From Rothia aeria (GTDB taxonomy: Bacteria; Actinomycetota; Actinomycetes; Actinomycetales; Micrococcaceae), in contig AP017895.1 of the NCBI GenBank assembly GCA_002355935.1, positions 1,364,001 to 1,428,000 on the forward strand: DNA of 64,000 bases, read 5' to 3'. The notes beneath the pieces were generated by a model, which did not search any database, had not been told where the DNA came from, and saw only the letters and a list, made by a program, of their open reading frames with translations. Below are positions 1 to 64,000 of the stretch, in pieces (the stretch's first letter is position 1; each line of letters starts with the position of its first letter). The translations under genes were made by a program, and so were the position numbers.

Positions 1-614
1 CGGAACTGCCGTGGCTGACCCTGGGCGGTCTGGCAATCGCGGGTGCATTCGCGGCATTTTTGCCGTGGAACGTACGCAGCGGTCGTAATGTTTTCTTAGG
101 TGATGCCGGTTCGTACCTGCTGGGGGCGGGGCTGTCGATACTTGCGGTGGGCACCTGGTTTGCGAATGTGAATCCGCTGGTGGCTTTGGCCCCGCTGCTG
201 GTGTACTTGGCTGATTCGGGTACCACCTTATTGCGTCGTATGGCTGCGGGGGAGCAGTGGTATAAGCCGCATCGGACGCATGTGTACCAGCGTTTGACTG
301 ATGTGGGCTTCACACATTTAGGGTCTGCAATGGTGGTGACTGGACTAACAGTGCTGGTGTGGGCTCTCATACTTAACGGCCTTAACTTTTGGAGTAGCGA
401 CCTTCCTATTCTGGGTGTGGCGTTGCTCGCATTTGCGGTGTTAGTTGTGCTGCTATATTTATCTCTGCCCACACTTATTGCGCGTCAGAAGACCGCAGCG
501 CCGTCAGAGAATAACACCGCGGCCCCCGAAGACGGCACAGGGGGTAGTTTGGGGAGCTCACAGGCGTCCTTCCGCGGAGGTCAAAACCCTCATGATTCGG
601 GAGAAGTTCAATGA
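1..614 (+). CDS. Polyprenyl-phosphate sugar-1-phosphate transferase (MraY/WecA family), C-terminal part
   Basis: The reading frame is already open at the left edge, so only the C-terminal ~200 residues are present. Members of this family transfer a UDP-sugar phosphate onto undecaprenyl phosphate at the inner membrane face, starting cell-wall polymer synthesis. Visible evidence is the signature FLGDAGSYLLGAGL, the catalytic-loop motif KPHRTHVYQRL, and at least three hydrophobic membrane spans. The histidine motif resembles the WbpL/TagO branch more than MraY. The tail after the last span is a low-complexity hydrophilic stretch rich in Ala, Pro and Gly. Its stop overlaps the atpI start (ATGA), so the two are probably cotranscribed; a transferase of this family upstream of atp is common in Actinobacteria. 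The exact sugar cannot be told. Confidence 0.88.
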   Translation, partial: ELPWLTLGGLAIAGAFAAFLPWNVRSGRNVFLGDAGSYLLGAGLSILAVGTWFANVNPLVALAPLLVYLADSGTTLLRRMAAGEQWYKPHRTHVYQRLTDVGFTHLGSAMVVTGLTVLVWALILNGLNFWSSDLPILGVALLAFAVLVVLLYLSLPTLIARQKTAAPSENNTAAPEDGTGGSLGSSQASFRGGQNPHDSGEVQ

Positions 615-1084
615 TTCTGCAGAGGGTTAAAAACCTGCTGTGGTATCCGCCATCAGAACGAAAAGGGCAGCCTCTGGGCTCCTATTCGCGCACCTTCCCG
701 TGGAAGACTCTTTACTACCGGGTGAGTGTCTGCTCCGTCCCGCCATTATTGCTGGGTGTAACAGGCGCGTTAATTGTACGCGGACCCTCTGGTTTGGCGG
801 GATTTATGCTCGGGTTTCTGATAATCTATATATGTTTCACCTTAGGCGTATTAACGGTGTTGGGAGCCACCCGATTAAGGGTTGGAATACCCCAGGCCCT
901 AGTATGTGCCTACGTGGTGAAAGCAAGCTTGATGGGGGTGGTGCTCCTGACGGTGCCTATCCCCGAAAACATAAAACACGGGTGGACACTCGCCGGAGCC
1001 ATTATTGGGGCTGTACTCTGGCTGAGTATTGAGGCCATCACCATTAACAACATACGGATTCTATACTTTGACTCCGAACCATAA
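611..1084 (+). CDS. atpI: ATP synthase subunit I-like membrane protein (AtpI)
   Basis: A 157-residue protein with four hydrophobic segments (about residues 38-58, 62-85, 95-117, 123-145), placed directly before the F0 genes. AtpI-type proteins are thought to help assemble the c-ring or handle Mg2+; no catalytic motif is expected or seen. The ATG overlaps the upstream stop in an ATGA arrangement, which implies translational coupling. Sequence conservation in this family is low, so the call rests on topology, size and operon position. It could equally be named only 'atp operon membrane protein'. Confidence 0.7.
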   Translation: MILQRVKNLLWYPPSERKGQPLGSYSRTFPWKTLYYRVSVCSVPPLLLGVTGALIVRGPSGLAGFMLGFLIIYICFTLGVLTVLGATRLRVGIPQALVCAYVVKASLMGVVLLTVPIPENIKHGWTLAGAIIGAVLWLSIEAITINNIRILYFDSEP

Positions 1085-1126
1085 AAGCACACATTTTTGG
1101 TTTGGAGAAAAACGACAGGAAGATTT

Positions 1127-1381
1127 TTGGCCGAACCTGAGAAGAAATGGTGGCGTGGAGACAGGGAACTCCGAACCACCGGGGAACTGGTATCTGGCGG
1201 GGGCCTCTCCGGCGCCGTCATGACCATTCTTTATCTACTCATCGGCGCCGCCGTCTGGGGGCTTATCGGCTTTGGGCTCGATAGTCTTCTAGGCACCTCC
1301 TGGATCGTGTGGGTCGGCGTACTGGTAGGGGTCTGCGGAGGCTTATACCTTGTATATATCCACATGAGTCAGGAAAAATAA
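1127..1381 (+). CDS. AtpZ/AtpI-family small membrane protein
   Basis: A small protein with two transmembrane helices near its C terminus. The pattern VWGLIGFGLDSLLGT followed by a second helix ending in LYLVYIHM is typical of AtpZ/AtpI-family proteins that sit before atpB. I prefer the TTG at 1127 (84 residues) because AGGAAG lies four bases upstream. An in-frame TTG at 1097 and an ATG at 1220 are alternatives; the ATG would leave only the two helices. Its role in ATP synthase assembly is inferred from family and position. Confidence 0.6.
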   Translation: MAEPEKKWWRGDRELRTTGELVSGGGLSGAVMTILYLLIGAAVWGLIGFGLDSLLGTSWIVWVGVLVGVCGGLYLVYIHMSQEK

Positions 1382-1478
1382 CTAGGGTCGCAAGACCCCG
1401 CGCACACCAATCCCCCATAGTTAGTTGAGTAAATGCTCGCCCGGCGGGCAGCCAACTAGCAGCAAGAAAGGACTTGCT

Positions 1479-2270
1479 TTGATCGAGAACGGGTCTGTAC
1501 TCGCGGAAGGCTACGTGCCGCCGACCCCGGATGAAATGCACCTTCCCGACCTATTCGCTATTGGGTCTTTTGGCGTGGGCAAGCAGATGCTTCTGGTGCT
1601 TCTCTCCGTCGTCATTATCGCGGGCTTTTTCCTGTGGGCCGGACGCAAACGCGCCATGGTTCCTTCCAGGACACAGTTCGTAGCTGAGTCGGGGTACCTT
1701 TTTGCCCGTAATTCACTGGCCAAGGAACTTATTGGTGCGCATCACTTCAAGCCCTTCATCCCTCTGCTGTTTGCGTCGTTCTATTTCGTGCTGGTGAACA
1801 ACCTGTACGGTTCAATTCCGCTACTGCAGCTGCCTTCGTTCTCACACCCCGGCAGTGCCTACGCATTGGCCGCTATTGCCTACCTGAGCTGGGTAGGTGT
1901 CGGTATTAAGCGCAAAGGCTTGGGCGGCTTCTTTAAAGATTTGACAATGCCTTCGGGGGTTCCTGTTTGGGTGTACCCGATTCTAATCCCCATTGAGCTG
2001 CTCTCCAATATGGTGATTCGCCCCGTGACGCACTCCCTGCGTCTTTTCGCCACCATGTTCGGCGGGCACATGGCAATGATGGTTGCCGCATCTTTGGCGC
2101 AGTACATGATTGACTCAATGGGCGGGGTTGGTTATGCAGCTGCTATCGCCCCCGGGGCGCTCGGTATGTTCCTCTACTTCCTGGAGCTTATGATCCAGGT
2201 TATTCAGGCCTACGTGTTCGCGTTGCTACTGGCCGTGTACATGCAGGGCTCGGTCTCCGAAGGCCACTAA
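1479..2270 (+). CDS. atpB: ATP synthase F0 subunit a
   Basis: Subunit a forms the proton half-channels against the c-ring. The protein shows the expected series of hydrophobic helices and the hallmark helix PVTHSLRLFATMFGGH carrying the essential arginine, followed by a conserved C-terminal helix with IQAYVFALLLAVYMQGS. The N-terminal motif DEMHLPDLF is typical of actinobacterial AtpB. The frame is open from a TTG at 1425, but TTG 1479 is preceded by AAGAAAGGA at good spacing, giving 263 residues, close to the family length. It is the first core gene of the operon. Confidence 0.93.
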   Translation: MIENGSVLAEGYVPPTPDEMHLPDLFAIGSFGVGKQMLLVLLSVVIIAGFFLWAGRKRAMVPSRTQFVAESGYLFARNSLAKELIGAHHFKPFIPLLFASFYFVLVNNLYGSIPLLQLPSFSHPGSAYALAAIAYLSWVGVGIKRKGLGGFFKDLTMPSGVPVWVYPILIPIELLSNMVIRPVTHSLRLFATMFGGHMAMMVAASLAQYMIDSMGGVGYAAAIAPGALGMFLYFLELMIQVIQAYVFALLLAVYMQGSVSEGH

Positions 2271-2277
2271 ATAAGGT

Positions 2278-2305
2278 TTTCGTTCCCAAGCTTTTGGGTA
2301 ACGAA
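2278..2305 (+). other. Hairpin between atpB and atpE
   Basis: TTCGTT-CCCAA pairs with TTGGG-AACGAA around a GCTT loop, with one bulged base on the 3' side. It lies in the 130-bp atpB-atpE gap, which also holds a smaller GGAAGG/CCTTCC hairpin near 2363-2377. Such structures before atpE are often associated with high c-subunit expression or mRNA stability; that role is inferred here. No long U-run follows, so it is not a clear terminator. Confidence 0.45.
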
Positions 2306-2400
2306 TAAAGCAACCCGTTGCAAGCGGGCTTAGCACACTACAAAAGACTCTGTTCGGCGGAGGAAGGGTTCCTTCCCGGGCACTGTTGAAAGGAAAAATA

Positions 2401-2610
2401 ATGGAAATTACCGGTTCGATCACCGCAGTTGGCTACGGTCTGGCAGCAATCGGCGGCGGTATCGGCGTGGGTCTGATCTTCGCGGCTTATATGACCAGCG
2501 TGGCACGTCAGCCTGAGTCTCGCAAAGCCCTGCAGCCGATGCTGTTCATGGGTTTCGCACTGGTTGAGGCGCTGGCCGTGCTGGGCCTGGTGCTTGCGTT
2601 CATTAAGTAA
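2401..2610 (+). CDS. atpE: ATP synthase F0 subunit c
   Basis: A 69-residue two-helix proteolipid that forms the rotor ring. Helix 1 carries the glycine-rich packing motif GGGIGVG, the polar loop is ARQPES, and the proton-binding carboxylate is Glu56 in [14 protein letters not shown] 2401 is chosen because GAAAGGA lies seven bases upstream; a TTG at 2386 is in frame but would add five non-conserved residues. It is followed 49 bp later by atpF. Confidence 0.95.
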
Positions 2611-2659
2611 CCGGCCCCGATACGTCCCAACGACCAACCCATAGAACAGGATTCCTTCC

Positions 2660-3220
2660 ATGACTTATCTGGCAAATGATGGGGGTGCGGAGCACGCCGC
2701 GTCTAACCCCCTGATCCCCGCGACCGGGGAAGTCATCATGACCGCCATCGGATTCCTGATCCTCCTCTTCATTGTCATCAAGTACATCGCCCCGGCATTC
2801 GAGAAGATCTACCAGGATCGTAAGGAAGCCATTGAAGGCGGCCTCGCCAAAGCTAAGAAGGTTCAGGCAGAGGCGGCAGCGGCTCGCGAAGAGTACAGCC
2901 AGCAGCTCGATAGTGCTCGACTGGAGGCACAGCAGATTCGTGAGGAAGCCCGCGCTGAAGGCGAAGCGATTATCGCTAAAGCCCGTGAGCGTGCGACCGC
3001 CGAGGCCCAGCGTATCACTGAGAATGCGCAGAAAACCATTGAGGCTGAGCGTGCGGCAGCGGCTGTTTCGCTTCGTAGCGAGGTGGGCAGCCTGGCAACC
3101 GCTTTGGCCGGGAAGATTGTGGGCGAAGCTCTCACCGATGATGCACGATCGGCCCGTGTGGTAGATCGTTTTCTTGCTGACCTTGAAACCGAGCAGCAGA
3201 ACGCAGGTGCAACTCGGTAA
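2660..3220 (+). CDS. atpF: ATP synthase F0 subunit b
   Basis: The peripheral stalk subunit. A single transmembrane helix (about residues 25-45) is followed by a long, highly charged Ala/Glu/Arg/Lys-rich coiled coil to the C terminus, as expected for subunit b dimers. The N-terminal NPLIPATGEVI resembles other Micrococcaceae AtpF proteins. Length 186 residues is normal. Its stop overlaps the atpH start (TAATG), giving translational coupling with the delta subunit to which it binds. Confidence 0.93.
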   Translation: MTYLANDGGAEHAASNPLIPATGEVIMTAIGFLILLFIVIKYIAPAFEKIYQDRKEAIEGGLAKAKKVQAEAAAAREEYSQQLDSARLEAQQIREEARAEGEAIIAKARERATAEAQRITENAQKTIEAERAAAAVSLRSEVGSLATALAGKIVGEALTDDARSARVVDRFLADLETEQQNAGATR

Positions 3221-4032
3221 TGGCAGGAGTATCTACTGAATCACTGAGCAAGGTGGAGGCGGCCCTCGACGCGAACGCGTCGCTCAACCCGCTGCATCTA
3301 GCGAGCGAGCTTTTCGCAGTGGTCGATGTTATTGACCGCGATGGTGGTCTGCGCCGTGGGCTGACTGACACCTCCCGTGTGGAGGCTGCGCGTCAGAACA
3401 TTGCCAGCACCGTATTCGGCAGCAAAGTTTCGTCCCAGACCTTATCTGTACTGACCGTCGCTGTTTCTCAGCGCTGGTCTGCAGAACGAGATCTGGCGGA
3501 CGCGCTTGAGAAGTGCGCCGTACTCGCCGCCATTGTGTCTACCCATTCACATGGTGGTGTTGAGGCACTCGATACCCTCATTAATGAACTTCTCACGTTC
3601 GTCCGAAACGTTGATGGCACCGCCCAAGCACAGACGGCACTGTCTAACAATCTGGCAAGCAAAGAAGCAAAGCAGAAACTCGCGGTAGCGTTGGGCGGCC
3701 CCGCCCGCAGCGCTGAAGGCGTGCTTCTGCTGGAACGGATCGGTAGCGAAACTCGCGGCATGCACGCTGCGCGTCTGGCCGACGAGTTCGTAGAAATCAT
3801 CGTCAAGCGACAAAACCGCTACATTGCAAAGGTAACCTCAGCTGTAGCTCTTTCGCAGGCGCAGCTGAACCGCCTGGGGCACGCCCTCAGCAGGGTGTAT
3901 AACCGCAAGTTAAAGCTGGACATTTCGGTGGATCCGACGGTTCTGGGCGGTCTGCGCGTTCAGGTTGGTGACGAGGTAATTGACGGTACTGTTATCGCTC
4001 GCCTCGACGAACTGGAACGTAACCTTGGCTAG
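3220..4032 (+). CDS. atpH: ATP synthase F1 subunit delta
   Basis: The subunit that links the peripheral stalk to the F1 head. At 270 residues it is longer than the ~180-residue E. coli protein, as is usual in Actinobacteria. The C-terminal signature is present: YIAKVTSAVALSQAQLNRL, then a segment ending VGDEVIDGTVIARLDEL, matching the OSCP/delta family. The start overlaps the atpF stop by one base. A 145-bp gap with a terminator-like hairpin separates it from atpA. Confidence 0.93.
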   Translation: MAGVSTESLSKVEAALDANASLNPLHLASELFAVVDVIDRDGGLRRGLTDTSRVEAARQNIASTVFGSKVSSQTLSVLTVAVSQRWSAERDLADALEKCAVLAAIVSTHSHGGVEALDTLINELLTFVRNVDGTAQAQTALSNNLASKEAKQKLAVALGGPARSAEGVLLLERIGSETRGMHAARLADEFVEIIVKRQNRYIAKVTSAVALSQAQLNRLGHALSRVYNRKLKLDISVDPTVLGGLRVQVGDEVIDGTVIARLDELERNLG

Positions 4033-4088
4033 GCCACCCCTAACCAGCGATTCGTCGCAACGGTGATTTAGAAGATACCCCGGGCGAT

Positions 4089-4109
4089 GGGGTGGACACC
4101 CCGATTTTT
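4089..4109 (+). terminator. Terminator-like hairpin between atpH and atpA
   Basis: GGGGTGGACACCCC folds on itself and is followed by GATTTTT. This has the form of a short intrinsic terminator inside the atp operon. Because atpA lies downstream on the same strand, it is more likely a partial terminator, a processing site or an attenuator than a true operon end. The stem is only five to six base pairs. Confidence 0.45.
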
Positions 4110-4177
4110 CGCCCCGGACAACAAGTTTCGGTTAGCCCCTGAGGGGCCAGCCACAAGAAGGAGAGCAGGGACACAAG

Positions 4178-5803
4178 ATGGCCGATTTGACCATCAATGC
4201 CGACGACGTCCGTAATGCGCTGAATGAGTTCGCGGCGTCTTACGAACCCGGCAATGCAGAACGTGTTGAGGTAGGCCGAGTGGTATCGGCCTCCGATGGT
4301 ATTGCGCGTGTTGAGGGTCTTCCCTCAGTCATGGCGAATGAGCTGCTTCGTTTTGAAGACGGCACCCTCGGTCTTGCACAGAACCTAGATACCCGCGATA
4401 TTGGTGTGATCATCCTGGGTGATTTTACCGGTATTGAGGAAGGCCAGCAGGTACACCGCACTGGTGAGGTGCTGTCGGTACCCGTTGGTGACAAGTACTT
4501 GGGCCGCGTCGTTGACCCCCTCGGTAACCCCATTGACGATCTGGGGCCTATTGAGGCTGAAGGCCGCCGCGCACTGGAGCTGCAAGCACCCGGTGTGACG
4601 CAGCGTAAGTCGGTGCATGAGCCGCTGCAGACCGGCCTGAAAGCTATTGACGCGATGATCCCGATTGGCCGTGGCCAGCGTCAGCTGATTATCGGTGACC
4701 GTCAGACCGGTAAAACCGCGATTGCGGTCGATACCATTCTGAACCAGAAGACGAACTGGGAGAGCGGTGACCCCTCCAAGCAGGTTCGATGCGTGTACGT
4801 TGCGGTCGGGCAGAAAGCCTCGACCATTGCGGCAGTGCGTCATACCTTGGAGACTAAGGGCGCACTGGAGTACACCACCATTGTTGCTGCTCCTGCATCG
4901 GATGCCGCAGGCTTTAAATACTTGGCACCGTACACTGGTTCAGCGATTGGCCAGCACTGGATGTACGGCGGCAAGCATGTGCTGATTATCTTTGATGACC
5001 TTTCAAAGCAGGCAGAAGCATACCGCGCCGTGTCGCTGTTGCTGCGCCGCCCGCCGGGACGTGAAGCATACCCCGGTGACGTCTTCTACCTGCACTCCCG
5101 CTTGCTGGAGCGTTGCGCTAAGCTCTCCGATGAGCTGGGCGCCGGGTCGATGACCGGGTTCCCCATTATTGAGACGAAGGCGAACGATGTGTCTGCCTTC
5201 ATTCCCACCAACGTCATTTCGATTACCGACGGTCAGATCTTCCTGCAGTCCGACCTGTTCAACGCTAACCAGCGCCCCGCAGTGGACGTGGGTATTTCCG
5301 TCTCCCGCGTGGGTGGTGCGGCGCAGACTAAGGCGATGAAGAAGGTCTCCGGTACTTTGAAGCTGGAACTGGCGCAGTACCGCGCAATGGAAGCGTTCGC
5401 AATGTTCGCATCCGACCTGGATGAGGCTTCGAAGGCGCAGCTGACCCGCGGCGCCCGCCTGACCGAGCTGCTGCGCCAGCCGCAGTACACCCCGTACGCG
5501 GTGGAGGAGCAGGTTGTCTCTATCTGGTGCGGTACTAACGGGTACCTGGATGACCTTGAAGTTTCTGACATTCTTCGTTTCGAAGCTGAGTTCATTGATT
5601 ATCTGCGTCACCGCACCTCAGTACTGACCGATATCGCTGCCTCAGGGAAGCTGGAGGACGATGTTGTGGAAGCCCTGAAGTCTGCTGTGACAGAGTTCAA
5701 GAAGGGTTTCCGCTCTGAGGGCACCAGCCACCTTGTTGATGCCGGTCATGAGGAGTATCAAGCTGCCAAGGACCAGGACATCACCCAGGAAACCATCGGT
5801 TAG
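4178..5803 (+). CDS. atpA: ATP synthase F1 subunit alpha
   Basis: The non-catalytic nucleotide-binding subunit of F1. The N-terminal beta-barrel (residues about 25-95) is followed by the nucleotide-binding domain with P-loop GDRQTGKT at residues 173-180 and the family signature [14 protein letters not shown], then the helical C-terminal domain. Length 541 is normal for Actinobacteria. ATG 4178 follows AAGAAGGAGAGCAGG, a strong ribosome binding site. No interruption is seen. Confidence 0.97.
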
Positions 5804-5827
5804 CGATTATTCCTAGCCCGCTTTCAG

Positions 5828-5853
5828 CCGTGCACCCTACACCGGGTGCACGG
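5828..5853 (+). other. Perfect 10-bp inverted repeat between atpA and atpG
   Basis: CCGTGCACCC and GGGTGCACGG form a perfect 10-bp stem around the six-base loop TACACC. It sits just after the atpA stop and before the atpG ribosome binding site (AGAAAGGAAG). No U-run follows, so it looks like an mRNA stability or processing element rather than a terminator. Confidence 0.6.
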
Positions 5854-5884
5854 TGGGGGAGAAGGGCAGGAGAAAGGAAGCTCT

Positions 5885-6829
5885 ATGGGAGCCCAGATTA
5901 GGGTTTACCGGCAGAAGATTGCTTCGACATCGTCTATGAAGAAAATCTTCAAGGCGATGGAGATGATCGCGACCTCCCGCATTAATAAGGCACGCCGTAG
6001 CGCGCAGGCGGCAGGCCCGTACGCGAACGCACTCACCCGCGTGGTGACGGCCCTGGCAACCCAGCAGAGCGTGCAGCATCCGCTGATCCACGGCCCAGGG
6101 GCGATTGGGAAAAGCAAACATAAGCGTTCGGCGGTGCTGGTAGTTACTAGCGACCGCGGTTTGGCGGGCTCGTACTCTTCATCGGTTTTGAAGAAAACCG
6201 AGTCGCTGATCGAAAAGTTGCGCGGCGAAGGCCGTGAAGTGAACCTGTACCTAGTGGGGCGTAAGGCGAAGTCTTATTTCGAGTTCCGTGAACGCCCTTA
6301 CGTTCGGGCCTGGGAGGGGCATACTGACAGCCCGCGCATCGATACTGCGGTTGAGATTCGGGACGTGTTTTTGGAAGCGTACTCTAAGCCTTTTGAAGAA
6401 GGCGGGGTGGACGACCTTCACGTGGTCTACACCGAGTTCAAATCCATGGTCACCCAGGAGACCAAGATTCTGCGGCTGCTGCCCATTCATGTGGCTGAGG
6501 CCCAGCATCTTGGGGAGGAAATCGTGCCCGATGAGGAACTCACCCAGGCTGACTACGTACAGCCAGCAGTGTTTGAGTTTGAGCCTTCCCCGCAGGAGGT
6601 TCTGGATGCGCTGCTACCGCGCTATATTGCCTCCCGTCTGTTTGCCTGCCTGCTTCAGGCGGCCGCCAGCGAGCTTGCCTCGCGCCAGCGGGCCATGAAG
6701 ACCGCGGGCGATAACGCCGAGACGCTCATTAATAAGTACACCCGCTTGATGAATAACGCTCGCCAGGCGGAGATTACGCAGGAGCTTTCAGAGATTGTGG
6801 GCGGCGCTGACGCCCTCGCCTCGTCGTAG
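5885..6829 (+). CDS. atpG: ATP synthase F1 subunit gamma
   Basis: The central rotor shaft. The N-terminal helix is recognisable from [18 protein letters not shown] and the C-terminal helix from [19 protein letters not shown], both of which form the coiled coil inside the F1 hexamer. ATG 5885 begins [10 protein letters not shown] and follows AGAAAGGAAG; an in-frame GTG at 5846 lies inside the preceding hairpin and is unlikely. Length is 314 residues. It sits in the conserved order alpha-gamma-beta-epsilon. Confidence 0.96.
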
Positions 6830-6884
6830 CCTGACGCTACAGCATCGAAACCGCCTACTGTTCCAAACTTTTATAGGTAAGTGA

Positions 6885-8354
<1,470 letters not shown>

Positions 8355-8356
8355 TT

Positions 8357-8629
8357 ATGGCACTAACGGTTGAAGTTGTTTCCCGCGAACGCGTGGTGTG
8401 GACCGGTGAGGCATCCTACGTGCGTGTGCGTACCGTTGAGGGCGATCTGGGTATCTCACCCGGGCTTATCCCCACGTGCGCGCTGCTGGCGGAGGACGGC
8501 GAAATGCTGCTGCGCCCGGTGGGCGGGCAGGATTTGAAGACCCGCCTGCACCAGGGGTTTATGACCGTCTCGAATGATAAGGTCACAATCGCGGCTAAAC
8601 ACGCGGACTTCACAGTTCCCGCCACATAG
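8357..8629 (+). CDS. atpC: ATP synthase F1 subunit epsilon (short form)
   Basis: Subunit epsilon binds the rotor and can inhibit ATP hydrolysis. This 90-residue protein contains only the N-terminal beta-sandwich (from LTVEVVSRERVVWTGEA to about residue 88) and lacks the two-helix C-terminal domain of ~130-residue homologues. Short epsilon forms are known in Micrococcaceae, so this is not read as a truncation. The start is two bases after the atpD stop and the gene ends the operon. Confidence 0.93.
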   Translation: MALTVEVVSRERVVWTGEASYVRVRTVEGDLGISPGLIPTCALLAEDGEMLLRPVGGQDLKTRLHQGFMTVSNDKVTIAAKHADFTVPAT

Positions 8630-8646
8630 CGCGGCCTGTAATAACA

Positions 8647-8687
8647 ACGAACCGGCGTGTCCTCTTTACGAGGATGCGCCGGTTCGT
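8647..8687 (+). terminator. atp operon terminator
   Basis: ACGAACCGGCG...GTCCTC pairs with GAGGA...CGCCGGTTCGT around TTTAC, giving a stem of about 17 pairs with one mismatch. It lies 18 bp after the atpC stop. The trailing bases (GCGTGTTTATAT) are only moderately U-rich. Confidence 0.8.
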
Positions 8688-8826
8688 GCGTGTTTATATC
8701 GGTTCTCGTGCAGGTTCACCGGGTGGTACGTGGGATAGGGGCGTGAGCGCCTCCGCCAGAAGCACGGGGGAGCGCAGACTGGTCTAGCTTTATGGGCTGA
8801 GCGCGTAAAACTAACGCGGCAGAGAG

Positions 8827-9540
8827 CTAGAAAAGCCTGTCTGCGGCGTCGTCTACGCCGCGCATTGCATCGTAGTCAAGGGCGATACACCTAATACCGC
8901 GGTCTTGGGCGAGTGTGCGGGCCTGCGGCTTGATTTTTTGGGCCGCGAATACTCCTTTGACAGGCGCTAGCAGCGGGTCTCGGTTCAGCAGCTCCAAGTA
9001 GCGGGTGAGCTGCTCCACGCCGTCAATGTCGCCTACTCGTTTAAGCTCCACGGCAACGCTTGCCCCGTTGGGGTCTTTTGCCATAATATCTACCGGGCCG
9101 ATAGCGGTCGGATATTCACGGCGCACCAGCGAGTATCCCGAGCCCAGTGTCTCAATTTGTTCGGCAAGCAGACGCTGCAGGTCGGCTTCCACACCATCCT
9201 TAATGAGCCCCGGGTCTGTGCCAAGCGAATGCTCATGCTCGTGGATGACCTCAAAAACTTTAATGAGCAGCCGGTCGTCACTTTTAGCGGCCTGCACCGT
9301 CCACAGCTGCTGTACTTCCTCTTCCAGCTCTTCTAGGGTGGCGGCGGGGATGCTATCACGTGCGGCCACAGCCAGGGTGCAGGGCGGGCTCATCCAGTTC
9401 AGCGGCTTATAGGAGCCGCCATCGGAGTGGATCAGCACCGAACCGTCCCCTTTAACCATGAGCAGACGGGTGGCGCGGGGCAGGTGAGCCCGTAGGCGGC
9501 CTTCGTAATCGACGGAACATTCAGCTATAACAACTCGCAC
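8827..9540 (-). CDS. nucS: Endonuclease NucS (non-canonical mismatch repair)
   Basis: NucS (DUF91) is the mismatch-specific endonuclease that replaces MutS/MutL repair in many Actinobacteria. The N terminus [16 protein letters not shown] is typical of the family's DNA-binding domain. The C-terminal RecB-like nuclease core is visible as GPVDIMAKD (Asp151), VAVELKR (Glu165, Lys167) and [10 protein letters not shown] (Gln177, Tyr181). Length 237 is normal and the start is GTG at 9540. It is convergent with the atp operon, a neighbourhood also seen in mycobacteria from general knowledge. Confidence 0.93.
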
Positions 9541-9596
9541 CCATCCACTCTACCAGCAGCAGGTCATTGTGCACACGCCATCTGCGGGTTGGTTAT

Positions 9597-10003
9597 TTAT
9601 AGTCTCTCCCATGTGTAGGGCAGGCCCACGTGGGAGATACGCCCAGTCTTGAAATACTGTACCGCACACTCAAAAGCCTGCTCTTGAGTCACTAATTCGT
9701 GTTCCGTGAAGAGGCTCAGCTGCCCACCCACCAGTATCTTAACTGTTGCTGTGTCACTCATCTGCGGGTTTCTGACGTTTAGAATGGTGCCCTCTTCACA
9801 CCCGGTGAGCACATACCGTTGGGGACCTCCGCCGATCATGAGGTGGTTGTTATCGGGGTCTTTACTGGGATGATACAGGCTGAGCAGGGTGTGGTGGTTG
9901 GTGCCGAGACGTTTCAGCAAGGCCAGCAGTTCCCCGTTGATACGATGGTGTGCTCTGTATCCTCGCTGCGGTTTCCAACCCAGTGATCAAGAATAGCTTT
10001 CAT
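9597..10003 (-). pseudogene. Imm1-like immunity protein, frameshifted
   Basis: Resembles the Imm1 family of polymorphic-toxin immunity proteins: the C-terminal motif has the form EQAFECAVQYFKTGRISHV, close to the family's 'eeal.a...F..tG.rP..v' pattern. The open frame starts only at 9920, but an ATG at 10003 with GAGGAGA upstream starts a second frame (MKAILDHWVG...). Adding one base near 9977 joins them into ~135 residues, the family size. No toxin gene is adjacent, so if functional it is an orphan immunity gene. The family call is from pattern memory. Confidence 0.55.
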
Positions 10004-10147
10004 GCGGCATTCTCCTCGGTGCGCTCATCATGATGAGGGTGATACACGAGTGTATTTTATAGTGTATGCGGGGGTAGCGTTGTTTCTTGGCCGCTGATAG
10101 CCCGGTGAGAAAAACCGAATACTTGAAACAATAAGAAAGTGCAGGCT

Positions 10148-10610
10148 GTGAAAGATTTTGCGTATGGTCAGCCATTAGAAGCGACCGAGGCGGAAAAGTA
10201 GTGCAGCGTCTTATCCGTTCCTTTTTCAGAGGACATATGCTCTGCTCAACACCTAATAACTCAAACGAAAATACAGTGAGTTTCTCGTATAAGCGACCAT
10301 TCGGGTGCGAAAGCGGCCAGCCTCAGCTGGTTCGCCCCCACCGGCTGGGTGAGCTTTTTCCTCACCAAATGCTTTATGTGCTGCGGCATTATGTGTATGA
10401 CGGTCTTCAGCTGCCTGTCTTCACTGCCCTCAGCGGCGAGATCCAGCACGATTTAGAAGACGTGGACTCTATTGATTTCCACGAGCACGCCTATATTTTG
10501 ATAAAAATTTTTCGCGCTGTTTTTACGTTATGGATTCTTGCAATCTTCACGGCAATACGTATGAGGCTATCCTCACCGAGTATGCTCCTTTAGAAGAGAC
10601 CCCGGTATAA
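10148..10610 (+). pseudogene. Unknown protein, frameshifted
   Basis: I do not recognise this gene. A frame from GTG 10201 runs to 10593, but the tail becomes unnatural after the T-run near 10522. Adding one T there continues as FYVMDSCNLHGNTYEAILTE and ends at 10610 with a plausible acidic C terminus. Upstream, a frame from GTG 10148 (VKDFAYGQPLEATEAEK) can be joined by one base near 10200. The restored product would be ~153 residues, soluble, without motifs I can name. Its position after the Imm1-like gene suggests accessory content. Confidence 0.35.
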
Positions 10611-10650
10611 CCTTTAAAATCTGGAATGGGTAGTAGCTAGGGATAAAATA

Positions 10651-11046
10651 GTGAGCATGGCACGTAAGAATCACCCCGGTAAACGCCCTTCGGGCACCAC
10701 CTCCAGCAAATGGTTACGCACCACCGCAGGTGGCGGGCGTGATATTTCACGTATTCTTGACCCGGCGCCAACCGTTGAGAGCGACCGGTACGGAGACTGG
10801 TTCGTGCAGTATATCCCGGCTGTTAATGCCAGAAAAACTTACACCTGCCCCGAATGTTACCGTCCCATACCGCCCGGAACTGCGCACCTGGTGGTGTGGC
10901 AAGAAAGCCACGTGCTGGGCAGAGAACGTGCCATTGATGAACGCCGCCACTGGCACCAGCACTGTTGGCGCAGCCGCCGAAATAACAGCAGAATCCTATG
11001 CGCATCACCCCCATTTTTGGGCTTGAGATACACCTACCCCGATTGA
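10651..11046 (+). CDS. Conserved actinobacterial small protein with CPEC/HxxxC zinc-ribbon-like motif
   Basis: A basic 131-residue protein (129 from ATG 10657). The middle holds YTCPECYRPIPPGTAHLVV, then ERRHWHQHCW, giving a CxxC...HxxxHC-like set that could bind zinc. The N terminus is Lys/Arg/Ser rich and probably flexible. Proteins like this lie next to alpha/beta hydrolase genes in many Actinobacteria, as here (10 bp before the next gene). Function is unknown; the zinc site is an inference from spacing of Cys and His. Confidence 0.65.
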   Translation: MSMARKNHPGKRPSGTTSSKWLRTTAGGGRDISRILDPAPTVESDRYGDWFVQYIPAVNARKTYTCPECYRPIPPGTAHLVVWQESHVLGRERAIDERRHWHQHCWRSRRNNSRILCASPPFLGLRYTYPD

Positions 11047-11056
11047 AAGACACACT

Positions 11057-11862
11057 ATGAGCGAAGAAACCCGCACAGAATTCGACCCGTCCCGCTATAT
11101 TTTTACCGACCCCGGGGTGCCAACCGCGATCCGTTCCCGCACGGTGCTTCCTGCGCGTCGTGAGAACTTTGAGGTCACGACAGCCGATGGAAAACGCCTC
11201 GTGGGTGAACTGGCGCTTCCTGAGGGGACAGTAAAGCGACTCTCGTAACTTTTCATCCGCTTCCAACGCATGGCGGGTATATGGATTCGCACGTGTACAA
11301 GAAAGCGTCGTTCCGTCTGCCCGCGCTTGCCAATATAGCCGTACTTCGCTTCAATACCCGCGGCACCTCCTCCATTCGAGGCACCAGCGACGGGGTCTTC
11401 GACGGCGGATTTGCTGAGAAGAAAGATTTCGATGCGATTCTTGACTACGTCTTAGGGCGTGCCCTGCCTAACCCGTGGCTTATTGGCTGGTCATTCGGTA
11501 CAGAGCTGGTGCTCAAATATGGACCCGCGCGCGCCAACGAATTCACCGGTGCGGTCCTCCTATCCCCGCCGCTTCACCGGGTACACCCGGCGGAGATGGC
11601 TGAATGGAATACGATCAGCAACCCCCTGTACGCACTTATCCCTGAACACGACGACTACTTACAGCCCGCTCAGGCGCGTGAACGGTTTAGTGCCATTAAC
11701 CGTGCCCAGGTAATCCCCTTTGAGGGATGTAAGCACCTGTGGGTGGGCGAGAAGTCTGTGAACGCGGTGCTGAACTCTATAGCGAGCATTGTACTGGGGG
11801 AGCAGACCGTGCTGCCGAGCGAGTATAGCGGTCCGGTCGCAGAAGAGATTACTGAGCCCTAA
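11057..11862 (+). pseudogene. Alpha/beta hydrolase, frameshifted
   Basis: A ~269-residue alpha/beta hydrolase split by one missing base in the GGGG at about 11224-11227. The first frame (ATG 11057) ends in GELALPEG; adding one G continues as DSKATLVTFHPLPTHGG, which joins the second frame. The nucleophile elbow is GWSFGTEL, the acid is probably in PEHDDYL and the histidine in GCKHLW. Soluble, substrate unknown. The closeness of the repaired sequence to the family suggests either a base-calling error or a very recent mutation. Confidence 0.75.
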
Positions 11863-11985
11863 AGCCCTCTCTGGCACCACCGGGTAAATTATTTCAGACA
11901 GCAATCGGCGGCTACATCACCATATGGGGTGCAGCCGCCGATTAGTGTATGACCAGGTGCCGTAAACCTTCCGGTTCGTCGCAGG

Positions 11986-13342
11986 CTACTTCGTGTCTTG
12001 GTAAGGGATAAATACTTCTTTCACCAGAATGAGCAGGGAAGCCGCCACCGGTATGGCGATAAGCGCACCCAACACGCCCCACAGAGCACCACCTGCGGCC
12101 ACCGCAATAATTGCCACGCCACCGGGCACCGAAACCGCCCGGGACATAATGCGCGGCGAGATAACGTACGCCTCAACCTGCAGGTAAATGAAGTACACGA
12201 TGGCGAAGGTGAGCGCCATCTGCCACCCCGAAATCAGCAGGATGAGCGACACTACTACGAGCGCCACCACGCCGCCGACCAATGGGATAAACGCCAGGAT
12301 CAGCACGAATAGCGCCAACAGCTGGGGGAACGAAAACCCCAGGATACTCATCGTAATCAGGGCGAAGGTGGCGTTAAGAATAGCCACCAGCGCCTGCCCC
12401 ATCACATAACTGCCAACCGATCCGGTGATACGTTCCACCAAGTAGGAGACACGCTCACGCTGGGACGCCGGTGCTAGGCGCACCCCCCACGCCTTAATCG
12501 TGTTCATAGACGAGAGGAAGTACAGGGACAAGAACAACACAATCACGGTGCCGGTGAGCACCTGAGCGATTGTGGATCCTGCTGTAACCAAGTTCCCCAT
12601 GAACCCGCTAATCGCGTTGCTGGATGTAATAGACTCAATGAACGCGGGCACATTCTTATCGACCCAGTCGCGGATGTGCACCATATCGTCAAAGTTTTTG
12701 AACGCCTCTGACTCCAGGAAATCCTGAAAATGGCGGGGGAGCGGTAGATAAAACTATTCGCCTGTTCACTAATAATGGGCACAATCCACAGGGTGAGGCC
12801 GGTAACCGTACCAGCAAATACAGTTACTACCAGCAGCACACCAACGCCTCGGCGGATACCCCACTTCTCCAGGCGCCGCACGGCGGGGTCAAGGCCCAGC
12901 GCAATGAACACGGCCCCGGTCACCCACCCCGCGAGTGCCCCAACGTTCGTAAACGCATAGTAGGCCAGCAGCGCCAACCCCACACCCACGGTACCTAAGA
13001 AACCGAGTTTTACCGGGTTGGTCACAAGCGAGACTTTCTGAACATCGCTGTTCTCCGGGACTCAACCGGGGGCACCACATCGGTGGGGCGGTTGGGGGAG
13101 GCATTGACGCCTGTTTCCGTTTATCGCGGGCCTGTAGAACCGATCCGCTGAATTCGGTAATTGTTTCGGTGAGGTGCTCAGTGAATGGGCGCCGCGCCCC
13201 TCGCGACTCGTGGGCTTCTCTGGGTGAGGCGCCGCTTTCATCCGGTTGGGGCGGGCGGAAGAGTCCTGCTGCGGCTGCGTATGAGCGTTGGAACGCCGAG
13301 GCCTAGGCGGCGTCGGCTGGGCAGGGGGCGGTGATCGGTCAT
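11986..13342 (-). pseudogene. AI-2E family transporter, multiply frameshifted
   Basis: The AI-2E transporter (PerM) family exports small molecules through the inner membrane; substrate is uncertain. The C-terminal frame (11986-12684) has several helices, including IPLVGGVVALVVVSLILLI and the PRIMSRAVSVPGG loop. It joins the N-terminal membrane frame (to GTG 13025) by adding one C near 12737. Upstream sequence to ATG 13342 (GAAAGGCAG before it) reads as a Pro/Gln/Ser-rich cytoplasmic extension ending in TETITEFSGSVLQARDKRK if single bases are added at about four further places. All corrections are one-base additions in C/G-rich runs. Confidence 0.75.
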
Positions 13343-13529
13343 GTAACTGCCTTTCGACGAAGCATTTACTTTTAGTCTACCGGGCGGTTGGGGGATAACG
13401 CCGGTGCAGACGTATTGGTGGTGCTACGCCAGCAGTAAAATAGCGGCCGAAGCGGCGCACCTCGGGTGAAAAAACCCCGGGGAGTTGAGATAATCAAGGG
13501 GAACTATCAGCCTGAGCAGGAGAGGGCGC

Positions 13530-14516
13530 ATGTCAGAGAACAGTCATGAACTACAGTGGGGCAACCCGGCAGCGGCAGGGAAGCAGCCGGAGGCTGCGCA
13601 GATTCCAGCTTCGGTACGGAATGTCCCCGATTTGGGGAGTTTAGCGGCATCTGCTGGTGTGCCGCCGCAGCCGGGCAACACTGACCCTCATGCTGCTGCC
13701 CAGGGCACCCCTACGTGGCGTGTTGAGGTAAACACGCCCGAGGATTTCCAGAAATATGTGCAGGAATCCAGCCGGGGTGCTGTTATTTTTGCGCTCTATG
13801 CTGAGCACTCTCCCTCGTCGGTGCAGATGGTCGATGCGGTGCAAAAACTGGTTGATTCCGCCGCTGGGAGTCTGCTGTTGGCAGCGGTAGATATCGCGAA
13901 ACTTCCTGAGGCCGCACAGGCTTTTGGGGTGAGCGGTGTGCCCGCTGGGGTGGCGGTGCTTGCGGGTCGGCCCGCACCTATTTACAACGGTACTGTGGGT
14001 GAGCAGGAACTTGCCGATGTGCTCGGGCAGCTTATACAACTGGCGGCGCAGTACCAGCTGCCGGGAGGTTTTGAGCCCATCTACGCGGAGGAAGAGAAAC
14101 CGGTACCTCCGCTGCATGCTAAGGCCGTTGAGGCACTGGACGCTGGGGACTATGAGGGCGCTCGCGCCGCCTACAAGCAGGCTATTTCTGATAACCCGGG
14201 CGATAAAGAGGCCAAACTTGGCTTGGAACAGGTGGAGCTTTTGGTGCGCGTGAAGAACCTTGATATGGCTGCCGAGCGTGCCGCTGCGGCGGCTGATCCG
14301 CTGAATATTGAGGCGGCCTTTAACGTGGCTGATTTGGATGTGGTTGGTGGGCATGTGGAAGATGCGTACGCCCGTTTGCTGCGCTTATTTAAGGCCGTGC
14401 CTGCGGATGAGAAAACTCGTGTGCGTGAGCGTCTTGTTCAGCTTTTTGATGTGGTGGGTACTGCCGATGCGCGTACTGTAAAGGCCCGCGCGGAGCTGAC
14501 GGTGGCGCTTTTCTAA
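13530..14516 (+). CDS. YbbN/CnoX-like co-chaperone: thioredoxin-like domain plus TPR
   Basis: A 328-residue protein with a disordered Pro/Ala-rich N terminus (1-60), a thioredoxin-like domain (about 65-175) and a C-terminal tetratricopeptide region (about 190-325, starting HAKAVEALDAGDYEGARAAY). The position of the thioredoxin CxxC reads YAEHSPSSVQM, so the redox cysteines are absent; the cis-Pro region is VSGVPAGVAVLAGRP. Members of this family act as holdases without needing redox activity. ATG 13530 follows GGAGAGGGCGC. Single-gene unit, followed by a hairpin at 14581. Confidence 0.85.
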   Translation: MSENSHELQWGNPAAAGKQPEAAQIPASVRNVPDLGSLAASAGVPPQPGNTDPHAAAQGTPTWRVEVNTPEDFQKYVQESSRGAVIFALYAEHSPSSVQMVDAVQKLVDSAAGSLLLAAVDIAKLPEAAQAFGVSGVPAGVAVLAGRPAPIYNGTVGEQELADVLGQLIQLAAQYQLPGGFEPIYAEEEKPVPPLHAKAVEALDAGDYEGARAAYKQAISDNPGDKEAKLGLEQVELLVRVKNLDMAAERAAAAADPLNIEAAFNVADLDVVGGHVEDAYARLLRLFKAVPADEKTRVRERLVQLFDVVGTADARTVKARAELTVALF

Positions 14517-14580
14517 AGGCTGGTTTCTGCAGGAATCTGTGTAAAGCTAAGAAATAAAATACAGAATATTTATTCTTTAT

Positions 14581-14619
14581 GTGTTCCCCATGTGGTGTTA
14601 TTGCCGTCACGGGGAACAC
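14581..14619 (+). terminator. Palindrome after the YbbN-like gene
   Basis: GTGTTCCCC pairs perfectly with GGGGAACAC around a 21-base interior that can extend the stem partly (TGTGG.../...CCGTCA). It lies 65 bp downstream of the gene and before the ABC transporter. No U-run is present. It resembles the palindrome at 43288-43334. Confidence 0.5.
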
Positions 14620-14711
14620 GTATCTTATAGTTATGCTTAGGGGTGAGTAAAAGCTACGCGAACGGGGCAAAAATAAGGGCATACTATGCTCATACTTGTT
14701 ACCGTTAATCT

Positions 14712-15609
14712 ATGGAAGATAAAAACTCTCTCAATAACTTGTATCCCTCACCACCTGTCCCCGGGGCAGAAGCAGAGCACCCGAATCCGGAGGTTCACCT
14801 GCCCACCTCGGTGCAGCAGAACATAGCCCCGCAACGGGGGCCGCAACCACCAGAAACGCGATTGAAGTTCGCGGGCTCACCAAAGCTTTCGGGCAGACCG
14901 TGGCCGTGGATCGTATTAATTTAGGCATCCCAACCGGCTCATTTTATGGGCTGGTGGGGCGTAATGGTGCTGGTAAGACCACCACCATTTCGATGGTCTC
15001 GGGTATGCTGCAACCCACCGAAGGTATGGCGTTTATTAACGGGGTAGACATGTGGCAGGCCCCCTTAGAAGCCAAGAAACACCTGGGGTGCTCCCTGACG
15101 GCGTGCATCTTTTTGATAGGCTCACGGGTGAACAGCTCATCACATACTCCGGGTACCTGCATGGGCTTGATAAGGCAACTGTTGCCGAACGCACCGCTGA
15201 TCTGCTGCGCGCTATGGACCTCACCGAGGCAGCGGGGCGAACTGTTGCCGACTACTCCGCCGGTATGACGAAGAAAATCGCGCTTGCCGCCGCGCTCATC
15301 CACGCCCCTTCTGTGCTTATCCTTGATGAACCATTTGAGGCTGTTGACCCTGTCTCAGCGGCGAATATTCAGGACATTCTTAAGGGATTCGTCGGCTCGG
15401 GGGGAACCGTCGTGCTCTCATCCCACGTGATGGACTTGGTACAGCGTTTGTGTGACCACGTGGCCATTATGAACGAAGGCCATATTCTTGCCGCCGGAAC
15501 CGTCTCTGAGGTACGCGGAAACACCAGCCTAGAAGAACGTTTCGTGCAGCTCGTGGGTGGGCGCACCAGCTCGGAAGGATTGTCATGGTTGGGCACCTCG
15601 TCTCACTAA
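14712..15609 (+). pseudogene. ABC transporter ATP-binding protein, frameshifted twice
   Basis: ATPase subunit of an exporter with the permease encoded next. Walker A is GRNGAGKTTTIS, the signature appears as YSAGMTKKIALAAALI, Walker B is VLILDEPFEAVDP, and the H-loop is SSHVMD. The frame from ATG 14712 must gain one base near 14855 to reach AIEVRGLTKAFGQTVAVD, and one G in the GGGG at 15085-15088 to pass from LEAKKHLG to VLPDGVHLFDR. The N terminus carries an unusual ~45-residue Pro/Glu-rich leader. Overlap with the permease start implies coupling. Confidence 0.85.
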
Positions 15610-17237
15610 AATGGCGGTATGTGATTGCCTCACTCAAACGGAGCGTGTGGGCCCTGATTGGGATAATCCTCGGTGTCCTATACCTGGTGGGGATTCTGAT
15701 AGGGTTGGGATTCCTCTACAGTTTTCTGGCTTTTGAATCCCCTGAGGGGGCGGCCTCGCTTGCCCTGCTGATAGGGACGCTGCTGTGTCTGGGGTGGATG
15801 CTGGTACCTATCTTCGTCAGCGGCCTTGACGGAACCCTGGATGAGAGCCGTTTCGTGCTTTTCCCCATAGAACCAAAAACCCTGCAGAAGGGCCAATTTC
15901 TTGGTGGGTTTATTGGCATACCCGGTATCGCAACCATAACTATGGTGCTGATCGGTGCCCTTGGCTACCTTACTAACCCGTTGGGGCTTCTCCTGTATCT
16001 TCTCTGCGCCCTGCTGGGGTTGGCCACCCTCATGTGCATAGCTCGTATCGGTAATCAGGTCGGTGTGTACCTGAACGCTAACCCGCGCATTAACCTCATC
16101 CTCATGCTCACTGCGGGGATCCTGCTCATGAGCTCCGGTTTTATTTTTGCGGGTGCAACAGCTTACATTGGAGAGAACTTTGAGCAAATAGCGCCCTACG
16201 TTGTATGGCTTGGGTATACCCCGTTTGGTGCTGCGTTTGCTGTTCCCCTGCATGCTGCGGCGGGTAACTGGATTCTTGCGGCTGTGTGCCTGGTGCTTGC
16301 ACTTGTTTACTTGGCGGGCACCTGGTGGCTGTGGGGGCGTCAGCTGGAACGCTCCATCCGTAACGTGAGTGGGCAGACTCAGCGCGGGACAGCTAAGGCA
16401 TTGTCCGTTGGTAATATTGGGGTGTTCGCTAAATTCCCCAGCACCCCGGTCGGTGCGGTAGCGGCACGCACCCTTCACAGCTACCTGAAAGATGCGCGCA
16501 TGAGTGTATCGGCGGCCACGTTAGCCATGATGTACGTGCTGCTGGGAATATTTTTACCGATGGCCAATAGCGGGTTTTTTAGGACCGGTAGGATTCAGCT
16601 TGGTATGGATACCAGCACCGCTGGTATTGAGGCGGCTTTTAGCTTCTGGGTGTACTTCAGCACCATCTCTGCGGGGTACTACATTATGTACTCGGTCTCA
16701 TACGATAACACCGCCTTTAGCCTGCACGTGCTCTCGCCGCTGCGTGGGCGTGATGACAGGCTGGGCCGTGCCCTGGGGTACTCTGTTTTGATGGTGCCTG
16801 TGGTGGTTATTATGACCTTCGCTGTGTGTCTTATTCATGGTGTTGTGGGGATGTACCCGGCGGTGCTCCTGCACCAGTTGGGCACCTATGCGGCGGCTCT
16901 GGGCGTGGGCCTGTATGCCGATACCCTGCTATCTCCACCGGCTCCGGCACCCGGGTCGAACCCGCTCAAAACCCCGAAACAAACGGACGGCATGGCCAAG
17001 AACCTCTTGACGATGGTGGTGATGCTGATTTGCATGGCTGCAACGATCCCGGCATTTATCTGTGTACTTATTTATATGTTCAGCTCCCATGAACCCATGC
17101 TCCTATGGGTGGGGGGAATCATTCAAATGGTTGTGGGCGGCATTCTTCTGGCCCTTGGCGTTGTGATTGGCGGTAAGTCTTACGACCGTAATAGCCACGC
17201 CATGCTTCAGCGAGTGGCTAAGTTCACCGCAGCCTAA
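15585..17237 (+). CDS. ABC transporter permease, actinobacterial type
   Basis: A 550-residue membrane protein with about twelve hydrophobic segments, arranged as two similar halves separated by a polar stretch (about residues 255-300). It starts inside the 3' end of the ATPase gene, with GGAAGG upstream of ATG 15585, so the two are translationally coupled and probably form one exporter. No substrate clue is present. The start would not change if the ATPase frame is corrected. Confidence 0.82.
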   Translation: MVGHLVSLKWRYVIASLKRSVWALIGIILGVLYLVGILIGLGFLYSFLAFESPEGAASLALLIGTLLCLGWMLVPIFVSGLDGTLDESRFVLFPIEPKTLQKGQFLGGFIGIPGIATITMVLIGALGYLTNPLGLLLYLLCALLGLATLMCIARIGNQVGVYLNANPRINLILMLTAGILLMSSGFIFAGATAYIGENFEQIAPYVVWLGYTPFGAAFAVPLHAAAGNWILAAVCLVLALVYLAGTWWLWGRQLERSIRNVSGQTQRGTAKALSVGNIGVFAKFPSTPVGAVAARTLHSYLKDARMSVSAATLAMMYVLLGIFLPMANSGFFRTGRIQLGMDTSTAGIEAAFSFWVYFSTISAGYYIMYSVSYDNTAFSLHVLSPLRGRDDRLGRALGYSVLMVPVVVIMTFAVCLIHGVVGMYPAVLLHQLGTYAAALGVGLYADTLLSPPAPAPGSNPLKTPKQTDGMAKNLLTMVVMLICMAATIPAFICVLIYMFSSHEPMLLWVGGIIQMVVGGILLALGVVIGGKSYDRNSHAMLQRVAKFTAA

Positions 17238-17438
17238 CCTACCGGCCAACCACGGCGCACAGAGGCGGCGGATCAGAATATGTTCTGTATGAGGTATTCT
17301 GCTCCGTCGCTTTTTGCTGTGCTTGTACTGCTGCCTGGTTTCGGTGAACGGGACAATACCCGGTACCCGCCACTACAATGGGAAGAGTTATCTACACAAC
17401 CGCAGAATGCCCATGCGGCATTGTCTAAGGAGAGAACT

Positions 17439-17741
17439 ATGAGCTCCATTGAAGGTATTGAGGATCCGTTTGGCACCAAGCCCGCAGGTGGCACCAGCCT
17501 GCTGGAGCGTGAGGAAACTCAGCTTTCTGAGCCCGGTGACCACGAACGCTTCTCGCACTATGTGCGGAAAGAAAAGATTATGGAGTCCGCGCTGACCGGT
17601 GAGCCGGTTCGCGCCCTGTGCGGTAAAGTCTGGACTCCTGGGCGTGACCCGCAGAAGTTCCCGGTCTGCCCCACCTGCAAAGAAATTTATGAGGGTCTTA
17701 AGCCCGGTAAAGACGGTGGCGATAATGGCGGCGACAACTAG
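17439..17741 (+). CDS. DUF3039 domain protein
   Basis: A 100-residue protein of the actinobacterial DUF3039 family. The core reads HERFSHYVRKEKIMESALTG, followed by VRALCGKVWTP and FPVCPTCKEIYE, giving three cysteines that may bind a metal. ATG 17439 follows AAGGAGAG with good spacing; the frame is open further upstream but without a ribosome binding site. The C terminus is a Gly/Asp/Asn tail. The family is widely found next to a DEAD/DEAH helicase, as here, but its function is unknown. Confidence 0.85.
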   Translation: MSSIEGIEDPFGTKPAGGTSLLEREETQLSEPGDHERFSHYVRKEKIMESALTGEPVRALCGKVWTPGRDPQKFPVCPTCKEIYEGLKPGKDGGDNGGDN

Positions 17742-17794
17742 CCGCAGCTGACTGGCAGGCCTCAGCAGGCCCACGGCAGCCAACACCAGCAGAC

Positions 17795-17836
17795 AGGGCG
17801 CATCCGAATAAGTATGCATAGTACTGGATGCGCCCT
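17795..17836 (+). terminator. Terminator after the DUF3039 gene
   Basis: AGGGCGCATCC pairs perfectly with GGATGCGCCCT around a 20-base loop and is followed by TCTTT. It separates the DUF3039 gene from the helicase. Confidence 0.7.
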
Positions 17837-18002
17837 TCTTTCGCGTTCGGCGTAGCCACCGTACAGTACTGGGGGTACCGTTGAGCCGGGCAGCGTGCAA
17901 GGCGGTACACTCTTAAGGCGTCCGCACCGCACCGGCCACTTACGCCCGTGCGAGCTGCAGCGGGGGCATGACGTATAGAAATGATTAAGGGGTAGGGGAA
18001 GA

Positions 18003-19789
18003 ATGAGCGAACACGAAGAACCCACACTGTTTGAAGGCGCCATTAAGCCTAAACTTTCCCCGGCCTACCCCGGCCGTGCCCCGTGGGGAACCTCCGTCAG
18101 TTTACGTGCTTGGCAGACGGAGGCTATGAAAAATATTTTGAAACCAACCCGCGTGACTTTATGGCGGTGGCAACCCCAGGGGCCGGTAAAACCACCTTTG
18201 CCCTCACCCTGGCTCGTGAACTTTTTAGCCGCGGTGTGGTGCGTAAGCTCACCGTGGTAGCGCCCACCGACCACCTGAAAAAGCAGTGGGCGGATGCCGC
18301 CGCTAAGGTAGGCATACCGATCGATCCGAATTTTAAAAATGCCGACGTTCATGTGGGCCGCCAGTACAAAGGGGTGGCACTTACCTACTCCCAGGTGGCG
18401 AATAAGCCGCAGCTGCACGCCCGTAACACCGAGAACGACAAAACTCTGGTTATTTTTGACGAGATTCATCACGCCGGTGACGCGCTCTCGTGGGGAGACG
18501 GACTGCGGGAGGCTTTTGACGACGCCACTCGACGCCTCGCCTTGACCGGCACCCCGTTCCGCTCCGATGCTGCACCTATCCCGTTTGTCAACTACGAAGA
18601 AGACCACGAAGGGATCCGCCGATCCCGCGCCGACTACTCTTACGGATACGGTCCCGCTCTCAAAGACCATGTGGTGCGGCCGGTGATTTTCATGGCGTAC
18701 TCGGGACAGATGCGGTGGCGTACCTCCGCCGGGGAGGAAATGGCAGCAAATCTGGGGGAGGGATTCACCAAGGATGTGACCGCCCAGGCGTGGCGCACCG
18801 CCCTTGATGCGAACGGTGAATGGATACCCACTGTTTTGGCTGCTGCCGATAAGCGCCTCACCGAGGTGCGCCGTACCGTACCTGATGCCGGGGCGCTCGT
18901 GATCGCCACCGACCATGCTGACGCTAAAGCATACGCCGAAAAACTGCATGCTATCACGGGAGAGAAGCCAACTGTGGTGCTCTCAGATGACCGCGAAGCC
19001 TCCGCAAAAATTGACGAATTCCGTGAGAGTAAAAAGCGGTGGATGGTGGCGGTCCGCATGGTCTCTGAGGGCGTGGATGTGCCGCGCCTTGCGGTGGGTG
19101 TGTACGCCACCAGCACCAGCACACCTCTCTTTTTTGCTCAGGCAATCGGGCGTTTTGTGCGGGCCCGCAAGCGTGGGGAGACCGCCTCCGTGTTCCTGCC
19201 GTCGGTTCCGCAGCTGATGATGCTCGCTAACGATATGGAGCTAGAACGCGATCACGCCCTCGACCGCGGCGCCACCCAGGAAGAGATCGACCCCATGGTT
19301 GAGGGGCTGGATGATGCGGCGCTTGAAGAAGCAAACCGTGAAGAGCGAGCCTCGGAGCAGCTGGCTCGCGGTAAGTTTGAGGCAATAGGCTCGCAGGCCT
19401 CTTTCCACGGGGTGCTTTTTGATGGGGCGGAGTTCGCGTCGGGCGGGCTGGAAGTCGGTTCGGAAGAGGAACAGGATTTTCTGGGCATCCCGGGCCTGCT
19501 TGACGCTGAACAGGTCGGTACTTTGCTGCGGGCCCGTCAGCAGGAACATGCTGCCCGCCGCCCGGCCACCGCAGCCCCGGCGGTGGTGGACCACCGCCAG
19601 CTCAAAGAAATGCGTAATAAGTTGGCGAAAAACGTGTCGGCCTATTCGCTGAAAAGCGGTAAACCGCACGGGGTGATCCATAATGAGCTGCGTAAAATCT
19701 GCGGCGGCCCGGCGGTGGCTCAAGCATCAGCGGAGCAGATTCAGGCACGCCTTGATAAGCTCGCGGACTGGTTTGTCGGCAGGAGGTAA
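18003..19789 (+). pseudogene. DEAD/DEAH box helicase, frameshifted near the N terminus
   Basis: A ~595-residue superfamily 2 helicase. Motif I is ATPGAGKTTFAL, motif II is IFDEIHH, motif III is ALTGTPFRSD, and motif VI is AQAIGRFVRARKRGE. The first frame starts at ATG 18003 and runs to SLRAWQTEAMK; adding one A to the AAAAA near 18129 gives KKYFETNPRDFMAVATP and enters the long frame. A C-terminal ~120-residue Ala/Gln-rich region follows the core. Such proteins lie beside DUF3039 in Actinobacteria; the nucleic acid target is not known. Confidence 0.85.
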
Positions 19790-19813
19790 TGGCCCGGCTC
19801 GGTCTGTGAACGG

Positions 19814-20475
19814 TTAGGGGATGGCAAAAATCCAGTGTTCGTCACGAGCGGGAAGTCAACCGCCGTGCCATTCCATTTAACCTCAACGCCGTGGCCTTCG
19901 AGCACCGGGATAATGCGGTTTTGGATAATCGCGCAGTCTGCATCGTGAATCTCTTGGTCGCTTACTTCCCCAGTGTCGCTGAAGGTGCCGCAGTGCAGTT
20001 GGGCGGCGTCGTAGAGCAGTAGGGCCTCCGCACTTTCTGCACTGAGCGATACATACCCGTATCGGGTGGTACCGTCTTCGGGCCCTTCCTCGGGGATGCC
20101 GCACCAGTTGCCGTCCGGGTAAGCAATAATCCCCGTTCGTTCCAGCGCCTCGAAGGCACACACCAGGTTGCCTCGGCACCCTTCAATACCGATCTCTTTA
20201 GCATAGGCACGGCGGGAGGCAAGGAGCGCCTGAGCGTACTCTTCTAGCTTTTGGGGCGGGATGAGAATATGCCCTTCACCGTCGTCAAGGAACGGTTCAA
20301 AAACCTCCGTGTAGCACGCAATATCTGATTCGCCAACCAGCAGGCATGCCATGAGCCTGCGTTCTACGGTAGGCCGATCCATCTCTGGGATTGGCCAGCT
20401 GCGGGGTATAGGTGGGTCAATACGCGGTGCGCGCCATAGTTTTAGCTGTTCTGCAGTCACGTGAGGGCTACTCAT
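19814..20475 (-). pseudogene. DUF6891-like protein, paralogue 1 of 4
   Basis: First of four related minus-strand genes. The shared N-terminal box here is LKLWRAPRIDPPIPRSWPIP. Shared internal boxes are ASRRAYAKEIG, GTTRYGYVSLS and a C-terminal VLEGHGVEVKWNG. In this copy the cysteine box is reduced to NWCGIPEE. ATG 20475 gives an N terminus like the paralogues; a longer open frame upstream has no support. The frame as written runs past the family end, but adding one T to the T5 near 19825 ends it as GFFAIP with a stop at 19814. Function unknown; the DUF6891 name is from pattern memory. Confidence 0.6.
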
Positions 20476-20635
20476 GCTCCCAGTGTAACCGGGATACACA
20501 ACCATCATCCACGCATGGAAGGAATAATATTGTGCATAAAAGGCTGATTTATGGGGGCAAATATGCAAACTTATGCTATGGGGTATGTCGGTACTGGGTA
20601 AGCGTATGGTACCCGCAAGACCATTGTGCAGCCTG

Positions 20636-21363
20636 TTAGGGGATAGCAATGTATTTTATGTTCATGACATTAGGACAATAGGTAGTATCACCGCCCCACC
20701 GTACCTGCAGTCCGTGACGTTCAAGTACCGGAATAACGCGCTCTTGCAGAAATTGCTCCGTAACCCGGTGATGAGCTGCACTGCGTTCCTCTTGACTCAT
20801 TGACTCCCACTGCTGCTCAGAATACTGTTGGCGCAATGCTGGCGGGAAAATGCCGTGTTGAAGGTACACGCTTGCTGTTTCTGAAATATCAGCTGCACAC
20901 TGCTCGCTAAAAAATACATACCCGTACCAGTCGCGGGAGTCATCTGCCTCGTCGTAAATACTCCACGAACCGCACCTGCTGCAGCAGGAGAACGCCTCAC
21001 GCGCTACAACACCCTGACGATTGAGCTCTTTAAAAGCGAGAGAGATATTGCCCCAGCACTTTTCGATCCCCAGTTCCTGGGCATAGGCACGGCGGGAGGC
21101 GATGAGAGCACGGGCGTAATCGTCGAACTCCTCCATATGTTTCTCATCGCAATCCCACTTATCGCTCTCAGCAATAGTGCTGTCGTTCAAAATATCAACA
21201 TAGGAAAATGGATCACTGTCACCCCTGAAAAGCGTACCCACAGAACCTCACCCACGAATTCACTCACCTCATCAGGCATGCCCCAGTGGGCCGGAAGGGG
21301 CGGATCAATGCGCTGGGTGTACCAAAGTTTGAGCTGCTCATCAGTAATGCTAGGTGTAGTCAT
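20636..21363 (-). pseudogene. DUF6891-like protein, paralogue 2 of 4, frameshifted
   Basis: The N-terminal frame from ATG 21363 contains LKLWYTQRIDPPLPAHWGMP. It joins the longer frame ending at 20636 by adding one G to the CCC/GGG near 21238, giving EVLWGTLFRGDSDPF, which aligns with ELLWEMLLHGAS in paralogue 4. The C-terminal part has ASRRAYAQELGIEKCWGN, the full cysteine box CCSRCGSW, YGYVFFSEQ and ERHGLQVRWGG. The restored protein is ~242 residues. Like the other copies it is soluble with no catalytic motif I can name. Confidence 0.6.
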
Positions 21364-21468
21364 GGGGTTAACCTTAGACCACAAATGCATACTTGTCGTT
21401 GCACACGGTCAGTCACAAAACCGGTGATCCGCAGACCCTATAAGGAAGGAAAAGACAACACAACACCC

Positions 21469-21491
21469 GCACGGGGGGGCAACGCCCGTGC
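21469..21491 (-). terminator. Hairpin downstream of paralogue 3
   Basis: GCACGGG pairs with CCCGTGC around a nine-base loop. On the minus strand it lies about 50 bp after the stop of the gene at 21543-22214 and is followed by a GTGTTGTGTTGTCTTTT stretch, so it fits a terminator for that gene. Confidence 0.5.
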
Positions 21492-21542
21492 TATAGGTGC
21501 ATTACGAATAAGGATGGGCAGGCGCTCTACCTACCACAGGGG

Positions 21543-22214
21543 CTAAGGTGCAGCGAAAAACTCCGCGTTTTTCAGCACGGGAAGCTCAATGTACGTGCCG
21601 TCCCAATCTATCTCAACACCGTGGCGCTCAAAAACCGGGAGGATGTGCTGGCGGATCACAGCACTATTAATGCGGTTATACTCCGCATCACTCATCTCTT
21701 CGAGCTCTTCGCCCGTTACAAAAGCCCCGCAGCTGAGACGGGTCTCGCCATTTTTAATGAGTTCTTCGGCCTCTTCGGGGCCGAGCGACACATACCCGTA
21801 CCAGGTATGCCCATCTTGCGGAGCCTCATGCGGTATGCCGCAACACCCGAAATCGGGGTTCATCTTAACACCCTGACGTTCGAGCTCAGCAAGTGAAAGG
21901 TTCAGGGGAGTGCCCGGCACCCCGCCTAAGGCGGCAATATAGGCACGGCGGGAATCAATGAGCTGCCTAATATAGGCGCGAACTTCCCCGTCCCAGTCAG
22001 CGGAACCATAGGCATCCCTGAGTGAGGGAGTCTCCCAGAAGTAATACTCATAACGGGCCGTATCAGACTCACCGGTGCTGAGCAGGCGCCAGAGGGCATC
22101 TTCTAAGGTGCCACGCTCTTCACCGGTCACAGGCCAGTGCGCCGGGATAGGCGGATCGATACGCGGTGCGTACCAGCTGTCACGGAATTCTGTGGTGATG
22201 ATATCGGTGGTCAT
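21543..22214 (-). CDS. DUF6891-like protein, paralogue 3 of 4 (intact)
   Basis: The only copy with no sign of interruption besides paralogue 4: 223 residues ending AEFFAAP. Family boxes are SWYAPRIDPPIPAHWPV, DSRRAYIAALGG, HTWYGYVSLGPEEAEEL and ERHGVEIDWDGTYIELP. The cysteine box is reduced to GCCGIPHE, grouping it with paralogue 1. A middle insert (about residues 60-85) differs from all other copies. Minus-strand like its neighbours but with its own terminator-like hairpin, so it may be a separate unit. Confidence 0.65.
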   Translation of the reverse strand: MTTDIITTEFRDSWYAPRIDPPIPAHWPVTGEERGTLEDALWRLLSTGESDTARYEYYFWETPSLRDAYGSADWDGEVRAYIRQLIDSRRAYIAALGGVPGTPLNLSLAELERQGVKMNPDFGCCGIPHEAPQDGHTWYGYVSLGPEEAEELIKNGETRLSCGAFVTGEELEEMSDAEYNRINSAVIRQHILPVFERHGVEIDWDGTYIELPVLKNAEFFAAP

Positions 22215-22671
22215 AGTTTCAGTGTAACCGGATATTTAATGCATGAAAAGCGTATATTTCTATAGAAACTTTAGCTAAATAAAAACTTTTTACAGAAATA
22301 AATGCTTCTCGAACCAAAAGAGGTCTTTAAAACTATAGACGGTTATTCATTGAGGATATCCTGCCACCAGATTATGAGCCAACATTTTGCGGCTGCAGCA
22401 CCGACATCTGCCGGTATTGCTCTTCCGCTAAGGCTGGTGGAGCGCATCGTGCCGCTCTTGCCGAATAGATGCTGTAATATCCAGTGTGATAAATTCCTGT
22501 TATTGCCTCAGTCAGCCTGTGGTGTCCTCCCGATCAAGTGGGGTGGTATGACGATAAGGCACCGAGCTGGTCTTTAGCTAGTCATATAATGACGTTTGTT
22601 CGCTGTAGTTTTGCTCCAGTAAAATTGTAGTAAATAATAAACATTATTATAATTTTTGCAGGAGATGAAAT
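22215..22671. other. AT-rich stretch with degraded coding fragments
   Basis: No intact gene. On the plus strand, fragments look protein-like only if frames are switched: one from ATG 22302 (LLEPKEVFKTIDGYS) continues in another frame as a Cys-rich piece with FCGCSTDICRYCSSAKAG, and a later frame gives VGWYDDKAPSWSLAS up to about 22630. They may be remains of one decayed gene or of several. I cannot assign a family. Confidence 0.3.
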
Positions 22672-22863
22672 ATGAGCGATAAAATAATATAAAATACTAC
22701 GAAAAATTATTATGTTGGAAGATGAAATATATGATTCTGATGCCCTGGGTAACTATGATGCTTTTATTTTAAAATGTATAAAATTCGCCGAGAAAAATAT
22801 TATTCCATTAAGCCAGTACAGGAAAGAACTGGAAGGTGTAATTAAACAATGCACAGACTTTTA
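22672..22863 (+). pseudogene. Small AT-rich unknown gene A
   Basis: ATG 22672 has GGAG nine bases upstream but stops after six codons. Adding one base near 22688 joins it to a frame that begins around ATG 22712 with MLEDEIYDSDALGN and ends QYRKELEGVIKQCTDF, giving ~64 residues. Base composition is far more AT-rich than the surrounding chromosome. The stop overlaps gene B (ATG 22849), so the two may be coupled. Function unknown; a small immunity or antitoxin role is only a guess from context. Confidence 0.35.
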
Positions 22864-23138
22864 GAAGGCAGAATTGGTAGATCTGAACTGGAAAAATATT
22901 ATATCCAACTAGGTAGAAAGATTCGCTTGTCAGGAAGCTTAGATAAAAAGAAAAAGAAATACATATTTTTATGTCTATTTTTCTTGACTCCAATTTCTTG
23001 CAAAATACGGCACCCGAGGAACAGCAAGATAGCGATATTTGTTATCTGTTATGTAACCTGTATAGGATAAAAGATGATCTTGAATTATGCAATACATTCT
23101 ATAGCAGTATTTGTTCGGTAGGGGCAGATGACGCATAA
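22849..23138 (+). pseudogene. Small AT-rich unknown gene B, frameshifted
   Basis: ATG 22849 overlaps the end of gene A. The frame LLEGRIGRSELEKYYIQLG runs into an A-rich tract near 22945; adding one A there leads to EIHIFMSIFLDSNFLQNT and a natural C terminus stopping at 23138. Without the addition the frame continues as a hydrophobic stretch to 23070 that looks artificial. The restored product is ~96 residues, acidic at its C terminus. I do not recognise it. Confidence 0.35.
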
Positions 23139-23228
23139 GTGAATATATAACTATCGGTACCCACAGGGAAACCAGTGCCCAACTGACGCAATAATCGGAT
23201 CTGCTCGCCAGCACGCCTGCGCCCTATT

Positions 23229-23468
23229 TTATTGAGGGATAAAATGCCTGCCGGTCGTAACGTAATCCATGGGGGTGAAATGTGTGGGAAGCTCCGCATT
23301 TTCAATAGCAAAAATATAGTTTCGATAAAATAGGCTATGCACTGAACGGTCATCTATTTTTAAAATATCTTCTTCAAAGTTTCTGGCAAGTTTCAACTGT
23401 GCGTTTTCCTTGTCAATATCCTTCCCAAGAGCGTAAAAAAGACCGATAATAATAAACAATAGCAACAC
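23229..23468 (-). CDS. Small putative membrane-anchored protein in AT-rich block
   Basis: A 79-residue frame starting with one hydrophobic segment (LLLFIIIGLFYALGK) followed by a charged domain (LKLARNFEEDILKIDD). Its GTG start at 23468 immediately follows an out-of-frame TAG. If the upstream SUKH-like gene has lost one base in its TTT run, that gene would stop exactly there and this gene would start at once, a natural coupled pair. Alternatively it is the frameshifted end of that gene. Function unknown. Confidence 0.35.
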   Translation of the reverse strand: MLLLFIIIGLFYALGKDIDKENAQLKLARNFEEDILKIDDRSVHSLFYRNYIFAIENAELPTHFTPMDYVTTGRHFIPQ

Positions 23469-23806
23469 CTAAATTGGTGCAATGATGAGTTTATAAACAG
23501 TGGTTCTTGAATATCTGAATAATGAAACGGGATAAGCCATACTTCTTTGTTTTTATTGACAGCAAAGAAACCATTGCTATTCTTTCCAAAAACAATAAAT
23601 TTATCTTTATTACTGTTTTCGACAATAACTTCTTCATCTTTGAAATTTATGAATTCAAATTTATCTTTATAGTAATTCTCCAACCTTGAATATTCGTTGC
23701 TTGCCATATCATTTAACAACTCGGAAAATGAATAAATTTGCTTATTGAAACTTTTTGAAATCTTATAGTCCGTACCTTTTAAATCACTCTCATTAATAAT
23801 CATCAA
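23393..23806 (-). CDS. SMI1/KNR4 (SUKH)-like immunity protein
   Basis: An AT-rich gene of 137 residues in the frame as written. The central part, DKFIVFGKNSNGFFAVN followed by EVWLIPFHYSD and then FINSSLHQF, follows the SUKH pattern of a beta-sheet core and a late 'ssS..eF' box. These proteins often neutralise secreted toxins. The last 25 residues after LHQF look unnatural; adding one T near 23471 would end the protein there (~112 residues). No toxin gene is seen next to it. The family call is tentative. Confidence 0.45.
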   Translation of the reverse strand: MMIINESDLKGTDYKISKSFNKQIYSFSELLNDMASNEYSRLENYYKDKFEFINFKDEEVIVENSNKDKFIVFGKNSNGFFAVNKNKEVWLIPFHYSDIQEPLFINSSLHQFRCCYCLLLSVFFTLLGRILTRKTHS

Positions 23807-23863
23807 ATATTCCTTATTGGGCAGATTCCTTCTGCAGATTTGCGGCTCATATCTGGTAAATTG

Positions 23864-24574
23864 CTACGGGATATGGCTAAACTGCGATGAGAATACCTGT
23901 GGCCGTACAGAATAAGAGCCTTCCCAATCTACCCATAATCCGTGCTGCTCGAACACCGGAAGTACCTTTTCGCGCAATAGTTTTACACTCAAACTCTCGT
24001 ACTGCTGCTCTTGGGTTTGGGCATCAAGTGCGTCCCACTGCGGCTCAGTAAAATATGCATCCAGAAAAACCCCATAATTGAGGCCTACCGATCCGCTCTC
24101 GTATGCTGATTCAGCATCCTGTTCGTGGTAGAAAACGTACCCGTACCAAGTGCGTGAATCATCTCTCTCATCCCAGATTTCGGCTGAACCACACGAACCG
24201 CAACAGGTAAAACACTCCCGTGCCACCACGCCCTCATGCGCTAAAGCGTCAAATGCCAACGTTAAATCATTATTCCGAGGCTCCAGTCCAATAGCTGCAG
24301 CATAGGCGCGGCGTGCGTTAATAAGCTGCTGGGCGTACTCTGTTATCTCTTCCCTGTATTTTTCACCCAAGCCAGCGTTCTCATCGGGCAAAACATAATC
24401 AAATACTTCCACATACGCTTCCGGGGTAGATGCGCCGTGCAGAAGCATCTCCCACAGAAGCTCTTCAAGCTCGGTGCGGCTCTGGTCGTTGAGCCCCCAA
24501 TGTTCTGGGAGAGGCGGGTCAAGACGCGGGGTATACCAAAGACTGAGCTGATGATCGTCACACTGCTTATTCAT
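23864..24574 (-). CDS. DUF6891-like protein, paralogue 4 of 4 (intact)
   Basis: 236 residues from ATG 24574 (an ATG at 24580 is also in frame). Family boxes are LSLWYTPRLDPPLPEHWGL, NARRAYAAAIGL, RTWYGYVFYHEQDAESA and VFEQHGLWVDWEGS, ending FSHIP. It has the full cysteine box CCGSCGSAEIWDE, like paralogue 2, suggesting a metal site shared by these two. The two cysteine-rich copies (2 and 4) differ from copies 1 and 3 across the same region. It is separated from the others by the AT-rich block. Confidence 0.65.
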   Translation of the reverse strand: MNKQCDDHQLSLWYTPRLDPPLPEHWGLNDQSRTELEELLWEMLLHGASTPEAYVEVFDYVLPDENAGLGEKYREEITEYAQQLINARRAYAAAIGLEPRNNDLTLAFDALAHEGVVARECFTCCGSCGSAEIWDERDDSRTWYGYVFYHEQDAESAYESGSVGLNYGVFLDAYFTEPQWDALDAQTQEQQYESLSVKLLREKVLPVFEQHGLWVDWEGSYSVRPQVFSSQFSHIP

Positions 24575-24597
24575 ACCCATATATTAGCTGTTGTGCC

Positions 24598-24717
24598 GGG
24601 GCGCTGCGCTGCTAGGTCCAGCAGCACTGGCGGCACCTGGTGACAATGCGGGGTACTCCGGTCCGTACTGCACGCCATTCGAACATGCAGATATGTACCA
24701 CCAGCTCCCCTAGCGTA
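24598..24717 (+). pseudogene. Fragment duplicated from the SLH-repeat protein gene
   Basis: About 118 bp here match 26957-27075, the signal-peptide end and mature N terminus of the SLH-repeat protein, with roughly ten differences. The fragment still reads AALAAPGDNAGYSGPY and stops at a TAG near 24717. There is no start codon or downstream coding part, so it is a remnant of a second gene copy or of a recombination event. It lies between paralogue 4 and the protease. Confidence 0.8.
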
Positions 24718-24835
24718 GCTATTGAGCCGGGCGGCAGGTAGCACTGGGAGAGATTTTACTGTTAGCTTTCGTATGATGTATAATTTTCGTCAGATAGATG
24801 TATCTATATATATTCACTCAAGTTTTGAAAGGCTA

Positions 24836-26816
24836 ATGATGGTCTTTGCGTTAATCAGTGATAAAAAGTTAAGTATTAGAAAGCTAGTTTCTGTAACTAC
24901 TTTAGGATTTTTTGTTTGGGACGTCATATGTGCCTGCTCTTAGTTTTGAGTCATCTAGTGCCAGTAGCTCACTAACAAATATCAAGTACAGTTTTTCTGA
25001 CTCATCACAGGGTTTATATAACCAATTTATTGTGACGTTTTCACATGGCTTTGTTGCCCAGCATGCTCCTAATACGGATACGTTGCTAAGCAACATTGAG
25101 TCTAATAATATGGTGGATGCAATTAAGTATAATTTTGCCGATAAATTTGGCTACACTGTTTCCTATAGTCATACGATTGCTATAAAAAACTCTGTAGTAA
25201 TTAATATATAAATTATATTAGTTCAGACAATATTGATTCTTTTATAGAATCAGCTAAAGATATCTCTGGTGTTGAAGATATTTTTCCAGACTATAATATA
25301 GATTATCAGGGAATCTCTGACCCTGAGATGAACGAGTCTTCTCAGAATCAACAAGAAGATACTCCTGTACCTGATCTTTCTGCATATTCAAAAACTATGT
25401 CACTCCAAATGATGAATACTTTGATAAGCAATGGGATTTACATGGTGAATATGGAATTAATGTAAAGTCCGCATGGCAACGCTCCCTGGGTGATAACGTT
25501 ACAGTTGCAGTTATCGATACTGGTGTCAATCATCATCCTGATCTGGTTAATAATATTGTTCCGGGTTACGACTTTTTATCTGATGCTATACAAGCAGACG
25601 ATGGTGATGGGCGCGACTCAGATCCTTCGGATAGTGCGATGGTGCCTAAAAATGGAATCTGTTCTAATGGGCGAAAAGCAGAAAGTTATATGCGTTGGCA
25701 TGGTACTCATATTGCGGGTACTATCGCAGCTTCAGCAAATAATAAATTGGTATATCTGGGATTTCTCCCAATGCGAAGATTCTGCCTGTACGTGCTTTTG
25801 GGCCTTGTGGAACTAGGTTCTCGGATGTTACTGATGCGATAAAATGGGCTGGGGGTCTGAAGGTGCAAGATACTCCAGAAAATAGGTATCCTGCTCAAGT
25901 TATTAACCTGTCGTTTGGCTCATATTTAAATTCTGGCAGTAAATGTTTTAAAGGATATCAGGACATATTTGATGAATTGCATGCTAAGGGTATCGTGGTT
26001 GTAGCATCTGCTGGTAATAAGAACCTTGACGTCAAATATTTTACCCCTGCAAATTGTAATCATGTTATTTCTGTAAGTTCTACTACTCGAATGGGTGAGC
26101 GGCCTGTTGCCTCATACGGTTCTAGCGTTAGCATAAGTGCTCCTGGAGGGACTCATGCTCCTAATCAAGGTATATTTTCTACTTTTAATACAGGAATGAT
26201 TTCTGTTGGAGAGCATAACTACAGCGAGAACGCGGGTACTTCTATGGCTGCTCCTCATATTAGTGCTATTGCTGCTTTGGCTAAATCAGTCAACCCAGAT
26301 GCTACTCCTGATCGTATACTTTCTGCGATGCAGAAAAGTGCTCAAAACCGTCCTATACAAAACTGTGATCAGTATAGCTGTGGTCCTGGTATTGTAGATG
26401 CGGGCAAGACACTGGAATATCTGGACAATCCTGTAAAGAACCCTGATCCATGGAATAATGGTCCAATATTTTACGATATACATAAAAACATGCCATTTTA
26501 TCAAGAGATTCAGTGGATAGGAGCGCAGGGTATTACTACTGGATACCCTGATGGCACATTCCACCCAGCAGATAATGTAGAACGTGGCGCAATGGCAGCG
26601 TTTTTCTACCGATATGCAGGACAGCCAGAGTATGTGATGCCAAGCACTTCTCCATTCAGGGATGTTTCGGTTGGCAGCAGTTTCTATCGAGAGATTACCT
26701 GGTTGCATTCTACTGGTATAGCTAATGGGTGGCAGGATGGGACGTACCGTCCTGTAGACCCCATCCGCCGTGATGCAATGGCAGCTTTTATTTATCGCTA
26801 CGCTCACAAGAAGTAA
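24836..26816 (+). pseudogene. Secreted S8 (subtilisin) family serine protease with SLH-like repeats, frameshifted
   Basis: A secreted subtilase of ~660 residues if four single-base losses are corrected (near 24910 in a T-run, 25205, 25392 in an A-run, 25754). Order: signal peptide from ATG 24836 (GAAAGG upstream), an I9-like propeptide (YNQFIVTFSHGFVAQ...), and the catalytic domain with Asp in VAVIDTGVNHHPDL, His in WHGTHIAGTIAAS and Ser in GTSMAAPHISAIAAL. Two SLH-like repeats end the protein (ITTGYPDGTFHPADNVERGA; IANGWQDGTYRPVDPI), probably for cell-wall attachment. GC content is visibly lower than in flanking genes, suggesting transfer. All catalytic residues are present. Confidence 0.8.
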
Positions 26817-26895
26817 ATACGCAGTGTGCGCGGTGTATCTAAAGGTCAAAATACGTTAGGGGTGTGCCGCACGCGCTATGGTGAAAGAGATAACA

Positions 26896-27921
26896 ATGAA
26901 AAAAGTAACTACTCGTAGAACCTCTCAGGCAGTAGGTACTGCCATGTGCGCTGTTGCACTGGGAGCTACGCTGCTAGGCCCAGCAGCACTGGCAGCACCT
27001 GGTGACAATGCGGGGTACTCCGGTCCGTACTGTGCGCCATTCGAACATGCAGATATGTACTACCAGCTTTTCCCCATCACGTTCACCGCTGCGGCTATTG
27101 AGGATGCGAAAGCCCAAACCGAGCATCGTGGGTGGAACAATGAGCAGATACACCAGTACTTGGTGGCCCAGCTGAGTCAGAAACTCACCGAGGATAACTA
27201 TCCTGTGAATATCCAGTACTACAGCTACATACAATCTGGAGACAGAAACTATGCTGAAGTAGAAGTATCCCACTTTGTCACCGCCGCGCAGGGCAAGGGA
27301 CTTCTGCAGAAACTGCTCTCATACCCCACCGTTCAAGAAGCTCAGGTGCAGCCTGTCCCACACCCAACCGTTGACGGCCCCTGCCGATTTAGTGATGTGC
27401 CCCAAAATCATCCGTTCTACGAAGAAATCACGTGGCTAGAGTACCGAAATATCACCACCGGCTGGGCCGATGGTACCTACCGACCGCTGAATAATATTGA
27501 GCGCGGGGCGGTTGCTGCTTTCTTCTACCGGCTGGCGGGTTCGCCGGAGGTTACCTTGCCCGCCGCCTCACCTTTTACCGATGTGAACCCCTCGCACCAG
27601 TTTTACCATGAGATTGTGTGGATGCATCAGCAGGGTCTTACTACCGGCTGGGCCGATGGCACCTACCGACCGCAAGACGCGGTTACTCGCGAGGCAATGG
27701 CCGCATTCTTCTACCGTTACGCTGGTAAACCTGACTATGTAGTGGTTGGGCCAGTTTTTAAGGACGTGCCTCATGATGGCGCATTCTACCGCGAAATTAA
27801 CTGGCTACGTTCAAGCGGCATTACTACCGGCTGGGCCGATGGCACCTACCGCCCTAGTGAGCCGATTCACCGTGACGCAATGGCTGCGTTTATCTACCGC
27901 TACGCGCATCTTGACACCTAA
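26896..27921 (+). CDS. Secreted protein with three S-layer-homology repeats
   Basis: 341 residues from ATG 26896. A signal peptide ends near LLGPAALAA. The unknown ~110-residue N-terminal domain (about 35-150) has two to three alpha/beta segments. Three SLH-type repeats follow, each with the core ITTGWADGTYRP or LTTGWADGTYRP and a closing AAFFYR or AAFIYRY. They probably hold it to cell-wall polymers. An ATG at 26878 is also open but would precede the signal peptide. It follows the protease on the same strand, shares its repeat type, and has higher GC. Its N-terminal domain is not one I recognise. Confidence 0.82.
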   Translation: MKKVTTRRTSQAVGTAMCAVALGATLLGPAALAAPGDNAGYSGPYCAPFEHADMYYQLFPITFTAAAIEDAKAQTEHRGWNNEQIHQYLVAQLSQKLTEDNYPVNIQYYSYIQSGDRNYAEVEVSHFVTAAQGKGLLQKLLSYPTVQEAQVQPVPHPTVDGPCRFSDVPQNHPFYEEITWLEYRNITTGWADGTYRPLNNIERGAVAAFFYRLAGSPEVTLPAASPFTDVNPSHQFYHEIVWMHQQGLTTGWADGTYRPQDAVTREAMAAFFYRYAGKPDYVVVGPVFKDVPHDGAFYREINWLRSSGITTGWADGTYRPSEPIHRDAMAAFIYRYAHLDT

Positions 27922-27944
27922 ATCATCCGCATATTACACGTGCA

Positions 27945-27999
27945 GAGGCGACATTCTTACCGGGGCATACTACAGGGAACCCACTAAGAATGTCGCCTC
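27945..27999. terminator. Bidirectional hairpin between convergent genes
   Basis: GAGGCGACATTCTTA pairs perfectly over 15 bp with TAAGAATGTCGCCTC around a 25-base loop. It sits between the SLH-repeat gene (plus) and pncA (minus), so it can serve both. No long U-run follows on either strand. Confidence 0.7.
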
Positions 28000-28034
28000 G
28001 TACTCTAAAAGCGCTCACGATGAGCGGGACGCGC

Positions 28035-28660
28035 TTACAGCGCCTGCTTGACCGTGATGCCCTCGTCCTCCATCTCGGCGATTATTTCGTCGAGCTTATT
28101 CTCGTGCACGGGGGCCGTCAGGTCGATCAGCACACGGGTCTCATACCCGGCATCCACCGCATCCTTAGCGGTTGCCAGCACACAGTAGTCGGTGGCGATA
28201 CCCACAATATCGACATCCTGTATCTCGTGTTCATCCAGCCAGTCTGCCAGCGGGGTTTTCGGGCCTTCGTCATCCAGTGTGGCGCCTGGCTCATGCTCAC
28301 CGGTCATGACCGATTCCTCGGGGCCTGTAGCCCCTCGAACCCTGAATATGCAGCCTCATACCGGCCCTTACGGAAATACGCTTCGATGTAGTCGGTATCA
28401 AGATTCGGGTGAATCTCGGCTCCTTCGGTATTCGCCACGCAGTGCACCGGCCAGGAATCCACAAAATCCGGGGTGTCAGAGAAATGCGCGCCCGGGTCAA
28501 TATGCCAGTCCTGGGTGGCCACAACCGCCTCGTACCGGTGGTGGTTATCCTCAACGTATTCGCTAATGAGCGAGGCAACCTTGGCTCCCCGGTCGGTTGC
28601 CAACGCCCCACCGGCGCAGAAATCGTTCTGAACATCAACAATAATGAGTGCTTTTGCCAT
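28035..28660 (-). pseudogene. pncA: Nicotinamidase, frameshifted
   Basis: Nicotinamidase converts nicotinamide to nicotinate in NAD salvage. The N-terminal frame from ATG 28660 has LIIVDVQNDFCAGGALA with the catalytic Asp, a metal-binding DWHIDPGAHF, and the catalytic Lys in YFRKGRYEAAYSGFEG. Adding one C in the CCCC near 28319 joins it to the second frame, which has the nucleophile in GIATDYCVLATA. The restored enzyme is ~209 residues. It lies 57 bp after pncB on the same strand, forming a salvage operon. Confidence 0.88.
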
Positions 28661-28717
28661 GAGACTATCCTAGAAAATCCTTGGGGCTCAGTGAAAGGGG
28701 GGACAGTTGCTAAAGAA

Positions 28718-30016
28718 CTATATGAACTCGGTGGGGATCACCGGCTCACCCTCCGAGAGACGGCGGGCCGCCTCGGGGAGCTCTGCCAGTGAACGCTGAT
28801 GCCGTGCGGCGGCGGCACGTACCGCATCCTCGCCCGTAAAACCAGGCAGGTGTTCACCATCCACCACAAAATCCACCATGAGCGGGCGGGTATTCTCGAC
28901 CTGTGCCGGATCCTCGGTGATGCTCAGTAGCTCTGCACTGGCTATTCCCATGGGGGAGAGCTTACGCGCGGCGCGTTTAGCACCGCCCACCGATGCCTTA
29001 CCGGCGGAGGCCTTTGCCACGGGCTCCATCTCGCCCGCCGAGTTCTCGCGCGCCACCACCTTATACACCATGGAAGAGGTCGGTGCCCCGGAGCCGGTCA
29101 CCAGTTTGGTTCCCACCCCGTATGAATCCACGGGGGCCGCCGCTAGGGAGGCGATGGCGTACTCGTCAAGGTCGCTGGTGACCGTAATCTTTGTGTGCTC
29201 GTTCCCTAAAGAATCGAGCAGCTCACGCACTCGCTGCGCGGTTGCCACCAGGTCACCGGAATCCAGGCGTACCCCGCCGAGCTCCTCGCCCGCTAGTTCA
29301 ACGGCGGTGCGTACCGCATTATCCACATCGTAAGTATCGACTAGCAAGGTGGTGCGTGCACCCAGCGAACGCAGCTGAGCTTCGAACGCTTCCCGCTCCG
29401 AGTCGTGAAGCAGGGTAAAGGCGTGGGCGCTGGTACCGACGGTTTCAAGCCCGTACCGGCGGCCTGCCTCAAGGTTGGAGGTTGCGGCAAATCCTGCAAT
29501 AGCGGCGGCGCGGGCAGCAGATACCGCGGCGCGTTCATGGGCTCGTCGCGAACCCATCTCAATGCAGGGGCGGGTTCCGGCGGCGGCGCTCATGCGCGAA
29601 GCGGCAGAGGCGACCGCTGAGTCGTAATTTAGGATCGACAGCAGATAGGTTTCAAGGACGCACGCCTGCGCGAACGTTGCCTCAACCTGCAGCACGGGGG
29701 AGTGGGGGAAGAATAACTCGCCCTCAGCGTAGCCGCGTACTGTGCCGGTGAACTCAAAATTTTCGAGATATTTCAGGGTTTGGGTGTTCACAATATTGCG
29801 GGCCGCCAAGAACGATAGCTCTTCGTCATCGAAACGGAACTTATCGAGTCCTTCAAGAAAACGCCCTGTTCCAGCGAGCACCCCGTAGCGGCGGCCTGCT
29901 GGCAGTCGCCGGGTGAACACTTCGAAGGTGCACATGCGGTGAGCCGCCCCTGAGGCGAGCGCGGCCTGCAGCATAGTTAATTCATAATGGTCGGTGAGCA
30001 GTGAGGTTGTTGCCAT
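28718..30016 (-). CDS. pncB: Nicotinate phosphoribosyltransferase
   Basis: Makes nicotinate mononucleotide from nicotinate and PRPP. Start ATG 30016 gives MATTSLLTDHYELTMLQAAL, the typical family N terminus; ATG 30025 is also in frame. Other family boxes are EMGSRRAHERAAV, VGTSAHAFTLLH and GVRLDSGDLVA. Length 432 residues is normal for the actinobacterial type. Upstream of pncA in the same operon, so both steps of nicotinamide salvage are encoded together. Divergent from clpS. Confidence 0.93.
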   Translation of the reverse strand: MATTSLLTDHYELTMLQAALASGAAHRMCTFEVFTRRLPAGRRYGVLAGTGRFLEGLDKFRFDDEELSFLAARNIVNTQTLKYLENFEFTGTVRGYAEGELFFPHSPVLQVEATFAQACVLETYLLSILNYDSAVASAASRMSAAAGTRPCIEMGSRRAHERAAVSAARAAAIAGFAATSNLEAGRRYGLETVGTSAHAFTLLHDSEREAFEAQLRSLGARTTLLVDTYDVDNAVRTAVELAGEELGGVRLDSGDLVATAQRVRELLDSLGNEHTKITVTSDLDEYAIASLAAAPVDSYGVGTKLVTGSGAPTSSMVYKVVARENSAGEMEPVAKASAGKASVGGAKRAARKLSPMGIASAELLSITEDPAQVENTRPLMVDFVVDGEHLPGFTGEDAVRAAAARHQRSLAELPEAARRLSEGEPVIPTEFI

Positions 30017-30167
30017 ACACCTCATTCTAGAGGGGTGGGCGGCTCAAAACAGCATTGTGAAGGTGTGTTGTCCATGACATACGGTAAAAATGACCATAAG
30101 AGTTCGCTGTGAACCGAAACCCATAAAAAATAAGGGAAGCAGGCAGATTATGCGGTACAATCGGCCC

Positions 30168-30509
30168 ATGAGTAGCACGCCCGTCCACACCATCATCACC
30201 CCGCCAGTGCTGTCTGCACACACACTCGGTGAAACCGATCTTGATACCCACTTGAGTGACTCACTTGAACTCAATACGCCGTGGCAAGTGATCGTGTGGA
30301 ACGACCCCGTGAACCTCATGACCTATGTGTCCTATGTTTTCCGTTCACACTTTGGGTTCAGCCGTGCTCGCGCTGAAGAACTTATGCTCCAGGTGCACCA
30401 TAACGGTAAAGCCATAGTATTTACCGGCAGTCGTGAAGAAGCCGAAAAACATACCCACGCCATGCACGGCTGGGGGCTGCAGGCAACCTTCGAGAAAGTT
30501 GATAACTAA
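30168..30509 (+). CDS. clpS: ATP-dependent Clp protease adaptor ClpS
   Basis: ClpS delivers N-degron substrates to the Clp chaperone. The core WQVIVWNDPVNLMTYVSYVF and the later MLQVHHNGKAIVFTG are family hallmarks, including the N-degron pocket residues. ATG 30168 gives 113 residues, with a ~38-residue N-terminal extension. The stop overlaps the next start (TAATG), linking it to the DUF2017 gene, as in most Actinobacteria. Confidence 0.93.
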   Translation: MSSTPVHTIITPPVLSAHTLGETDLDTHLSDSLELNTPWQVIVWNDPVNLMTYVSYVFRSHFGFSRARAEELMLQVHHNGKAIVFTGSREEAEKHTHAMHGWGLQATFEKVDN

Positions 30510-31117
30510 TGGCGCGCGGCTTCAAAAACACCCCGCGCGGGTACACTGCGTATTTCGAAAAACCCGAGCTGCTTCTCATTCGCGACCTCGCTGAAGACAT
30601 TGTTGCCCTGCTGCAGCCCGAAACCGGGCAAGACGCCGACCCGCTGGATGCACTTATCGGTATCACCGACAACCCGCAGGTGCCCACCGACCCCGCCGTA
30701 TCCCGTCTGCTGCCGGTCGGCAGCAGTGACGAAGAAGCAGCCGCAGAATACCGCCGTTACACCGAACGTGACCTGCGTGAACGTAAAATCGCGAACCTTT
30801 CGATGCTCGCCTTCGATATCGAATCCGCCGACCTGCTCCTTGACGAAGAACACGCGCGCGCTTGGGCATCGGCCCTCTCCGATATCCGCCTGGTGCTGGC
30901 CACCCGCCTCGACATTACCGACGATGCGCGAGCTGAAGAAATCCACCGGTACGTCGACTGGTCGCAGATAGAAACCGAAGACGAATACCTGGCGATGGTG
31001 TACAACTTCATTAGTTGGGTGCAGGAATCGCTCATGAGCGCGCTGATGGACGGGCTGCACACCCCTAACCCGGTGCACCCCGGTCGGTGCTGCTCTGTTA
31101 TGCAACGCCACAGGTGA
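30509..31117 (+). CDS. DUF2017 family protein
   Basis: A 202-residue, acidic, helical protein. DUF2017 proteins are regularly encoded right after clpS in Actinobacteria. The start MARGFKNTPRGYTAYFEKPE and the middle DPAVSRLLPVGSSDEEAAAE fit that family. The start overlaps the clpS stop by one base. The last ~20 residues (after LMDGLHTPNP) look less typical; a late frameshift cannot be excluded. Function unknown. Confidence 0.82.
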   Translation: MARGFKNTPRGYTAYFEKPELLLIRDLAEDIVALLQPETGQDADPLDALIGITDNPQVPTDPAVSRLLPVGSSDEEAAAEYRRYTERDLRERKIANLSMLAFDIESADLLLDEEHARAWASALSDIRLVLATRLDITDDARAEEIHRYVDWSQIETEDEYLAMVYNFISWVQESLMSALMDGLHTPNPVHPGRCCSVMQRHR

Positions 31118-31289
31118 ACACGGCGCCCGCAGGTAGAAAAACGGGGAAAACACCCCGTAATATCCGTAATATAAAACCGCGCACCCGAGCGGAATACGTT
31201 TTAAGGCACCCAAACCGTAGAATGGGTTACGGCGCCTAAAACGGTACAACCACACAAAACCCCAAAACTCGATCTGGCCCTCAAACCGT

Positions 31290-32312
31290 ATGTTTGAAGG
31301 CAACAACAAAAGTGCAGGTAAAACCACAGTGAGCGAAAGCCACAATACGACCGAGCAAACCCACGCTCGCACCCCCTGGGGAACTCTCGCCCCCATCACC
31401 CCGAGTGCTTCCGCCCCTATCGGCGTCTTCGACTCCGGTGTGGGTGGGCTCACCGTGGCCCGCGCCATTATGGACCAGCTGCCGTATGAACGCATTATCT
31501 ATGTGGGAGACACCGCCCACGGACCCTACGGGCCCCTCAAAATAGCGCAAGTGCGGGCCAACGCCCTACGCATTATGGACGAGCTCGTGGACTCCGGTGT
31601 GAAAATGCTTGTCATTGCCTGCAACACCGCCTCGGCAGCCGTGCTCAGAGACGCCCGTGAACGGTACACCCGTCAGTATCATATCCCCGTGATTGAGGTG
31701 ATTCAGCCCGCCGCGCGCCGCGCGCTCGCAGCAACCCGCAACCGCACCATCGGGGTAATCGCAACAGAAGCAACCGTCACCTCCCGCGCCTATGAAGACA
31801 CCTTCGCCATCGCCCCCAACCTGCGCGTGCACTCGGTGGCCTGTCCCCGCTTCGTCGAATTCGTAGAGCGCGGCATCACCTCCGGACCCGAACTGCTGCA
31901 AACCGCCCAAGAATACTTACAGCCCCTCAAAGATGCGGGAGTAGACACCCTGGTGCTTGGGTGCACCCACTACCCGCTGCTGACCGGCGTCATCTCGTAC
32001 ATTATGGGTGAAGACGTCACCCTCGTCTCCTCCGCCGATGAAACCGCTAAAGACGTATACCGTGAACTGCTCACCGGCGGGCTCGAAACCCCGGTACTGA
32101 ACAACCAGTTTGAACACGAATTCCTTGCAACTGGCCAGTCAGAAACCTTCGAACACCTAGCCCGCAGGTTCCTCGGCCCTGAAGTCACCAACGTGCGCCA
32201 CACCTCCTCTGTCGCTGAACGGTTCCCCACCGGCTCACTCACCGCCCTCACCCCCGACATGATGAGCACCCACACCCGTATTGACCCGCAACTTACCCCC
32301 ACGAAGGACTAA
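31290..32312 (+). CDS. murI: Glutamate racemase
   Basis: Makes D-glutamate for peptidoglycan. The two catalytic cysteines are in [12 protein letters not shown] and LGCTHYPLL, and the N-terminal substrate box is [17 protein letters not shown] 31290 gives 340 residues with a ~40-residue Thr-rich extension before the core; GTG 31329 is an alternative start. Four bases separate it from the MBL-fold gene, then rph and rdgB follow, the common actinobacterial order murI-MBL-rph-rdgB. Confidence 0.93.
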
Positions 32313-32316
32313 CCCC

Positions 32317-33209
32317 ATGCGCCTGACCGTCATCGGATGCACCGGCTCGTTCCCGGGACCAAACTCCCCGGCGAGCTGCTACCTGCTGACCGCAACCGAC
32401 CGCCACGGCCGCACCTGGCGGGTACTCATGGACATGGGCAACGGGGCGCTCGGGGTGCTGCAGCGACATATAAACCTCGCCGATATTGATGCGATCCTCA
32501 TCTCCCACCTGCACCCCGACCACTGCATCGACCTCTCCGGGCTGCACGTGGCCGTCAAATGGGACCCGCGCGGCTGGCCCGCCGGGCGCATCCCCCTCTA
32601 CGGTCCAGCGGATATTAACGAATACCTCTCAGCCACCCACGGGCTCGACCCCGACCCCGGCATGAGCACCGAATTTGAATACCACACCTGGACCGAAGGG
32701 CAGAAAGTGCGCATTGGTCCCTTCACCGTAGAACCGTTCCGGGTGATACACCCTGCCAAAGACCCCTACGCCCTACGCATTGAATGCAACACCGCCACAG
32801 AAAATATTCTGTTCGCCTACTCCGGCGACACCGACCTGTGCGACGGACTCATTGAGGCGGCACGCGGCGCCGATCTGTTCCTCTGCGAAGCCGCCTACCA
32901 GGAAGGGCGTGACGACGCGCTGCGCGGCATCCACCTGACCGGCAAACGTGCCGGGCAGGCGGCCCAAGCTGCAGGGGTACGCAACCTGCTGTTAACCCAC
33001 CTGCCCGTCTGGAACGACCCAGATATTGCCCGTGCTGAAGCGAAAAGCGTGTTCACTGGATCCGTGGGGTAGCCGAAGTCGCGGCAAGTTACCGCATCCA
33101 CCCCCGGCCAAAACCCACCAACCCGCCCACCAGCACCCTGAACGTCATCGAACGGTTCGACTCGCACACCTCAAATATTGAGCTGCCACCCACCATGGAC
33201 GACAACTAA
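32317..33209 (+). pseudogene. MBL-fold metallohydrolase, frameshifted near the C terminus
   Basis: A metallo-beta-lactamase-fold hydrolase of the type found between murI and rph. The metal motif is ISHLHPDHCIDL, with further ligands in FAYSGDTDLCDGL and LLLTHLPVWND. ATG 32317 follows CGAAGGAC. The frame as written stops at 33072 after FTGSVG. Adding one G to the GGGG near 33067 continues as VAEVAASYRIHPRPKP to a stop at 33209, a natural end before rph. Substrate unknown; related proteins include tRNA-processing and phosphodiesterase enzymes. Confidence 0.82.
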
Positions 33210-33248
33210 ACACCCCGCCCCACCGTACAAGACAGCGAAGGAGACACC

Positions 33249-33986
33249 ATGAGTGAAAACACTCGCGAAGACGGCCGCGCCTGCAACGAACTGCGCCCCA
33301 TCACCATAACCCGCGGCTGGTCACTTAACGCTGAAGGCTCAGCCCTGATCGAATTCGGCAACACCCGGGTGCTGTGCACCGCATCCTTCACTGAAGGCGT
33401 GCCCCGCTGGCTCAAGGGCGAAGGCAAAGGGTGGGTGAGCGCCGAGTACGCCATGCTGCCGCGCGCCACCGGAACCCGCTCATCCCGTGAATCCGTCAAA
33501 GGTAAAATCGGTGGGCGCACCCACGAAATTTCCCGTCTTATTGGACGCTCCCTCCGCGCCGTTATTGATATGGATGCCCTTGGAGAAAACACCATTGTGC
33601 TTGACTGCGACGTACTCCAGGCAGATGGGGGCACCCGCACCGCCTCCATTACCGGGGCATATGTGGCGCTCGCTGACGCCATTGGGTGGGCTAAAAAGAA
33701 CGGCCTGATCGCATCCGGTGCGAATCCTCTCACCGACTCCGTCTCGGCGATCTCGGTCGGTATTATCGACGGCACCCCCATGCTTGACTTGCCGTACACC
33801 GAAGATGTTCGCGCTGAAACCGACATGAATGTGGTGGTCACCGGATCGGGTAAATTTGTTGAGGTTCAGGGCACCGCCGAAGGTGCCCCGTTCGACCGGG
33901 ACGAACTGAACGCGCTCCTTGACTTGGCGTTGGAAGGCACCGCCGAGCTTGCACAGATTCAGCGTGAAGTGCTTGGTACCGCATAA
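33249..33986 (+). CDS. rph: Ribonuclease PH
   Basis: Phosphorolytic exoribonuclease trimming tRNA 3' ends. The family start [17 protein letters not shown], the phosphate-binding region [17 protein letters not shown] and the late [13 protein letters not shown] are all present. Length 245 is standard and the frame is intact. ATG 33249 follows GCGAAGGAG. It lies directly upstream of rdgB in the same direction. Confidence 0.95.
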
Positions 33987-34028
33987 ACTGGCTCACACCA
34001 TTCGGCAACTAACCAGGGGAGAAGACGC

Positions 34029-34696
34029 ATGGCAAAAATCGTTCTAGCAAGCCATAACCAGGGTAAACTGCGTGAGCTGCGCGAGATCCTGCGCGGGCGG
34101 ATCGACGGGCTTAACGTAGAGACGGACGTGGTAGACGCCTCGGCTGTGCACGCCCCTGACGTACCTGAAACCGGGGTGAGCTTCGCAGAGAACTCCCTCA
34201 TAAAGGCCCGCGCTATTGCAGAAGCAACCGGGCTCATCGCCGTAGCCGACGACTCTGGGCTGAGCGTGGACGTGCTGGGCGGGGCACCCGGTATTTTCTC
34301 GGCGCGCTGGTCTGGGGTGCACGGGGACGACACCGCGAACCTTAACCTGCTGCTGCACCAATTAAGCGATATTGCCGATGAGCACCGGGCCGCGAAATTC
34401 TGCTGCGCCGCTTCCTTGGCCGTGCCGGAAGCTGACGGCGGGTATGAGGCCGTCGAATACGGGGAACTGCCCGGGTGCTCCTGCACGCCCCGCAGGGTGA
34501 CGGCGGGTTCGGGTACGACCCGATCCTGCAGCCCACAGAACTTAACGGCGATAACGCCCTCTACGGCGGCGACTATGCCGGGCAATCGTGCGCACAAATA
34601 CCGGCCGAGATTAAAAACTCCATAAGCCACCGGGCTCGCGCATTTGCCGCGCTCGTACCACACCTTGAAAAAGCCCTTACGCACAAGACCGTCTAG
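34029..34696 (+). pseudogene. rdgB: XTP/dITP diphosphatase (RdgB/HAM1), frameshifted
   Basis: Cleans the nucleotide pool by hydrolysing non-canonical purine triphosphates. Visible boxes are IVLASHNQGKLRELREIL, ADDSGLSVDVLGGAPGIFS and, in the second frame, GDGGFGYDPIL and NSISHRARAF. Adding one G in the GGG near 34469 turns EYGELPG into VLLHAPQGDGGFGYD and gives a normal ~222-residue enzyme ending at 34696. ATG 34029 follows GGGGAGAAG. Overlaps nothing; last gene of the murI cluster. Confidence 0.9.
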
Positions 34697-34835
34697 CCTT
34701 GTGCACTGCCCACAGCGCGGTAATATGCCACCCGCACCAATAATTAGCGCAATGCTATGGTTTTCATGCGAAACGGGCCGAAAAGGCGCACAATAGGTAG
34801 TACAAGCCAACCACTCAACCTTCCTAAGGGCATTG

Positions 34836-36064
34836 ATGATTGTACTGCTCATACTCATGCTTCTGCTGCTTGCGCCCGCCCTGTGGGCCTACATCTACAT
34901 TTGGCGTGGGCTCAACCGGCGGGTTATAGCCGCCGTAAAAGTTGTTGACCCCATCATCACCCTGGGACCCTACGCGATGGGGGCGTGGGCGGCGCTGAGC
35001 GCGTGCGTGGCAGTCAATATATGGTGTGAAGGGACCGCCCGTCTTATTGGTAATATCATCACCCTCACTATCGCGGTGGGTTGTGCCCTGTGGGCCGGGT
35101 TCTGGCTTTTAATGCACTGCCTCGGCGGGCAGACCCCCGGCAAACGGCCCACCTGGTGGCGTGAGGCGGTGGCCGCAAAATTCGCTTGGCGCAACCTGGA
35201 GTCCATGCCCGCCTACCTGGGGGTGCGCACCAGTATCCTGCCGGTGGCAAACCCGCGCATCGTCAAACCTTACAGCGGCTCGTGGACGCGCCCGATCGGG
35301 GCCACCATGGAAGGGTACCTGCCGGATGGCTCCCACACCGAAGGTTTCGACGAGCACGGGCGTAAAATGCCACGCATCTACCCGGTAGGCCCCGAACCGA
35401 CAGCATTCGAGGTGGCACGCTGGGGAAAATCTGTCAGCTCCGACCTGCTGCTGCACACTTTCCTCCCCACAGCCCCATTTGAGCGGCTGCGCATGGCCGG
35501 GACCATCACCGGGCCCTTCACATTCGCCGGTGCCGTACCGCACGGGGCCGTCACCAAATGGCCGCGACGCTCCGGGGCGAACCGGGCATTCGGCAACTAT
35601 GCGCGGCTCGGCGACATTACGCAGCGGCGCGTCGAACTGCTCGTAGACTACCGGCTAGTTGCCGCGTTACAGACCACCCGCGAAAGCTACGAGAGGCGGC
35701 ACAGCTGGGTGCTGGCCTTTACTGATATCACCGCGGATGACCTCACCTTCGACACCAGCAACGACGGTAAACTGCAAATAGTGTTCGGGCAGGTCGGGGA
35801 AGACTACCCCACCCCTGGGTGTTTACCGCCACCGTGAATGACACCCCCAGGCTACGCCGAAAAATTATGCGCGCCATGCGTGAACGTAAAATCCTCAAAC
35901 AAACCAGTGCCGAACTCATGGACTGGCATTTCCGGCCAAAACTTAGCGAATTCCCGCACGGGCCCATCCAGAATGAACTGCCTGAAGAGTTCTACTTTAA
36001 ATCAAACCGGCTGATTGTGAGCCACCGCGAAACCTCCGCAAAAGGCGAAGGAGAGGCGCACTGA
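34836..36064 (+). pseudogene. Unknown membrane protein, frameshifted
   Basis: Three N-terminal hydrophobic segments (about residues 1-22, 40-62, 70-90) are followed by a ~300-residue soluble domain without recognised motifs. ATG 34836 follows AAGGG. The frame stops at 35837 after DYPTPG; adding one G to the GGG near 35819 continues as VFTATVNDTPRLRRK into a basic tail ending at 36064. Restored length ~409 residues. I do not recognise the family; its neighbours do not reveal a role. Confidence 0.6.
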
Positions 36065-36101
36065 CCCCGTGCGGTAGCTTCCGCTGGGTAGAATAAACGG
36101 T

Positions 36102-37208
36102 ATGGCTGAATTCACCCGAACCCCCGATGCATCCAGCGAAAAATACCCGCTCGCGGTGCGCACCGCCCTGCTATGCGCCGCTATGGGGGATGCCCTGGGG
36201 TACCCACTGGAGCTGCTGAGCGCCAAAGAGATCGCAGCCCGCGGCCCCCTAACGGGTGAGAACGAACTCATCTTCAGCGACGACACGCAGCTAAGCTGCT
36301 ACACCCTTGATGCGCTCACCGAAGTTCTGGAGTGGAATAATCAAGGCACCCCCGCCGACGAACTGGCGTGCCTGTGGCTGGCGTATCTACGCTGGTACCG
36401 GGGGATGGGGTTCACACCCGCAGCGCACGCACCGTTTTCCCTCGACCGCGAAATCGACGCGAGCGCACCCCTGACAGCCCGCGAAGGGCCGGGGCAAGCG
36501 ACTCTGAGGGCTTTAGAGAGCGGCGAAATGCAGACGGTGGCACAAAATATTAACCCCGATGCGCTTGGGACGGGGGCGCTGGTGCGTTCCTGCGCTTTCG
36601 GTTTCCTGCCGGTAGCCCCCGAACGCACCGTAGTGTTACTGGCGGCGCGGGCGGCGGCACTGACCCACGGGCACCCGGAGGCCCTGGCATCAGCGGCGGC
36701 CTATGCGTTACTGACCCGTGATGTTCTAGCGGGTGCCTGCGGGTCTGAACAGGGCAAAAAGAACAGCATAGCCGATTCGGTGCGGCGCGTCATCGACTGG
36801 TGCGGCAGCATCCCCGCGGAGGAGGCTTTCCCCGCCGATGCGGCGCACACTCGCGAGGCGCTGGTGAAGGCGCTCGCCCTGCAGGAGACTGAACCAACAC
36901 CCGAAGCAGTCGCAGAGCACTTCGGTACCGACTGGTTATGTTACACAGTGCTGGGTATTGCTGTGTGGAACACTCTGTACTGTTCAGCCCGCATAAGCGC
37001 CTCGGGGGAAGGGCTTCAGGCGGGTCTTATGCGGGCGGTTTCGGCAGATTCCGACTCTGACTCGATTGGTGCTATTACCGGCGCCCTGCTGGGTGCACAC
37101 GTGGGTACACTCGGGGACACGCAGCCGCTACTTGAGACGCTACGCGGGGCCGCGGATGTGCGGGCGGTTGCCGACCGCTATATCGCGCAGCTGGGGCAGA
37201 GACCTTAA
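36102..37208 (+). CDS. ADP-ribosylglycohydrolase family protein
   Basis: 368 residues. The family's first metal-binding box is MGDALGYPLELLSAKE followed by FSDDTQLSCYTLDAL; the C-terminal box is ADSDSDSIGAITGALLGA, supplying the two late aspartates. These proteins hydrolyse ADP-ribose from proteins or related substrates, using two Mg2+ ions. Both metal sites look intact. Its place before sbcDC is suggestive of DNA-damage or nucleotide metabolism but not proof. Confidence 0.88.
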   Translation: MAEFTRTPDASSEKYPLAVRTALLCAAMGDALGYPLELLSAKEIAARGPLTGENELIFSDDTQLSCYTLDALTEVLEWNNQGTPADELACLWLAYLRWYRGMGFTPAAHAPFSLDREIDASAPLTAREGPGQATLRALESGEMQTVAQNINPDALGTGALVRSCAFGFLPVAPERTVVLLAARAAALTHGHPEALASAAAYALLTRDVLAGACGSEQGKKNSIADSVRRVIDWCGSIPAEEAFPADAAHTREALVKALALQETEPTPEAVAEHFGTDWLCYTVLGIAVWNTLYCSARISASGEGLQAGLMRAVSADSDSDSIGAITGALLGAHVGTLGDTQPLLETLRGAADVRAVADRYIAQLGQRP

Positions 37209-37285
37209 AACGGACGCATGAGACACACGCGCCTGGTGACCGTGCAAGATGCGTACCTATTGCTGCCGGTGCGATACTGGGAGGC

Positions 37286-38545
37286 ATGAAAATACTGCAC
37301 ACCTCCGACTGGCATTTGGGCCGTACGTTCCACGGCACCTCGCTGCATGATGTGAGTGAGCGGTTCATTGATGAGCTGATCGCCACCGTAGCCGAAGAAA
37401 ACATCGATGCTGTGCTCATTAGCGGAGACGTGTACGATAACGCCACCCCCTCCACGGAAACCATTCAGCTGCTCAACCGGGCACTCACCGGCCTGGTGGC
37501 TGTCGGGGCACAGGTTATTTTCAGCAGCGGCAACCACGACTCACCGCGCCGCCTGGGATTCGGGGCCGAACTGTTCGCCACAGCCGGGGTGCATATTATG
37601 ACCCGGTGTGAGCAGGCCTGGCAGCACCCGGTGATCCTCAGCAAAGACGGGGTGCGTGTGGGCGTATACGCCATCCCATACCTGAACCCGCGCTATCACG
37701 GCCCTGTTCTTGGGGTGGAACCCACGCACGCGGGAGTGCTGGGCGCCGTGACTGAGCGCATCCGTGAAAATATTGCGGAACTCCGTAAGGAGGGCAATTT
37801 AGACTACAGTATTGTGCTCGCCCACGCCTTTATAACCCGCGCCCCCGCCGCACGGGAACAAGAGGACACCGGCGGGGAGCAGGCCGCCCTAACGGAGCCA
37901 GACCGCTCTGATTCGGAGCGGGATATTAGCATCGGCGGGGTGGAAGCGGCACCCGCCAGCCTTTTTGACGGTATAGACTACACGGCGCTGGGGCACCTGC
38001 ACGGGCGGCAGCGGGTCAGCGACACCATACGCTACAGCGGCTCACCGCTGGCGTTCTCCTTCTCGGAAGAGAACCATGTTAAGGGTGCCTGGCTGCTCAC
38101 CCTCACCCGCGACGCCGGTGGGGTCAGCGCCAGCATCGACCCCATCAACTGGGATACCACGCTACACCTAAAAACCCTGCGCGGAACCCTCACCGAGCTT
38201 TTGAACAACCCCGCGTTTGAGCCCTATGAGGACGCTTTCTGCCGTATCTACCTGGAGCAGGAGAACCGGCCACTGAACCCTGTTGAGCAGCTTCGCAAAC
38301 GGTTCCCGCATATTGCGTCCTTCGAATTTCGCAGCACCGTCGAACAGTTACAGCGCAGCCCCTACCACCGCACCCGTGAAAATATTACCCCGCAGGTGAT
38401 GTGCCGCGAGTTCTACGCCTACGTGCGTGGGGCTCCTTTGAGCGAGCGTGAAGAAGAAATACTCACCGCAATCATCGAAGAAGCCACCGAACCCGGCGGT
38501 GACGCCGCAGACAGTAAGGCATCCGTATGCTCATCCACCGACTAG
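37286..38545 (+). CDS. sbcD: Exonuclease SbcCD nuclease subunit SbcD
   Basis: Mre11-like Mn2+-dependent nuclease that, with SbcC, cleaves DNA hairpins and ends. Phosphoesterase motifs are ILHTSDWHLGRTFHG, ISGDVYDNATPS, FSSGNHDSPRRLG and ALGHLHGRQRV; a further His is in IVLAHAFI. Length 419 is normal. A ~25-residue acidic insert occurs near residues 195-215. The 3' end overlaps the sbcC start by 19 bp, so the two are coupled. Confidence 0.95.
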   Translation: MKILHTSDWHLGRTFHGTSLHDVSERFIDELIATVAEENIDAVLISGDVYDNATPSTETIQLLNRALTGLVAVGAQVIFSSGNHDSPRRLGFGAELFATAGVHIMTRCEQAWQHPVILSKDGVRVGVYAIPYLNPRYHGPVLGVEPTHAGVLGAVTERIRENIAELRKEGNLDYSIVLAHAFITRAPAAREQEDTGGEQAALTEPDRSDSERDISIGGVEAAPASLFDGIDYTALGHLHGRQRVSDTIRYSGSPLAFSFSEENHVKGAWLLTLTRDAGGVSASIDPINWDTTLHLKTLRGTLTELLNNPAFEPYEDAFCRIYLEQENRPLNPVEQLRKRFPHIASFEFRSTVEQLQRSPYHRTRENITPQVMCREFYAYVRGAPLSEREEEILTAIIEEATEPGGDAADSKASVCSSTD

Positions 38546-41500
38546 AGTTCCGCGCCTTCATGGCGTACCCCCACCACGAAAAAATCGATTTTGAGCGGCT
38601 TAACGACGCCGGTATATTCCTGCTGAACGGTCCCACCGGCGCCGGTAAAACCACGGTGCTGGACGCCATCTGTTACGCGATCTACGGCACTGTCTCGTCT
38701 CAACGGGCCGAAAGCGAGCTGCGTTCCATTTTCGCTGGCCGTGATGTGGCGCCTTTTGTGGAACTGGAACTGACGGTGCAGGGGCGGCGGTTACGTATTC
38801 ACCGCACCCCCGCCTGGATGCGCCCCAAAAAACGCGGCACCGGGCTAACACAGGAGAAAGCCACCCACCATGTGAGCAGGCTGCGCCCCGGGGCAGACCC
38901 GCTGGAGGCCGCCAGCTGGGAGGAAGTCGGCAACCGCCACCGTGAAAGCGCGGAGTACGTGCAGACCCTGATTGGGCTCACCCGTGAACAATTTCTGAAG
39001 GTTATGCTGCTGCCGCAGGGGGACTTCTCGAAGTTTCTGCGCACCGTGGGGCGAGAACGCCAAGAACTACTCAAGAAACTGTTCCCCATCGAAACGTATG
39101 AACGTATTGTGGAGCGCTTGAATGAGCTTGCGCGTCAGGCACACGATGGGGCTCATGACGCCGCCCAGGCGCTGGATACATTACGGGATGAGGGGGTGAA
39201 CTCTCTAGCACGTTTAAAACAGCAGCTACCGCCGCTTGACGAAGAACCCGCAGCCGCACCCGAGGAAGAAGCAGCCCGGGCGGTAACGGACGGTCATAAG
39301 CCGCACGAGCAGGGGCAAGAGCCGCCCGCGATTGACCCGCTGCAGCTTCCCGCCGCAGAGTTTACGGACTGGGTGCGGCACCAGCTGACACTCACCCTGC
39401 GGGGTGGGGAGGCGGAAGATACCCGCCGCGCCAGCATTGAACAGCGTATTGCTGCACAGCGTGAGAAACTGCATGAACTAACGGCTCTGAGCCGTGACTG
39501 GGCGGAATATGAGAGCCTCACCGCCGATAAGGAACGCCTCGAAGAACAGAAACAGGACCGCCACGCCGATAAAACCACTCTTGAGACAGCCCGCGCCGCC
39601 GAACCCGTGCACAGCGCCATCACCCGCGCTGAAGCCGATCAGGCAGCGAACGAGCAGGAGCTCACCGGCGCCGTCGAAAAACACCGTGCGGCACATGACA
39701 TCGCCGAAACCCAACTGGGGATCCTAAAGCCTGGCCCCGGCGGGAAGGAGCCCTTAGAGGCCCGCGCCTACCGGCTCACCGCAGCAGCGACGCAGCCCCA
39801 CAACGTGGAATATGAGGAACTAGCCACGCTCATTAGCTCCTGCCTGTCGGAGCTCAAAGGGTACCGTAAAGACGACCAGGCGCTCACCGCGGCCCGCGCT
39901 GAACAGCGCAGCGCCGAAGAGACGTACACCACCGCCTGCGCGGCCGTCACTACGCTGACCGAAGAGACGCATCAGGCGGTTACCGCAAAGGAGAAGGCCG
40001 GGCAAGATCTTGACGCCTTCGCCGGGGTGGAGGAGGCCCTAGCCCGGGCACAAACCGCCGCCGCTGCTGCGCGGGAAACGCTGGAACAGGCGCAGCGGCA
40101 CGCCCAGCGCCTTGCCGAGGCGTCAGCGGAGGTGCAGCGCACAGAAACCCTGTACGCAGCCGCCCATGCTGCCGCTAATACGGCACGTCAGCGCGTTACC
40201 GAGCTCAGCAGTGCACGCATGAGCCAGGCGGCGCTGAGCTTGGCGAAGAACCTGCAGCAGGGTCAGGAGTGTATGGTGTGCGGTTCGCTCCAGCACCCCA
40301 ACCCCGCCACCGGTGCCCCCAACGAAACCCTCATCGAACAGGCTGATATTGATGCGGCCTGTGAGGCGTCGGATACGGCGAACGCAGCTGAATCCGCCGC
40401 GCACTCGGCACACACTAAGGCGCGCACAGTGCTGGAGCAGCTCACCGAAACCCGCGCCGTAACCCCTCAGGCTGCTGCTACACGCCTGAGCGAGGCGGAG
40501 CACGCCCTCACCTCCGCCGAACAGGCGCACACCGCAAAACAAGCTGCGCAGCAAAAACTCAAGGCCTTAGAACAGCAGCTTGAGGTGCTCGCTAAGAAAA
40601 ATACTGAGGCTGCCCGGATGCAAGCCGCAGCCCGCGCTCAGGCTGAGGCCGCCCAGGAGCGTGTTATGGCGCTGGAAGCATCCCTGGAACCGGTGCGTGC
40701 CCGGGCTGATTTCACCCAACGCATTGAGGCCCTCGAACGCTACTTTAGCGCCGTGCGGGCAGCCGAAACTGCTGTCACCCGTGCGGAAGAAGCCGCTAAA
40801 CGCGCCGCGCAGAGCACCGCTGGGGCACAGGCCGCACTGGAAGATTCCCCCTTTGACACAGTTGAGACTGTGCGCGCTGCCGTGCTGTCGGGTACCGAGC
40901 AGAAGGCTATTCAGGAGCGCCTTACCGAGTATGAGCGGCAGCTGACCCGAGTCTCTTCGGCTCTTGAGCGTGAGGCTATGCGCGATATTGCGCGGCGTGC
41001 AGCCGCCGGGCAGAGCGCCCCTGAAGCGGCAGAACGTGAGAAAGTGGGTGAGCGTATTAGCGGTTTGGAGAAAACCCGTGATGAGTTGCTGGCTCGCCAC
41101 ACGCTGCGTGAGAGTGGTGAAGAGCATCTTAAGGAGTTCATTGTACGGTTTGAGAAGCAGCATGCCCGCAGCGCCCAGGCTATCGCACGTCATGAGCTGT
41201 ACGGTTCGTTGGCGGCGGTGGCGAGCGCATCCTCCGCGAATAATACCCGCCGGATCGACTTGGTGAATTATGTGCTTGCGGGCGAGTTTCAGGCGGTGGT
41301 GCGGGCCGCTTCGGCGCATTTGAAGCAGATGAGCGGCGGCAGGTTTACCCTGGTGCATAGTGAAGATAAGGAAGCTAAAGAGCGAACCAGCCTGGGGCTG
41401 GGGGTGCGTGTTTTTGATACGTGGCAGGGCACCGACCGCCGTACCGCCTCGCTCTCGGGGGGTGAGACGTTCATGGCCTCACTCGCTCTTGCATTGGGGC

Positions 41501-41742
41501 TGGCCGAGATTGTGCAGGAAAACAATGGCGGGGTTGAGATTGACACTCTGTTTATTGACGAAGGTTTTGGTACTCTTGACGGTGAAACCCTAGAGCAAGT
41601 GATGTCCACTATTGATGGTTTACGTGAGAATGGCCGCACTATCGGGCTGATTTCGCATGTTGAAGAGATGAAGAATCGTATCCAGGCGCAGGTTGTGGTG
41701 AGTAAAGGGCAGGGCGGCTCAACTTTACGGGTAGACTTCTAG
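38527..41742 (+). CDS. sbcC: Exonuclease SbcCD ATPase subunit SbcC
   Basis: Rad50-like SMC-type ATPase of 1071 residues. Walker A is LNGPTGAGKTTVLDAI, the signature is SLSGGETFMASLALALG, and Walker B is IDTLFIDEGFGTLDGET. Two long Ala/Glu/Gln-rich coiled-coil arms flank a zinc hook at GQECMVCGSLQHP (CxxC). The frame is intact over 3.2 kb despite high GC, in contrast to many neighbours. ATG 38527 begins inside sbcD. Confidence 0.95.
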   Translation: MLIHRLEFRAFMAYPHHEKIDFERLNDAGIFLLNGPTGAGKTTVLDAICYAIYGTVSSQRAESELRSIFAGRDVAPFVELELTVQGRRLRIHRTPAWMRPKKRGTGLTQEKATHHVSRLRPGADPLEAASWEEVGNRHRESAEYVQTLIGLTREQFLKVMLLPQGDFSKFLRTVGRERQELLKKLFPIETYERIVERLNELARQAHDGAHDAAQALDTLRDEGVNSLARLKQQLPPLDEEPAAAPEEEAARAVTDGHKPHEQGQEPPAIDPLQLPAAEFTDWVRHQLTLTLRGGEAEDTRRASIEQRIAAQREKLHELTALSRDWAEYESLTADKERLEEQKQDRHADKTTLETARAAEPVHSAITRAEADQAANEQELTGAVEKHRAAHDIAETQLGILKPGPGGKEPLEARAYRLTAAATQPHNVEYEELATLISSCLSELKGYRKDDQALTAARAEQRSAEETYTTACAAVTTLTEETHQAVTAKEKAGQDLDAFAGVEEALARAQTAAAAARETLEQAQRHAQRLAEASAEVQRTETLYAAAHAAANTARQRVTELSSARMSQAALSLAKNLQQGQECMVCGSLQHPNPATGAPNETLIEQADIDAACEASDTANAAESAAHSAHTKARTVLEQLTETRAVTPQAAATRLSEAEHALTSAEQAHTAKQAAQQKLKALEQQLEVLAKKNTEAARMQAAARAQAEAAQERVMALEASLEPVRARADFTQRIEALERYFSAVRAAETAVTRAEEAAKRAAQSTAGAQAALEDSPFDTVETVRAAVLSGTEQKAIQERLTEYERQLTRVSSALEREAMRDIARRAAAGQSAPEAAEREKVGERISGLEKTRDELLARHTLRESGEEHLKEFIVRFEKQHARSAQAIARHELYGSLAAVASASSANNTRRIDLVNYVLAGEFQAVVRAASAHLKQMSGGRFTLVHSEDKEAKERTSLGLGVRVFDTWQGTDRRTASLSGGETFMASLALALGLAEIVQENNGGVEIDTLFIDEGFGTLDGETLEQVMSTIDGLRENGRTIGLISHVEEMKNRIQAQVVVSKGQGGSTLRVDF

Positions 41743-41784
41743 TAGCGGTTTTTCCGCTCTGTCCTACTGCACGGAAGGCATCCT

Positions 41785-43256
41785 ATGCATAATTTTTCTG
41801 GCCCGGAACTCGGCAAGAGCGCCGGTGTTCTTCGGTCCTATTCCAGACCGAGTTTTACGGAGCCTGTCGATTTTGTATTAGATGATTATCCGCGTAGTTC
41901 AATGATGTGGGGCAGTATCCGTTTTACACTGCGTAAGCAGTGGCGGAATTTTCGCCGTAGTCACCGTGTGGGCAGGGCGCTTCTGTGGCGGCAGCTGCGG
42001 TCGGATGGTTTTGCGAGACTCCTGCTTGATGTGCTCATGCACCTGCCCGTTGTGCTGGTCGGTATTTCTCTTTTTATTATTGTCACTAATCATAGTTTTA
42101 GCGTTCACCTGAGTGGCTACTCGGTGGGCGCGGCTGTTTTTGCTTTTGCGTGCACTAGCCTCATGACCTCGGTCATGACACGGTTTATTGGTATCCGCTG
42201 GCTGCTGGGCATGTATGCGGTGGTTAATATTCCCGCGCTCGTGTACCTGTCACATTTGTCGGGGGGTGGGGGAGCATCGGCACCACCGAGTATGCGCTCA
42301 TGTGTTTGGCGGTGGGGGTTACGATACCGCCGTGGTCGGTGCTGAGTCAGCGGCACCGTGCGCATAACACCGAGTTTGCGGGTAATGGGCCGGTGGTGAT
42401 GGCCTGGTCAAATATGCTGAACCTGTCGATGTACCCTCTGGCTGCGCTTTTAACTCTTCCCGCAATGTACTATGGCGGCGGCCGTGCTGGCCTGTGGGTT
42501 ACCGCCGCTTTGGATGTGCTTCTAATCGCTGCAGTGCTTTTCACCCCGTCGCTGCTGCCGGGGTCTTGGCCCCGAGCGGCCGTTACCGCCGCACCGACTC
42601 CTTCGGCAGCTTCGGCGCTGCTGCAGCACCCTGAGACTCAGCTCCCGCATACCGGGCGGGGTGTGCATGTTAATGTGCTGAAGCTGCTGCTGGTGTTGGG
42701 TACGGCGATGCTTGGGGCGTGCCTGGGGTCGGCGGCCACCGGCCTTCTGGGTATGGTGATGTCCTATGATTCGCTGTACCTGTACCCGGTCATGATTGCG
42801 GTGGGTACGGGCGTTATAGTGGTGGTGGCTGTGCCTATTCTGCTGGGCGGGTTTAGGATTGTGCCGTGGCAGGGCTGGCTGGTAAGTGGCGTGACACTGG
42901 TTTTCGCGGCGATGCTGCTGCCTGCCTCCAGCAGCATTGAGGGCACTACTGGGGCGCTGGTGCTATTTGGTGCGGCGTTGGGGGCGTCGCTGGCGGGGCA
43001 GTCGTTGAGTCTGTCGATGCTCATGGGGCATTCGCCCGATTCCCAGGTTAGTTTTATTGCCCGGTCAATGTCTGCGGTGGGTATTACGATGGGCAGCATG
43101 TGGGGCGGTTTCTTGGGTGATTCGCCGTACTACCGTAATGCTTTTATGGTGCCGATTATTGCGGCGTGCCTATACCTGGCGCTTGGGCACGTGTTTGGGT
43201 ATGTGTGGCGTCTTGACTATGAGGAGCATTTGGAGCCGCTGCCTGAAGCTGATTAG
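41785..43256 (+). pseudogene. MFS-like multi-spanning membrane protein, frameshifted
   Basis: About ten to twelve hydrophobic segments, with a ~75-residue soluble N terminus, suggest an MFS-type carrier. The first frame ends after VYLSHLSGG; adding one G to the G6 near 42261 continues as WGSIGTTEYALMCLAVGVTIPPW in the second frame and runs to 43256. Restored length ~490 residues. Typical transporter motifs are weak, so the substrate and even the exact family remain open. A palindromic terminator-like element follows. Confidence 0.7.
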
Positions 43257-43287
43257 TGCCCGCAACCGGCTGGTGTTTACATCAAAT

Positions 43288-43334
43288 GTTTGTTCCCCGC
43301 TCACCCGCAATATGCGGTGTGGCGGGGAACAAAC
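43288..43334. terminator. Long hairpin between convergent genes
   Basis: GTTTGTTCCCCGC pairs perfectly with GCGGGGAACAAAC; the interior CACCCGC/GCGGTGTG extends the stem around AATAT. It lies between the MFS-like gene and the minus-strand MBL hydrolase, so it likely terminates both. It resembles the palindrome at 14581-14619. Confidence 0.7.
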
Positions 43335-43398
43335 TGTGTGAGGGGGCGCTGGCCGGCGGCGCTTTGGTTTTACAGTTTCTTACACTGCCAGCGTTGCT

Positions 43399-44046
43399 TT
43401 AGTGCCCGCGTTTCTTCCAAGCGTCGAGGTCGGGTGCCTCCACGCCGATGCCTGTGGAATCTCCGTGACCGGTGAGAACCGCAGTGGATTCGGGCAGGGT
43501 GAGCAGCTTCGACTCGATGGAGTCGATAATAGTGTCGAAGTCGCTGTAGGAACGCCCCGTCGCTCCAGGGCCGCCCTTGAAGAGGGTATCACCCGAAAAG
43601 AGTACGCCTTCGCTGTTCTCCCAGCTGAGTTCAGGTGCATAGAAGCAGACCGAGCCGGGGGAGTGCCCGGGTGTGGCGAGCACCTGCAGCTCGGTAGCGC
43701 CAACACTGACTTTCTGCCCGTCATGCAGGGGCTCGTCGAAGTCCCAGGAGGGGTACACCATCTCCCAGAGCACCCGATCCTCAGGGTTCAGGTAGACAGG
43801 TGCTTTGAAGCGCTCGGCGGCTTCCTTCGCGGAACGAATATGGTCGTCGTGGGCGTGGGTCAGCAGAATCCTCTCAACCGTGCGCCCGGCAACCTTTGTT
43901 GCGATTTTATCGACGTCATGCGCGGGGTCAATGATTGTCACATGCTGGTCATCGCCAATAATCCACACATTATTATCGACTTCCCAGGTGCCGCCGTCGA
44001 GTGAGAACGTCCCGTGGGTAACAACCCGTTCAATAGCTTCAGTCAT
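43399..44046 (-). CDS. MBL-fold hydrolase, mycothiol-pathway partner
   Basis: 215-residue glyoxalase II-like enzyme. Metal ligands are in LLTHAHDDHIRSAKEA, VLATPGHSPGSVCFY, LFSGDTLFKGGPG and AVLTGHGDSTGIG. It lies 20 bp downstream of the mycothiol-dependent formaldehyde dehydrogenase gene on the same strand. That pairing is common in Actinobacteria and suggests it hydrolyses S-formylmycothiol or a related thioester; this role is inferred. The frame is intact. Confidence 0.85.
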   Translation of the reverse strand: MTEAIERVVTHGTFSLDGGTWEVDNNVWIIGDDQHVTIIDPAHDVDKIATKVAGRTVERILLTHAHDDHIRSAKEAAERFKAPVYLNPEDRVLWEMVYPSWDFDEPLHDGQKVSVGATELQVLATPGHSPGSVCFYAPELSWENSEGVLFSGDTLFKGGPGATGRSYSDFDTIIDSIESKLLTLPESTAVLTGHGDSTGIGVEAPDLDAWKKRGH

Positions 44047-44066
44047 TAGGGGTTCCTTTCCCGGTT

Positions 44067-45157
44067 TTAAAGTTCCACCACGGAACGCAGCACACGACCG
44101 GTTTTCATGGTTTCAAAGGCATCATTGACGTCTTCCAGCTTAATACGCTCGGAGACAAAGCCGTCCAGATCGAGGCGACCGAGCAGGTACTGGTCCACGA
44201 ATTCGGGGAAGTCACGTGAAGGCAGGGTGTCACCATACCAGGCGCTCTTAATAGAGCCGCCGCGCCCGAAAACCTCATCCAGGGGAATATCCCAGGTGGT
44301 GCCAGGTTCCGGAACCCCCACAAGTACCACGCGCCCGGCAAGGTCGCGCGCCTCAAAAGCCTGTTTGAAGGTGGGGGCGATACCTACTGCATCTATTACC
44401 AGATCCGCACCAAACCCGCCGGTCAGCTCCCGGATAGCCTCGATTGGGTCTACCTTGGCGGAGTTCACGGTGTGTGTTGCACCCTGCTGACGTGCGCGTT
44501 CAAGTTTATCGTCATCAATATCAACGGCGATAATGGTCGTTGCCCCGCCCAGCTGCGCCCCGGCAATTGCAGCGGTACCCACACCGCCGCACCCAATAAC
44601 GGCCACAGATTCTCCGCGCTTGAGCGCACCCGTATTGAGAACGGCACCCAGGCCTGCGGTCACACCGCACCCGAGCAGCCCAATAGCGGCGTACTGTTCG
44701 GGGAAATATCGGCGGTAATTTTGGTGCACTGGCCCGCAGCGACCAGGGTTTTTTCGGCGAAAGAGCCAATACCTAAAGCAGGAGTGAGCTCGGTGCCGTC
44801 CTCCAGGGTCATCTTCTGGGTAGCGTTATGGGTCGCAAAGCAGTACTGCGGCTCGCCCTTACGGCATGCACGGCATTCACCGCAGACCGCACGCCAGTTC
44901 AGGATGACTAAGTCTCCGGGAGCAATATCGGTGACATCTTCTCCCACTGCCTCTACGACAGCGGCAGATTCATGCCCCAGCAGGTAGGGGAATTCATCGC
45001 CTACACCACCGGCAACATAGTGATGATCTGTCTGGCAAACACCGCAGGTAAGAACCTTCACGAGAGCCTCCCCCTGGCCGGGGTCTGGCACATTAATGGT
45101 GGTCACGGTGACGGGTTCGTTCTTAGCGAGCGCTACAACTGCTTTAACTTTGTGCAT
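44067..45157 (-). pseudogene. mscR: S-(hydroxymethyl)mycothiol dehydrogenase, frameshifted
   Basis: Zinc- and NAD-dependent alcohol dehydrogenase that oxidises the formaldehyde-mycothiol adduct. Catalytic zinc ligands are in [13 protein letters not shown] and [14 protein letters not shown]; the structural zinc site is [17 protein letters not shown]; the NAD fold is [17 protein letters not shown]. Start ATG 45157 follows AAGGAAC. The first frame ends after KITADISP; adding one C to the CCCC near 44702 gives [13 protein letters not shown] and joins the second frame to 44067. Restored length ~363 residues matches the family. Confidence 0.9.
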
Positions 45158-45309
45158 GTTGTTCCTTAGGGGTTGGGCTTCTACCACAACGGCAGATAAA
45201 AGAATGTTTATACGTTTATTCTAAGGTCTGTGCCCTTGCCGCAACAGGTAGACTCGCATTCGGCGAACACATCCCCCGCTGTGTGGGGTCTTCCTCAGAT
45301 CGGGGAGGA

Positions 45310-46185
45310 CTATACCTTGGCGGCTGCTTCCGAGCCTTGGGAGAACGCCAGGGCCGCCCGGCGGAAAACACCGGCAGTGAGGGCGTTCACGTGGTCCCTT
45401 CCAGGTAAGAGAAGCAGCTCGTTTCGGGGGTTGTCGGATGCAACCATATCGTAGAGTTCGTGGGCGTCTGCAGCCACGTTGTCTTCGGTACCTACGGCCA
45501 TGAGAATGGGGCAGCGTGGGCGTTGTCCGCCCCGTATGGCGTCCGGGTCGAAGGGGGCGAAGGAGAGGGCCACAAATCGGTGGAGCGCCTCCTGGCGGAT
45601 GGGGGAGGAACTAATGATGTTGGTGAACGCCTGCAGCGTTTCGGTGTCATCAATGGTGCCTCCGTCAAAGAGCACCTTTAAGTCCTGAAGATGGTCGCAC
45701 AGCGGCAGCCCGCCCAGCACGAGGGAAGCTACCAGGTGCGGGTGAGCGACCGCTAAATCCCACCCCAGGTGCGCCCCGAAGGAGAATCCCACCACGTGCA
45801 CGGGGTGCCGTTGCGAGGTGGTGTTGCCGCTTTCTTGGAGGCCATCCAGCAGACGGGTGAGCGCTTCGACGAGCGCTCCCATCGCATCGGTGGTGTCTGC
45901 CCCATCAGGCGCAGGGGCCAGGGTTCCCACCTGCACGGCTGTTTCTGGCGGCAGTTTGGCCGCTACGGAGAACGAGGGGTCTTTGAGCCAGCCCCGGCCG
46001 TGGTACGGCAGATCAACGGCGATCACGGTGTACCCTGCACGCAGGTATTGGCGCACCCACCCGGTACCGCCCCAGAGCTGGTCACCGCGGGTGGCGAACC
46101 CGTGAATCATGAGCACCAGCGCCTGCTGCGTGGGGTGCTCGGGCGTGTAGACGGTGTATTCAAAGTTGGGGATCGTGTGGGTCAT
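45310..46185 (-). CDS. Alpha/beta hydrolase
   Basis: 291 residues. The oxyanion-region motif is LMIHGFATRGDQLWGG, the nucleophile elbow is VVGFSFGAHLGWDLA, the acid is probably in VGTEDNVAADAHEL and the histidine in LPGRDHVNALT. Soluble, with an insert (residues about 85-125) rich in Ala, Pro and Thr. Intact frame from ATG 46185. Substrate unknown; not obviously linked to its neighbours. Confidence 0.85.
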   Translation of the reverse strand: MTHTIPNFEYTVYTPEHPTQQALVLMIHGFATRGDQLWGGTGWVRQYLRAGYTVIAVDLPYHGRGWLKDPSFSVAAKLPPETAVQVGTLAPAPDGADTTDAMGALVEALTRLLDGLQESGNTTSQRHPVHVVGFSFGAHLGWDLAVAHPHLVASLVLGGLPLCDHLQDLKVLFDGGTIDDTETLQAFTNIISSSPIRQEALHRFVALSFAPFDPDAIRGGQRPRCPILMAVGTEDNVAADAHELYDMVASDNPRNELLLLPGRDHVNALTAGVFRRAALAFSQGSEAAAKV

Positions 46186-46400
46186 AATCCCTATTTTCGC
46201 ATTCTTTGGGACAGCCCATGATCACCCCGTAGTGGCTTCCAGAAACCCGTTACGGGTGCGTCGGCAGCAGAATTCACAGGCGCCAGGCCGCCGTTTTGTG
46301 ATTGCCCCGTGTACGTCCCAGGGCCTGGGGGGGGAGGCGGTACTTACGCGGCATATGAATCCGTCCGTCCCCCAGACCCTGTACCGGAGAAGCGGACACT

Positions 46401-47684
46401 AGAAAAGCGTGGGCTGGTTGGGGTCTTCATCGGGTCCGTCGGGGTTATCCGTCTGGGTATCTGCCTCGGATAATGTGGCAGAGTCGGAGGGTTGGCTGGT
46501 GTTTGGGAATTATCAAACATGCCGCGCACCTGGTCTGCTTTGCCCTGTACCTGTTCGAATGTTGCGGTGACTTTCTGCGATACCTGCTGGGCCAGCGACG
46601 GTCCTTTGGGCTTGGGCATGATTTGCTGTCCCCCGGACTTGCGCTGCAGCATATTGGCCTGCGATATGAGCGTCTCATTCTTATGATCTAGTATTTTGAG
46701 GGCGCGGTCATCACGCACCTCTACTCGAATAATGTCTTCTGAGCGCTCCCCGGCAACTAACTGCCGCATCCGCTCAATTTCGGCGTCTAGGTGCGCGCCA
46801 TAGAGGAGCATATTGTTCATAATCCAGGTGAAGAGCAGCATAACGATCACACCACCGATCAGGCCATAGGTGGCGTTATATTTACTGAAATTATCGGTGT
46901 AGAGGGTAAAGCCGAAGCTGCCTAGGGCCATACCAGTCAGAGCCACGAACGCCCCGGGACTCATCCGGCGCATTTTTTCGTGGCGAATATTTGGGGTGGC
47001 CGTGTACAGCATGGCGATAAGCCCTACAGCCGCCAGGAAGATGAGTACCCAGCGCCCATTGAGCCAGAGCACTTTCACCAGTTCTATGTCAACGTGAGGC
47101 GGCAGGTGAGAACCAATAATGTTCAGCACATCCACCCCCAGCAGCAGCATGAGCATCATCAGCACCGCCAGTACCACTACGGCCGTGGTGATGAGTATAT
47201 TGAACGGTATAAGAACCCACACGGGGCGGCCTTCACGCACCCCATAGATGCGGTTAATGGCGCGCCCGAAGGAACTAATATAGCCCGAGGCAGACCAGAG
47301 GGCGCTCAGAATACCGATAAGAAGCGCAATACCTGCGCCCTGGCCGTTGGTGAGCTGCCGGATAGGGTTTTCGACGATACTGTACATCTGCTGCGGCGCG
47401 TTTTCTTGCAGAAATTCCAGGATGACCGTGGCACTTTCCTGGCCCTGCCCGACAATACCGAGAAGAGAGACGAAGGCCAGCAGCCCCGGGAAGATAGACA
47501 GCACCGTGAAGTAGGTGAGTGCGGCCGCCGAATCAGTTCCGTTGCTGCTCAGGAAGTTAAAACCTGCACGTCGAAAAATATGGCTGATGCTTCCCCGGGG
47601 GAAATCTTTCAGACGCACCTGCGCGGTTTTTGCCGGGTGCTGGTCAAACTCTAAAGCTGTTTCTGTATTCGTACCGTTATCCAT
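46401..47684 (-). pseudogene. YihY/BrkB family inner-membrane protein, late frameshift
   Basis: Six transmembrane segments of the YihY/virulence-factor-BrkB type, once annotated as RNase BN. Family boxes include SNGTDSAAALTYFTVLSIFPG and YGLIGGVIVMLLFTWIMNNM. A ~110-residue cytoplasmic tail follows. As written the frame continues to 46344 with a basic, unnatural end. Adding one base near 46498 gives PSQPSDSATLSEADTQTD and an acidic end DPNQPTLF with a stop at 46401, which I think is the true C terminus. Function in the family is unsettled. Confidence 0.8.
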
Positions 47685-47793
47685 AACGGAAAGGGGCCCT
47701 TCGTGTGTGCGGGTTCGTTTCCCACATCATACCTGAGAGCAGGCCCCGCTGTGGCAGCCGTAGCCCTGGTGCCTGAGCGGGGGCAGTAGGTAA

Positions 47794-47829
47794 GCCCCCG
47801 GGGACAGGTTCGCCCTGTCCTCCGGGGGC
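47794..47829 (-). terminator. Hairpin downstream of mqo
   Basis: GCCCCCGGGGACAGG pairs with CCTGTC-CCGGGGGC around a short TTCGC loop, with one unpaired base. On the minus strand it lies 22 bp after the mqo stop. No U-run follows, so it may act as an mRNA end-stabiliser or weak terminator. Confidence 0.55.
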
Positions 47830-47850
47830 GTGCGTGGTAGTTAGCGGAAT

Positions 47851-49419
47851 CTAGTTGTAGATGCCCAGAACCTTCGCAGTGTATCCCATGAGCTCATCGG
47901 CTAGAGACGGGTTATCATTGAGCTTCATCCCGTACCCGGGCACCAGCTCACGGATACGCGGCTCCCATGCGGCCATACGGGAGGGGAAGCAGCGGTTGAG
48001 CAGGTTCAGCATAATCGGTGCCGCAGTTGATGCGCCAGGGGAAGCACCCAGCAGTGCCGCCAGTGAACCGTCGGAAGCTGAAACAACCTCGGTACCGAAC
48101 TGCAGCACACCGCCTTTCTTCGCGTCACGCTTCATAATCTGCACACGCTGACCGGCGGTAATGAGCTCCCAGTCGTCCCCCACGGCTTCGGGGTAGTAGC
48201 GGTGCAGCGCACCCAGCCGTGCCTCACGGCTCTTGAACAGTTCAGTGACCAGGTACTTCACCAACGAAGTGTTCGCGGCACCGGCACGAGTCATGGGGTA
48301 CACGTTATTCAGCCGTACCGACAGCGGCAGGTCGAAGTATGAGCCCTGCTTGAGGAAGTTCGGTTTGAACCCCGCGTAAGGGCCGAACAGGAGGGAGCGT
48401 TTGCCGTCCACGTAGCGGGTATCAAGGTGCGGCACTGACATGGGCGGCGCACCTACCGACGCCTGACCGTACACCTTCGCATTGTGCTGGGAGGCGGTTG
48501 CCTCGTTGGTGCTGCGCAGGAACAGGCCAGAGACCGGGAAGCCGCCGTACCCTTTGCCTTCTTCGATCCCAGACTTCTGAAGCAGGTGCAGGGCGCCGCC
48601 ACCGGCACCGAGGAACACGAACTTCGTGTGAACCGTCAGCGGCTCTTCCTTATTGATGCGGTTCTTAGCCTGAATAGTCCACGAACCATCGGATTCGCGG
48701 GACACATCAGTCACCTGGTAGCCGTAACGCACCTCAACACCGTGGGTTTGCAGGTAATCCACCATGCTCTTGGTGAGGGCCCCGAAATCAACATCGGTGC
48801 CTTCGGGCGCCCACGTGGCGGCAATCGGTTCGTCAGCGGCTCGGCCCGCAACGGTCAGCGGCGCCCACTCAGCGATCTTGTCCCGCTCGGTTGAGAATTC
48901 CATCCGTTCAAAGAGCTTCTGGGTGCGGAACGCCTCATAACGGGCCGCCAGGTACTTTGAGTGCTCATCCCCGAATACCAGCGACATGTGCGGCACCGGG
49001 TTAATGAACGAGTTATCCGGCAGGATGCCCTCATTCACCAGGGAAGCCCAGAACTGGCGGGACACCTGGAACTGCTCGTTAATGCCCAGCGCCTTAGCGG
49101 GGTTTACGGTGCCGTCGGGTCCTGCGGGTGCGTAGTTCAGCTCGCACAGGGCGGAGTGGCCGGTACCCGCGTTATTCCAGGGGTTTGTTGACTCCTGCGC
49201 CACTTTATCTAGACGCTCAAGAAGAATGATGTTCCAGGAAGGCTCAAGTTCCTTCAAAAAAACGCCTAAAGTGGCGCTCATAATACCGCCGCCTACGAGG
49301 ACGACATCGGTGCGTTCAGTACGTGCTCCCACAGATACTCCCAAATCTCGGTGTTTCCCACCGTCAGTGGTGGTTAACAAGCGCTTGCCAATACTTCTAG
49401 GGTACTCCTCTTTCACCAT
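47851..49419 (-). CDS. mqo: Malate:quinone oxidoreductase
   Basis: Membrane-associated FAD enzyme of the TCA cycle that oxidises malate to oxaloacetate and reduces quinone. The FAD-binding fold is [18 protein letters not shown]; family boxes include [36 protein letters not shown] and [23 protein letters not shown]. The frame from 49419 gives 522 residues with an N-terminal ~35-residue extension, so a later start is possible. Intact and monocistronic. Confidence 0.95.
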
Positions 49420-49498
49420 TTAGCGGCTACCGGCAAGAACCATGAAGTAGTGATACAGCTCTCGCGCGAGCCGTGAGGTAGGCATGGAAGAGTCGCCT

Positions 49499-51554
49499 CT
49501 AGGCCACCGTAATCTTCGTAAAATACTCAATAGCGTTCTGCTCGGTCACATACCCCCGCACGTCACGGCTAAGAGCCACGTTCGAGGTCACATTCATGAG
49601 CGGAACCCCCGGCATGTACTGAGCCAGTAGCGTGCTCACCTGCCGATACTTAGAGCGCTGATCTTCCACGTTCTCCGCAGAATCGGCATCTCGAATATCG
49701 CGCATAATCTGCTCAAGCGAGGGGCCGGGTCAATATGCGCGGGCTTAACCGTTGGTGTTGGTGACGGGGTCGGTGAGGGCTGCCCCTGCTCACCTTCGGC
49801 AGGTGATGCACTGGGGCTCGCCGACTCGCTCTCAGAGGCGGAGGGGGAAGCCGATGCACTCGCTGAGGCCGAAGGCTGCGGGCTCGCGGAAGCCGTGGCG
49901 GAAGAAACAGGGTTTTGCGCGGTCTGGGGGAGAGACTTAGCCCGGTTGGGGTCTTTTTCGTTGAGCCACTGTGCTACCAGCAGGGGCGCGAGCACGGGCC
50001 CCAGAAAAGCGTACGGGTCGCGGTAGGCGCCGTAGAAACCGCCCAGAACCATGCCGCGTTCGGCCCCGTTGCTGCGGGCCTTCTCACAGTATTCTGCCCA
50101 CCCAAGCGGAACGGGTTTAATGTTCAGACCCACCTCAATGAGCGAGCCGATCAGCTGCGAATAGATCACCTGCGGGGTGCTCATCCACGGCAGTGAAACA
50201 TCTACCGGGTAGTAGCATTCGATCGCCTCGTTTTTGTAGTTTGCGGCGGCCAGCAGCGATTGGGCGGTACCGGTATCACGGCGGTAGTAGGGGTTCAACA
50301 AGTCTTCGTCGCGGGTGCGGAATAGTGCGGGGAGGTACCCAGAGCATCACTGGTGCCTTGTAGATAGTAGGGGACAATGGTGCCGCGCTCTACGGCTCGG
50401 GCAATAGCGCGGCGCACCGAAATGTTTTTGAGCACCGGGTGCTCAAGGTTAAAGTCAAAATACACCAGCGAGAACGGGTCACGGGTGGGGGTCAGGTACC
50501 CCTCACGCACCAGCGGTGCCAAGTCGTTCCTGCTCACCTGATCGCAGGCATCGATTTTACTGGCAACCAGCGAGTAGTAGCGTTTGTCAGATGATGAGAG
50601 CGTGTGGAACTGTATTTCGTCCAGCTCAACCTTGGTGTTATCTCGTTTAAAGTGTTCGTTACGCACCAGCACGGTGCGCGCCTGTTCGAAGGACTGCACC
50701 TTAAAAGCGCCAGTGCCTACAGGGTGGTCTTTAATCCGTGAATTCTCGTCCAGGCAGTTGGGGGAGAGGATACCGAAGGCGGGCTGGGTGAGCATCCGCA
50801 AAAATGCGAGAGAGGGACGGCTGAGCGTCATGACGATTTTGCCCTCACGCTCCTCAACTGACTGCAGCAGCGGCTGGTGGCGGTATGTGGCGTGTTCTTT
50901 CTGCGTCGAGTCGTGAGGTGCCGCCCCGGAGGCGCTGGCGCTCGGCTCGGCGGATGCGCTCGCTGTGGGGTCTGCGGTGGGCTGCGGGGATTCGGCGGGG
51001 GAGGCGCTGCCTGTTGCCGTGGGCGTTGGTGTGGCAGAGGGGCTTTGCTGTTTCGTCTCTACCTTTTCAGCGGTCCCAAAACCCCACCCGTAGAGCGGAA
51101 AGAGCGGTACGCACAGGTGCGCGGTGTCGGTATTGGTGGCTAGGGCACGCCAACGGTCGGCGTTGCGCAGCACCGCACCGGTGTTGAGTGCAGCACCGTC
51201 ACTGAATTTCACGTTCTCACGGAGGGTGAAGGTGTAGGTGCGTCGGTCGTCGGAGATGTCCCATGAGGTAGCTAACGCCGGTTCGGGTTCGCCCGTATAA
51301 TGGTTCGCCGCCACGAGCGGTTCCAGGATTTGGGAGGTGATACGGGTGGTGCTGGTAACCGGCGTCAAGGCCGGGTCGAGGGACACGGCCGGGGCGCCTT
51401 GGGCGAAACGGAAAACACGGTGTTCACCGTCCTGACCCCCGCTTCCTTTGCGCGAGTCGCAGGCTGCGAGCGTATACCCACATGTGAGTAGGGCACCCAA
51501 GCGCAGTGCATCGCGGCGGCTGACCCGGGTTGGGGGTAGCGGTGCTGTGGGCAT
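49499..51554 (-). pseudogene. ABC transporter substrate-binding lipoprotein (family 5), frameshifted twice
   Basis: A peptide/nickel-type extracellular binding protein. ATG 51554 follows GAAAGGAC and starts a twin-arginine lipoprotein signal: SRRDALRLGALLTCGYTLAAC. The binding fold begins FRFAQGAPAVSLDPALTPV. Adding one C near 50330 gives GTSPALFRTRDEDLLNPYY, and one near 49720 gives PSLEQIMRDIRDADSA, joining three frames into ~680 residues. Two Ser/Ala/Pro low-complexity inserts interrupt the fold, one after VETKQQ and one after AQNPVSS. No permease or ATPase gene is adjacent. Confidence 0.82.
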
Positions 51555-51892
51555 CGGGTGCGTCCTTTCGGTTATATGGGTTGGGGCGCCCGGTGCGGGC
51601 ACTGCGGTACCGATAGATGTCTGCGGTGAGAAATTCTTTAGTCGGAACTTTCAGCATACCGCTTACAGGTTCGCCGTATAGAAGATTAACCGTGTGCTGC
51701 GTTGAATCCTCAGACAATCTTCAGGTTCGAAAGTGGCGGCAGATACATCCGTGGGCTGGTACTGCCAGAGGGAACCTCTCGGGGTGGGCAGTTCTTTAAA
51801 ATATGTGGTTTGTGTTACCGGGCTGAAAATTATTGTCGCTATGTTCCTATTGTTTGATAGCACTATGCGCTGCGTTCAAGGAGCTCACGTAA
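51555..51892. other. No assignable gene between the binding protein and tRNA-Leu
   Basis: The stretch contains short open frames on both strands. One on the minus strand beginning near 51717 (SEDSTQHTVNLLYGEPVSG) looks mildly protein-like but runs out of frame into the next gene. I see no family signal, repeat or clear promoter. Confidence 0.3.
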
Positions 51893-51923
51893 AGAGCCTC
51901 CGACCATTGCGGACGGAGGCTCT
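51893..51923 (-). terminator. Terminator after tRNA-Leu
   Basis: AGAGCCTCCG pairs perfectly with CGGAGGCTCT around an 11-base loop. On the minus strand it is 12 bp after the tRNA 3' end and is followed by TTTACG. Confidence 0.7.
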
Positions 51924-51935
51924 GAATAAAGAATA

Positions 51936-52019
51936 TGGTGCGCGAGGGGGACTTGAACCCCCACGCCGTAAGGCACAGGAACCTAAATCCTGCGTGTCTG
52001 CCAATTTCACCACTCGCGC
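51936..52019 (-). tRNA. tRNA-Leu (anticodon TAG)
   Basis: Minus-strand cloverleaf: acceptor GCGCGAG/CTCGCGC, D-arm TGGTGAAATTGGCAGA, anticodon stem CAGGA/TCCTG with loop TTTAGGT, a long variable arm (TGCCTTACGGCGT) typical of class II tRNAs, and T-arm GGGGGTTCAAGTCCCCC. The 3' CCA is encoded (51936-51938). Decodes CUA and, by wobble, related leucine codons. Confidence 0.93.
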
Positions 52020-52133
52020 GTGATGCCAGTGCTAAACCAACGTATGCAAGTCTACACTAGCGGCAAAAGGGTTCACAAATAGCGTGAGCGGTGGCGCAGC
52101 GGGGCGCCTCCCCCGCAATAGGGGATGCTGGTG

Positions 52134-52609
52134 CTATTTGGGGTCAATGCCCATATCGCGCCGTAGTTTTGCTACGTGCCCGGTGGCTCGCACATTGTAC
52201 TGGGCAATCTTAATGGTGCCCTGCTCATCAATGACGAAGGTTGAGCGAATAAGCCCTTCGTACACTTTCCCGTAGTTCTTCTTCTCACCCCACGCGCCGT
52301 ATGCTTCGGCCACGGCGTGGTCGGCGTCGGACAGCAGCGGGAAGGTGAGCTCTTCGTTCTGGGTAAATTTCTTGAGGGCGGGCAGCTTATCGGGTGAGAC
52401 ACCCAGCACCGTGTACCCGAGTGAGGAGAACGACGCCAGGTTATCCCGAAAGTCACATGCTTCTTTAGTGCACCCGGGGTGGACGCCTTGGGGTAGAAGT
52501 AGAGGATGACGTTCTGCCCCCGATAGTCGCTGAGGGAGCGGGCGGTTCCATCCTGGTCTTGTAGTGTGAAGTCGGGTGCGGCGGTGCCGGGTTCCAAACG
52601 AGTGCTCAC
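52134..52609 (-). pseudogene. bcp: Peroxiredoxin (BCP/PrxQ type), frameshifted
   Basis: Thioredoxin-dependent peroxidase. The first frame from GTG 52609 contains AAPDFTLQDQDGTARSLSDY and ILYFYPKASTPG. Adding one G in the CCCGGGG stretch near 52472 gives PGCTKEACDFRDNLASF, restoring the peroxidatic Cys motif TPGCTKEAC, and leads into the second frame (FTQNEELTFPLLSD...RSTFVIDEQGTIK) ending at 52134. Restored length ~159 residues is normal. Without the correction the catalytic cysteine is missing. Confidence 0.9.
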
Positions 52610-52834
52610 GGTGTGCCTTTCGGGTTATCGGGGCCAGAAGTGTCTTTAATACAAACCATCATGGCACGGCCTCAGGTGCGCCTCAAGATGAACGGGTCGA
52701 AGCTGTTTTCACTAATGGCCCCACGCACCCCAGCTTTAGAGTGGCGAGTATCACCCCAACTGGATTTGCGAGGGTGAAGCAAGTGCCGTATAGTTTTTAT
52801 CTGTCGCCAGCGGTGCTGGTGGATAAGTAAATAA

Positions 52835-52907
52835 GCGCCTCTAGCTCAATTGGCAGAGCAATTGACTCTTAATCAATGGGTTCTGGGTTCGAGTCCCAGG
52901 GGGCGCA
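52835..52907 (+). tRNA. tRNA-Lys (anticodon CTT)
   Basis: Cloverleaf with acceptor GCGCCTC/GGGGCGC (one G-T pair), D-arm GCTCAATTGGCAGAGC, anticodon stem TTGA/TCAA with loop CTCTTAA, and T-arm CTGGGTTCGAGTCCCAG. The CCA end is not encoded. A terminator follows at once. Confidence 0.95.
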
Positions 52908-52917
52908 CACTATAGCA

Positions 52918-52950
52918 AGAACCCCGCCAATATCGGCGGGGTTCTCGCCT
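52918..52950 (+). terminator. Terminator after tRNA-Lys
   Basis: AGAACCCCGCC pairs perfectly with GGCGGGGTTCT around AATATC, followed by CGCCTATTTTT. A strong intrinsic terminator 10 bp after the tRNA. Confidence 0.85.
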
Positions 52951-53070
52951 ATTTTTACTCTGTACCCGCGCCCTCGCAGCCAAGCGCGGTACCGGGTACA
53001 TGCGGGTAACCTGCTAAAAAGGCGCACCCCCAAGCCGCGGGGTGCGCCATGAACCGGTAGCCGCACAGGA

Positions 53071-53583
53071 CTAAAGCACGGGCCAGATAGTGGTCACGAA
53101 CGTCCGGAAATCTTGCACATCCAGCGTCTGATCAATAGTGCCCGTACCAGCGTGCGTGGTAATCTCGGGCTTATCTAATAGCGTGAGCCTGAACCGGCTC
53201 CCATTAATAGACTCAAGCATAATAGTCAGATTGTCATTCGTCAGGTGCGCATGCAGAGCGTTTGTGTTGTCGATGGTTGTTGCCGCACCTGCCGGGGTCA
53301 CCTCAGGCATATGAATAGGTGCAATAATCACCTCATCGGGTGAATCCTGATAACCTACCAGAAAGCACTCTTGGTGATCCTCCTGAAGAGCCGCAATATC
53401 GGGGTTGCGGTAGGTCGCGGAACCGGTCGCATACACCAGGTTGTAGGCGCCATAATTAATGATCTGATTATCAAAAGCAGGGTGCAGTACTCGGATTACT
53501 TGCTCTCCGGTTAGTTGTTGTGTGCCCTGCTGTTGATTGGCCTGCGCTACATCGGTATCGGCCGTATTTTTCACATCGGTCAT
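53071..53583 (-). CDS. Unknown conserved-looking protein
   Basis: 170 residues, no membrane segment, acidic and Asn/Thr rich with a Gln-rich N terminus (ANQQQGTQQLTGEQVIRVL). I do not recognise the family; predicted strands in the C-terminal half (LTIMLESINGSRFRLTLLDK) suggest a beta-rich fold. It is divergent from the ilv leader, and two copies of a 15-bp palindrome lie 40 bp upstream of its start, so its expression may be controlled by a dedicated repressor. Confidence 0.6.
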   Translation of the reverse strand: MTDVKNTADTDVAQANQQQGTQQLTGEQVIRVLHPAFDNQIINYGAYNLVYATGSATYRNPDIAALQEDHQECFLVGYQDSPDEVIIAPIHMPEVTPAGAATTIDNTNALHAHLTNDNLTIMLESINGSRFRLTLLDKPEITTHAGTGTIDQTLDVQDFRTFVTTIWPVL

Positions 53584-53622
53584 ACCCCCAATTCTACCGG
53601 CAGGCGCGTTCTACGTCACCGT

Positions 53623-53656
53623 TTTATGTCACATAAACGCATTTATGTCACATAAA
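53623..53656. repeat. Two tandem 15-bp palindromes, probable operator
   Basis: TTTATGTCACATAAA occurs at 53623-53637 and exactly again at 53642-53656, a 19-bp period separated by CGCA. Each copy has perfect 7-bp arms around one base. It lies between divergent genes, closer to the unknown gene (start 53583) than to the ilv leader. The form is that of a helix-turn-helix repressor operator; the regulator is unknown. Confidence 0.65.
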
Positions 53657-53774
53657 CGCACTAATTTACTGGTGAAATACTCCGGTAGTGGTCGGCAGAT
53701 AACACTTGCATCCCGTTCACAAGCCAACTTCTCAAAAAATACTGCAAAAAATTCGTTAAAACGGCACGGGAGAT

Positions 53775-53803
53775 TTGACTCACGCACGCCAGCGCGCGAA
53801 CAT
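53775..53803 (+). promoter_or_regulatory. Possible promoter of the ilv operon
   Basis: TTGACT at 53775 is a good -35 match. A weak -10 (GAACAT) follows with 17-bp spacing. Transcription would begin near 53810, just before the leader peptide, leaving a very short 5' end. The -10 is poor, so this is tentative. Confidence 0.3.
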
Positions 53804-53824
53804 AGAAGGGTGCAAAAGCAACAG

Positions 53825-53860
53825 ATGCAGCTGATTCTTAGCCTCGTAGTCGTCGCCTAG
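53825..53860 (+). CDS. Branched-chain amino acid leader peptide
   Basis: An 11-codon frame encoding MQLILSLVVVA, seven of whose eleven residues are Leu, Ile or Val, ending in TAG. It sits just before mutually exclusive hairpins and the ilvB gene, the classical layout of attenuation by ribosome stalling when Leu, Ile or Val tRNAs are uncharged. An in-frame GTG at 53810 could extend it by five residues. The ribosome binding site is weak (GAAGGG 14 bases upstream of the ATG), which may mean translation from a near-leaderless 5' end. Confidence 0.75.
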   Translation: MQLILSLVVVA

Positions 53861-53935
53861 GGCGCCGCAGGACGAGGCTTTGATGCTGTCTACGTAAGCG
53901 CCCTTCGCTACCACCACCAGCGGAGGGTATTTTTT
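53840..53935 (+). promoter_or_regulatory. ilvB transcription attenuator
   Basis: Three pairings are visible. AGCCTCGT (53840-53847, inside the leader codons) pairs with ACGAGGCT (53872-53879). AGGGCGC (53859-53865) pairs with GCGCCCT (53898-53904). CCCTTCGCT (53901-53909) pairs with AGCGGAGGG (53919-53927), followed by TATTTTTT, forming the terminator. A ribosome stalled on Val/Leu/Ile codons would block the first pairing, free 53859-53865 and favour the second, which takes away the terminator's left arm. The logic is inferred; the pairings are exact apart from one G-T. Confidence 0.78.
53901..53935 (+). terminator. Attenuator terminator before ilvB
   Basis: Nine-pair stem (one G-T) around a nine-base loop, followed by TATTTTTT. 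It lies ~100 bp before ilvB and overlaps the antiterminator pairing at 53901-53904. Confidence 0.78.
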
Positions 53936-54036
53936 GTAGCTACGGAACCACCGGGGCGTACGCGCGAAAGGCACACCAGCTTATCGCACCTCACCTCAGA
54001 TTACAGAGAACTGAAGAACCGATAAGAGGCATTAAT

Positions 54037-55856
54037 ATGACCACGGGATACTCGGCTAAGACCGCCCCCGAAACTTCGGCGGCGGGCGAAACACACACCA
54101 CCGAGCGCATGACCGGCTCCCAGGCGATCATCCGCTCCCTTGAAATGCTTGGCGTCACCGACGTTTTTGGTTTGCCCGGCGGGGCAATCCTGCCCACCTA
54201 TGACCCGCTCATGGATTCCTCCAAGATTAACCACATCCTGGTGCGCCACGAGCAAGGTGCAGGGCACGCCGCTCAAGGGTATGCGACCTCCACCGGCAAA
54301 GTAGGTGTGTGTATTGCAACCAGCGGGCCCGGTGCCACCAACCTGCTCACCCCCATCGCGGACGCAAACATGGACTCGGTGCCCATCGTCGCTATCACCG
54401 GGCAGGTGTCCACGAAGCTGCTCGGCACCGACGCCTTCCAAGAAGCAGACATTGTGGGCATGACCATGCCGATCACCAAGCACTCCTTCATGATCTCTGA
54501 CCCGCAGGAAATCCCGCGGTGCATCGCCACCGCCTTCCATCTCGCCGCAACCGGACGCCCCGGCCCCGTGCTGGTAGACATCACCAAGGACGCGCAGGTG
54601 GGCATGATGGACTTCAGCTGGCCCCCGAAGATTGAGGTGCGCGGCTACACACCCGTCACCCGCGGGCACTCCAAGCAGATCCGTGAAGCGGCTAAGCTCA
54701 TTACCGAGTCCAAACGTCCCGTACTGTACGTGGGCGGCGGCGTGGTGCGTGCGGGCGCCTCCGAAGAGCTGGCTAAACTCGCAGAACTCACTGGCGCACC
54801 TGTGGTTACCACCCTCAACGCCCGCGGCGCCCTGCCCGACTCGAACCCCCAGAACTTGGGGATGCCCGGCATGCACGGCACCGTTCCCGCCGTGGCAGCC
54901 ATGCAGAAGTCAGACTTGCTGATTACTCTCGGAGCCCGCTTCGACGACCGTGTGACCGGTAAAGTCGATTCATTCGCCCCCGATGCGAAGGTCATCCATA
55001 TTGACGTTGACCCGGCGGAGATCTCAAAAATCCGTTTCGCAAACGTGCCGATCGTGGGGGATCTGCGGTACGTGCTGCCCGAACTGAACGAGCTGCTCGC
55101 CACCGAGTTCGCTCCGCACATGCCCTCACTGGCCGAATGGTGGGTTGAGCTGGACAAGATTAAGGCGGACTACCCGCTGGGGTACGTTAAAACAGATGAC
55201 GGGCTGGGCTCACCCCAGTACGTGCTGGAACGCATCAGCGCCCTCACCGGCCCAGACGCATTCTACGTGGCTGGCGTGGGCCAGCACCAGATGTGGGGTG
55301 CGCACTTTGTGGGGCACGAGAACCCGCGTCACTTCCTCAGCTCCTCCGGTCTGGGCACTATGGGCTACTCCGTGCCCGCCGCAATGGGTGCACAGGTAGC
55401 AAACCCCAACTCCGTGGTGTGGGCGATTGACGGCGACGGCTGTTTCCAGATGACTAACCAGGAGCTGGCCACCTGCGCGCAGAACAATATCCCCATTAAG
55501 GTTGCGATCATTAATAACTCGTCCCTGGGTATGGTGCGCCAGTGGCAGACCCTTTTCTACGACGGCCGCTACTCCAACACGCACCTGCGTACCGGGCACG
55601 GCACCGACCGCATCCCCGATTTCGTGAAGCTCGGCGACGCGTACGGCTGCGCCACGTTCAGGTGCGAACGTGACGAGGACGTGGACGAAACCATTAAGCA
55701 GGCGCTCGCGATTAACGACCGCCCCGTGGTGATTGATTTCACCGTTAGCCCGGATGCGATGGTGTGGCCGATGGTGCCCGCTGGCGTGTCGAATGATTTG
55801 ATTCAGATTGCGAAGAACACCTCGCCCGATTTCGGTCGAGAAGAGGGGAGAACTAA
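54037..55856 (+). pseudogene. ilvB: Acetolactate synthase, catalytic subunit (late frameshift)
   Basis: Thiamine-diphosphate enzyme, first common step of Val/Leu/Ile synthesis. Boxes: [19 protein letters not shown] and [14 protein letters not shown] (activating Glu), the FAD-region LGMPGMHGT, and the TPP/Mg motif [19 protein letters not shown]...IINN. As written the frame runs to 55944 through ilvN with an unnatural Arg-rich tail. Adding one G to the GGGG near 55845 ends it at a TAA (55854-55856) that overlaps the ilvN ATG, giving 606 residues, the family length. Only the last few codons are affected, so the enzyme may be functional either way. Confidence 0.92.
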
Positions 55857-56356
55857 TGAGCCTGCATACCCTTTCAGTACTGGTAGAAGACAAGCCCGGC
55901 GTGCTCTCACGCGTTTCTGGGCTGTTCTCCCGCCGCATGTTTAATATTGCCTCCCTCGCGGTGGGCCCCACGGAGGTTCCCAAGGTTTCACGCATCACGA
56001 TTGTTGCGGATGGCGATTCTGAAACTCTGGAGCAGCTCACTAAACAGCTGAATAAGCTGATCCATGTTCTTAAAGTGGTGGAGCTGCTGCCGGAAACCTC
56101 AACGCAGCGCGACCACATTATGGTGAAGGTTAAGGCGGACCCGGCGGTGCGTCTGCAGGTGGTTCAGGCCGCCGATCTTTTCCGTGCTTCGGTAATTGAC
56201 GTCTCTACGGAGTCGGTAGTGATTGAGGCGACCGGTTCGGCTGAGAAGCTTAACGCCCTGCTGGATGTGCTCGAGCCCTACGGCATCCGTGAGATTGTGC
56301 GTGCTGGCACTATTGCGCTTTCTCGCGGGCCGCGGTCGATGAGCGAACGCATTTAG
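55856..56356 (+). CDS. ilvN: Acetolactate synthase, regulatory subunit
   Basis: Binds IlvB and gives valine feedback control. The N-terminal ACT domain is [20 protein letters not shown] with following [12 protein letters not shown]; a second ACT-like C-terminal domain contains [22 protein letters not shown] 55856 gives 166 residues; the longer open frame from 55808 lies inside ilvB. Coupled to ilvB through TAATG. Confidence 0.95.
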
Positions 56357-56520
56357 CGCCCTCTTTCGGCGGAAGAAGCCGCTGGCAACCGTGGGTGGAG
56401 CCACTATCGTTGGGTGCGGGTATGCGGTGCCGTGTGGTGCTGGTGCCCGCATCCTGAGAAGAGGCGTTTAAACCTTCTGCACGGTACCGCATCTAGTAAA
56501 CTTATTCACTGAGCCCTTAG

Positions 56521-57579
<1,059 letters not shown>

Positions 57580-57600
57580 GCACTGAGCTAATAGCGTTAC

Positions 57601-57635
57601 AGGGGTGCCTGCCATTATGGCGGGCACCCCTTTGT
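57601..57635 (+). terminator. Terminator after ilvC
   Basis: AGGGGTGCCTGCC pairs with GGCGGGCACCCCT around ATTAT, with one G-T, then TTGT. It lies 21 bp after the ilvC stop and closes the ilv cluster. Confidence 0.8.
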
Positions 57636-57827
57636 ATGCGCTTGGTCTTTGAAGCGTTTATCGCGGCTCATGTAGTACCCTAAAATTTTCTGCCAGCAGC
57701 TTGGTGGTTCGGAACTAGGTAATGCTGTGCCAATCCTGGTGAGGGGTACATTAGGTGAGGAAAAACGGGCAATGACGAAACCAATTGTGTGTTGGTTTAG
57801 GAAGGTGCTCTAATTAATGCGGGGAAC

Positions 57828-57845
57828 ACAGGCGGTGACGCCTGT
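57828..57845 (+). ncRNA. 5' leader hairpin with GNRA loop, DUF1963 gene 1
   Basis: ACAGGCG pairs with CGCCTGT around the tetraloop GTGA. It lies 42 bp before the gene's ATG. The equivalent hairpin before the second DUF1963 gene (58868-58885) has two base pairs exchanged by compensatory changes and also a GNRA loop, which supports a selected RNA structure. Confidence 0.6.
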
Positions 57846-57887
57846 AACCCCTAACTACCGTAGCTCAGAGCCATCGAAGGAGTTCCT

Positions 57888-58720
57888 ATGAGCAGCACTG
57901 CCGAGAAAGCTATTGCCCTTATTAAACAGCTCAATGCTGAAAATCCGTTACCCGTTATTGAGATTAAGGTATCTAAGGCTGCTGAGCCGCTGCCGGTGAC
58001 CGTTTCAAAGTTCGGGGGAGTGCCGTATCTGCCCGCTGGGGTGGAGGCACCCACCGACTCAGATGGGAACCCAATGGCCATGATCGCGCAGATTAACTGT
58101 GCTGAACTGCCCGAGAACCCCATTTACCCGCCTACCGGTATGGTGCAGTTCTGGATAGGGGCGGTGACGATTGGGGATTAGGCGGCGAAAATGACCGCCG
58201 CGTTATCTATTACCCTCAGCTGGGTGAGGCGAACCCGGAAGCGACAGCAACTATGAATGACGATGAACATGATATTTGTCTGCCGGTGGAACACGAATGC
58301 GCACTCGAATTTGTGGTGTTGGAGCATGAAATATTCTCCCCATGCAAGGATTCAGTGAACCACCCGCTGATTGAGAAGTGGAACCAGGCATACCCGGAAC
58401 AGACCATTAAGTCTCTTTTTGACCTTGACGACTTTGAGGACGGCGATGTTCTGGAAGAGATTGAGAAGTTCACCGGTTCACGGGATTACTCGAAGATCGG
58501 CGGTTTACCAGACTTTGTGCAGGGCGACCCGCGTTACTACCATGAGAATGCTGAGGAGCATGGGTGCACCGTGAACCTGCTGACGATGGACTCAGTCTGG
58601 GATGGCGAAGAATATTTGGTGATCTGGGGTGACGGCGGTACGGCGAACTGGCTGATTGCTCCGGACCGGTTGGCAGCACGTGACTTCTCACAGGTCTTCT
58701 ATGAGTGGTCATGCGGCTAG
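57888..58720 (+). pseudogene. DUF1963 (YwqG-like) protein 1, frameshifted
   Basis: YwqG-like proteins are soluble, of unknown function, and in some bacteria lie near toxin genes. The first frame from ATG 57888 (GAAGGAG upstream) contains VSKFGGVPYLPAGVEAPTDS and AQINCAELPENPIYPPTG. Adding one G to the GGGG near 58157 gives WIGGGDDWGLGGENDRRV and then YYPQLGEANPEA, joining the second frame, which ends in LAARDFSQVFYEWSCG at 58720. Restored length ~277 residues. It is about 70% identical by eye to the next gene. Confidence 0.75.
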
Positions 58721-58867
58721 CGGTCTCTGTAAAAACACGGGCTGACCTCCTGGCACATTCTGGTGCCGAGCGCTGCCCCTAACCGGGGTTTGTCAGATGA
58801 GGAAAAGCGGGTAATAACGAAATCGGTTGTGTATTGGCTCGGGAGAGTGCTCTCATTAAACCAGGGC

Positions 58868-58885
58868 GCAGGTGGAAACACCTGC
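58868..58885 (+). ncRNA. 5' leader hairpin with GNRA loop, DUF1963 gene 2
   Basis: GCAGGTG pairs with CACCTGC around GAAA, 47 bp before the gene's GTG start. Compared with 57828-57845, stem pairs A-T to G-C and C-G to T-A have changed on both sides while pairing is kept. Confidence 0.6.
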
Positions 58886-58932
58886 ACAACCCAGCAATGA
58901 CCATAGATAGAACCGTTGAAGGAGAGCTTCCT

Positions 58933-59741
58933 GTGAGTGATATTGTTGAGAAAGCTGCTGCCCTTGTTGAAGAGCTCTATGCTGAAAACCCATTACCTGC
59001 TATTGGGATTAAGCCCTCTGAGGCTGCTGAGCCGCTGCCGGTGACCGTCTCGAAGTTCGGGGGAGTGCCGTATCTGCCCGCTGGGGTGGAAGCACCCACC
59101 GACTCGGACGGGATACCAATGGGCATGATTGCGCAGATTAATTGTGCTGAGCTGCCGGAGAATCCTATTTATCCGCCCACCGGCATGGTGCAGTTCTGGG
59201 TGAGCACAAACTCAGGGTGGGGATAGATAAGGAAGAGGACCACCGTGTGATCTACTATCCTCAGCTGGGTGAAGCGAACCCGGATGCGGTAGCGACCTGT
59301 GAGGATCGTGAGCGAGACTTCTGGTGGCCTATCAAACATGAGTGTGCACTCGAATTTACGACACTTGGGCGGGAAATATTTGCCCCGAACGATTCGATAA
59401 ATCACCCGCTGATTGAGAAGTGGAACCAGGCATACCCGGAACAGGCTATTACGAGTCTTTTTGACCTTGATGTATATGATGTGGAAGAAATTGAGGAAAT
59501 TACTGGTTCAGGGGACTACTCAAAGCTTGGCGGTTTACCGCACTTCATGCAGGGCGATCCACGCCGCGAAGAGCCTGAAAACTCTGATATCCGCAGGCGT
59601 ACCGTGAACCTGTTAACGATGGATTCGTATGGGAACACGGTGCTCTGGGGCGATGTTGGTACGGCGAACTGGCTGATTGCTCCGGACCGGTTGGCAGCAC
59701 GTGACTTCTCGCAGGTCTTCTATGAGTGGTCATGCGGCTAG
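58933..59741 (+). pseudogene. DUF1963 (YwqG-like) protein 2, frameshifted
   Basis: Tandem duplicate of the preceding gene. GTG 58933 follows GAAGGAGAGC. The first frame includes VSKFGGVPYLPAGVEAPTDS and AQINCAELPENPIYPPTG and stops after NSGWG; adding one G to the GGGG near 59219 leads to IDKEEDHRVIYYPQLGEAN and the second frame, ending in LAARDFSQVFYEWSCG at 59741. Restored length ~269 residues. Divergence is concentrated in the middle (residues ~95-125 and ~190-225), while both ends are nearly identical. Confidence 0.75.
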
Positions 59742-59780
59742 CGGGCCCGGCCTACAGCGCACTGCTGTAAACGCAGGCGG

Positions 59781-59844
59781 CCCCTTCGCACATGCTGCGT
59801 GCCGAGCACCGTCACGGTGTGCAGCGCGCAACATGTGCGAGGGG
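59781..59844. repeat. Long imperfect inverted repeat between DUF1963 and metG
   Basis: CCCCTTCGCACATG (59781-59794) pairs with CATGTGCGAGGGG (59832-59844) with one bulged T. Inner arms CTGCGTGC/GCAGCGCG and a central CACCGTCACGGTG palindrome extend the structure. It may terminate the DUF1963 transcript or shape the metG leader; no U-run is present. Confidence 0.5.
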
Positions 59845-59948
59845 GTCTGCTGCTGCAGCTGGGGTTGTGTGTGGGTACATGACGACGGGCTTGTCGCATT
59901 ACTGTTTCGCCGCATCCAGCGCCAGAAACTGGGGTAAGATTAATAATT

Positions 59949-61496
59949 ATGACTGCTACCCCGTACTACATCACTACAGCGATTTCATACCCCAACGGCA
60001 ACCCCCACATTGGGCACGCCTATGAGACCATTGCCGCAGACGTTATGGCGCGTTTCAAACGGCTCGATGGGTTCGATGTGCGGTTTATGACCGGCACCGA
60101 TGAGCACGGGCAGAAGATGCAGACCACCGCCGAGAAGCAGGGCGTGACCGCCAAGGAACTCGCCGACGAGAATTCCGCTCGTTTCAAGGCGATGAATGAT
60201 GCCCTCGGTATTAGCTACGACCGTTTTATCCGCACCACAGACCCCGACCATTATGAGGCGTCGCAGGCGATCTGGAAGCGTATGGAAGAGAACGGGGATA
60301 TTTACCTCGATAAATACGCTGGCTGGTACTCCGTACGCGATGAAGCCTACTATGCTGAGGACGAGACAGAAGAACGTGATGGGCAGCGTTACGCTATTGC
60401 CACCGGAACGGAAGTCGAATGGACTGAGGAAGAGTCGTATTTCTTCCGCCTCTCAAAGTATGCCGATAAGCTGCTGGAGCTTTACGCAACCCAGGGCTAC
60501 ATTTACCCCGAGTCGCGCCGCAATGAGCTGACTTCGTTCGTCAAGGGCGGGCTGAATGACCTCTCAATTTCGCGCACCACCTTCGACTGGGGCGTGCCCG
60601 TACCCGGTAATGATAAGCACGTTATGTACGTGTGGGTGGATGCGCTGACTAACTACCTGACTGGCCTGGGCTACCCGAACACTGAGGGGGAGCTTTTCAC
60701 CAAATACTGGCCAGCAGACCTGCACCTGATTGGTAAGGACATTACCCGTTTCCATTCTATCTACTGGCCTGCGTTCCTCTGGTCTGCCGGTCTTGAGCTG
60801 CCCAAACGCGTATTTGGGCACGGGTTCCTGCTGGTTAATGGCGAGAAAATGTCGAAATCGGTGGGCAACGTGGTGGATCCTGCCGACCTGGTGGCGGCCT
60901 TCGGGCTGGACCAGGTGCGGTTCTTCCTGATGCGTGAGGTCTCGTTCGGGCAGGACGGCTCGTATTCCGCCGAGGCGATTAAGAACCGTATTAATTCGGA
61001 TTTGGCGAATAACCTCGGGAACTTGGCGCAGCGTTCACTGTCGATGGTGGCGAAGAACTGTGACGGTAGGGTGCCTACCCCCGGCGAATTGACTGAGGCT
61101 GATCGTAAGATTTTGGCTGATGCTGCCGCCCTGTATGAGCCGGTTCGCGCGGACTATGATGAGCAGGCATTCCACCGTGCCCTAGAGCGCATCTGGACGG
61201 TGCTTGCCGATACGAACGCCTATTTCGCGGAGCAGCAGCCGTGGGCTTTGCGTAAGAACGGTGAGCTGGAGCGCATGGGCACAGTGCTGTATGTGACCCT
61301 TGAGGTGGTGCGCCAGGTTGCTATCCTCATGCAGCCGGTGATGCCCGCCTCCATGGCGAAGCTGCTGGATCTGCTGGGTGTTGCTGAAGGTGATGCGCGC
61401 CAGTTTACCGCGCTGGGTGATGCCCTGGTCGCCGGTGCTGAGCTTCCGGCCCCGTCGCCGGTGTTCCCCCGGTATGAGGAGCCGAAAGAGGCGTAA
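59949..61496 (+). CDS. metG: Methionyl-tRNA synthetase
   Basis: Class I synthetase charging tRNA-Met. HIGH motif: [25 protein letters not shown] motif: [16 protein letters not shown]. Other boxes are [12 protein letters not shown] and [20 protein letters not shown]. Length 515 is the short form lacking the C-terminal EMAP-like tRNA-binding domain, common in Actinobacteria. The connective peptide lacks an obvious zinc CxxC knuckle. Frame intact from ATG 59949. Confidence 0.96.
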
Positions 61497-61510
61497 CCGA
61501 TACGTTAAAA

Positions 61511-61550
61511 GTCCCGGAAGCAACGAATACCGTTGCCTCCGGGACTTTCT
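61511..61550 (+). terminator. Terminator after metG
   Basis: GTCCCGGAAGCAACG pairs with CGTTGCCTCCGGGAC around AATAC (one mismatch), preceded by AAAA and followed by TTTCTGTT. Confidence 0.88.
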
Positions 61551-61593
61551 GTTGCTCGTAATGTTAGCGGGCTACTGCTGTGAGGGCAGGAAG

Positions 61594-61631
61594 AAGCCCC
61601 CGGCTCCAACCGACAAAAGCACCGGGGGCTT
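61594..61631 (-). terminator. Terminator of the FtsX-like permease gene
   Basis: AAGCCCCCGG pairs perfectly with CCGGGGGCTT around an 18-base loop, 38 bp after the minus-strand gene's stop. On the minus strand it is followed by CTTCCTGCC rather than a U-run; on the plus strand by TTCCCC. Confidence 0.6.
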
Positions 61632-61668
61632 TTCCCCTTCCGGGGATCCTTATGAGGTTAGCGGGACC

Positions 61669-64000
61669 TTAACCCTCCACTGGGGATTGCCGTGCCGACC
61701 GGAAGGCCGGGATGGCTGACGCCGCGAATGCGGCGAATAGGCCCACTACCAACACGAGTACCATGCCAGTAATTGGCAGGGCCGGTACCATTTCCATGGA
61801 TTCACGCATGGCCCGCACCAGTACTCGTGAAAGAACTAAACCAATGAGTACACCTGAGACGATGCCCATCGCCAGCGCTCCGAGGGTGATCATGACGGCT
61901 TCGGTCGAGACCATGCGGCGCAGCTGCTTGCGGGACAGGCCCAGCGAGCGGAGCATCGCGTTCTCGCGGCGGCGCTCGTTCACCGACAGGGTCATAGTGT
62001 TTGCCACACCAATCACCGCAATAACGACTGCCAGTGCCAGCAGGATCAGGGACGCATTGAGCATAATACTCAGAGTCTGATCGTTACTCTTACGAATCCT
62101 CAGCCCGCCTTGGAACTCGGTGCCGTCATTTGCCTTAGCAAGCTCGCTCTGCAGCTGGCTATTATCGGAGCTGATGAGCGGGGTCTTTGCCCGCATGAGC
62201 ACCATAGTTGCGGTACCGCGTGCCGCAAAGCTGCGTGCCAGGGCCGGGTTTTCCTGAGCAGCCTTCATGAGCGCTTCCTGTGCGGCGGGGTCTTCCGGCA
62301 TAGCCTGCTCACTAGTGGCTGGCTGCGGGTTGGAGGCATCCTGCACCTTAGCACCGGTTGCCGGGTTCACCACGAAGAACGGCTCTTTGGTCTCTGCCTT
62401 AATGGGTTTGGCCTCAACCGTCCCCAGCGGCCCGGTAATCTTCAGACGGGTGTTGTTATCGAACTTGCCCAAGTCCCAAATATCCTGGGGCACGAGCACC
62501 TCGTCGTCCTTCAGGTTAATGTTGGACTCGCCGGTGGATACCTTGTGCAGGTCATCATTGCTCAGAGACATCACATTGTCTTTGAGATTGGTGGAGCCTG
62601 CATTATCGGGCTTTGCGGTGTACTCAATCACGCCCGCAGCTGAGCCAACGCTGACGGCTTCAACGTTTTTAAGGCCCTTAATCTTATCGGCCACATTCTT
62701 TGCCTTGGTCACGCTCGCACTGCTATTGGTCACGGAGGACTCACCGAACGGTGCGTACGCTGTTACCGGGTATAGCCTATCCAGCTCTTTGGCGATGGAT
62801 GTGCTCAAAACCGAGTGGCCAGTTAGCACGATGCCAATCACCAGGGTTCCCACCAGCACGGCGCGCCCGGTTGAAACGGTGCGTTTGGGCGAGCGCAGAG
62901 AGTTCGCTAGTGCGAGTTTACCGGTCTGCCCGCGCAGTACCGACCCAATAATCCGAACGAGCGGCAGCAGGATCCACGGGGTGAGCAGGAATACCGCCAA
63001 CGCGTAGAGGAGGCATGCCCACATGATGGTGGTAATGGCAGTGCCGCCGTTATTATCCTTCAGCGCGGCGGTGGTGAGAATACCGCCCGCAATGGCGAGG
63101 ACGACGCCGATGATTCCCCCAATGATGCTGGGCTTCTTCACTGCCTGCTCGGTGTTTGCGCTCATGGCGCTAATGGGGGAGATGCGCAGGGCAGTACGGG
63201 CCGGGGCGAGCGAGGCGAGTACGGTCACAACAGTGCACATGAGCACACCCACAATAAACGCCACGGGGGAGAAACTGACAATGAACGTGCTGAACATTGC
63301 GTTCAAAATCCCGCCGACTGCATACACCGCCGCCGAACCAATAATGGAGAAGAACAGGCCAATCACCAGCGACTCCATAAGCAGCATTCGCACCAGTGAA
63401 CCACCGCGGGCACCAAGGGTGCGCAGCAAGGCGAGCTCACGAGTCCGTTGGCCCACCAGCACCGCGAAGGTGTTCGAAATGACGAATGAGGAAACCAGCA
63501 GAGCCAGGATTGCGAAGGCAACGAGGATAGTACCCAGTGCGTCGAAGAGCGATGAGAGCTGCTTCTTGAGGTGGTCCATCATCTGCGTGTTAGAGAACAC
63601 CTTGGGGGTGGTGTTCTTATCGCCGGTGTTCAGCTCTTTCTGCAGGGCATCGCGCGATTCCTGGGTATTATTCTTGAGCTTAATGAAGGCCTGAGGCGCC
63701 ATAGGTTTGGAGGGGTCTGAGACGATCCCGCCCTCTTCATCGGCAAGCTGACGCGCGATATCCGCAAGGCTGGTGCCGCCAATGAAAACGTTGTCGCTCA
63801 TCTGCGAATCTGAGATACCGGTGCTGAAGGTAGCCGTGAGGGTATACTCGGTGTCTTTCGCATTGTCCTTATCGGTAGCTGAGGTGACAACATTGGGCAT
63901 GGTCACCTTATCACCGATTTTCAGATTGTGTTTCTCGGCGAAACTCTTAGCAACCAGAAGCTCGGTATCTTTAGACGGGAGATTCCCCTCAATATCGAAG
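61669..64000 (-). CDS. FtsX-like ABC transporter permease, partial
   Basis: Open to the right edge, so the N terminus is outside the window; at least 777 residues are present. MacB/FtsX-type permeases move lipoproteins, peptides or drugs with a separate ATPase. Two FtsX cores are visible: LVGQRTRELALLRTLGARGG after a first helix, and VNERRRENAMLRSLGLSRKQ in the C-terminal half, each followed by three helices. A ~200-residue extracytoplasmic region with Lys/Asp/Gln-rich segments separates them. No frameshift over 2.3 kb. The partner ATPase is probably just upstream. Confidence 0.9.
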   Translation of the reverse strand, partial: FDIEGNLPSKDTELLVAKSFAEKHNLKIGDKVTMPNVVTSATDKDNAKDTEYTLTATFSTGISDSQMSDNVFIGGTSLADIARQLADEEGGIVSDPSKPMAPQAFIKLKNNTQESRDALQKELNTGDKNTTPKVFSNTQMMDHLKKQLSSLFDALGTILVAFAILALLVSSFVISNTFAVLVGQRTRELALLRTLGARGGSLVRMLLMESLVIGLFFSIIGSAAVYAVGGILNAMFSTFIVSFSPVAFIVGVLMCTVVTVLASLAPARTALRISPISAMSANTEQAVKKPSIIGGIIGVVLAIAGGILTTAALKDNNGGTAITTIMWACLLYALAVFLLTPWILLPLVRIIGSVLRGQTGKLALANSLRSPKRTVSTGRAVLVGTLVIGIVLTGHSVLSTSIAKELDRLYPVTAYAPFGESSVTNSSASVTKAKNVADKIKGLKNVEAVSVGSAAGVIEYTAKPDNAGSTNLKDNVMSLSNDDLHKVSTGESNINLKDDEVLVPQDIWDLGKFDNNTRLKITGPLGTVEAKPIKAETKEPFFVVNPATGAKVQDASNPQPATSEQAMPEDPAAQEALMKAAQENPALARSFAARGTATMVLMRAKTPLISSDNSQLQSELAKANDGTEFQGGLRIRKSNDQTLSIMLNASLILLALAVVIAVIGVANTMTLSVNERRRENAMLRSLGLSRKQLRRMVSTEAVMITLGALAMGIVSGVLIGLVLSRVLVRAMRESMEMVPALPITGMVLVLVVGLFAAFAASAIPAFRSARQSPVEG

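Follow-up and report, generated by a model that had tools for sequence, protein, structure and literature searches.

The DUF6891 array and its chromosomal slot

The window analysed here is a stretch of 64,000 nucleotides (positions 1364001-1428000) within a single-contig genome of 2,588,680 bases from Rothia aeria. Four related ORFs on the minus strand, between 19.7 and 24.6 kb of the window, are paralogues of the Pfam family DUF6891 (PF21831). These genes and the features around them are the following:

19741..20475, minus strand: copy 1, DUF6891 paralogue; domain at 19814-20475, 21.8 bits (under the cut-off); of the eight site residues only C127 retained
20636..21241, minus strand: copy 2, main piece; 67.1 bits; three cysteines and Q154 present, E134, H152, D155 and R226 lost
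21187..21390, minus strand: copy 2, N-terminal piece in a different frame; ATG at 21363; the same as L003:2004-2207
21543..22214, minus strand: copy 3, DUF6891 paralogue; 20.1 bits; site residues C126 and C127 (two of eight) retained, along with the predicted fold
22215..23863, no strand: low-GC stretch with short ORFs in the interval between copies 3 and 4; 29% GC at 23393-23806
23864..24580, minus strand: copy 4, canonical DUF6891; 101.1 bits; eight of eight site residues; model pLDDT 90.0
24599..24706, no strand: 108-nt direct repeat (94%), immediately upstream of copy 4; second unit at 26961-27068, inside an SLH-like gene
19790..28034, no strand: segment from the helicase gene to pncA; 0.03-5.6 kb long in eight of eight fetched relatives, without detectable DUF6891

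A preliminary description of this DNA had recognised four related minus-strand genes with common sequence boxes, and our analysis agreed on both points. All six pairs gave local alignment scores 33-71 standard deviations over those of 200 shuffles; for copy 2, this control used the main piece alone. The N-terminal box reads LWRAPRIDPP, LWYTQRIDPP, SWYAPRIDPP or LWYTPRLDPP, and the RRAY[AI], YGYV and HG..[VI].W.G boxes are present as well. The four-cysteine box ascribed to copies 2 and 4 stood in part: the box common to them has three conserved cysteines (CCxxC), and copy 4 carries one extra cysteine that the family does not retain.

The proposed family name was borne out by a profile search in which the two pieces of copy 2 were searched separately. 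Copy 2 (main piece) and copy 4 exceeded the 27-bit Pfam cut-off, and copies 1 and 3 fell under it with E-values of 1.9e-4 and 6.2e-4, respectively. In the phylogenetic tree, the array copies formed one clade (97/92) with P0016 and with P0017, the latter standing in for copy 2, inside a Rothia clade (100/100). Based on this clade, the shuffle controls and the best viral-library match of the copy 3 model, a DUF6891 protein (E 8.5e-4), copies 1-3 are DUF6891 by descent. None of the four copies, copy 2 being searched as its main piece, matched a family of the PADLOC anti-phage models at E<=0.1, and DUF6891 is named in none of 5.39 million open papers searched in full text.

Copy 2 is not one ORF here, its two pieces lying in different frames. 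An unbroken relative (P0017, 242 aa) showed 99% identity over the query and belongs to a cluster of 625 sequences, and two other matches with different ends (P0018 and P0020) look broken in other ways. The pncA gene is also split in the window and forms one ORF in seven of eight relatives, that of the eighth not having been picked up by the motif used. Since pncA is split too and Rothia aeria JCM 11412 was assembled from PacBio reads (according to an excerpt of PMC5201055), the break in copy 2 could stem from a sequencing error; it could also be a strain trait. Further genes of the window, viewed without comparison with relatives, look split too.

The array lies in a variable segment with a conserved helicase gene on one side and pncA on the other. 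The helicase gene (18083-19789), whose end is overlapped by the copy 1 ORF extending to 19741, is present in 34 of 35 genomes of the genus, and the order helicase-pncA-pncB-clpS-murI is kept in all eight relatives fetched. In these relatives the helicase-pncA gap (about 30 bases to 5.6 kb) contained no copy detectable by tblastn at 1e-8, and the larger gaps hold other ORFs that we take to be, for example, glycine-rich proteins and an IS-like pair. The gap here is 8.2 kb long, holds the array and presumably also carries subtilase-like and SLH-like genes. The repeated piece of the SLH-like gene that adjoins copy 4 points to rearrangement. The short ORFs scanned between copies 3 and 4 matched no family over its cut-off. 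Nor did we recover the SUKH-like gene that had been placed beside the array, as no SUKH match was obtained in the window proteins scanned (6 and 10, one in both sets). Duplicated genes at 58.2-59.7 kb, our guess at what had been meant, are DUF1963 and lie 34 kb from the array.

Conserved site and predicted fold

We have defined the canonical DUF6891 site in this analysis as C126, C127, C130, E134, H152, Q154, D155 and R226, the grouping of residues into site and scaffold being post hoc, with the data already seen. Across 46 canonical rows, 29 columns were at least 85% invariant. Copy 4 retained all 29, the fifth copy of the same genome (at 575540) 23, copy 3 15, and copy 1 and P0016 14 each; the count for copy 2 (20/29, as P0017) is unreliable, being misaligned around the Cys box, and its states were taken from the tree alignment instead. 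The site residues were retained in full by copy 4 and the fifth copy (8/8 each); four of the eight remained in copy 2, two in copy 3, one in copy 1 and none in P0016. In the alignment with P0017, copy 2 kept C126, C127, C130 and Q154.

The residues C130, E134, H152, Q154 and R226 were replaced in copies 1 and 3 and in P0016 alike. These three proteins share a new G[IV]PxExPxDG motif as well as the derived states P130, P134, E154 and C169. For copies 1 and 3, it is uncertain where the gap at 134-135 belongs, two alignments differing on this point. The scaffold residues G49, R90, L113, G147, Y148, G170, H213, G214 and W219 are common to copies 1 and 3. In the wider family the cysteines are not universal, a distant member (L015) being without the CCxxC box.

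The models of copies 3 and 4 were both confident (pLDDT 91.2 with pTM 0.84 for copy 3), and the order of elements in copy 3 resembles that of copy 4. This suggests that the fold is retained in copy 3, as predicted, despite the loss of the site. Neither of the two findings that would have spoken against the preliminary description was obtained, copy number being variable and no enzyme fold being recognised. The copy 4 model matched viral DUF6891 proteins of Fadolivirus (E 5.4e-6) and Edafosvirus (4.6e-5) and a protein of Hyperionvirus (2.1e-4); its matches to iridovirus and phage proteins were weaker. Neither sequence comparison nor Foldseek nor VIA gave a convincing match for copy 4 in the PDB, and the fold matches obtained with Foldseek and VIA name no enzyme, which is weak evidence.

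Age of the array and distribution of the family

Within the array clade, copy 4 branches off before copy 2, and copies 1 and 3 come last together with P0016; the fifth copy was placed beside the array with weak support (94/47). The array copies share 33-42% amino-acid identity (copy 2 as P0017). At identical residues the same codon was used at a frequency of 0.35-0.48 in the six array pairs, against 0.36-0.37 by chance, and at 0.29-0.51 in the other 15 pairs, against 0.36-0.39. With agreement this close to chance, saturation of the synonymous positions is likely, and the duplications are therefore old. The remaining 33-42% identity indicates that the array has been under constraint for much of that time. 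The divergence had been called rapid; synonymous saturation speaks against this and points to an old divergence, and it gives no rate.

Copy number is not fixed across the genus: the family was found in six of 35 genomes, this one included, and the array in none of the other 34 searched. Each of the other five positive genomes has a single match that exceeds the cut-off, and none of them shows an array. In one of these five Rothia relatives (G019) the single copy is broken, and an extra weak match of 35 residues lies elsewhere. Nine of 396 genomes of a phylum sample matched, again including this one, and all eight others had a single match. In an order sample (16 of 396), a single match was found in 13 of the 15 others, three of the 15 matching only below the cut-off; the remaining two had two matches, one pair lying inside a single 1,090-aa ORF of another genus. 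Four tandem copies, three of them without the full site, were seen in no other genome of these two samples.

A scan of species genomes gave 211 stretches encoding relatives, of which the best 80 were kept. At 105 family loci (two pairs of which repeat one contig), a second full copy was absent from the stretch examined, and one locus (L108) has a weak piece of 82 aa. Further matches came from seven viral contigs, six plasmid records and one phage record. The copy 3 type is rare: among 5.8 billion proteins, a word-limited search gave copy 3 itself and one relative with 62% identity. The protein clusters have 625 members for the copy 2 type, 582 for copy 4 and 173 for copy 3.

The fifth copy is flanked by a GDPD gene and by a gene that we take to be TetR-like, as is its counterpart in the equivalent slot of the closest genome (G009, 2,506,025 bases). 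The two proteins share 36% identity, the lowest of 21 ORF pairs in the block; the remaining 20 pairs share 56-99%. Given this low value, and since the G009 protein groups with the R. mucilaginosa type in the tree, one of the two was probably replaced. Between loci of the R. mucilaginosa group, the identity of the single gene is 96.0, 89.5 and 86.0% (the last value being that of a broken copy), close to the values for its two downstream neighbours (94.7-94.8, 86.3-89.2 and 93.3-94.5%).

Possible partners and explanations of the array

Among the 105 family loci, 52 have a same-strand upstream neighbour, within 400 bases in 51 cases. We have chosen 43 upstream neighbours after clustering and scanned 40, and there was no toxin family among the matches listed for these 40 (for one set, 25 of 28 families). 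The upstream neighbours include purL, citrate synthase, pheT, GDPD, a phosphatase and regulators and, on a viral contig, ArdC. For a set of 125 neighbours, 25 of 111 families were listed, none of them a toxin family. In this genome, RHS repeats exceeded their cut-off in two regions; ORFs near them gave SUKH-1 and CPCC over the cut-offs and RHS and YwqJ-deaminase under them, and neither of the two regions, when fetched, contained DUF6891.

Our preferred reading, to which we would give not quite an even chance, is that of an old tandem DUF6891 expansion in a variable segment, the derived copies having been re-used as binding scaffolds. The conserved polar site has been lost step-wise, from copy 4 through copy 2 to copies 1 and 3, with the scaffold residues and, in copy 3, the predicted fold staying in place. 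Copy 4 would retain the ancestral function of the CCxxC/E/H/QD/R site, perhaps metal binding. The derived copies would have given up the site, and their helical and ferredoxin-like scaffold might act as a cytosolic binder of another partner, a foreign toxin being one candidate among several. The lack of C126 and C127 in P0016 and the break of copy 2 in this assembly were counted against re-use, as they are what decay would give.

By analogy, the array may instead be a homogeneous polyimmunity locus, in which each paralogue would neutralise a different toxin delivered by neighbouring cells without the locus having a toxin gene of its own. We regard this as rather unlikely. The layout fits the definition given in an excerpt of Zhang et al. 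2012 (PMC3482391), that is, tandem and distantly related paralogues of one family, and the variable chromosomal slot, the protein with two DUF6891 stretches in another genus and the low-identity exchange in the slot of the fifth copy point the same way. According to an excerpt of PMC12483513, R. dentocariosa carries RdnE/RdnI, a toxin-immunity pair that has been tested, though we found no link between this pair and DUF6891. However, in contrast to the loci covered by the excerpt of PMC3482391, the searches made tied DUF6891 neither to a toxin nor to an annotation as an immunity protein. The matches listed for the 40 upstream neighbours and the 25 families (of 111) listed for the 125 neighbours include no toxin family, the two RHS-repeat regions contain no DUF6891, and the conservation of the family among the R. 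mucilaginosa loci is near normal. The immunity or defence repertoire put forward in the preliminary description thus keeps the layout, slot, two-stretch protein and 36% exchange on its side, and has against it the results on toxin families, PADLOC, RHS regions and SUKH neighbours, the conservation in R. mucilaginosa and the old divergence. An immunity role is possible.

The step-wise loss of the site would also be expected if redundant copies of an accessory gene were drifting to loss, and the split of copy 2, the broken single copy of the Rothia relative and the unequal protein clusters (625, 582 and 173) are in line with such decay. We consider it unlikely, since three ORFs have stayed open despite saturated synonymous sites, copies 1 and 3 and P0016 have a derived motif in common, the copy 3 fold is predicted with confidence and a sequencing error may account for the split of copy 2 (pncA split; PacBio reads, in the excerpt of PMC5201055). 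The new C169 of copies 1, 3 and P0016 could belong to a rebuilt site, the four proteins then being enzymes of one chemistry with shifted specificity. This seems improbable, five site residues being replaced in those same three proteins and no fold match naming an enzyme, the latter being weak evidence.

Copy 4 is like the canonical Pfam DUF6891 in length, predicted fold and site, and elsewhere the family mostly occurs as one gene per genome. The likeness to the SUKH superfamily is one of ecology only, that is, of paralogue arrays, and DUF6891 is also found in giant viruses, an iridovirus and perhaps phages. SUKH proteins, too, have viral members. The four copies differ from SUKH in giving no match to the SMI1_KNR4/SUKH models at E<=1. 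A broader and distinctly doubtful proposal is that DUF6891 is an unrecognised conflict scaffold of bacteria, phages and giant viruses, whose site-bearing ancestor would have been repeatedly amplified, giving binders stripped of the site by which foreign toxins or effectors would be neutralised. The cases of amplification cited for it are the tandem genes of Rothia aeria and the tandem domains of another member of the order.

A diverged array of paralogues is by itself no evidence for immunity. Copy 4 combines a confident predicted fold that has no convincing PDB match with a strictly conserved polar site, and it has relatives in viral contigs as well as in giant viruses. The Rothia array forms a natural series, from the complete to the stripped site within a single genome, in which the role of the site can be tested directly.

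Flanks and surroundings of the DUF6891 array

The helicase gene flanking the array segment (window 18083-19789) was matched by the PADLOC PbeA models, with a best E-value of 2.4e-21 over residues 16-160. Despite this match, we have taken it as a core gene, since it was present in 34 of the 35 genus genomes.

Directly upstream of copy 4 lay a fragment of an SLH-like gene, constituting one arm of a 108-nt direct repeat (window 24599-24706 vs. 26961-27068, 94% identical) that brackets a subtilase-like gene; both gene names are presumptive. In the interval separating copy 3 from copy 4 (window 22712-23806), both strands carried ORF fragments of low GC content, and none of those scanned matched a family over its cut-off.

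On the other flank, pncA occupied two frames in the window (28035-28307 and 28304-28660) vs. a single ORF in seven of the eight relatives inspected. Several further window genes appeared split too, and indel errors would yield such splits. Duplicated DUF1963 genes were observed at window 58253-59741, with at least one of them in two pieces.

DUF6891 proteins outside the array

The fifth DUF6891 gene of the R. aeria genome (L022:9573-10382) and the gene occupying the same slot in the closest genome compared (L025:9713-10462) were only 36% identical, with flanks reaching up to 99% identity. A 1,090-aa protein from another genus of the order (L168:5054-8326) carried two DUF6891 stretches according to Pfam, and the parts inspected lacked the CCxxC box of canonical DUF6891.

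RHS regions of the R. aeria genome

RHS repeats were present at 217-231 kb (L178) and 1520-1538 kb (L179) of the R. aeria genome. The ORFs of these regions included SUKH-1 and CPCC matches over the cut-off, and a YwqJ-deaminase match under it. Both regions likely represent a toxin-immunity repertoire, whose source, we would guess, is perhaps other oral bacteria.
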